A DNA stretch of 28,504 bases. Origin: a virus. The stretch is taken from IMG/VR virus record IMGVR_UViG_3300045806_000141, positions 1 to 28,504 of that record. The stretch is one strand, 5' to 3'. Positions 1 to 28,504 of this stretch are shown here, one piece after another. The position numbers and the translations under genes were made by a program. The notes below the pieces were generated by a model. The model was not told where the DNA came from. It saw nothing but the letters and a program-made list of their open reading frames with translations, and ran no database searches. Within the stretch, counting starts at the first letter, position 1, and each line of letters opens with the position of its first letter.

Positions 1-1
1 G

Positions 2-391
2 AAAGCTTTCCGCCGCTGGGTGCTCGATCTGATGGAGGGGCGCACCCGCGTCGGCCCGCGCACGCCGATTGCCCCGCTGCCGACCGAGACGCAGGTCATG
101 CTGCGCGAATTGCAGGCGCTGCCGGACGAACTGCGGGCGCAGGCCATCGACGGATATCTGCGCGGCGACCGCAGCATCCCGGAGGTTGGCCCGCTGACCG
201 CGCTGCGCCGCGAGCGCAACGCCATCGTGGCCGTTATGGCCGAGCAGAACCGGTCATTGCGCTCCCTGTATCAGCGGGCGCGGCGGCTGGGCTACTCACC
301 GGAAACACTGAAATGGCAGCCGCCGGTGCAGCAGGCTCTCCCGTGGGATGGCGGCAGCGATCTGCTCGGCGATGGGACGAATGCTGTCTGA
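2..391 (+). CDS. Phage protein, C-terminal part (5' end outside window)
   Basis: The reading frame is open from the left edge, so the gene starts before the window; an internal ATG at 20 is unlikely to be the true start. The first visible residues, KAFRRWVLDLMEG, resemble the segment that follows the N-terminal domain of phage BRO/Rha-type regulatory proteins, but this is weak resemblance and the diagnostic N-terminus is missing. The rest is charged and helical (an Arg/Leu-rich stretch around 'LTALRRERNAIVAVMAEQNRSL' suggests a short coiled coil) and ends with a Pro-rich tail. It overlaps the start of the next small gene, so both are probably on one early/middle transcript that ends at the palindrome at 576-601. 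Function is not assigned. Confidence 0.6.
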   Translation, partial: KAFRRWVLDLMEGRTRVGPRTPIAPLPTETQVMLRELQALPDELRAQAIDGYLRGDRSIPEVGPLTALRRERNAIVAVMAEQNRSLRSLYQRARRLGYSPETLKWQPPVQQALPWDGGSDLLGDGTNAV

Positions 392-569
392 GGCCGCCAC
401 GTGCGCGGTGCGGATTTCATCCGCTCTACGCACGCTGGGCCGCATGCTCGCTGAGGAGCCCGATCTTCGCAGCGACGCTGTCGGTGGGCTTTCGGTCATC
501 ATCGAGATGCTCGGTGAACGACTGGAAAATGCTGCTGGCGGCATCATGGACGCGGAATTGCGTCCGTAG
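381..569 (+). CDS. Small hypothetical phage protein (62 aa)
   Basis: A short frame overlapping the end of the preceding gene. ATG 381 lies a few bases after GGGA and overlaps the upstream stop by 11 bases, which suits translational coupling; an upstream in-frame ATG at 348 would add 11 residues and cannot be excluded. The protein looks like a helical bundle (SSALRTLGRMLAEEP, then GGLSVIIEMLGERLENAAGG), with no membrane segment and no known motif. I do not recognise a family. It is the last gene before the terminator-like palindrome at 576-601, so it closes the early/middle unit. Its amphipathic composition favours a real gene, but the evidence is context only. Confidence 0.5.
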   Translation: MLSEAATCAVRISSALRTLGRMLAEEPDLRSDAVGGLSVIIEMLGERLENAAGGIMDAELRP

Positions 570-575
570 CGGCGC

Positions 576-603
576 AGGGGGGCACAGATCTGTGCCCCCC
601 TTT
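576..603 (+). terminator. Perfect 26-base palindrome, intrinsic terminator
   Basis: AGGGGGGCACAGA (576-588) is followed without a loop by its exact reverse complement TCTGTGCCCCCCT (589-601), and T continues to 603. It lies just after the stop at 569 and before the end of the convergent lipoprotein gene (616). The T run is short. It best serves the + strand, but a perfect palindrome between convergent genes may work both ways. Confidence 0.75.
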
Positions 604-615
604 GGCCATATCTCG

Positions 616-993
616 TCAGTAGCTGATGCCGGTCACAACGCCGTTGGTGGTGAAGTAATAAGCGCCGCGCGCCTTCCATTGAACGTGGACCTCGTTGCCG
701 ACAATCATGGTGTTCACCCTCTCCGCCGGCAGCGCACACTGCAATTCCGTCTCGTTCATTCCGACTATTCCGACCTGAGCATCGACCGCCGACCACATCT
801 GCGGCCTGATCACGTTGCGGCGGTGCAGTTCGGCTGTGACAAGCGGATTGTCGCTTTCGTTGTGTATCCAGCAGAGAATTTCGAACGGTGCGGTCTTCAT
901 CCCTTCCGCGTCGCGCCTCTGGACTTCTCGATAAGAACCAACTGCAGCGCAAGCACTGAGCATCAGCGCTGCTCCGATAACAACAAACTTCAT
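616..993 (-). CDS. Small lipoprotein, moron-like (125 aa)
   Basis: The only convincing gene on the - strand. The start is placed at 993 because GGAGAA lies a suitable distance upstream and the protein then begins with a classic lipoprotein signal: MKFVVIGAALML followed by lipobox LSAC (Cys15). Starting 24 codons earlier would bury that signal. The mature part (about 110 aa) has no motif I recognise; it contains two further Cys residues (in ILCWIHN and LQCALP) that could form a disulfide. The DNA looks more A/T-rich by eye than the late genes. Lone orientation, own start signals, envelope targeting and a flanking terminator fit a moron: a prophage cargo gene expressed during lysogeny, possibly changing the host surface (for example superinfection exclusion). 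That role is inference. Confidence 0.75.
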   Translation of the reverse strand: MKFVVIGAALMLSACAAVGSYREVQRRDAEGMKTAPFEILCWIHNESDNPLVTAELHRRNVIRPQMWSAVDAQVGIVGMNETELQCALPAERVNTMIVGNEVHVQWKARGAYYFTTNGVVTGISY

Positions 994-1060
994 GACGGCG
1001 TTCTCCGGTTTGCTTCCGAAACCATAGATGCCTTTGGCGACGAGCGGCACCTCCGCCCCG

Positions 1061-1077
1061 CTCACAATTTTTGTGAG
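1061..1077. promoter_or_regulatory. Operator-like perfect dyad in divergent intergenic region
   Basis: CTCACAA (1061-1067), spacer TTT, TTGTGAG (1071-1077): perfect 7-base arms, the geometry of a dimeric helix-turn-helix repressor site. It sits between the divergent lipoprotein (start 993) and the 1086 gene, and its right arm abuts the ribosome-binding region of the latter. Binding here would block expression of the operon encoding the Mor/C-like activator. The binding protein is not in the window. Confidence 0.5.
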
Positions 1078-1085
1078 GTGCGCTG

Positions 1086-1367
1086 ATGCACTGCGGCAGC
1101 CACCACGCTCAGCACCGCGCCCTCGAACGTTACGGGGTCGAGCTGTCTGGCCGCGACTTCGACCTGATGGTGCGCGACATCATCGCGGCCGTGATCGGCG
1201 AGAGCCGGCTGGCGGTGCTGATCTCGCGCGGCGACGGCTACCGCGAGACATGGTTGCTGCGGATGCCGCAGGGCGCTGCGGTGCGGGTGATCTACTCGCC
1301 GTCGACCGCCCAGATCATCACCATCTTGCCGCCCGCATACCGACTGCCGGGAGGGCCGCAGCGATGA
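1086..1367 (+). CDS. Small phage protein, DUF4258-like (93 aa)
   Basis: The start ATG follows a GAGGTG ribosome-binding sequence that is part of the dyad at 1061-1077. The N-terminus carries the pattern HAQHRALERYGVELS, and the C-terminal half has short beta-strand-like stretches (TWLLRMP, VRVIYSP, AQIITILPP). This 'H..RALERYG...' plus C-terminal strands layout recalls DUF4258/RelE-like small proteins that recur in alphaproteobacterial phages; the match is by pattern only and no toxin activity can be claimed. Its stop overlaps the start of the Mor/C-like gene (ATGA at 1364-1367), so the two are translationally coupled and share the putative operator upstream. An accessory role in the middle-gene switch is possible. 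Confidence 0.7.
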   Translation: MHCGSHHAQHRALERYGVELSGRDFDLMVRDIIAAVIGESRLAVLISRGDGYRETWLLRMPQGAAVRVIYSPSTAQIITILPPAYRLPGGPQR

Positions 1368-1933
1368 GCATTCTCGAGAGCACGATCTACTCGCTGCCGG
1401 AGACGCTGGCCGAGGTCGCGAAGGCGGTCGGCCCGGTCTACGCGGTGCAGGTCGCGCGCAAGCTCGGCGGCAAGCGGGTGTATCTGACGCGGACGATGTA
1501 TAGCGCCCACCCGCTCGCCCAGGCCGTCGGGTTGCAGGCCGCGATCCTGATCAAGGCAACGCTGGGCCGGGATTACTGGATCGTGCCGACCGCCAGCTAT
1601 TTCCTGAACTGGATGGACTGCCGGGTGCTGCGCAAATGCGGCATGAAGCCGGGCGAGATCGCCGACCGCGTCGGGCTCACCCAGCGCTACGTCTGGAAGA
1701 TGCTGCAGGACTTCGACCCGAACGAGCTGGAGGTGAGCCAGCTCGCCGTCGACATCGCCAAATTCTACTGCGTGAAGAACCGGCTCTCCGGTTCATCTGC
1801 CGTCGAGCAGCCGTCGCTCCCGACATCCCGCCAGCCGCCCCGGCCGGCGGACCGCATGGACGGGCAGCTCGATCTCGGCTTCCGCCTTGCGCCGCGCGGC
1901 ATGCGCCTTACCGACGTCGAAGACCCCGCTTAG
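1364..1933 (+). CDS. Mor/C-family transcription activator (late gene activator)
   Basis: The protein is 189 aa. Residues 1-90 show the Mor dimerisation pattern of two repeated segments ending in a glycine turn and strand: ARKLGGKRVYLT and then ATLGRDYWIVPT, comparable to the 'GG..YIP' units of Mu Mor and C. A helix-turn-helix follows at about 94-115 (MKPGEIADRVGLTQRYVWKML). Mu Mor and C are about 130-140 aa; here an extra Pro/Arg-rich tail of about 60 residues follows the HTH. In Mu, Mor activates the middle promoter and C activates four late promoters by binding dyads upstream. This gene lies directly before the first of four identical intergenic elements, so it is the obvious candidate to bind them. 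It starts within the stop of the previous gene (ATGA). Family assignment is fairly firm; the Mor-versus-C role is inferred. Confidence 0.8.
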   Translation: MSILESTIYSLPETLAEVAKAVGPVYAVQVARKLGGKRVYLTRTMYSAHPLAQAVGLQAAILIKATLGRDYWIVPTASYFLNWMDCRVLRKCGMKPGEIADRVGLTQRYVWKMLQDFDPNELEVSQLAVDIAKFYCVKNRLSGSSAVEQPSLPTSRQPPRPADRMDGQLDLGFRLAPRGMRLTDVEDPA

Positions 1934-1951
1934 GGGCTGCTTAAGCCGCCC
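1934..1951. repeat. Inverted repeat between activator gene and first late element
   Basis: GGGCTGCTT (1934-1942) faces AAGCCGCCC (1943-1951) with a single mismatch and no spacer, just after the activator stop and 6 bases before the 18-base element. It could be a weak terminator stem or part of the regulatory region; there is no T run. Confidence 0.4.
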
Positions 1952-1957
1952 GATAGT

Positions 1958-1975
1958 TCGCATCGGACAGTCTGA
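1958..1975 (+). promoter_or_regulatory. Late-block element, copy 1 (TCGCATCGGACAGTCTGA)
   Basis: First of four copies of TCGCATCGGACAGNCTGA (N = T here). It lies between the activator stop (1933) and the first late gene (ATG 2037), 61 bases upstream of that start. This copy contains the best dyad: TCGGAC, A, GTCTGA matches its reverse complement at 10 of 12 arm positions, as expected for a dimeric activator site. Predicted activator site of the first late promoter. Confidence 0.7.
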
Positions 1976-2000
1976 CCGCGCCATGTGCGCGCGAGGCAAT

Positions 2001-2027
2001 CTCCATCGGTCAATTCTCCCGATGGAG
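2001..2027 (+). promoter_or_regulatory. Leader hairpin that covers the ribosome-binding site of the first late gene
   Basis: CTCCATCGG (2001-2009) and CCGATGGAG (2019-2027) form a perfect 9-bp stem with a 9-base loop. The 3' arm contains the GGAG (2024-2027) that is the Shine-Dalgarno for ATG 2037. Folding would hide that site, so translation of the first late gene may be controlled by structure. Confidence 0.5.
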
Positions 2028-2036
2028 CCTGCCGTC

Positions 2037-2801
2037 ATGGACAACCTAATCGCGCTCTACCACTCCCTTACGCTGGCCGACGTCCTGCCCTGGGTCGTCG
2101 CCAGCGTGTTCACCGCCACCGCCGTTCTGCGGATCATGCCGGCGCCGACTGCCGACAGTTCGCCGGCCTACGTCAGCGCCTATGGCTTTGTGCATCTCAT
2201 CGCCAACCTCCGCGCCTATGTCGGCTCGCCACAGTTCTCGCCCGCGTTCATCGCCGGGAAGCTGGCCAGTATCGAAGACGCGGTGCTCGCTGCGCTGCCG
2301 CCGCCGGCCAATAAGGGCGTTGCCATCGTCGTGCAGCCGCCCACCGGCTCGGCTGATCCCGCCCCGCAGGGAGCCAGTGCTACTGTCGCAGCGATGCTTG
2401 TTCTGGTCGCAGGGCTCTCGCTGGCCGCGTGCGCGCCGACCGGCGGCGCACCCGTGACGGCGACGGAGGCCCCGGCGCAGATCAGCGCCGACGTTTCGCT
2501 GAAGCTCGCCCAGGTCAACGCGGTGCTCTGCGCCGCCGATGCCCAGACGCAGCCAATGCTTGTCCCGCTCGCGATGCCGGTGACCACCGGCATTCAGCCT
2601 GGGGCCGTGCCGTTGGTTGAAGGCGGTGTCGTGCTCGACCAGGCAGTCTTGCACCCCGCCATCATCGCGGCCTGCAAGGCCAGCGGGGGCCTTCCGGTTG
2701 GAGCGATGATGGGCGCCGCGCCGGTCGTTGCGCCCCCCGCAGTCGCTGTCCCGCCGGGTGCTGTTCCCGCCGCTCCCGCTCCGGCTGCTTCCTCCAACTG
2801 A
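2037..2801 (+). CDS. Predicted membrane protein with internal lipoprotein-like signal (254 aa), lysis-region gene
   Basis: Start ATG 2037 has GGAG 9 bases upstream. The N-terminus has one hydrophobic segment (about residues 14-30, LADVLPWVVASVFTATAVL), then a soluble region to about 110. A second segment, MLVLVAGLSLAAC, begins at Met120 and ends in a perfect lipobox (Cys132), followed by a soluble part and a Pro/Ala-rich tail. So it looks like a small holin-like protein joined in frame to a lipoprotein precursor; internal initiation at ATG 2394 would give a 135-aa lipoprotein, although I see no strong ribosome site there. It is the first gene of the late block, where Mu-like phages keep lysis genes. 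Holin or spanin function is plausible but not shown. Confidence 0.65.
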   Translation: MDNLIALYHSLTLADVLPWVVASVFTATAVLRIMPAPTADSSPAYVSAYGFVHLIANLRAYVGSPQFSPAFIAGKLASIEDAVLAALPPPANKGVAIVVQPPTGSADPAPQGASATVAAMLVLVAGLSLAACAPTGGAPVTATEAPAQISADVSLKLAQVNAVLCAADAQTQPMLVPLAMPVTTGIQPGAVPLVEGGVVLDQAVLHPAIIAACKASGGLPVGAMMGAAPVVAPPAVAVPPGAVPAAPAPAASSN

Positions 2802-2810
2802 ACTCAGCGC

Positions 2811-2836
2811 CGGCTGGCGGCTTCGGCTGCCAGCCG
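2811..2836 (+). other. Stable mRNA hairpin with a UUCG loop
   Basis: An 11-bp stem (2811-2821 with 2826-2836, one G-U pair) closed by C(UUCG)G, placed between the stop at 2801 and the ribosome site of the next small gene. There is no T run after it, so it is more likely an mRNA stability or processing element, or a translational spacer, than a terminator. Confidence 0.6.
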
Positions 2837-2849
2837 CAGGAGCATGACC

Positions 2850-2963
2850 ATGCGCCTCAGCATTCGCGTGTCATTGGCGCTGATCGCCGCACTCTCCCTG
2901 ACCTCTTGGGGCCTGGTGCTCGCCGGCTCGCGCTCCGCCCTTCATGCCGTGGGAGCGCTGTGA
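2850..2963 (+). CDS. Very small single-span membrane protein (37 aa)
   Basis: A tiny gene. ATG 2850 is preferred over the in-frame ATG at 2844 because GGAG (2839-2842) is 7 bases from 2850 but only 1 base from 2844. The product has two Arg residues at the N-terminus, one hydrophobic helix (VSLALIAALSLTSWGLVLAG) and a short tail. Its TGA shares one base with the ATG of the lipase-like gene (TGATG at 2961-2965), a sign of coupled translation. A single-span peptide next to a cell-envelope hydrolase in a late phage block could be a holin, pinholin or export helper; none of these is proven by sequence. Confidence 0.6.
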   Translation: MRLSIRVSLALIAALSLTSWGLVLAGSRSALHAVGAL

Positions 2964-3709
2964 TGCAGATCGACTGGCACGATCTCTTGCTCGCCGCCCG
3001 CGAATGCGAGGCGAGCTATATCGCGGATGATGCTGCGGCCCGCGCCGCGTTCGCGGCATTGGGCTGCACTGTTCTGGATCGCCTGTCGGAGGATGGCGCG
3101 CAGGCCGTGGCAGTCATCGCTCCCGATGGCGGCCTCGATTTGATCATCACCGGCACGCGCTTCTCCGAAGGCACGTTCCTGCAGCATCTCACCGATCTGG
3201 CGCAGGACGCCTACTTCCGGCCGACAGCTGCCGCCGGCGGCTTTGTGCCAGCGGGCGCGCTCGCCCGGATCACGCGCATCTGGGCTTGGTTCAAGTCCAT
3301 GGTCGGTTCGCGGAAAGTCCGCGTGCGCGGCCATTCCTTGGGTGGCCAGGGCGCGCATGCCATGCCGTCTGTCATGTCGGCCGAGCTGATTTTCTCGATC
3401 ACAGCGTTCGAGCCTCCCAAGGCTGGCGACGCCGCGTTCTGGAAGGCCAATGCGGACATCCTGCCTTTGCTGTTCACGGTCGTGCATGCTGGCGATATGT
3501 TTTTCGCATGGCCTCCGCTGGCCGACGGGTTGCTTCACCCGCCCTGCGCGACGCTCTTCCTTCACCGCGATCCCGGCCAATGGCAGCTGTTCGACAGCGC
3601 CGATCCCTGGCCGGGCGCCAACCCGTTCACCCCCGGCGATCACGACATCGGCATCGTGCGCGCGGGTGTGGAGACCATCCTATCCGCTCTCAAGGAGACA
3701 GCGCAGTGA
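2963..3709 (+). CDS. Class 3 lipase-like alpha/beta hydrolase
   Basis: The 248-aa protein has the nucleophile elbow GHSLGGQ with Ser125 after a strand (KVRVRGHS), as in fungal-type (class 3) lipases. The expected acid follows in VVHAGDMFFAWPPL (Asp178, matching the 'ND.VP.LPP' region of the family) and the histidine in PGDHDIG (His227), so the full Ser-Asp-His triad appears present. There is no signal peptide or membrane segment, so it acts in the cytoplasm or needs help to reach the envelope. It is coupled to the small membrane protein upstream and the GTG-start gene downstream. Position in a late block among membrane genes suggests a role in lysis, by analogy with the LysB esterases of mycobacteriophages, though those belong to a different subfamily. 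The substrate is unknown. Confidence 0.8.
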   Translation: MQIDWHDLLLAARECEASYIADDAAARAAFAALGCTVLDRLSEDGAQAVAVIAPDGGLDLIITGTRFSEGTFLQHLTDLAQDAYFRPTAAAGGFVPAGALARITRIWAWFKSMVGSRKVRVRGHSLGGQGAHAMPSVMSAELIFSITAFEPPKAGDAAFWKANADILPLLFTVVHAGDMFFAWPPLADGLLHPPCATLFLHRDPGQWQLFDSADPWPGANPFTPGDHDIGIVRAGVETILSALKETAQ

Positions 3710-4008
3710 CCCCGACCATTGGCCGCACCGTGATCTACCGCGAGGGCGATTTCGAGTTGAGCAGTCAGTCCTTCGACCACTCCTTCAGAGGGATGGACGG
3801 CACAAACGGCACCCGCGAGCACCCGGCGATCATCACGCGGGTGTGGAGCGACACCTGCGTCAACCTGACGGTTTTCCTCGACGCGGTCGGACCGCAGGTG
3901 CGCAACTCGGTGGTGCTGTTGCCCAAGATGCCGAAGGGCGTGGCGCTCGATCCCGCGAATTCCGGCTGGAGATGGCCGGATCGGCCGTCGCCCATCGGCG
4001 GCCAGTGA
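3706..4008 (+). CDS. Conserved small phage protein (100 aa)
   Basis: Begins with GTG 3706 inside the stop of the lipase gene (GTGA), with AAGGAG 9 bases upstream. The pattern is that of a small protein common in tailed phages near lysis or packaging genes: TIGRTVIYR at the start, HPAIITRVWSDTCVNLTVF in the middle and a C-terminal GWRWPDR. It looks like a compact all-beta domain. I know the family only as conserved and hypothetical; no enzymatic motif is visible. It sits between the lipase-like gene and the DUF2730 gene and is presumably expressed with them. Confidence 0.8.
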   Translation: MTPTIGRTVIYREGDFELSSQSFDHSFRGMDGTNGTREHPAIITRVWSDTCVNLTVFLDAVGPQVRNSVVLLPKMPKGVALDPANSGWRWPDRPSPIGGQ

Positions 4009-4020
4009 GGACGCGCAGCT

Positions 4021-4398
4021 ATGTTCACCCTCTCCGAAAACGCCCGCACATGGATCGAGCTGCTCTCCCTGGTGGGTGGCGCACTGTCCTTCGTCGTCGC
4101 TGCCGCCGCGTTCGTGGTGCGCAATTCCTTCGTCACCCATGGGGCGCTGAACGAGGCGCTCGAGCCGCTCGGCGCACAGATCGACGATCAATCCGAGCGG
4201 ATCACCGCACTCGAGGCAGACGTCAAACAACTGCCGACGCAGCGGCAATGGACCGAGATGGTCGAGCGCCAGACGCGTGTCGAAGGCGGCATGGAAAACC
4301 TCAACACCAAGATCACCGGCGTCCATGACATCCTCGAGCGCATCGAGCGCCCGCTGAATGTCATCATCGACGCCCAGCTGAAGAGTGCGCCGCGATGA
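4021..4398 (+). CDS. DUF2730 family protein (Mu gp25-like)
   Basis: The 125-aa protein has one N-terminal membrane segment (about residues 14-34, LLSLVGGALSFVVAAAAFVV) followed by a long helical coiled coil (DDQSERITALEADVKQLP and onwards). This layout is the DUF2730 family found in Mu and relatives directly before the packaging genes; its role there is not established. The next gene starts within its stop (ATGA at 4395-4398). Together with the following genes it reproduces the Mu gp25-gp26-gp27-gp28-gp29/30 order, which supports both the family call and the Mu-like nature of the phage. Confidence 0.8.
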   Translation: MFTLSENARTWIELLSLVGGALSFVVAAAAFVVRNSFVTHGALNEALEPLGAQIDDQSERITALEADVKQLPTQRQWTEMVERQTRVEGGMENLNTKITGVHDILERIERPLNVIIDAQLKSAPR

Positions 4399-4697
4399 GT
4401 GTGCAGGACGATTGGAAGGCGGCGCGCCGGGTCTTTATCCTGCGCCTGCTTATCAAGGTCGGCGGCGAGGGAAGCGCCGAGGTGATCTTCACTGGCCTTG
4501 AGCATGGCGGTTTCGCGCGTGACACGCCTGATACCTACCGCGCCGATCTCGAGCACCTGGTGCATTTCGGGTGTCTCACCGAGGAGTGGTATGAGGACGT
4601 CCGCGTCATGCGGCTGTCCGAGCGCGGCCGGATGGCTGCCGAGGGCCGCATTGAAGTCCAGGGCGTTGCGCAGTCGGCCTGGAAGGCGACGAGCTGA
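4395..4697 (+). CDS. Mu gp26-like small protein, winged-helix type (100 aa)
   Basis: A 100-aa protein that reads as a winged helix: helices DDWKAARRVFILRLLIKVGG and SAEVIFTGLEHGGF, then a recognition-like helix TYRADLEHLVHFGCL and a wing ending in VRVMRLSERGRMAAEG. Its position between DUF2730 and DUF3486 is that of Mu gp26. The start overlaps the preceding stop (ATGA), and its own stop shares a base with the next ATG (TGATG at 4695-4699). It may bind DNA during packaging or regulate late genes, but nothing in the sequence decides this. Confidence 0.7.
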   Translation: MSVQDDWKAARRVFILRLLIKVGGEGSAEVIFTGLEHGGFARDTPDTYRADLEHLVHFGCLTEEWYEDVRVMRLSERGRMAAEGRIEVQGVAQSAWKATS

Positions 4698-5257
4698 TGC
4701 CGCGCCCGAGCAAGATCGACCGTCTGCCTCTCGAGTTCCGCGACGCGATCGGCCGCCTGCGCGAGGACGGTCACACGCTCGATGAAATCCTGGTCTACCT
4801 GAAGAAGATGGGCCTGGACGCGGACGGCATGCCGAGCCGCTCCGGTCTGCATCGCCATGTCCAGGGGCTCGAGGAGCTCGCCGATCTGCTCCATACCTCC
4901 AGGTCGACAGCCGAAATTTTGACGCGCCGGCTGGGCGACGAACCGGAAGGCCGGCGGGCGCGGTTCAACATCGAAGTGCTCCAGGCGATCGTCACCAATT
5001 TGATGGCGGCGTCGGTCGCGGGCGACGGCGCGAAGTTCGATGCCAAGCAGGTGTCGTTCCTTTCCAAGGCGCTGAACGACCTGGCCAAGGCGCAGGCATC
5101 CGATCTCTCCACCACGTTGAAGCTGCGCGCGGAAGCCCGGAAGGAAATGGAGGCCAAGCTCGACCAGGTCGAGGCTGAGGTCGAGGACGGCGCCGCGCCA
5201 CTCACCCCGCTTGAAATGCTCGCCCGCATCCGCGCGCTGTATTCCGGTGAAGCATGA
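4697..5257 (+). CDS. DUF3486, putative small terminase subunit (Mu gp27-like)
   Basis: A 186-aa protein starting MPRPSKIDRLPLEFRDAIGRLREDGHT.., the signature opening of DUF3486, with a helix-turn-helix-like N-terminus (TLDEILVYLKKMG, then SRSGLHRHVQG) followed by long helices. In Mu-like phages this gene precedes the large terminase and is thought to be the small subunit, which recognises DNA for headful packaging. The 3' end overlaps the terminase ATG (ATGA at 5254-5257). The C-terminal acidic stretch (VEAEVEDGAAPL) is typical of a flexible region contacting the large subunit; that last point is inference. Confidence 0.85.
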   Translation: MPRPSKIDRLPLEFRDAIGRLREDGHTLDEILVYLKKMGLDADGMPSRSGLHRHVQGLEELADLLHTSRSTAEILTRRLGDEPEGRRARFNIEVLQAIVTNLMAASVAGDGAKFDAKQVSFLSKALNDLAKAQASDLSTTLKLRAEARKEMEAKLDQVEAEVEDGAAPLTPLEMLARIRALYSGEA

Positions 5258-6597
5258 AGGGGCTGCTCCATCCTTATGAGCAGCGCTGGATCGCCGATAA
5301 GTCGCGGTGGAAGATCGGCATGTTCGCCCGCCAGACCGGCAAGACCTTTACGACCACACTGGAGATTGTCGACGACTGCATGGAGGCCGAGGCGCGCGGC
5401 GGACGCACGCGCTGGGTGATCCTCAGCCGTGGCGAGCGCCAGGCGCTCGAGGCGATGAATGAGGGCGTCAAGCTGCACATGAAGGCTTATGGCTTGGCGT
5501 GCGAGCTGCTGGAATTCGATCTCGAACTCGACAAGGTCAAGTATCGCGCGGTCGAAGTCGTCTTCCCTGGCGGTTCACGCATTACCGCGCTGCCCGCCAA
5601 TCCGGCGACGGCGCGCGGCTACTCGGCCAACGTGTTCCTCGACGAGTTCGCCTTTCACGAGAACAGCCGCGAGATCTGGAAAGCGCTCTTCCCGGTGGTC
5701 TCCAAGCCGGGCCTGAAGCTGCGCATCACCAGCACGCCGAACGGCAAGGGCAATCGGTTCTTTGAGCTGTGGACGATCAAAAGCAACCGCTGGTCAAAGC
5801 ACACCGTCGATATCAACCAGGCGGTCGCCGACGGCCTCGAACGCGACATCGATGAGTTGCGCGAGGCGGCCGGCGACGAGGATCTGTGGCGGCAGGAATA
5901 TCTGCTGGAATTCCTCGACGAGGCGTCGAGCTGGCTGAGCTACGACCTCATCACGTCCTGCGAGCATCCCGACGCCGGCAAGCCGGAGAAGTATCAGGGC
6001 GGCCCCTGCTACATCGGCAACGACATCGCGCGCCGGAAAGACCTCTGGGTCGCCTGGGTGTGGGAGCTGGTCGGCGACGTGCTGTGGACGCGGGAAATCT
6101 CGGTGCTGCGCAACGCGAAATTCGCGGAGCAGGACGTCGAACTCGCGCGGCTGATGGATTTCTACAACGTCGTGCATGTCGTGATGGATCAGACCGGCAT
6201 GGGCGAAAAGCCGGTTGAAGACGCGCAGGAGCTTTACGGCAGCGACAAGGTGCACGGGATGCATCTTATCGGGCCGGTGCGCATGGCGGTCGCCCAATCG
6301 GCGAAGCAGCACTTCGAGGACCGGCACGTCCGCATTCCGGATGGCGACACCGAGCTGCGCGCCGACCTGCACAAGATCCGCAAGGTGTCGCCGGAGACCG
6401 GTGCGCCGCGCCTGATCGCCGACCGCGACGCCGCCGGCCACGCCGACCGCGCCTGGGCGAACTTCATGGGCATCGCTGGCGCCGACCCGAACATTATCGA
6501 GGACAGCATGGGGCTCTTCCAGTGGCTCAAAGAGCAGCTTGAGAAGCAGTCCGGCGGTGAAGAAGAAGTTGAAGAAGTAGAAAAGGTGGCTCGATGA
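5254..6597 (+). CDS. Terminase large subunit (Mu gp28-like)
   Basis: The 447-aa packaging motor. The N-terminal ATPase domain has a Walker A-type loop ARQTGKT (residues 25-31) and Walker B VFLDEFAF (127-134, Asp130-Glu131), with a coupling-type STPNGKG motif after it. The C-terminal RNase H-like nuclease has the expected acidic residues: Asp257 in YIGNDIARRKD, Asp312 in VVMDQTGMG, and Asp residues around 390-397 in DRDAAGHADRAWA. It cuts and pumps DNA into the prohead. It overlaps both neighbours by 4 bases, small terminase upstream and portal downstream. A Glu/Val-rich C-terminus (about 12 residues) is low complexity. Length is close to that of Mu-type terminases. Confidence 0.93.
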   Translation: MKGLLHPYEQRWIADKSRWKIGMFARQTGKTFTTTLEIVDDCMEAEARGGRTRWVILSRGERQALEAMNEGVKLHMKAYGLACELLEFDLELDKVKYRAVEVVFPGGSRITALPANPATARGYSANVFLDEFAFHENSREIWKALFPVVSKPGLKLRITSTPNGKGNRFFELWTIKSNRWSKHTVDINQAVADGLERDIDELREAAGDEDLWRQEYLLEFLDEASSWLSYDLITSCEHPDAGKPEKYQGGPCYIGNDIARRKDLWVAWVWELVGDVLWTREISVLRNAKFAEQDVELARLMDFYNVVHVVMDQTGMGEKPVEDAQELYGSDKVHGMHLIGPVRMAVAQSAKQHFEDRHVRIPDGDTELRADLHKIRKVSPETGAPRLIADRDAAGHADRAWANFMGIAGADPNIIEDSMGLFQWLKEQLEKQSGGEEEVEEVEKVAR

Positions 6598-9275
6598 GCG
6601 ACAACCAGGTTCCACCGTCGCTATTCTCGCGCACCGTCACGGCGGTCAAATACGCCATCACGGGCAAGCCGACCTGGTTCGGTCCCGGCCAGCCGATGGC
6701 GCCCCAGGCGCAGGAAGCCGCCGGGCGCACCTGGGACTATGCGCCGTCGATCAACCTGCAGCAGGCGCCGCGCCTCGACGAGGAAATCTCGGCCGACGAG
6801 CTGCGCGCGCTGGCGACGAATTGCGACGTGATGGCGTTGGTGATCGGAACGCGGAAGGATCAACTCACCGGCCTCACCTGGTCTTTCCAGATGAAGGACA
6901 AGACCGCCCGTAAGACCGTCGACCCGCGCATCAAGATGCTCACCGAGTTCTTTGAAATGCCGGATCGCGAGCATTCGTGGGACCAATGGATATCGGCGAT
7001 CCTGGATGACTTGCTGGTGATCGACGCGCCGACCGTCTACCCGCGCCGGACCCGCGATGGCGGGATTTACGGCTTCGATTATGTCGACGGGGCGACCATT
7101 GTCCGGAAGTTCGACGAGTTCGGCCGGACGCCGATGGCGCCGCAGCCGGCTTATCAGCAGCGCCTGCATGGGCTGGCAGCCGTCGACTATGCCGTCAACG
7201 AGCTGATCTACATGCCGCGCACCCCGCGCACCTATAAGGCGTATGGCCTTTCGCCGGTTCAGATGGTGGCCTGGACCGCCAACATCGCGCTGCGCCGGCA
7301 GTCCTTCCAGCTCGACTTTTACACCTCGGGTTCGATGCCGGACGCCGTCGTCGGCCTGCCCGATAGCTGGTCGTCGTCGAAGGTCGAGGATTACGACAGG
7401 CGCTTCAATCAACTGCTTTCCGGCGATGGTTCGCAGCGCCGCAAGGTGAAGTTCATGCACGCCAGTGCGGCGTCGTCGTTCAAGCAGCTCAAGGAAGCGG
7501 TTCTGAAGGACGAGTTCGACGAATGGTTGGCAAGGGTCGTTTGTTATGCCTTCTCGGTCTCTCCGCAGGCGTTCGTGAAGGAGACCAACCGGGGCACCGG
7601 CGAGACCGCGCAGGCGATGGCCAACGCGGAAGGGCTCGCGCCGCTGCGGCGTTGGGTGAAGTCCTTCATCAATCGCTGCATATTGGTCGGCTGGGGGTGG
7701 ACCGACATCGAATTCGCCTGGCACGAGGAAGAGGAGACCAACCCGCAGGAGCAGGCGGTCACCTCGACGACTTACATGAAGAACGGCGTGCTCCTGATCA
7801 ACGAAGTCCGCGCCGACATCGGTCGCGAGCCGATCCCTGGCGGCGATACCCCGCTGATCTTCACGCCGACCGGTGCGGTGCCGCTATCGGTCGCCATCGA
7901 ACCGCCGAAGCCAGAACCCGCGCCGCAGATCGGACACAACGGCGGCCCGACGATGGACGGCAAGCAGGGCACCGAGGCGGACCAGGAGGAGCAGCTCCTG
8001 ACCAAGGCCGCGAAAGGTGAAGGGCGGCTGCAGGCGATCTGGCAAGTCTTCCTCGCTCACGAGGGCGCGCGGGCCGCGAAGGCGCTTTCGCATCTCGCTC
8101 CGACAGCCGTCGAAGTGGCCAAGGCGGCCGGCGACGATGCCGCGTCAGACCCCACTGACCCGACCGCCGCCGCCACGCCGCCGGCATCGGACGATGTGAT
8201 CGACGCGTCGATCGACCAGACCATCCGCTCAATGGCATGGCCAGTCGTGCAGTCCGGCACCGTGCAGATGCTCGAGGAGGCGGCGATCGGCGGCGTCTCG
8301 GCCGGCGAGGCGACACTCGGCCAGGTCATCGGCATCAGCGTCGCCAGCAAGCCGGCCAGCGGCGGCGGCATGTCGCAGATCATGTTGGATGCAACGAGGC
8401 TGGCCAACCCGCGCGCCGTCGCAGCCGCGCAGGCGCAGGCCGCCGAACTGGTGAGCGGCGTGGAGCAGACCACGCGGGACAATCTCCGCCGACTGGTCGT
8501 CCAGGCGCAGGCCGAGGGTTGGAGCACCAAGCGCCTCGCCGACGCTATCGCCTCCGATTACACCTTCAGCGCCGACCGCGCCTGGGTGATCGCCCGCACC
8601 GAACTGGCCCGGTCGTCGACCGCCGGCAACATTGAGGGCTGGCGTCAGGCCGCCAAGCTCGGCGTGAATATCCAGAAGCGCGTGATCCTCGGTCAGAATG
8701 AGAACCACTGCCTGGTCTGCACTGGCGCTGTCCTGGAGGGCGCGATCCCGCTCGACGATAGCTGGGCGGCAGGCTTCCAGACGCCGTTTCATCCGAGCTG
8801 CTACTGCACCTTGACGCCGGTTGTCGGCGGGAGCGTCTCGAAAGCGTTCAGTCCGGATCAGCCGCGTGGCCCCAACGGAAAGTGGGTGGCCGGCGGAGCC
8901 GTCGCGGATGTCGACGGTGAAATTCAGCGTGGACGCAAGGCGATCTCCGAAGCGATGCAGGGGAAGACCAATCGCGTCAACGCGATGCAGTCCGAGGTCG
9001 GCCCGGTGTCATTCCTATGGGGGCACACCAACGGCACGGCACGCGACAAGGGCGGCTTTGGTTTGGCCCATATCATCAACAAGCGATCGCATGAGGGGGT
9101 TGATGGAACTGCCCTCATCAACCGCATTCCCGAGGCTATCGCGAAGGGCCAGGGACACCAGGACCATCTCGGCAGTTGGATCATCGAGCACAACGGCGAC
9201 CGACTGGTGCTTGAGAAAGGCGGCAACGGCACGCCAGCGCCTTGGGTGCTGACCGCCTACACGCCGAAGAAGTGA
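6594..9275 (+). CDS. Portal (DUF935)-Mu F-PBECR nuclease fusion protein
   Basis: A single 893-aa frame holding what Mu encodes as separate genes (gp29, gp30), plus a third domain. Residues 1 to about 480 are a DUF935 portal (for example NELIYMPRTPRTYKAYGLSPVQM and FVKETNRGTGETAQA), the ring through which DNA passes. About 600-742 is a Mu F head-morphogenesis domain: RTELARSS (about 669-676), CLVC, then FHPSCYC. After a linker, FSPDQPRGPNGKWV (about 751-764), the last 130 residues carry WGHTNG, GFGLAHIINKR and a C-terminal WVLTAY, the layout of phage PBECR (Barnase-EndoU-ColicinE5/D-RelE) nucleases often attached to MuF proteins. MuF-linked toxins are thought to be packed in the head and injected. 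No internal start with a good ribosome site is seen. Portal and MuF calls are firm; the nuclease call is by pattern. Confidence 0.88.
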   Translation: MSDNQVPPSLFSRTVTAVKYAITGKPTWFGPGQPMAPQAQEAAGRTWDYAPSINLQQAPRLDEEISADELRALATNCDVMALVIGTRKDQLTGLTWSFQMKDKTARKTVDPRIKMLTEFFEMPDREHSWDQWISAILDDLLVIDAPTVYPRRTRDGGIYGFDYVDGATIVRKFDEFGRTPMAPQPAYQQRLHGLAAVDYAVNELIYMPRTPRTYKAYGLSPVQMVAWTANIALRRQSFQLDFYTSGSMPDAVVGLPDSWSSSKVEDYDRRFNQLLSGDGSQRRKVKFMHASAASSFKQLKEAVLKDEFDEWLARVVCYAFSVSPQAFVKETNRGTGETAQAMANAEGLAPLRRWVKSFINRCILVGWGWTDIEFAWHEEEETNPQEQAVTSTTYMKNGVLLINEVRADIGREPIPGGDTPLIFTPTGAVPLSVAIEPPKPEPAPQIGHNGGPTMDGKQGTEADQEEQLLTKAAKGEGRLQAIWQVFLAHEGARAAKALSHLAPTAVEVAKAAGDDAASDPTDPTAAATPPASDDVIDASIDQTIRSMAWPVVQSGTVQMLEEAAIGGVSAGEATLGQVIGISVASKPASGGGMSQIMLDATRLANPRAVAAAQAQAAELVSGVEQTTRDNLRRLVVQAQAEGWSTKRLADAIASDYTFSADRAWVIARTELARSSTAGNIEGWRQAAKLGVNIQKRVILGQNENHCLVCTGAVLEGAIPLDDSWAAGFQTPFHPSCYCTLTPVVGGSVSKAFSPDQPRGPNGKWVAGGAVADVDGEIQRGRKAISEAMQGKTNRVNAMQSEVGPVSFLWGHTNGTARDKGGFGLAHIINKRSHEGVDGTALINRIPEAIAKGQGHQDHLGSWIIEHNGDRLVLEKGGNGTPAPWVLTAYTPKK

Positions 9276-9300
9276 GGGAGAAGTGTCCCGATGAACATCC

Positions 9301-9315
9301 CAGGGGTAACCCCTG
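9301..9315 (+). repeat. Short inverted repeat after the portal fusion gene
   Basis: CAGGGGT (9301-9307), A, ACCCCTG (9309-9315). The right part belongs to TAACCCCTGCTGG (9307-9319), which recurs exactly at 13604-13616 in the hairpin after the capsid gene. The remainder of 9276-9426 has no convincing gene; it may be a spacer that uncouples the downstream genes. Confidence 0.45.
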
Positions 9316-9426
9316 CTGGACGTCTACGCTGACCGCTTTCTGTTGGCTGTACGGCGGCCGGGGAGCGGGACACGGACACTCTACTCCAATCGAGTATGCA
9401 AATTCAACGTTAAGGGGGCTTTCAGA

Positions 9427-9741
9427 ATGAGACCGCTTCCCGAGCAAACCACCCGGTCGATGATGCCCGGCTTCGAACGCAATTCAGCGCAGCAGATGCA
9501 GCCGAGCGAGATGCTCCGCTTCACGATGATGCAGAAGGCGCTCCGCCGTCTCCAACTGCCGTTCTACACGGCCGATGCCCGGTTCATCACCGAGAACGCG
9601 AACGTCCATCCGGCGCTGCTTAGCGAGCGCCAGGCAGCCAATTTCAACCGCCTGGGATGGAAGCACCGCCAGCGCCTGCCGCATGGCGTGGCGCCGGCTT
9701 CCGATCCGGGCAATGGAGATATCGACCATGGCGATCACTGA
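9427..9741 (+). CDS. Hypothetical protein (104 aa)
   Basis: ATG 9427 follows AAGGGGG by a suitable distance, and the frame overlaps the endolysin start by 14 bases, which supports it being translated. The product is basic and Met/Gln-rich in its first third (SAQQMQPSEMLRFTMMQKALRRLQ), then YTADARFITENANVHPALLSERQAANFNRLGWKHR. No membrane segment, signal peptide or catalytic motif is visible and I recognise no family. Placement directly before the endolysin makes a lysis-related or head-related role equally possible. The gene is separated from the portal fusion by a 151-base gap. Confidence 0.6.
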   Translation: MRPLPEQTTRSMMPGFERNSAQQMQPSEMLRFTMMQKALRRLQLPFYTADARFITENANVHPALLSERQAANFNRLGWKHRQRLPHGVAPASDPGNGDIDHGDH

Positions 9742-10411
9742 CGTAGTCCGCCTCGATCGCATCTATGGCGCGATCCAGCGGCACGAGGTCGGAGCCGATC
9801 CAACCAGCCCGGCTTCCTGGTCGGGCAAGCAGGTCGGCCTGGGAACCTTCCTGTGCGACAACGGCGGCCTGTCGATGGATCAGGCTGACAGCGGCAACTG
9901 GACCGGCGGTCTGATCGGCAAGGGCGTGCTGGGCGGGACGCGCTGGGGCTTCAGCAGCGCCGCCTATGCGGACGACCTTGGGTATCTGCCAGCGGAGTTG
10001 CGGGCGACCTATCCAGCCATGGTGAAAGACCTCACGCTCGACCAGGGCAAGCAGCTCTTCCACTATGCCTATATGCTGCGCCTGCGCGCCTATGAGATGC
10101 CGGCTGGCCTCGCGTTGCTGGTCGCGGACAGCGGCTTCAACAATGGCGTCAAAGGCGGAAGCCGATGGCTGCAGGAGATCGTCGGCGTCAACGAAGATGG
10201 TGCGATCGGCGACACCACTCTGAAATCCGTGCGGACCCATATTGCCGTGGCCGGCGAGGATGAAATCGCGGCGAGCTTCCATGCCCTGCGCATCAATGCG
10301 ATGGCCCGCATGACGAGCTGGTCGGTCGACGGCGGCGGCTGGTCGAAGCGCCTGGCGCTGCTGCCATTCCAGGCGACGGCGCTGGCCGCGTTGGATCGAG
10401 CCGCCGTCTGA
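9728..10411 (+). CDS. Endolysin, GH108 N-acetylmuramidase
   Basis: A 227-aa protein with the glycoside hydrolase family 108 pattern: a catalytic Glu near the N-terminus (RHEVG, Glu20, in place of the usual HEGG), then SGNWTGGLIGKGVLGGTRWGFSSAAY, which matches the family's GNWTGG..G.G.L.GT..GIS region. The C-terminal half has the companion peptidoglycan-binding region: ALLVADSGFNNGVKGGSRWLQEIVGVNEDGAIGDTTL. It cleaves the glycan strands of murein at lysis. There is no signal peptide, so a holin is needed for release. It starts inside the previous gene and is the last gene of the first late block; in Mu the endolysin is instead at the front of the block. Confidence 0.88.
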   Translation: MAITDVVRLDRIYGAIQRHEVGADPTSPASWSGKQVGLGTFLCDNGGLSMDQADSGNWTGGLIGKGVLGGTRWGFSSAAYADDLGYLPAELRATYPAMVKDLTLDQGKQLFHYAYMLRLRAYEMPAGLALLVADSGFNNGVKGGSRWLQEIVGVNEDGAIGDTTLKSVRTHIAVAGEDEIAASFHALRINAMARMTSWSVDGGGWSKRLALLPFQATALAALDRAAV

Positions 10412-10627
10412 TATCCCGCGCACCATCAATATGCCCCGTAAGCGATTTTAAGCGATGGTTCTAGGTGGGGGGTGGCCGCAGCCGCGCGTCATCTCCGTTA
10501 AAATGCAAAGGCCGCTGTACGGGCAAATTTGAGGCCCGTCATTTCGCGAAATAGGTCGCATCGGACAGACTGAATAATCCGCGCCCATTTTCGCATTGTG
10601 CCCCTCGGTATTCGACCGGAGGCTGGC
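10412..10627 (+). other. Regulatory intergenic region before the capsid block
   Basis: No gene is seen in these 216 bases. It contains TAACGAT-like direct repeats, precisely TAAGCGAT at 10439-10446 and 10449-10456, spaced one helical turn apart; an inverted repeat ACGGGC...GCCCGT (10519-10539); a perfect 12-base palindrome ATTTCGCGAAAT (10541-10552); and then element copy 2 at 10556. It is the longest gap in the late region. Confidence 0.55.
10556..10573 (+). promoter_or_regulatory. Late-block element, copy 2 (TCGCATCGGACAGACTGA)
   Basis: Second copy (N = A), 54 bases before GTG 10628 of the protease/scaffold gene. Like copies 3 and 4 it is preceded by TAGG and, like copy 4, followed by AAT. 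Predicted activator site for the head block. Confidence 0.7.
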
Positions 10628-12061
10628 GTGCTGATTTTCCCGATCTACAAGGCGCTTGAAGAAGGTCAGCGCGTGTTCGCGCGCCTCACCGAGAAGTTGG
10701 ACCGCGAAGGCGACAGCCTGGATTACGCGGCGTCGGCGCCGGTGATCAAGGCGTGGTCGCAGACGCAGCACGCCGCGAGCGGCGGCTTGAGCTTCGGCAA
10801 CGTGCGCGGCCAGCACAATCCGCGCATCGCCGCCGGCCGGGTGGTCAATCTTGAATTCGACGACGTCGCCAAGACGGTGGACTTCGAGATCGAGGTGGTC
10901 GACCCCGACGAATGGGCGAAGGTCCAAAAGGGCGTCTACACCGGAATTTCGCCCGGCGGCAAAGGTCGGCGCTATCTCGACCAGGCAGGGACCAAGCGCC
11001 TGGCGCTCACGGCGATGATGGAAACGTCGCTCGTCGATTTCCCGGCGCAGGCCGACGCGGTCTTCACGGTTGTCAAGGCTGCTGGCGGCGAAGAGCCGGT
11101 CGCATTCGCCGAGCAGGAGTCGATGTTCGACATCGATGTCAGTTTCGATGTCGCGAAGGCGCTTTCCGATGCCGCTCCCAACGGGGAAGCGGCGCGCGAT
11201 GCCGTGCTGCTGGTGATGCCGGCGGACAATATCGCCAAGGCGTTCGGCGAAGGCGGCGACTATCTGGTCTCCGGCGTTCAGCGTCGCTCGATGGCGCTGC
11301 TCGGCGAGGCGATGCCGGACGGCAGCTGGCCGGTGCTGAGCCAGCGCGATCTGGACGCGGCGGTTGTCGCTGTCGAGAAGGCCACGGGCGCTTCGGATGA
11401 CGTTCGCGCCCATCTGGTGCGTCGCGCCGAAGAGTTGAGCCTGACGCTGCCGGCCGCATTGACCGCCGCAGGCGCGGTTGTGCTGGTTCAAAAGGGCATG
11501 GGTCAGGTCGCCGAGTTCGCCTCGTTGATTTCCGACCTGCGCTGGCTTGCGAGTTCCGTCACGTTTGAGGCGGCTCAAGAAGACGACGGCTCGACCATTC
11601 CGGCCCGCCTGGCCGCTTGGCTGGCCACCGGCGCGCAGTTGCTGACCGATATGGCCGGCGAGGAGAGCGCCGAAGCGGTCGCCGATCTACAGACGCTGAT
11701 GGCGTCGCTGCCAACCGTCGCGGCCGTCGCCGCTGCGGTCGATGACGACGACGTCGCGAAGGCGTTCGGCGTGGTCTCCGATCAGGCGGCCGTGATCAAC
11801 CGGCTCACCGGCAGCCTCGCATCCGTCAGCGACAATCTGCGCCAGGTCCGCGCCCGAGCGACGGCGGCCGAGGCCGAGATCGAGGTGTTGAAGGCGATGC
11901 CGGCCGGCGGCGGCCCGCGTCTGTTCAACGTTCCGCGTGAGAACGATGGCGGTGCTCCGCCTGCTGCCGACCAGCGCGCCCAAATCGCGGCGATGCCCGA
12001 TGGCATCGAAAAGGCCCGCGCACTGCTCCGCCACAACCTCGTCGCCAGCCTGGCTGGCTGA
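10628..12061 (+). CDS. Prohead serine protease with C-terminal scaffold region
   Basis: The start is placed at GTG 10628 because CGGAGG lies 5 bases upstream; an in-frame GTG at 10598 lacks such a site. Residues 1 to about 150 resemble XkdF/HK97-type prohead proteases: His63 in VRGQHNP, a strand-rich stretch, Ser108 in YTGISPGG as likely nucleophile, then METSLVDFPAQADAVF, which matches the family's 'E.SLVD.PA...A.F'. The remaining 320 residues are Ala/Asp/Val-rich and helical with a coiled-coil near 415-435, as expected of a scaffold. Mu also joins protease and scaffold (gene I with Z nested inside). It processes the head and is removed before packaging. The next gene is the capsid protein, 17 bases on. 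The catalytic residues are my assignment. Confidence 0.82.
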   Translation: MLIFPIYKALEEGQRVFARLTEKLDREGDSLDYAASAPVIKAWSQTQHAASGGLSFGNVRGQHNPRIAAGRVVNLEFDDVAKTVDFEIEVVDPDEWAKVQKGVYTGISPGGKGRRYLDQAGTKRLALTAMMETSLVDFPAQADAVFTVVKAAGGEEPVAFAEQESMFDIDVSFDVAKALSDAAPNGEAARDAVLLVMPADNIAKAFGEGGDYLVSGVQRRSMALLGEAMPDGSWPVLSQRDLDAAVVAVEKATGASDDVRAHLVRRAEELSLTLPAALTAAGAVVLVQKGMGQVAEFASLISDLRWLASSVTFEAAQEDDGSTIPARLAAWLATGAQLLTDMAGEESAEAVADLQTLMASLPTVAAVAAAVDDDDVAKAFGVVSDQAAVINRLTGSLASVSDNLRQVRARATAAEAEIEVLKAMPAGGGPRLFNVPRENDGGAPPAADQRAQIAAMPDGIEKARALLRHNLVASLAG

Positions 12062-12078
12062 TCATCAAAGGAAAAGCC

Positions 12079-13584
12079 ATGCCTTCCCCGTTGAAAGCTA
12101 TCACCGCCGATACCATCGCCCTGATGCGCTCGACCATCCTCGCCGACATCGATATCGAAAAAGCGTTCTCACAGCCCGGTTCGTGGCCAGCTGGCATGCA
12201 GAACATCGACCTCGAGCCTGTCGCCAAGGTTCTCTTCCCGGTGCTGACGCCGCTGCGCAATCGCATCCCGCGCAAAGGGGCGAATGGCTCGATCCAGGCA
12301 TATTGGAAGGCCTTCACCGGTGTGAACACCGGCCAGATCGACCTGGGGTTGGGGGACGGCAACCGAGGCGGCGTCCAGACCACGGGGACCGCGGACTATT
12401 TCGCCATCTACAAGCAGCTCGGCTTGGATGGCAGCGTGACGCGCGCGGCGCAGTTGGCCGCCGCAGGCTTCGTCGATTTGCTCTCGCAAGAGCAGACCAA
12501 CGTGCTCTGGGCGACGATGATCGGCGAAGAGGCGCTCGACCTCGCCGGCAACGCCACGCTCCAGCTCGGCCGAGGCAACCAGCCTTCGGCGGCCGACAGC
12601 TCGACCGGCGGTGCGATCCCGTTCAACACCGTGGTTTCGGTGATCGTGGCGCCGCTTTCCGCCGCCGGCTATGCGGCTGCGACCATCGCTGGCGGCGTGC
12701 GCGGTCAGGTGACGCGGACCAATGCCGACGGCACCTCCGATACCTTCGGTGGCGGCACCGGCCAGCCCAGCGTGAACCGCTCGATCACCACGGCCAACGA
12801 TGCCTCCAACGCCCATTCGGTCGCCACGAGCACCGCGCTCATTGGTGGCGCCTATGGCTATGCCTGGTTCTGGGGCACGGCGGGCAACGAACGGCTCGGT
12901 GCGCTCACTACGATCAACTCGCTTGTCATCACCACCGCGCAGGGTGCTGGGACGCAGCTCGCCAGTGCGATCGCTGCCGACTACTCCACCAACGCTCTGG
13001 TGTATGACGGCGTGCTCACCCAGACGATGAAGTCTGGCTATGGCGGCTACTTCTACTCGATGCCGACCGGCACAGCCGGCGCCGGAACCGGACTGACGCC
13101 GGACAATGTCGGCGGCATCGTCGAGTTTGACACGGCGCTCCAGTATTTCTGGGATGTCAGCCGGCTCTCGCCCGACAACATCTGGGTGTCGTCGCAGGAG
13201 GCGCGGAACGTCAAGCGCAAGGTTCTGACGACCGGGGGCACCGGCGCCCAGCGGTTCATCATCAACGGCAACCAGGGCGGCCTGATGGGTGGCGACGCGG
13301 TCGCGACCTACAACAACCCATTCTCGCTGAATGGGTCGAAGGTGCTCAATGTCCGGCTGCATCCGAACGTGCCGCCCGGCACTGTGTTCTTCGACACCGA
13401 GCAGCTGCCCTATCCCGTCAGCGGTGTCGCGGACGTCCTCGTGAAGCGCCTGCGTCACGATTATCTGGCCGAACCGTGGCCCGCGACGAGCCGGAAATAC
13501 CCGTTCAGCGTCACCTTCGATGGTGTGCTCCAGAACTACTTCCCACCCGCTTTCGGCGTGATCAACAACATCGGCAACGCATAA
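12079..13584 (+). CDS. Major capsid protein (HK97 fold)
   Basis: The 501-aa protein directly follows the protease/scaffold gene and is the only good capsid candidate. The N-terminal region (residues 1-60) is helical; the C-terminal part, with PGTVFFDTEQLPYPVSG, RLRHDYLAEPWPATSRKYPFSVTFDGVLQNYFP, looks like the P-domain and C-terminal region of large siphophage capsids. A Gly/Ser/Thr-rich stretch near residues 184-293 (APLSAAGYAAATIAGG, TNADGTSDTFGGGTGQPS) resembles an inserted Ig-like or other surface beta domain and explains the length, which exceeds that of Mu's capsid protein. GGAAAAG lies before ATG 12079. The gene is followed by a strong hairpin (13606-13635), common after highly expressed capsid genes. 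Confidence 0.85.
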   Translation: MPSPLKAITADTIALMRSTILADIDIEKAFSQPGSWPAGMQNIDLEPVAKVLFPVLTPLRNRIPRKGANGSIQAYWKAFTGVNTGQIDLGLGDGNRGGVQTTGTADYFAIYKQLGLDGSVTRAAQLAAAGFVDLLSQEQTNVLWATMIGEEALDLAGNATLQLGRGNQPSAADSSTGGAIPFNTVVSVIVAPLSAAGYAAATIAGGVRGQVTRTNADGTSDTFGGGTGQPSVNRSITTANDASNAHSVATSTALIGGAYGYAWFWGTAGNERLGALTTINSLVITTAQGAGTQLASAIAADYSTNALVYDGVLTQTMKSGYGGYFYSMPTGTAGAGTGLTPDNVGGIVEFDTALQYFWDVSRLSPDNIWVSSQEARNVKRKVLTTGGTGAQRFIINGNQGGLMGGDAVATYNNPFSLNGSKVLNVRLHPNVPPGTVFFDTEQLPYPVSGVADVLVKRLRHDYLAEPWPATSRKYPFSVTFDGVLQNYFPPAFGVINNIGNA

Positions 13585-13605
13585 CCCCCCCAGAGAGCAA
13601 GTCTA

Positions 13606-13635
13606 ACCCCTGCTGGCGATCCGGCCAGCAGGGGT
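13606..13635 (+). terminator. Strong hairpin after the capsid gene (attenuator or stability element)
   Basis: ACCCCTGCTGGC (13606-13617) and GCCAGCAGGGGT (13624-13635) form a perfect 12-bp stem with a 6-base loop (GATCCG). It lies 22 bases after the capsid stop. No T run follows, so it is more likely to slow or partly stop transcription, or protect the capsid mRNA 3' end, than to end the operon. Confidence 0.6.
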
Positions 13636-13663
13636 AGAGCTCTCCCTGTTGAGGAATACCCCA

Positions 13664-13957
13664 ATGAGTGGAACCAAAATGGCCGGCGCGTCGGTCACCA
13701 AGCCGCATCGCATCACCATGCATGCGCCGAAGCATGCCGCCGCGCTGCATGTCGGCGAGCACGAGCTGCCGGTGAAGGACGGCAAGGTCGAAGTCCCGGC
13801 CGAGCATGTCGAGACCGCCAAGGCGTTCGGCTTTTCGGAGCACCCGCATATCGAGAGCGTCACCGAGCAGCACGCCCTCACGCTCGAGGAGCTGGCTGCC
13901 CGCATCAATGTGCTTGAGGCCGGCTTTGCTGCGCTGACCTCGAAGAAAGGCAGCTAA
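13664..13957 (+). CDS. Small capsid-region protein (97 aa)
   Basis: ATG 13664 has GAGGA about 9 bases upstream. The protein is His-rich in its first half (KPHRITMHAPKHAAALHVGEHELPV), with KDGKVEVPAEHVETAKAFGF suggesting two short strands and a helix, and ends in a helix (LTLEELAARINVLEAGFAALTS). I do not recognise a named family, but small proteins of this layout commonly follow capsid genes in rhizobial and related phages and may decorate the head or help join head and tail. Only position supports this. The next gene begins 5 bases after its stop. Confidence 0.7.
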   Translation: MSGTKMAGASVTKPHRITMHAPKHAAALHVGEHELPVKDGKVEVPAEHVETAKAFGFSEHPHIESVTEQHALTLEELAARINVLEAGFAALTSKKGS

Positions 13958-13962
13958 GCAAG

Positions 13963-14514
13963 ATGACGCAGCTCGCCGCCCTTGATGACCTGAAAGCGTG
14001 GCTGTCGATCGACGCCACGAACACGGCATCGGACCAGGTGCTGTCGCGCCTGCTCGCGGCGGCGAGCGCGTTTGTCGAAAGCTGGACGGATCGGACCTTC
14101 ACCCAGCAGCCCTACACCGAAACCTATGACGGCAACGGCAAGAGCGAGCTGTCGCTGCGCCAGTTTCCGGTGGCCTCGGTCGCCTCGGTGCTGATCGACG
14201 ATCGCTACATCCCGGCCTATGGCGCGGGTGTGCCGTCCGGCTGGTTCACCGACCGGGATACCGTCTGCCTGCGCGGCTACAGCTTCGCGCGCGGCAAGGC
14301 GAACGTGCAGATTGCCTACGTCGCCGGCTTCTATGTGATCCCGGACGACATCCAGCAGGGCGTGATCGAACTTGCGGCCTATCGCTGGCGCGAGCGCACC
14401 CGGATCGGGATGAGTTCGGTGACAGCCGAGGGCCAGACCACCGCCTTCCAGACCCGCGACATGCCGACCTCGGTTGCCACGCTGCTGGCGCAATACAAGC
14501 GGGTCTATCCATGA
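13963..14514 (+). CDS. Head-tail connector (HK97 gp6-like adaptor)
   Basis: A 183-aa protein whose start, LAALDDLKAWLSIDATNTASDQVLSRLLAAASAFVESWTDRTF, is the classic opening of gp6-like adaptors, which add a ring below the portal. The middle is strand-rich (YTETYDGNGKSELSLRQFPVASVASVLID), followed by helix VIPDDIQQGVIELAAYRWRERTRIG, the signature terminal helix of the family. It overlaps the next gene by 4 bases (ATGA at 14511-14514). The order connector, gp10-like, tail terminator, tail tube is that of siphophages with long non-contractile tails. Confidence 0.85.
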   Translation: MTQLAALDDLKAWLSIDATNTASDQVLSRLLAAASAFVESWTDRTFTQQPYTETYDGNGKSELSLRQFPVASVASVLIDDRYIPAYGAGVPSGWFTDRDTVCLRGYSFARGKANVQIAYVAGFYVIPDDIQQGVIELAAYRWRERTRIGMSSVTAEGQTTAFQTRDMPTSVATLLAQYKRVYP

Positions 14515-14963
14515 CGGACGCGCTCACCGCTTCGGTCACGCGTCTGGAAGAGGTGACCGTGAAGCTTGGTCAGCTCGGCTTAGGTGCGCGGGAGCGGTTG
14601 CTCGCGGCCGTAAGTGCAGAGGCGGCGAGACTGCAAGCGGTCATTGTCGATGAGAAATTGACAGGCGGCGTGTTGAATTCGCGGACAGGCCACCTTCGGG
14701 AAGATGTTCACACAGAGATCCAAGATGGCAGCTCAGGCATTATGGCTGTCATCGGCAATCGAGTGGTCTATGCCCGCATCCATGAATATGGCGGCACGAT
14801 TGTGCCGGTGACCGCCAATGCGCTGCGCTTCATGATCGGCGGGAAGATGATCTTCGCCAAGAGCGTGACGATGCCGGAGCGCTCCTATCTCCGTTCCACT
14901 CTCGCCGAGAACCAGGACGAAATCAGGCGGGTGCTGACCGCCGCCGTGGCAGGCGCGGCATGA
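14511..14963 (+). CDS. HK97 gp10-like / tail completion protein
   Basis: The 150-aa protein has the hallmark YARIHEYGGTIVPVTANALRF segment of the HK97 gp10 and Mu G-like families, followed by FAKSVTMPERSYLRSTL and a C-terminal helix (ENQDEIRRVLTAAVAG). The N-terminal half is a long helix (LEEVTVKLGQLGLGARERLLAAVSAEAARLQ). These proteins act at the head-tail junction. The start overlaps the connector's stop, and its own stop overlaps the tail terminator start (ATGA at 14960-14963). Confidence 0.85.
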   Translation: MTDALTASVTRLEEVTVKLGQLGLGARERLLAAVSAEAARLQAVIVDEKLTGGVLNSRTGHLREDVHTEIQDGSSGIMAVIGNRVVYARIHEYGGTIVPVTANALRFMIGGKMIFAKSVTMPERSYLRSTLAENQDEIRRVLTAAVAGAA

Positions 14964-15388
14964 TCCGCGAAGCCGCCTTTACCGCGCTGTTCGGCCTTAT
15001 CCAGGCGATGAAGCCCGCGACGTTCGTCACCGTCAGTCGCCGCCTGCGATTGCTTGAGGAGATGGACAGCACTGAGCTGCCCGCTGCCTTTCTGCAACTC
15101 GGCTCCCAAACGGTCACCCCACGAGCCAGCACGCCGCCGAAACGCATTCTTCGCGCGCATCTGCTGATCTATGTCGCGGCCCCCGACGACACCCAGCCCT
15201 CCGGCCCCGCGCTGAACAATCTGATCGACGCGGTCGAGGCCGCGCTGGCGCCGCTGCCCTATCTCGATGCGCAGACCTTGGGCGGCGCGGTCACCCATGC
15301 CTGGATCGAGGGGACCATCGAGACCTACGAGGCGGTCAAGAAGCAGCAAGCTGCCGCGCTCATCCCGATCACCATGCTGCTGCCGTGA
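14960..15388 (+). CDS. Tail terminator-like protein (142 aa)
   Basis: A 142-aa protein with a mixed alpha/beta layout as in tail terminators (lambda gpU type): helix EAAFTALFGLIQAMKPA, then PAAFLQLGSQTVTP, strand HLLIYVAAP, a helix LNNLIDAVEAALAP, and the closing strands GAVTHAWIEGTIETYEA and ALIPITMLL. This ring caps the tail tube and joins it to the head. Position between gp10-like and the tail tube supports the call. The family signal is by order and secondary structure rather than an exact motif. Confidence 0.78.
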   Translation: MIREAAFTALFGLIQAMKPATFVTVSRRLRLLEEMDSTELPAAFLQLGSQTVTPRASTPPKRILRAHLLIYVAAPDDTQPSGPALNNLIDAVEAALAPLPYLDAQTLGGAVTHAWIEGTIETYEAVKKQQAAALIPITMLLP

Positions 15389-15395
15389 GGACGTG

Positions 15396-15686
15396 ATGGA
15401 CACCCCAGAAGACGCGCTTAACCCGGCCCAAAGCGATCCTTTAGCGGTCGCGAATGCGACTGAAACCGCCACCGCCGAGGTCGAGGTCGAGCGCCCGAGC
15501 GGCGCGATCGAGACCGCCGCCGTCTCGAACGCCGCCGCGCGGTTCGACGACCTCTGGCCGGAGATCGTCTCGCTCTGGTTGAGCGCGAACATCCACAACT
15601 CGCCGGTCGCGCAATCGACCGGGGCCTACAACCACCTGCTCGCGGCACTTCCTGCGCTGCGCCAGGCCATCACGGAGAAGCTCTGA
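15396..15686 (+). CDS. Hypothetical protein between tail terminator and tail tube (96 aa)
   Basis: ATG 15396 follows TGAGG by a few bases, and the stop shares one base with the tail tube start (TGATG at 15684-15688), so the gene is probably real. The first 50 residues are acidic and low in complexity (ALNPAQSDPLAVANATETATAEVEVERPSG); the rest is helical with FDDLWPEIVSLWLSANIHNSPVAQ and a final helix. I recognise no family. It may be a small tail assembly factor. Confidence 0.65.
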   Translation: MDTPEDALNPAQSDPLAVANATETATAEVEVERPSGAIETAAVSNAAARFDDLWPEIVSLWLSANIHNSPVAQSTGAYNHLLAALPALRQAITEKL

Positions 15687-16426
15687 TGACCCAGGTTAAC
15701 TTCGGTTCCGGCCGCCTGTTCGGCACCCGCACCGATATCGCCAATTCGACGCCGGTGCCGATGGGCATCCTGCAGGACGTGCAGCTATCCTTCACCGGCG
15801 ACCTCAAGCCGCTCTATGGCGAGTCGGTATTCGCAGTCGAGCTGGCGCGCGGCAAGATCAAGGTTGAGGCCAAGGCGAAGCTCGCCCGCATCAACTCCAA
15901 CCTGTTCAACAGCCTGTATTTCGGGCAGAGCGCGGCGACCGGGCAGGTTTTGACCTCCCTCAATGAGCTTGGGACGGTGCCGGCGGTGTCGACCTATACG
16001 CTCACCGCCGCCAACGGCGCGACCTTCGTCGCCGACCTTGGCGTCGCCTATCAGGCGACCGGCAATCTGCTGACCAAGGTGGCAAGCGCGCCGACCGTGG
16101 GCCAGTATTCAGTTTCGAACGCCGGCGTCTACACCTTCGCCGCAGCCGATGCGAGCGCGGCCGTCGCGCTGAACTATGACTATACCGCCGCTGCCAGCGG
16201 CACCACCATCACGCTCAGCCAGCAGTCGATGGGTTCCACGCCGTACTTCCAGGCGGAATTCACCACGGGGTTCAACGGCAAGTTCCTGACGGTGAAGCTC
16301 TACCGCTGCGCGACCTCCAAGCTGGCGATCGCCACCAAGCAGGACGATTGGACCATCCCGGAATTCGATTTCGAGGCGGCGGCGAACAGCTCCGGCATCC
16401 TCGGCATCCTCTCGCTCTCGGAGTAA
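15686..16426 (+). CDS. Major tail tube protein
   Basis: A 246-aa protein rich in Thr, Ala, Ser and short strands, starting MTQVNFGSGRLFGTRTDIAN and giving PVPMGILQDVQLSFTGDLKPLYGE, then a long segment with GTTITLSQQSMGSTPYFQAEF and a closing KQDDWTIPEFDFEAAANSSG. This is the tail tube protein pattern of siphophages; its central segment looks like an extra domain on the tube. No sheath or baseplate genes accompany it, so the tail is non-contractile, unlike Mu but like the B3/D3112 group. It is followed by the chaperone gene, the usual order. Confidence 0.85.
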   Translation: MTQVNFGSGRLFGTRTDIANSTPVPMGILQDVQLSFTGDLKPLYGESVFAVELARGKIKVEAKAKLARINSNLFNSLYFGQSAATGQVLTSLNELGTVPAVSTYTLTAANGATFVADLGVAYQATGNLLTKVASAPTVGQYSVSNAGVYTFAAADASAAVALNYDYTAAASGTTITLSQQSMGSTPYFQAEFTTGFNGKFLTVKLYRCATSKLAIATKQDDWTIPEFDFEAAANSSGILGILSLSE

Positions 16427-16430
16427 GATC

Positions 16431-16796
16431 GTGGAAGCTCCCATCCTCAAGATCGGCGGCGAGGATTTCACCATGCCGCCGGTCAGCTTCGGCTGCGTCC
16501 GCCGCGCAATCCCGACAATCAACGCCATCGCCGCCGCCGGCCGCGCCTCAATGGATGGCAACACCGCGTCGGAGCAGGACCTGCTCAGGCTGATGATCAC
16601 AGCGTTTTGCTACTTCACGATGAAGCCCGGCGAGCAGGACAAAGACAGCTTCGACCAGCAGATCGCCGCCGCCGCCGCCTGCTTGGAGGAGGAGATGACC
16701 TATCCCGAGGTGATCGCCCTGACGAAGGGATGGAATGCGATCCTGGGCTGGGTCGGCTTGGTGCCCGCGTCGGGGGAAGCTCGGGCGGCCAGCTGA
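16431..16796 (+). CDS. Tail assembly chaperone, short form
   Basis: Begins with GTG 16431, GGAG 8 bases upstream, and encodes 121 aa: ILKIGGEDFTMPPVSFGCVRRAIPTINAIAAAG, then helical segments to CLEEEMTYPEVIALTKGWNAILGWVGLVP. Size, position between tail tube and tape measure, and the overlapping frame that follows mark it as the G-like part of a tail assembly chaperone pair, which coats the tape measure during tail assembly. Near the end is G GGG GAA (16772-16778) in frame, where a one-base backward slip would enter the frame encoding the longer form. Confidence 0.8.
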   Translation: MEAPILKIGGEDFTMPPVSFGCVRRAIPTINAIAAAGRASMDGNTASEQDLLRLMITAFCYFTMKPGEQDKDSFDQQIAAAAACLEEEMTYPEVIALTKGWNAILGWVGLVPASGEARAAS

Positions 16797-17059
16797 CAGC
16801 CGGCGGCATCGACGATGTCGTGGCGGAGCTGGTCGCCTTCGGAGCCGGGACATGGCGTGAGGTGATGAACCACATGGGGCCGCGCGAGGCGGCGGCGCTT
16901 GGGCGGGCCTGGGAGTTCTGCCCGCCGGTCTCGCTGATGGTGGCGCGGTATTTTGGGATCAAACCCAAGCCGACGCCGCAAAGCCAGGATGAGGCGCTGG
17001 CCGAATTGGTGGCGCTGTTCGGCGGCATCGATCCTGGTCAATCCAAGGCGATGACATAG
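16775..17059 (+). CDS. Tail assembly chaperone, frameshift extension (GT-like)
   Basis: This frame is open upstream far into the 16431 gene but has no ATG or GTG with a ribosome site near the overlap, so it is probably reached by a -1 slip at G5 (16772-16776). The extension (94 aa) has SGGQLTAGGIDDVVAELVAFGAGTWREVM and ends with KPKPTPQSQDEALAELVALFGG; a coherent helical domain, unlike a shadow frame. The fused protein would be about 209 aa, matching G/GT pairs in siphophages. The stop (TAG 17057-17059) lies 9 bases before element copy 3. The slip site is good for the Gly tRNA but poor for the next tRNA, so the exact site is uncertain. Confidence 0.7.
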   Translation, partial: GSSGGQLTAGGIDDVVAELVAFGAGTWREVMNHMGPREAAALGRAWEFCPPVSLMVARYFGIKPKPTPQSQDEALAELVALFGGIDPGQSKAMT

Positions 17060-17068
17060 CCGCTAGGG

Positions 17069-17086
17069 TCGCATCGGACAGACTGA
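17069..17086 (+). promoter_or_regulatory. Late-block element, copy 3 (TCGCATCGGACAGACTGA)
   Basis: Third copy (N = A), between the chaperone stop (17059) and the tape measure ATG (17119), 32 bases upstream of the start. Preceded by CTAGGG. The 59-base gap holds little else, so this element is likely the reason for the gap. Confidence 0.7.
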
Positions 17087-17118
17087 ACCACCCTTCGGTG
17101 TCGCTCTAGCATTCGGGT

Positions 17119-20013
17119 ATGAGCGACACCCAGGTCTCCATCTCCTTCGGCGGCGAAGTCGCCGGATTTCAGGCCGCGTGCCAGGCAGCACAAGCGGCGA
17201 TGCAGTCGCTGACCGCATCGGTTGCCACGATGACAACCGGCTTGCAGGCAGCCACGCAGGGGCTTCAGGGCGCCGCCCCCGCCGCGACCGCCCTCACGAA
17301 TGCCGTGCAGCAGACGGCGACGGCCGCGCGCACCAGCGCCTCCAATCTTTCCGATCTGGTCAATTCGATCACTGGCGTCACGCGGGAGACGCGCAGCGCG
17401 GCCTCCAGCGCCGACGTGTTCCGCACGTCGCTCGGCGACGCGACCAAGGAGGTCAAGGATCTGCGCGCCCGCATGGACGAGGTGCCGGGGGCGGCCGGTC
17501 GTGCTGGGCACGCCACCGGCGGCGTCACCCGCGAGCTGCTCGTGCTCGGTCACGAAGCCATGATGGGGAATTTCAGCCGGTTTGGCGGTTCGCTGATCGT
17601 GATGGCCGAGCTGATGGGCAACGTCTCGATGGGCGCGCTGGCGATGGGCGGCGCGGTCGCGCTGGCCGGCGTCGCGGTCTACCACATCATCCAGAATTTC
17701 CGAGAAGCCGCGCACGAGGCCGCCGCGCTGAATGCGCAGATGGTGCTGATGGGGCGCGATCCCGAGGCGGCAACGGCCCAAGCCAAAGCGCTGGCCGATC
17801 AGTTGCACCAAGTGGACGGCGTCGGCTCAACTGCCGCTCGGCATATCGCCGATGAATTCATGCGGATGCACGGCACGACGGATGAGCTCCGGACGTCGCT
17901 TGCATCGCTGGTTCCCGCGCTCGCCGCGGCGAATTCGACCGAGAGTATTGAGAAGGTTAGCGAGGCATTCGCCCGGCAGGCGCAGACGATCAGTGGCATC
18001 AAGCGCTTTTTCGACGACAATAATCTCTACGGAAGTCTAGCCGAGCGCGAGAAGCTTGAGCACACCAACAGCCTGCTGGCCGCTCAGGAGATGCTTTACG
18101 AGCGCCTGAAGGCTAGGACTGCGGATTTCCAGACATCGAAGGATCGCCAAGCGGCTGCCACCCGCGACGCCAACATTTCCGGTCTGCCAGATGGTCCTCA
18201 AGGTTCGCAGCCCGAGCCATACAAGATGTCCGATCCTGCGCGCTCGCCACAGGACGCGGAGACCGATGAGGTTATCGCCAAGGCCAATGCGCGCAAGGGC
18301 GAGGCACTGGAGCTCGACCAGCAAATCCTGGCTGTTGAACAACGGATAGCCACAACCACGGATGCTGCCGAGAAGGCGTCCGCGCAATCGGCTTTGGTCA
18401 GCCTGCAGGAAAAGAAAGCTGCGCTGGTCGAGGCGGGCGATGTGGGCTGGGCGCAGAAGCAGGAAGCTGCGATTGCCCAAGTGACGGCAGCATCTGTCCG
18501 GTCCGACATGACGTCGCGACAGGCGGCGGAAGCGAAGCTGCAGGCTGAGGTGGATTTCTGGACCAAGGCAGCCTCCGGCGCGAACCTCTCCGCGCAGCAG
18601 CGCACGGAAGCTGAAACCCGGTTGGCCCGCGCCACTGAGCAACTGACGATGGAACGCATCCGCGCCAAGGAAGCCGCTGACCGCTCCGCCGTCGCCTCGA
18701 CGCGCAAATCGGTGCAGGAACAAATCGCCGATCTGTCGTCGCAGCAAGCCGCAAACCGTGAGGACTATCAGACCTGGATTTCGCTGGAAGGGCAGAAACT
18801 GGCGATCTTGCGCACCGCCTATGGTGAGAAGAGCACGGCATTCCAAAATGAGCTGAAGGCCGAGGAGACTTACCAGCGCGAGCATCAGGCTAAGATCGAG
18901 CAGGAGGAGCTGTCCTCGCTTGAACGCAGGCGCCAGCTTGGTCAGAAGGCGCTGGCCGAAAAGGTGGCGAACCTCCAGGAAGAGGAAGCCGCCGAGCGGC
19001 TTACCAAGAGCGATGTCCTCCAATTGCAATTTCAGGCGACGGACGATGAGGGCAAAGCGCAGCTACTCGCCCTTGATACCCTGAAAAAAACTCTCACCGA
19101 CGGCACCAACGAATACCGCAAGGCGAACGAGCAGCGGGAGATTATCGCCCAGGATTTTCAGACCCAGCTTGCGCGCATCCAGACCCAGATGACGGCGGCA
19201 GACCAGCGGGCGACGCAGCAAACGCTACGGGATTACACCCAGGTCTTCGACAGCATCGGCTCGCGCGGCCAGAGCATGGCGACCGGCCTGATTGATCGCA
19301 CCACGACGTGGAGGCAGGCGGAGCAGCAGGCGACCAGCACCGTATTGCAAGGGTTCATTCAGCTTGCGACGCAGGCTATGGCGCGCTGGGCTGCAAAAGA
19401 GATGTTCGCAACAGCCACGACAAGGGCGGGCGTTGCCGCACGCACTGCGCTGGATGATGGCGAGCAGACCGGCGGCGTCATCGCGAAATATCTGGCGTCC
19501 TGGGTTGGATTGGAGACCGGCAAGACGGCGGCAACTGTCACGGGAGCTGCAACACGAACAGCCGCTGAGGTCACCGCCGCAGAGGTTGGTGGAGCAGCGC
19601 AGCATGCCTCTGCGGCGGCGGCTGTGCAGAGCGATGCCGCTCAGGCGGCTGCCGGCGCTTACGCCGCCGTGTCGAGTATTCCAATCGTCGGACCGGTCCT
19701 GGCGCCGATTGCGGCGGGTGTCGCATATGGTGCGGTGTCGGCCTTTGGCGGCGACTTGCCGAGCTTCGCGGTCGGCGCTTGGAGCTTGCCAAGCGACATG
19801 ATCGCCCAGGTTCATAAGGGCGAGATGATCGTGCCCGCCTACGCGGCCGAGGCGATGCGCGCGGGCGCTGGCGGCGGCGGCGGCGGCGATGTGCATCTGC
19901 ACGTCAACGCGACGGACGCGGCCTCGGTGCAGCGGCTGTTCCAGAACAACATGAGCTTCTTAGCCAAGCAGCTCCAGCAGTTCCAACGGCTCAACCCGAG
20001 TGTCGCGAGATGA
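17119..20013 (+). CDS. Tail tape measure protein
   Basis: The longest central tail gene, 964 aa, setting tail length. An Ala/Thr-rich helical N-terminus (to about residue 130) is followed by a hydrophobic region (about 157-194, LIVMAELMGNVSMGALAMGGAVALAGVAVY), long coiled coils rich in Glu/Gln/Lys (about 390-720), a second hydrophobic stretch (about 852-876, IPIVGPVLAPIAAGVAYGAV), and the C-terminal SFAVGAWSLPSDMIAQVHKGEMIVPAYAAEAMR common in alphaproteobacterial siphophage tape measures. The ribosome site before ATG 17119 is weak, odd for a late structural gene directly behind the predicted promoter. The ATGA overlap with the next gene indicates coupling. Confidence 0.92.
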   Translation: MSDTQVSISFGGEVAGFQAACQAAQAAMQSLTASVATMTTGLQAATQGLQGAAPAATALTNAVQQTATAARTSASNLSDLVNSITGVTRETRSAASSADVFRTSLGDATKEVKDLRARMDEVPGAAGRAGHATGGVTRELLVLGHEAMMGNFSRFGGSLIVMAELMGNVSMGALAMGGAVALAGVAVYHIIQNFREAAHEAAALNAQMVLMGRDPEAATAQAKALADQLHQVDGVGSTAARHIADEFMRMHGTTDELRTSLASLVPALAAANSTESIEKVSEAFARQAQTISGIKRFFDDNNLYGSLAEREKLEHTNSLLAAQEMLYERLKARTADFQTSKDRQAAATRDANISGLPDGPQGSQPEPYKMSDPARSPQDAETDEVIAKANARKGEALELDQQILAVEQRIATTTDAAEKASAQSALVSLQEKKAALVEAGDVGWAQKQEAAIAQVTAASVRSDMTSRQAAEAKLQAEVDFWTKAASGANLSAQQRTEAETRLARATEQLTMERIRAKEAADRSAVASTRKSVQEQIADLSSQQAANREDYQTWISLEGQKLAILRTAYGEKSTAFQNELKAEETYQREHQAKIEQEELSSLERRRQLGQKALAEKVANLQEEEAAERLTKSDVLQLQFQATDDEGKAQLLALDTLKKTLTDGTNEYRKANEQREIIAQDFQTQLARIQTQMTAADQRATQQTLRDYTQVFDSIGSRGQSMATGLIDRTTTWRQAEQQATSTVLQGFIQLATQAMARWAAKEMFATATTRAGVAARTALDDGEQTGGVIAKYLASWVGLETGKTAATVTGAATRTAAEVTAAEVGGAAQHASAAAAVQSDAAQAAAGAYAAVSSIPIVGPVLAPIAAGVAYGAVSAFGGDLPSFAVGAWSLPSDMIAQVHKGEMIVPAYAAEAMRAGAGGGGGGDVHLHVNATDAASVQRLFQNNMSFLAKQLQQFQRLNPSVAR

Positions 20014-20615
20014 CGGTGCCGGCCTTCCCCTCTCTGCGCATCCTGCTGCCCAGCAAGCGCGCGCCAATCTGGTCTTCGCTGAAGCAGAAGGGCATCGGCG
20101 GCGGCGAGACGCGCATTCCGCTCTGGTCCTATCCGCAGTGGCAATACGAGTTGCAGATCGAGGTGCTGCGTTCGGCCGCAGCCTACGCCGAGTTTCAGTC
20201 GTTGGTCGGCCTCTACAACAGCGTCATGGCGAGTGCCGGCGGCGCGTTCTCCTTCACCGATCCATCCGATGGCGCGGTCGCCGCTCAGCCGTTTGGCGTC
20301 GGCGATGGCGCGACGACGGTCTTTCAGCTGGTGCGGGCGCTGGGCGGCTTCACTGAGCCGGTCTTCTCGCCGACTGGGGTGACGATCTCGGCGCAAACGA
20401 CTGGCGCGCCGGCCGTCGTCTCGTCGTCCACCTACTCAATCGGCCCGACCGGCGCGATCACCTTCACGACGCCGCCGGCCGCCGCGACGGCGCTCTCCTG
20501 GACCGGCACGTTCAATTGGCTATGCCGGTTCGATGACGACCGGCTCGATCTTCAGCAGGACTATTCGGCGATCTGGTCGACCTCCGGTCTCAAGTTCACG
20601 ACGGTGAAGCTGTGA
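20010..20615 (+). CDS. DUF2460 protein, distal tail (GTA gp12-like)
   Basis: The 201-aa protein has the DUF2460 pattern: an N-terminal WSSLKQKGIGGGETRIPLWSYPQWQYELQIEVL, a middle FTDPSDGAV and VGDGATTVFQLVRALGGFTEPV, and an end with WTGTFNWLCRFDDDRLDLQQDY. DUF2460 proteins form the distal tail ring in gene transfer agents and related phages. It is the first of four genes whose order (DUF2460, DUF2163, NlpC/P60, hub) equals the tail-tip genes of Rhodobacter GTA. Start overlaps the tape measure stop. Confidence 0.88.
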   Translation: MTVPAFPSLRILLPSKRAPIWSSLKQKGIGGGETRIPLWSYPQWQYELQIEVLRSAAAYAEFQSLVGLYNSVMASAGGAFSFTDPSDGAVAAQPFGVGDGATTVFQLVRALGGFTEPVFSPTGVTISAQTTGAPAVVSSSTYSIGPTGAITFTTPPAAATALSWTGTFNWLCRFDDDRLDLQQDYSAIWSTSGLKFTTVKL

Positions 20616-21571
20616 AGGTCGCAAAATACGAGACGTCTCCCGGTGCGCTGGCGGCGCTGCTGGCGACCAGGTCGTTCGTCATGGCCGACCTCTACACCTT
20701 CACGCTGGCCGGCGGCCGGGGCTCGTTGCTCTACACCACGGCCGATACCGACATCGGCTATTCAGGGCAGGTTTGGACGCATGGCGGCCCGCTGTTCGAT
20801 CAGCTCGGCACCCGCGCCACCGGCCACTGGAAGCTCGGCCTCGACACCGATACCTGGCAGTGCCAGATCGCTCCGCGCGCCGTCGATCCGGTGACCGGGG
20901 CGCTCTATCCCGACAAAATCGGCGACCAGCCATGGCTGCAAGCGGTGCTCGGCGGCGCGCTGGCGGGCGCGGTCGTCACCGTTGACCGGGCTTATTTCCC
21001 GACCTGGCCGACGATGCCGCGCGCCGTCGCGATCGCGCCCACCGGCGTCGTGACGATCTTCGTCGGCCGGGTCGCGGTCTGCGATGTCGGCCGGTCGGCC
21101 GTCGCCATCCAGCTCAACAGCCATCTCGAGCTGCTCGATCAGCAAATGCCAATCAACGTCTACGGCGCGAGCTGTCGGCATGTGCTGTTCGATGCCGGAT
21201 GCGGGGCTGTGGCGTCGACATATGCGATGTCCGGCACCGTCGGCACAGTGGTGTCGCGCTCCAACTTCACGTCGTCGCTCGCGGCGCCCGCGGGGAGCGG
21301 CACCTATCAGCGCGGCCAGATCGTCTTCACCTCCGGCAGCAACGCCGGCTTTCGACGGTCTGTGAAAGCATGGGCCGCGCCGTCCGGCGTGATCGACGGC
21401 GCCTTCCAGCTGCTCGCGCCAATGCCGTTCGCGATCTCACCGGGCGATGGCTTCACCGCCTATCCCGGCTGTGATCGGCAGCTCATGACCTGCGCCGCGT
21501 TCTGGGGTGGAAGTGCCGATCTGCATTTTGGCGGCGAGCCCTACATCCCCGCGCCGGAGACCGCGACATGA
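20612..21571 (+). CDS. DUF2163 tail protein (GTA gp13-like)
   Basis: Starts with GTG 20612 inside the stop of the previous gene (GTGA). The 319-aa protein opens with TSPGALAALLATRSFVMADLYTFTL and ends with YPGCDRQLMTCAAFWGGSADLHFGGEPYIPAPE, the characteristic DUF2163 C-terminus with paired Cys residues ('GCD....TC...F.N..NF.G.P.IP'). A further Cys pair (ASCRHVLFDAGCG, about residues 189-199) may coordinate a metal. In gene transfer agents this is a hub protein of the tail tip, linking the distal tail ring to the peptidase. The next gene overlaps by 4 bases. Confidence 0.9.
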   Translation: MKVAKYETSPGALAALLATRSFVMADLYTFTLAGGRGSLLYTTADTDIGYSGQVWTHGGPLFDQLGTRATGHWKLGLDTDTWQCQIAPRAVDPVTGALYPDKIGDQPWLQAVLGGALAGAVVTVDRAYFPTWPTMPRAVAIAPTGVVTIFVGRVAVCDVGRSAVAIQLNSHLELLDQQMPINVYGASCRHVLFDAGCGAVASTYAMSGTVGTVVSRSNFTSSLAAPAGSGTYQRGQIVFTSGSNAGFRRSVKAWAAPSGVIDGAFQLLAPMPFAISPGDGFTAYPGCDRQLMTCAAFWGGSADLHFGGEPYIPAPETAT

Positions 21572-22041
21572 GGCCGGGCTGGCGCGCGGATGTGGTGCGG
21601 GAGGCGCGGGAGTGGATTGGCACGCGCTATCACACCTCTGGCCGGATCAAGGTGCAGCGCGATGCGGCGGGGAAAATCACCGAGCCGGGCGGCGCGGATT
21701 GCTGCAGCCTGGTGGTCTGCGTCTATGAGGCTTGCGGCCTGATCGATCCGGTGACGCTGCCGCATTATCCGCCGGACTGGCACCTGCATCGCGCCGATGA
21801 GCGGTATCTCTCCGCCGTCCTCGAGCGGTCGCGGGAGATCGATGTGGCGGAGGTCCAGCCCGGCGATCTGCTGCTCTTCCGTGTCGGCCGCGCCTTCGCG
21901 CATGGCGCGATCGTCATCGATCCGGGCTGGCCGCATATCATCCACGCGGTCTGGTCCACACGGCTCATCCACGAAGGCCGCGCCGACCAGGGCGATCTCG
22001 CCGAGCGTCCGCCCCGCGCGTTCACGTTGGAGCCGGGCTGA
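21568..22041 (+). CDS. NlpC/P60 family tail peptidase (GTA gp14-like)
   Basis: The 157-aa tail-tip cell wall peptidase. The nucleophile is Cys45 in GGADCCSLVV (replacing the usual DCSGLV; a second Cys46 follows) and the catalytic histidine is His112 in FAHGAIVID, with a polar third residue probably in PHIIHAVW. The region before Cys45 (EAREWIGTRYHTSGRIK) matches the family's 'A..W.GTPY' opening. It cleaves murein peptides during DNA entry. Located in the conserved order DUF2163, NlpC/P60, tail hub. The stop and the next ATG share one base (TGATG at 22039-22043). Confidence 0.9.
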   Translation: MRPGWRADVVREAREWIGTRYHTSGRIKVQRDAAGKITEPGGADCCSLVVCVYEACGLIDPVTLPHYPPDWHLHRADERYLSAVLERSREIDVAEVQPGDLLLFRVGRAFAHGAIVIDPGWPHIIHAVWSTRLIHEGRADQGDLAERPPRAFTLEPG

Positions 22042-25001
22042 TGTTCGGATCGCCATCCCAGAAGCAGACCATCGACAGCCAGCTGCGCATTCAAACCGCG
22101 CTGCAGGGCAAGGCGATCCCTTTGGCCTGGGGTCAGCCCCGTTTGGCCTGCAATCTGATCTGGTATGGCGACTTTTCGTCACACGGCGGCGGCTCGGGCG
22201 GCAAGGGCGGCGGCGGCAAGGGAAGCAGCAGCGTCACCTATTCGGCTAGCCTTATCATGTCGCTGTGCGAGACGCCGATCGCCGCCTTCGGCACGGTTTG
22301 GGTGAACGCGACGGCATCGAGTTTGGCGGCGCTCGATCTCGCCGGGTTCGGCGGTGGCTACTCGCAAACCCCCTGGTCCTATCTGACCTCGATCCACCCC
22401 GATCAGGCATTGGCTTATCGTGGTCTGAGCTATGTGGCCGGTGCGGCGTTCAACCTGGGCAACAGCTCGTCGCTGCCGAACCTCACCGTCGAGGCCAGGA
22501 TGGTGATCTCGAATGCCTATTCCGGCGTTCCAGACGCTGATCCGGCGCCGGTGATGACTGACTTTCTGACCAATCCCACCTCTGGCGTCGGCTTCCCGTC
22601 CGCCTTTCTTGGCGACCTCACCACCTGGTCGAACTACTGCATCGCGAACGGCCTGGTCGTCAGCCCGGTGATCACCGATCAGGCCGAGGCGCGGCAGTTC
22701 ATCCAGGATTTGCTCGACGCCACGAACAGCGCGGCGGTCTGGTCGGGGGGACTTCTGAAAGTGGTGCCTTACGGCGATACCTCGATCACCGCCAACGGCC
22801 GAACCTACACCGCGCCAAGCGCCCCACTCTACACGCTGGGCGATGCCGACTTCAAACCGCCGCAGGGCAGCAACCCGAGCAGCGCGACCGCGCTTTCCAG
22901 TTCCGATCCGGTGCAGGTAAGCATCAAGCGGCCGTCCGATCAGCAGAACAGCTTCACGATCGAATTTCTCGACCGCACAAACACCTACAACGCCACGGTG
23001 ATCGAAGCCCCGGACGACGCCAGCATCGAGGAATACGGGCTGCGGCGCACGCCGAAGACGCTGCATTTTTTCTGCTTGCAGTCGGCCGCGATGATGTCGG
23101 CCCAGCTGATGCTGGGACGTCAGGCTGTGCTGAAGACCTTCTCGGTGACCCTTGGCGCGGAATACATTCTGCTCGATCCTATGGACATCGTGGCGCTCTC
23201 CGACCCCGCCCTTGGGGTGTCGCCGCAATGGGTGCGCATCACTGAAATCACCGAAAATGCCGACGCCACGCTGACCTTCTTCGCCGAGGAATACCTCGCG
23301 GGCACGGCATCCGCGCCGCTTTATGCCGCACAGCCCGGACTGGCGGTGAACCCTGGCTGGAACACGCCCGTCGCCAGCGTCATCGCCCCGGTGATCTTCG
23401 AGCCGACCTATGCGGCGGCAGGCGCCACCGAAATCTGGATCGCCATCGGCGCACCCGCCAATTTCGGCGGTGCGGACATCTGGGTGTCGACGGATAACAG
23501 CACCTTCACCCTCGCCGGCACGTTCGACGGCAACTCGCGCGTCGGCATCCTCACCGGCGGCTTGCCCTCGGTGCCTCCGGCATCGCCTGGGCTGCCGACG
23601 ATCGACGCTACAAACACGTTGACGGTGTCGATGGCCGAGACCGGCGCGCAGCTGCTCAGCGGCACGCATGACGACGCCCAGTCGGCCAACACGATCTGCT
23701 ATGTCGGCGGCGAGTTCCTCTCCTACGCCACGGCGACGCTTGGCGCCGGCAGCACCTATTCGCTCAGCTATCTGGTGCGCGGACAATTCGATAGCGCTCC
23801 CGTCGCATCGAGCGCAGGCACGCCGTTGGTGCGCCTGAGCTCCGGCAGCTACTTCCGCTTCCCGCTGTCCGACGACCGGATCGGCGCGACGCTCTATTTC
23901 AAGATTTTGCCGGTCAACGCCTTCGGCGGCGGCCAGCCGACGCTCGATGAGGTGAGCAGCTATCCCTACACGGTGCAGGGCGTGGCGCTGGCTGAGGCGC
24001 TGGCGGCTCCAACCAACCTCAGCACCAGCTACATCGCGCAATACACCGCCCTGAGCTGGCGCGAGGTCTCGGACTGGCGTGGTCCGGACTATGAAATCCG
24101 CAAGGGCTCAAGCTGGGCGAGCGGCCTGCGTCTCGGCTCGGTCGCCCATCCGCCCTTCACAGTCTATGGCGACGACACCTATTGGGTCGCTGCGGTCGTC
24201 GCACCAGCTCCTGGCGTGGTTGTTTACAGCGCGCCGGTGTCGGTCTCGATCCAGGGGTCGGCGATCGTCACCAACGTCGCCGCGACCTGGGATGAATTCG
24301 CCACCGCGTGGACGGGCACGCTGGGCGGCGGCGCGGTGATCTCAGGCAGCATCGTCACAACCGGCGGAGGTCCGACTTCCCAGGTGTCCGGCACTTATGA
24401 AATCCCGACCGGACACGAAATCGATGTCGGCCGAGCCTGCGCCTGCAATGTGCTGATCAATTGGAGTTCCGCCGGCTATCCGGCCGGGCAGAACGTCCTC
24501 AGCATCACCGATTGGTTGGCGATCAGCGATTTCCTCGGTGCGGCCTCGGCCTCGGCCGTCCAGGTCTACCCGGAGATCGCCATCAGTCAGGATGGCTCGA
24601 CCTGGGGTGCGTGGCAGCGGTTCGTGCCGGGAGCCTATGTCGGCCGCAAGTTCAAGGCGCGGATGCAAATCCAGACCACCGATCCGGCCACCCAGGCAGC
24701 CCTGCTGACGTTCACCTTCTTCGTCTCGGCGCCGGAGCGCGACGATCATTATATGGCGCTGTCGGTGCCATCCGGTGGTCTGACCTTGTCTTTTAAGCCG
24801 GACGGCAGCGGCGCCGCAGTGCCGTTTAACGGCGGTCCGGGCAGCGCATCCGTCCCGGCCATTCAAGGCACCATCATCGGCGGATCGTCGGGAGATACGC
24901 TGATCGTCAGTTCGGAGAGCCTCTCGGGCTGCACTGTCCAGGTGCAGAATGGCGGCTCCGGCGTCGCCCGCACCGTCAACCTCCTCGTGCAGGGATATTG
25001 A
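22041..25001 (+). CDS. Tail hub / host specificity protein (986 aa)
   Basis: A 986-aa protein opening QLRIQTALQGKAIPLAWGQPRLACNLIWYGDF, the signature N-terminus of the alphaproteobacterial phage and GTA tail hub. A Gly/Ser/Lys linker (GGGSGGKGGGGKGSSSVTY) precedes the hub domain. Residues about 300-420 (PVQVSIKRPSDQQNSFTIEFLDRTNTYN, GLRRTPKTLHFFCLQSAAMMSAQL) resemble the phage-tail_3 domain. The rest is a row of beta domains with fibronectin-like features (for example ALSWREVSDWRGPDYEIRKGSSWASG), suited to contact with the cell surface. No TIM-barrel glycosidase domain like that of the GTA homologue is visible. This is the largest gene and likely sets the host range with the fibres that follow. 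Confidence 0.85.
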   Translation: MFGSPSQKQTIDSQLRIQTALQGKAIPLAWGQPRLACNLIWYGDFSSHGGGSGGKGGGGKGSSSVTYSASLIMSLCETPIAAFGTVWVNATASSLAALDLAGFGGGYSQTPWSYLTSIHPDQALAYRGLSYVAGAAFNLGNSSSLPNLTVEARMVISNAYSGVPDADPAPVMTDFLTNPTSGVGFPSAFLGDLTTWSNYCIANGLVVSPVITDQAEARQFIQDLLDATNSAAVWSGGLLKVVPYGDTSITANGRTYTAPSAPLYTLGDADFKPPQGSNPSSATALSSSDPVQVSIKRPSDQQNSFTIEFLDRTNTYNATVIEAPDDASIEEYGLRRTPKTLHFFCLQSAAMMSAQLMLGRQAVLKTFSVTLGAEYILLDPMDIVALSDPALGVSPQWVRITEITENADATLTFFAEEYLAGTASAPLYAAQPGLAVNPGWNTPVASVIAPVIFEPTYAAAGATEIWIAIGAPANFGGADIWVSTDNSTFTLAGTFDGNSRVGILTGGLPSVPPASPGLPTIDATNTLTVSMAETGAQLLSGTHDDAQSANTICYVGGEFLSYATATLGAGSTYSLSYLVRGQFDSAPVASSAGTPLVRLSSGSYFRFPLSDDRIGATLYFKILPVNAFGGGQPTLDEVSSYPYTVQGVALAEALAAPTNLSTSYIAQYTALSWREVSDWRGPDYEIRKGSSWASGLRLGSVAHPPFTVYGDDTYWVAAVVAPAPGVVVYSAPVSVSIQGSAIVTNVAATWDEFATAWTGTLGGGAVISGSIVTTGGGPTSQVSGTYEIPTGHEIDVGRACACNVLINWSSAGYPAGQNVLSITDWLAISDFLGAASASAVQVYPEIAISQDGSTWGAWQRFVPGAYVGRKFKARMQIQTTDPATQAALLTFTFFVSAPERDDHYMALSVPSGGLTLSFKPDGSGAAVPFNGGPGSASVPAIQGTIIGGSSGDTLIVSSESLSGCTVQVQNGGSGVARTVNLLVQGY

Positions 25002-25002
25002 G

Positions 25003-25953
25003 ATGACCACGCATCAGCTGCCGACGACCGGCACCATCTCTGGCGTCGCCGAACAGGGCCTTATCAACGCGGCTCTGGCCGTGCTGGCGACGATGGCCCA
25101 GGGCACGCCCGCTCCCACAACGACATCGACCGGGCTGAGCAGCTTGGGGGGCATTTGGTGGCACAACACCAGCAACGGCCAGATTTCGGTGCGCAACCAG
25201 GCTGACAGCGCCTGGGTGTTGGTGGGCACGATCAACGAGACCGCAGGGCTGTTCACTCCGGCCGGGGTGCTGCCGGGGTCGACCTACCTCCCCCTGGCGG
25301 GCGGCACGCTGACCGGGACGCTGACGATCAGCATCGGCGGCGTCGTCGTCTCGGCCGGCGGAATTTCGGTCGCAGCGGGCGGCGCATCGATCACCGGCAC
25401 CGTGTCGATCACCGGAAACTCCACGGTGACCGGCACGCTCCATGCCACTGGCAATGCGACATTCGATGCGGGCGTCTCTGTCGGCGGGCAGATCGTCGCG
25501 GGGGCAAGTGGCATAAAATTCTCGGACAGCACAGTCATGACGACCGTGCCGAACCTCTCCCCCTATGCCCTCACCACATCCTTATCGGCGTATGCACTTT
25601 CGACGAGCCTCGGCAACTTTGCCGGGGTGGTCAATGTCTCGGCAGCCGCCACTCTGACCCAGGCCCAGACCGGTAATTTAATCAATATCGGCGGGTCTGG
25701 CGCCTATACCTTGACGCTGCCATCGCCCTCCGTCGTTGGATCGGTGCTGCGGTTTTTCGCGGGGGCATCCGTGGGATCGACCGTTGTCTTGTCCGGCAAC
25801 ATCAATGGCAGCGCCACGACGTCGTTCACGGTCAATGCTGGCTATGGTGGCCAAACCACGCTGGTTGCGACCGGATCGACGTGGCTGGCGCTGGCCAACG
25901 TGGTCGGGGCTTCGACTGATACCGGCGGCAGTAGCGGCGGCGGCGGCCCCTGA
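25003..25953 (+). CDS. Tail fibre-like protein (316 aa)
   Basis: ATG 25003 comes 1 base after the hub stop. The protein starts TTHQLPTTGTISGVAEQGLINAALAVLATMA, then GGIWWHNTSNGQISVRNQADSAWVLVG, a motif common in tail fibre attachment regions. The middle is a run of short G-T-S-V strands (GTLTGTLTISIGGVVVSAGGISVAAGG and SITGNSTVTGTLHATGNATFD), the profile of a trimeric beta-helix shaft; a second part has ALTTSLSAYALSTSLGN. It ends with a Gly/Ser tail. The stop is followed 6 bases later by element copy 4, so it closes the third block. Assigned by composition and position. Confidence 0.8.
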   Translation: MTTHQLPTTGTISGVAEQGLINAALAVLATMAQGTPAPTTTSTGLSSLGGIWWHNTSNGQISVRNQADSAWVLVGTINETAGLFTPAGVLPGSTYLPLAGGTLTGTLTISIGGVVVSAGGISVAAGGASITGTVSITGNSTVTGTLHATGNATFDAGVSVGGQIVAGASGIKFSDSTVMTTVPNLSPYALTTSLSAYALSTSLGNFAGVVNVSAAATLTQAQTGNLINIGGSGAYTLTLPSPSVVGSVLRFFAGASVGSTVVLSGNINGSATTSFTVNAGYGGQTTLVATGSTWLALANVVGASTDTGGSSGGGGP

Positions 25954-25958
25954 TAGGG

Positions 25959-25976
25959 TCGCATCGGACAGCCTGA
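25959..25976 (+). promoter_or_regulatory. Late-block element, copy 4 (TCGCATCGGACAGCCTGA)
   Basis: Fourth copy (N = C), 6 bases after the fibre stop (25953) and 43 bases before ATG 26020. Preceded by ATAGGG and followed by AATAG, like copy 2. Predicted activator site for the tail fibre block. Confidence 0.7.
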
Positions 25977-25979
25977 ATA

Positions 25980-26006
25980 GGCGCTTAAGGGGCGGTTAAG
26001 CTCGCC
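25980..26006 (+). repeat. Inverted repeat downstream of element copy 4
   Basis: GGCGCTTAA (25980-25988), spacer GGGGCGG, TTAAGCTCGCC (25996-26006): the arms pair apart from one bulged base. It falls in the leader of the last block, before the GAGGTG ribosome site at 26010. It could be a leader hairpin; no function is shown. Confidence 0.4.
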
Positions 26007-26019
26007 TTTGAGGTGACTT

Positions 26020-26210
26020 ATGACGGTTGAGACGTCGATTATCCAGGGCGAGGCGTGGGGGTTGGGATGTATGCTGCTGCGACGATCATTGCCGTGGTCA
26101 AGGATCAGCAGGGCAACCTCATTCAGCAGTTGACGGTGTTCCTAGGACAAGCTGTCGGCTCCTTTTTTGTCGCCGCCACGTCCACTCCAACATGGCCTGT
26201 CGGGCGGTAG
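26020..26210 (+). pseudogene. Frameshifted paralogue of the next small tail protein
   Basis: ATG 26020 has a good ribosome site (GAGGTG, 5 bases away). The frame reads MTVETSIIQGEAWG up to a run of five Gs (26057-26061) and then drifts to an early stop (TGA 26131). From the G run, the -1 frame reads VGMYAAATIIAVVKDQQGN and ends TWPVGR, stop TAG 26208. Joined, it parallels the next gene (MTVELTANQGSPWGVG ... AWPVGR), so these are tandem paralogues and a single G is missing here. Alternatives: a -1 programmed slip on GGG, a sequencing error in the homopolymer, or a separate 47-aa gene starting at ATG 26067. Even repaired, it stops about 27 residues earlier than its neighbour. Confidence 0.55.
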
Positions 26211-26230
26211 AGTGGCGGAGGAGGTGCAGC

Positions 26231-26533
26231 GTGACTGTCGAATTGACCGCAAATCAGGGCTCTCCGTGGGGTGTCGGGCTGCAGTTGGCCGATGATGCCG
26301 GCAACCCGTTGTCTGCATCGGGCAGCATCACCGTCAATATCCTGGGCGACGCTGGTGACATTATCGCCTCAGCGGTGATGCAGCCCAGTCCCACACCTGG
26401 CGTCTATTTTGCGCTCTGGGAGACGACGGCAGCGTGGCCAGTGGGCCGATTGATCGTTTCCATGCACGCACCAATCGGTGGCCTGGTCTTCGTGGGGCCA
26501 TTGGTCCGCCTCAATGTCGCGAGGGCATCATGA
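26231..26533 (+). CDS. Small tail-associated beta protein (100 aa)
   Basis: GTG 26231 follows a strong GGAGGAGGTG ribosome site by 5 bases. The product, 100 aa, is a compact beta-rich domain: TVELTANQGSPWGVGLQLAD, GSITVNILGDAGDIIASAVM, PGVYFALWETTAAWPVGRLIVSM, ending GPLVRLNV. Such domains are common small accessory proteins near tail fibres in phages of GC-rich bacteria, where they may serve as fibre or baseplate attachments; the family name is not certain. Its frameshifted sister lies directly upstream. The stop overlaps the next ATG (ATGA at 26530-26533). Confidence 0.7.
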   Translation: MTVELTANQGSPWGVGLQLADDAGNPLSASGSITVNILGDAGDIIASAVMQPSPTPGVYFALWETTAAWPVGRLIVSMHAPIGGLVFVGPLVRLNVARAS

Positions 26534-26886
26534 TTTTCTCGGTCGTATCGCTCACCGACGCGCAATTGGCGGCGCTGTTTGGCCTGACGGCCAGCTATTC
26601 GGGCGGCGACACCGTCGGCCAGGTCGCCTCCACCGGTAACACCGCCCAGTCCGCCGCGGTGCTGCCGTACACGGTCAACGTGCTTATGCCGGGCGCAGGC
26701 TCTGCATTTGTGCTACAAAAGACGATTGCAAAATCTGGCGTGCGCAACCGCACCGGTGGCACCGTGACGATCTTTGCGCCGGCGGGCGATGTGCTGCCCA
26801 GCGCGTCTGGATCGGTGCAGAGCGTCACCGTGGCAGATGGCGACGACGCCAATTTCACCCGGATCGGCGAGGAGTGGATCTATTGA
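26530..26886 (+). CDS. Small tail fibre-region protein (118 aa)
   Basis: ATG 26530 lies inside the stop of the previous gene. The 118-aa product begins MIFSVVSLTDAQLAALFGLTASY and continues with strand-rich sequence such as LPYTVNVLMPGAGSAFVLQKT and RNRTGGTVTIFAPAGDVLP, then VTVADGDDANFTRIGEEWIY. The VADGDDANFTRIG..W ending resembles the terminal segment of repeat units in phage fibre proteins. No enzymatic motif is visible. It shares its stop base with the large fibre gene (TGATG at 26884-26888), so these genes are translated as a unit. Confidence 0.7.
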   Translation: MIFSVVSLTDAQLAALFGLTASYSGGDTVGQVASTGNTAQSAAVLPYTVNVLMPGAGSAFVLQKTIAKSGVRNRTGGTVTIFAPAGDVLPSASGSVQSVTVADGDDANFTRIGEEWIY

Positions 26887-28504
26887 TGCGCAAGATTACT
26901 GCCGGCCTGCTGGCTGTCGGCCTACTGATTAATCCTGCCGTCGCTCAGCAGGCGGGCACTCTGCAAGCCCGCAATAACCTATTGGATATCGCGTCCCCGT
27001 CTGCAGCTCTGGCGAATATCGGCGGCGTGACATCCGTGCAGGTCGGGCGGGAGATAGCCGCCGCGTTTGCCGCCTATCTCCCGCCCGTCACTTCCGTCGC
27101 CGGTCGCATGGGGGATGTTACGCTCACCCATTCCGACATCACGGACTGGGCGAGCGCCACGTCAGGTTTTGTTACCGGCTCCAGCCTTTCCAGCGCGCTG
27201 GCGTCTTACACGTCGCCGGTCTCTTCGGTGGCTGGCCGCACGGGCGCGGTGACACTCAGCCATGCCGATTTGACCGATTGGACGTCCGCGCTGTCCGGCT
27301 ATCTGACGAGCAGCTCGGCGGCCTCGACCTATGTCAGTCTGTCGTCGCTGTCCTCCTACGCTCCGCTGGCGTCGCCGGCATTGACAGGCGCGCCGACCGC
27401 TCCGACAGCCTCCGCTGGCACCAACACCACGCAGATCGCCACCACGGCGTTTGTCGCCGGTGCCGGCTACCAGTCGGCGAGCCAGGTCAATGCGCTGATC
27501 GCCTCGGCACTTAGCGGCTATCTGACGAGCAGCTCGGCGGCCTCGACCTATGTCAGTCTGTCGTCGCTGTCCTCCTACGCTCCGCTGGCGTCGCCGGCAT
27601 TGACAGGCGCGCCGACCGCTCCGACAGCCTCCGCTGGCACCAACACCACGCAGATCGCCACCACGGCGTTTGTCGCCGGTGCCGGCTACCAGTCGGCGAG
27701 CCAGGTCAATGCGCTGATCGCCTCGGCACTTAGCGGCTATCTGACGAGCAGCTCGGCGGCCTCGACCTATGTCAGTCTGTCGTCGCTGTCCTCCTACGCT
27801 CCGCTGGCGTCGCCGGCATTGACAGGCGCGCCGACCGCTCCGACGGCTACCACCAGCGACAGCTCTACCCGGATCGCCACCACCGCATACGTCCAGGCGC
27901 AGCCAGGCATCTGGGGCACCGGGATGGATGGCGCGCTGACCATCAGCAGCGGCACCGTGACGCTGACGCACGACGCCAATTACACCGCCTTGACGATCAG
28001 CGGCACTGGCCGGCTGGTGCTCGCCGGGTGGCACCTATACGTCGCCGGCACGCTCGATCTGTCAGCCGCACCCCCCGGTGCAATTGTCGGCTCAGCTGTC
28101 ACCACCGGTGCATCGGCGAGCGGTGCCATCGGTGGTGCGTGGAGCAATAATCTCATCCCGATTGGGACGTCGCTCCCGGTGCCGTATGTCAACGTCAACA
28201 CAATTTCTGGTGGGACCGGGGGGGCCGGTAATGGGGCCGCCGGCGGTGGTGTGGCCCCCTACTACGGCCAGTTTTCATATTTGGGCGGCGGCTCGTCGGC
28301 AGGTGGTAATGGGGGCGCGGGCGGCGGAGGTGCAAAAGCTGGCGGTGGATCTCCATCGTATTTTGCCACAGGCAGCTCCACCGCCGCCCCCATTGTCCTG
28401 CCATCGGATTGGATCAAGATCATCGGGCTTAATGGCAGTAACGGGACCACGATTGCCTATCTCAATGTCGTCGGCAGCGCCGGCGGTGCAGGCGGGGGAG
28501 ACGG
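26886..28504 (+). CDS. Large tail fibre with N-terminal signal peptide (3' end outside window)
   Basis: The frame is open from ATG 26886 to the edge (539 codons), so the gene is truncated by the window. It begins with a typical Sec signal peptide, MRKITAGLLAVGLLINPAVA-QQ, then ARNNLLDIASPSAALANIGG. Two copies of a fibre motif follow (SVAGRMGDVTLTHSDITDW and SVAGRTGAVTLSHADLTDW), then 2.5 exact copies of a 73-residue unit containing PLASPALTGAPTAPTA and TTQIATTAFV, a known tail fibre repeat type. After WGTGMDGALTISSGTVTLT comes a Gly-rich region (GGTGGAGNGAAGGG). Its fibre nature is clear. The signal peptide is odd for a phage structural protein and is discussed among the findings. Confidence 0.85.
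   Translation, partial: MRKITAGLLAVGLLINPAVAQQAGTLQARNNLLDIASPSAALANIGGVTSVQVGREIAAAFAAYLPPVTSVAGRMGDVTLTHSDITDWASATSGFVTGSSLSSALASYTSPVSSVAGRTGAVTLSHADLTDWTSALSGYLTSSSAASTYVSLSSLSSYAPLASPALTGAPTAPTASAGTNTTQIATTAFVAGAGYQSASQVNALIASALSGYLTSSSAASTYVSLSSLSSYAPLASPALTGAPTAPTASAGTNTTQIATTAFVAGAGYQSASQVNALIASALSGYLTSSSAASTYVSLSSLSSYAPLASPALTGAPTAPTATTSDSSTRIATTAYVQAQPGIWGTGMDGALTISSGTVTLTHDANYTALTISGTGRLVLAGWHLYVAGTLDLSAAPPGAIVGSAVTTGASASGAIGGAWSNNLIPIGTSLPVPYVNVNTISGGTGGAGNGAAGGGVAPYYGQFSYLGGGSSAGGNGGAGGGGAKAGGGSPSYFATGSSTAAPIVLPSDWIKIIGLNGSNGTTIAYLNVVGSAGGAGGGD
27297..27844 (+). repeat. Tandem 219-bp repeat, 2.5 exact copies, in the tail fibre gene
   Basis: Copy 1 is 27297-27515, copy 2 is 27516-27734, and a partial copy 3 is 27735-27844 (110 bp). 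No difference is seen between the copies by eye. The period is 219 bases = 73 codons, so repeat number changes would keep the frame. Each unit encodes GYLTSSSAASTYVSLSSL and then ASPALTGAPTAPTA. The exact identity, including silent positions, points to recent duplication. Confidence 0.92.

Follow-up and report, generated by a model that had tools for sequence, protein, structure and literature searches.

A portal-MuF head protein with a predicted PBECR1 RNase behind a recurring linker motif

Organization of the locus

The window analysed here is the whole stretch of 28,504 nucleotides of viral DNA, and its head-packaging region contains the following genes and features:

4697..5257, plus strand: small terminase, similar to Mu gp27 (PF11985, 4.8e-31)
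5254..6597, plus strand: terminase large subunit (PF03237, 2.5e-25)
6594..9275, plus strand: portal-MuF-PBECR1 fusion gene, 893 aa (intact open frame and domains; same architecture in L003, L081, L083 and L207)
6933..7814, plus strand: portal domain, aa 114-407 (PF04860, 5.3e-16)
8481..8813, plus strand: MuF domain, aa 630-740, last residues HPSCYC (PF04233, 2.3e-4, below the cut-off; phrog_2662; phrog_2468, head morphogenesis, 3.5e-14)
8841..8897, plus strand: linker KAFSPDQPRGPNGKWVAGG, aa 750-768, an instance of the carrier-cargo junction motif (motif survey, relatives)
8988..9269, plus strand: PBECR1 domain, predicted RNase, aa 799-892 (PF18809, 8.2e-10; structure model; alignment)
9069-9071 and 9252-9254, plus strand: predicted catalytic residues H826 and T887 of PBECR1 (nine-domain alignment)
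9427..9741, plus strand: 104-aa gene (homologues in L005, E 1e-11, and L003, E 3e-6; relatives of these by tblastn in L075, L076, L206 and L235)
9728..10411, plus strand: GH108-type lysozyme, with an ATG at 9728 inside a larger ORF, 9575-10411 (PF05838, 1.2e-6; PF09374, 9.3e-6; phrog_315, endolysin, 1.8e-20; start assigned by inspection)

The original prediction of three parts in one 893-aa frame was borne out by the open frame and by the Pfam and PHROGs domains, as was its location in the head-packaging module, with both terminase genes adjoining upstream. The family phrog_2662 ('portal protein', 717 positions) spans aa 19-749 at 2e-94, and since it covers both domains, portal plus MuF in a single chain is an ordinary phage protein; the PF04233 score alone stayed below Pfam's cut-off for MuF. 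The C-terminal part passed the Pfam cut-off for PF18809 (PBECR1), with 39.6 bits against 27.6. An identical gene (100%) was found on another IMG/VR viral contig (L002), and two full-length IMG/VR relatives with 51% identity (L003 and L004) have all three parts in a single frame. As the frame is shared by the identical copy and by these independent relatives, the fusion is not an assembly join.

A linker does precede the nuclease, as had been predicted, but it is longer than the stretch originally named and corresponds to KAFSPDQPRGPNGKWVAGG, present in a single copy in the window. It is predicted to be disordered, with pLDDT values below 50 at aa 746-770 of the full-length model; the overall pLDDT of that model was low (63.8), and it was used solely for this purpose.

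The lysozyme gene lies within the head module, with the portal gene on one side and the protease/capsid genes on the other, and a similar gene occupies the equivalent place in L003, L005 and L075. The defence-system models of PADLOC gave no match.

Fold and predicted catalytic residues of the C-terminal domain

The AlphaFold model of aa 770-893 (six sequences) had a pLDDT of 82.8 and showed helices followed by antiparallel strands. In the VIA-align comparison the top rows were nearly all BECR toxins (BrnT with Z 6.0, CdiA-CT with Z 5.7 and 5.4, RelE, YoeB, ParE and HigB). Foldseek returned weak matches, with a best E of 0.085, the ten best all being RelE/ParE-type toxins, and a sequence-profile search for PDB relatives returned none. 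The middling Z-scores alone would be unpersuasive, and the BECR fold is accepted here because the VIA-align rows are uniform and the Pfam match agrees with them; the model supports this fold with moderate strength. The PBECR-type nuclease fold of the original prediction is thus upheld by PF18809, the BECR-like model and the VIA-align ranking, with scores that are weak in absolute terms.

Conservation of the predicted catalytic residues across relatives was assessed in an alignment of nine PBECR1 domains. The histidine of the helix (H826 in the window) is found in seven of them, including the window and two domains of Helicobacter phages, and all nine have threonine or serine at the C-terminal position (T887 in the window). 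The window thus has both predicted catalytic positions, and these line up with the Helicobacter phage domains. The helix position is occupied by lysine in L082 and L083, and from the alignment some members of the PBECR1 family may be inactive or may use a histidine five residues further on.

Distribution of the nuclease among relatives

A wider search for relatives gave 65 loci, most of them portal-MuF or portal matches that lacked a PBECR-like tail. The tail as query retrieved L081, L082 and L083, all of them portal-MuF-PBECR1 proteins, as well as L084. The genome search added a 949-aa portal-MuF-PBECR1 protein (L207), surrounded by a head-to-tail gene module in a bacterial contig of 259 kb (L207/L235), and a portal-MuF protein without cargo (L206); two cargo-free relatives in the genome_contigs set came from bins labelled Rhodospirillales and Burkholderiales. 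Among isolated phages, the tail matched Helicobacter phage proteins, the type in which PBECR domains were described (PMC5512222), and no plasmid relatives of the tail were found.

In a tree built from 16 portal-MuF bodies, the window and L003, both with the nuclease, clustered with L005 and L075, both without it, at 100/100 support, and the well-supported branches require that the nuclease was gained or lost at least twice. Where the window has the nuclease, L031 has two metallopeptidase-like modules. The cargo at the C-terminus can thus be exchanged or dispensed with, given the patchiness of the nuclease within a supported clade and the other cargo of L031. Fused portal-MuF proteins are common, and the nuclease is an optional cargo, patchily distributed within one supported clade.

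Several loci deserve separate description. The L031 gene (4965-8732) encodes a portal-MuF protein of 1255 aa with the identical linker KYSDDQERDEQGRWTDGGGGE before each of its two C-terminal metallopeptidase-like modules. The cargo-free protein of L206 (1495-3948) ends in AKSADQPPVRAA followed by a short tail of unrelated sequence; AKSADQPPVRAA may be a linker that decayed once the cargo was lost. Inspection by eye of the three forward frames behind this gene showed no frameshifted remnant of the nuclease, AKSADQPPVRAA being the sole candidate trace. In L084 (5117-7252), PBECR1 (6.9e-13) stands on the N-terminal side of a DUF2213 protein, the same effector on another carrier, preceded by a different short sequence, RGTHVPMNEEGNLSGHVGSKI, which may be an alternative leader.

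The 104-aa gene downstream of the fusion gene

The gene at 9427 had been named as the nearest candidate for an immunity gene. It exists as a 104-aa ORF, which overlaps the start of the lysozyme gene at 9728, but its family does not track the nuclease, and on this comparison we rejected it as an immunity gene. Its homologues adjoin nuclease-free portal-MuF genes (L005, L075, L076 and L206) as well as nuclease-bearing ones (L003 and L207/L235), the homologue lying upstream of the portal gene in L206 and L235. None was found in the nuclease-bearing L081, L082 and L083, in a family of such low similarity (26-29% between the window copy and those of L003 and L005) that a few members may be missed. 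The 9427 gene is more likely a gene of the head or lysis module.

Distribution of the linker motif

The linker KAFSPDQPRGPNGKW is a member of the motif [YF][SND]PDQPRDxxG[RK]W[TS]xGG, which we saw in at least 82 distinct contexts in viruses. When DQPRDxxGxW was searched as a DNA pattern, it matched at least 120 stretches in viral_contigs, against 2 for the reversed pattern, and the corresponding counts in 299 bacterial genomes were 2 and 0; chance as the source of the pattern was rejected on these reversed-pattern counts. The matches listed comprise 87 occurrences in 82 distinct contexts, in which positions that the search pattern did not fix were strongly conserved: Y/F at -3 and S/D/N at -2 (71 of 82 each), and T/S at +10 (64 of 82), followed by glycines. 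We also considered a DNA recombination site, which was rejected: at the D, Q, P, R and G positions each ORF chooses among synonymous codons according to its own usage, so that no conservation of the linker was seen at the DNA level; it is conserved in protein.

The survey sample was selected by the motif itself, so that the counts for its flanks describe the matches listed and are not rates. Upstream segments (n=49) matched the phrog_2662 portal (21), PF04860 (14) or MuF (8), and the remaining matches were to Phage_portal_3, Portal_Mu or prohead proteases. Downstream segments (n=66) included ADP-ribosyltransferase exoenzymes (5), zeta toxins (4), MuF (4), lethal-factor-type metallopeptidases (3), Tox-REase-5 (2), papain-fold glutamine deamidases (2) and single matches to an RNase A-like CdiA-CT, pesticin, 2'-5' RNA ligase and others, with most of the 66 lacking any match. 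Of the 67 ORFs whose 5' end is complete, 16 have the motif among their first 40 residues, some of these ORFs lying directly behind a terminase gene.

Among relatives chosen by their similarity to the portal-MuF body or the tail, the linker is present in the cargo-bearing window, L003, L081, L083, L207 and L031 (twice) and degenerate in L082 (GNPHHDARGRFTS), and the cargo-free relatives of the 16-body comparison are without it, L206 having a possible remnant. A description of the motif was not found in the literature, in a search that did not reach most subscription journals, and one may already exist.

Discussion

The fusion is a further example of the PBECR-MuF-portal kind presented by Iyer et al. 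2017 (PMC5512222), so the novelty originally attached to its architecture does not hold. Fusions to MuF and portal domains, the same domains as in the window, are given there as the simplest PBECR architectures, and proteins combining the three are predicted to be packaged and injected; unlike here, the linker is not mentioned in the main text of that paper. Like other polyvalent proteins, the fusion has several domains, a carrier plus an effector, with packaging predicted. The contrast with phage Mu drawn at the outset is correct in that the Mu portal and gp30 are separate proteins, but gp30 itself ends in a PBECR domain, described as degenerate and inactive (PMC5512222). The order of MuF and PBECR in the head module is common to gp30 and the window, whereas in the window both are fused to the portal and the predicted catalytic positions are kept. 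The portal-MuF chain is as in phrog_2662, many members of which end at MuF without cargo, and Arthrobacter phage Sonali gp3 is annotated as a two-part 'portal and MuF-like fusion protein' only. MuF polymorphic toxins (Jamet et al. 2017, PMC5576092; Bxa, PMC11699363) also have an effector C-terminal to a MuF head protein, and in the window a MuF domain is likewise followed by a toxin-like domain; the window differs in the portal fusion and in having no consistent immunity gene. As no adjacent cognate immunity gene was found, we would not class the fusion among the MuF polymorphic toxins, although it may still act as an effector that is delivered.

In our opinion the locus probably encodes a portal-MuF head protein to which a recurring cargo linker joins an optional effector at the C-terminus, in this case a predicted, metal-independent PBECR1 RNase. 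The portal ring would be assembled late in infection with MuF and PBECR facing the inside of the capsid, and there may be up to twelve nuclease copies at the vertex, as originally predicted. The RNase would then exit with the DNA, released at the linker or within a larger ejected piece, and could cut mRNA, tRNA or guide RNA in the cell just infected, which would favour the phage or blunt a defence. Packaging, copy number at the vertex, release, injection and RNA cutting are steps that we infer, and a cargo bound to the portal may be too tightly held for ejection.

It is unlikely, on our estimate, that the tail is a non-catalytic RNA- or DNA-binding head domain that aids assembly or packaging, a role suggested for the degenerate PBECR in Mu gp30. 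The reported inactivity of the latter (PMC5512222) and the missing helix histidine in L082 and L083 would fit such a role, but the window retains both predicted catalytic positions, and the domain is missing in close relatives whose portal-MuF proteins are otherwise intact. We think it quite improbable that the nuclease arms lysogens against competitors, with immunity given by a small neighbouring gene, in the manner of MuF-type polymorphic toxins. Bxa does have two neighbouring immunity genes (PMC11699363), and the relative L207/L235 lies in a bacterial genome contig together with a head-to-tail phage module; against this, the 9427 family also accompanies the nuclease-free genes and was not found in L081-L083, its L235 member lies upstream of the portal gene, and L081 and L082 have no convincing ORF between the fusion gene and the next head gene. 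Least probable of these readings is an RNase that is not injected and works inside the capsid or, late in infection, in the cell that makes the phage, for instance by degrading RNA trapped during packaging. Its covalent attachment to the portal, presumably facing the capsid interior by analogy with known portal proteins, would agree with such a function, but ADP-ribosyltransferases, zeta toxins and peptidases stand behind the same linker, and these are easier to understand as effectors meant for delivery.

The linker may itself be a cargo signal or a processing site. We tentatively propose, with rather less than even confidence, that the motif is a widespread protein-level mark in tailed phages of the point where effector cargo begins, on any carrier (several portal families, MuF and prohead-protease-like proteins) and for any cargo, also at the N-terminus of separate cargo proteins, and that it serves as a capsid-cargo or processing signal, in a role comparable to that of the T4 capsid targeting sequence. 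The occurrences at the start of proteins, where a bare flexible linker would be unneeded, favour a recognised signal, which would serve packaging or cleavage by the head protease.

With this locus and its relatives, the earlier prediction of phage RNases borne on portal and MuF head proteins gains well-resolved examples, in which the nuclease is exchangeable, dispensable and without a dedicated immunity gene. The linker is of greater weight than the fusion. Should it prove to be a cargo signal, searching phages for this simple pattern would yield a list of candidate packaged effectors, and the loading and release of head-bound effectors could be tested by altering one short sequence.

Two further loci with the DQPRD motif were noticed. 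In L242, a bacterial-genome locus, an ORF at 1483-3033 has the motif at residue 6 and a NUDIX domain; its stretch GFGRRHIEFRHG ... GTAYG resembles PBECR by eye, with no Pfam match, and its C-terminal part looks DUF2213-like, also by eye. On the minus strand of L089, the ORF at 428-2350 of the reverse complement combines the motif with repeats of the phrase GGPGSGNxGHxGRPGQVGGSS, which may be a second junction motif of phage proteins.
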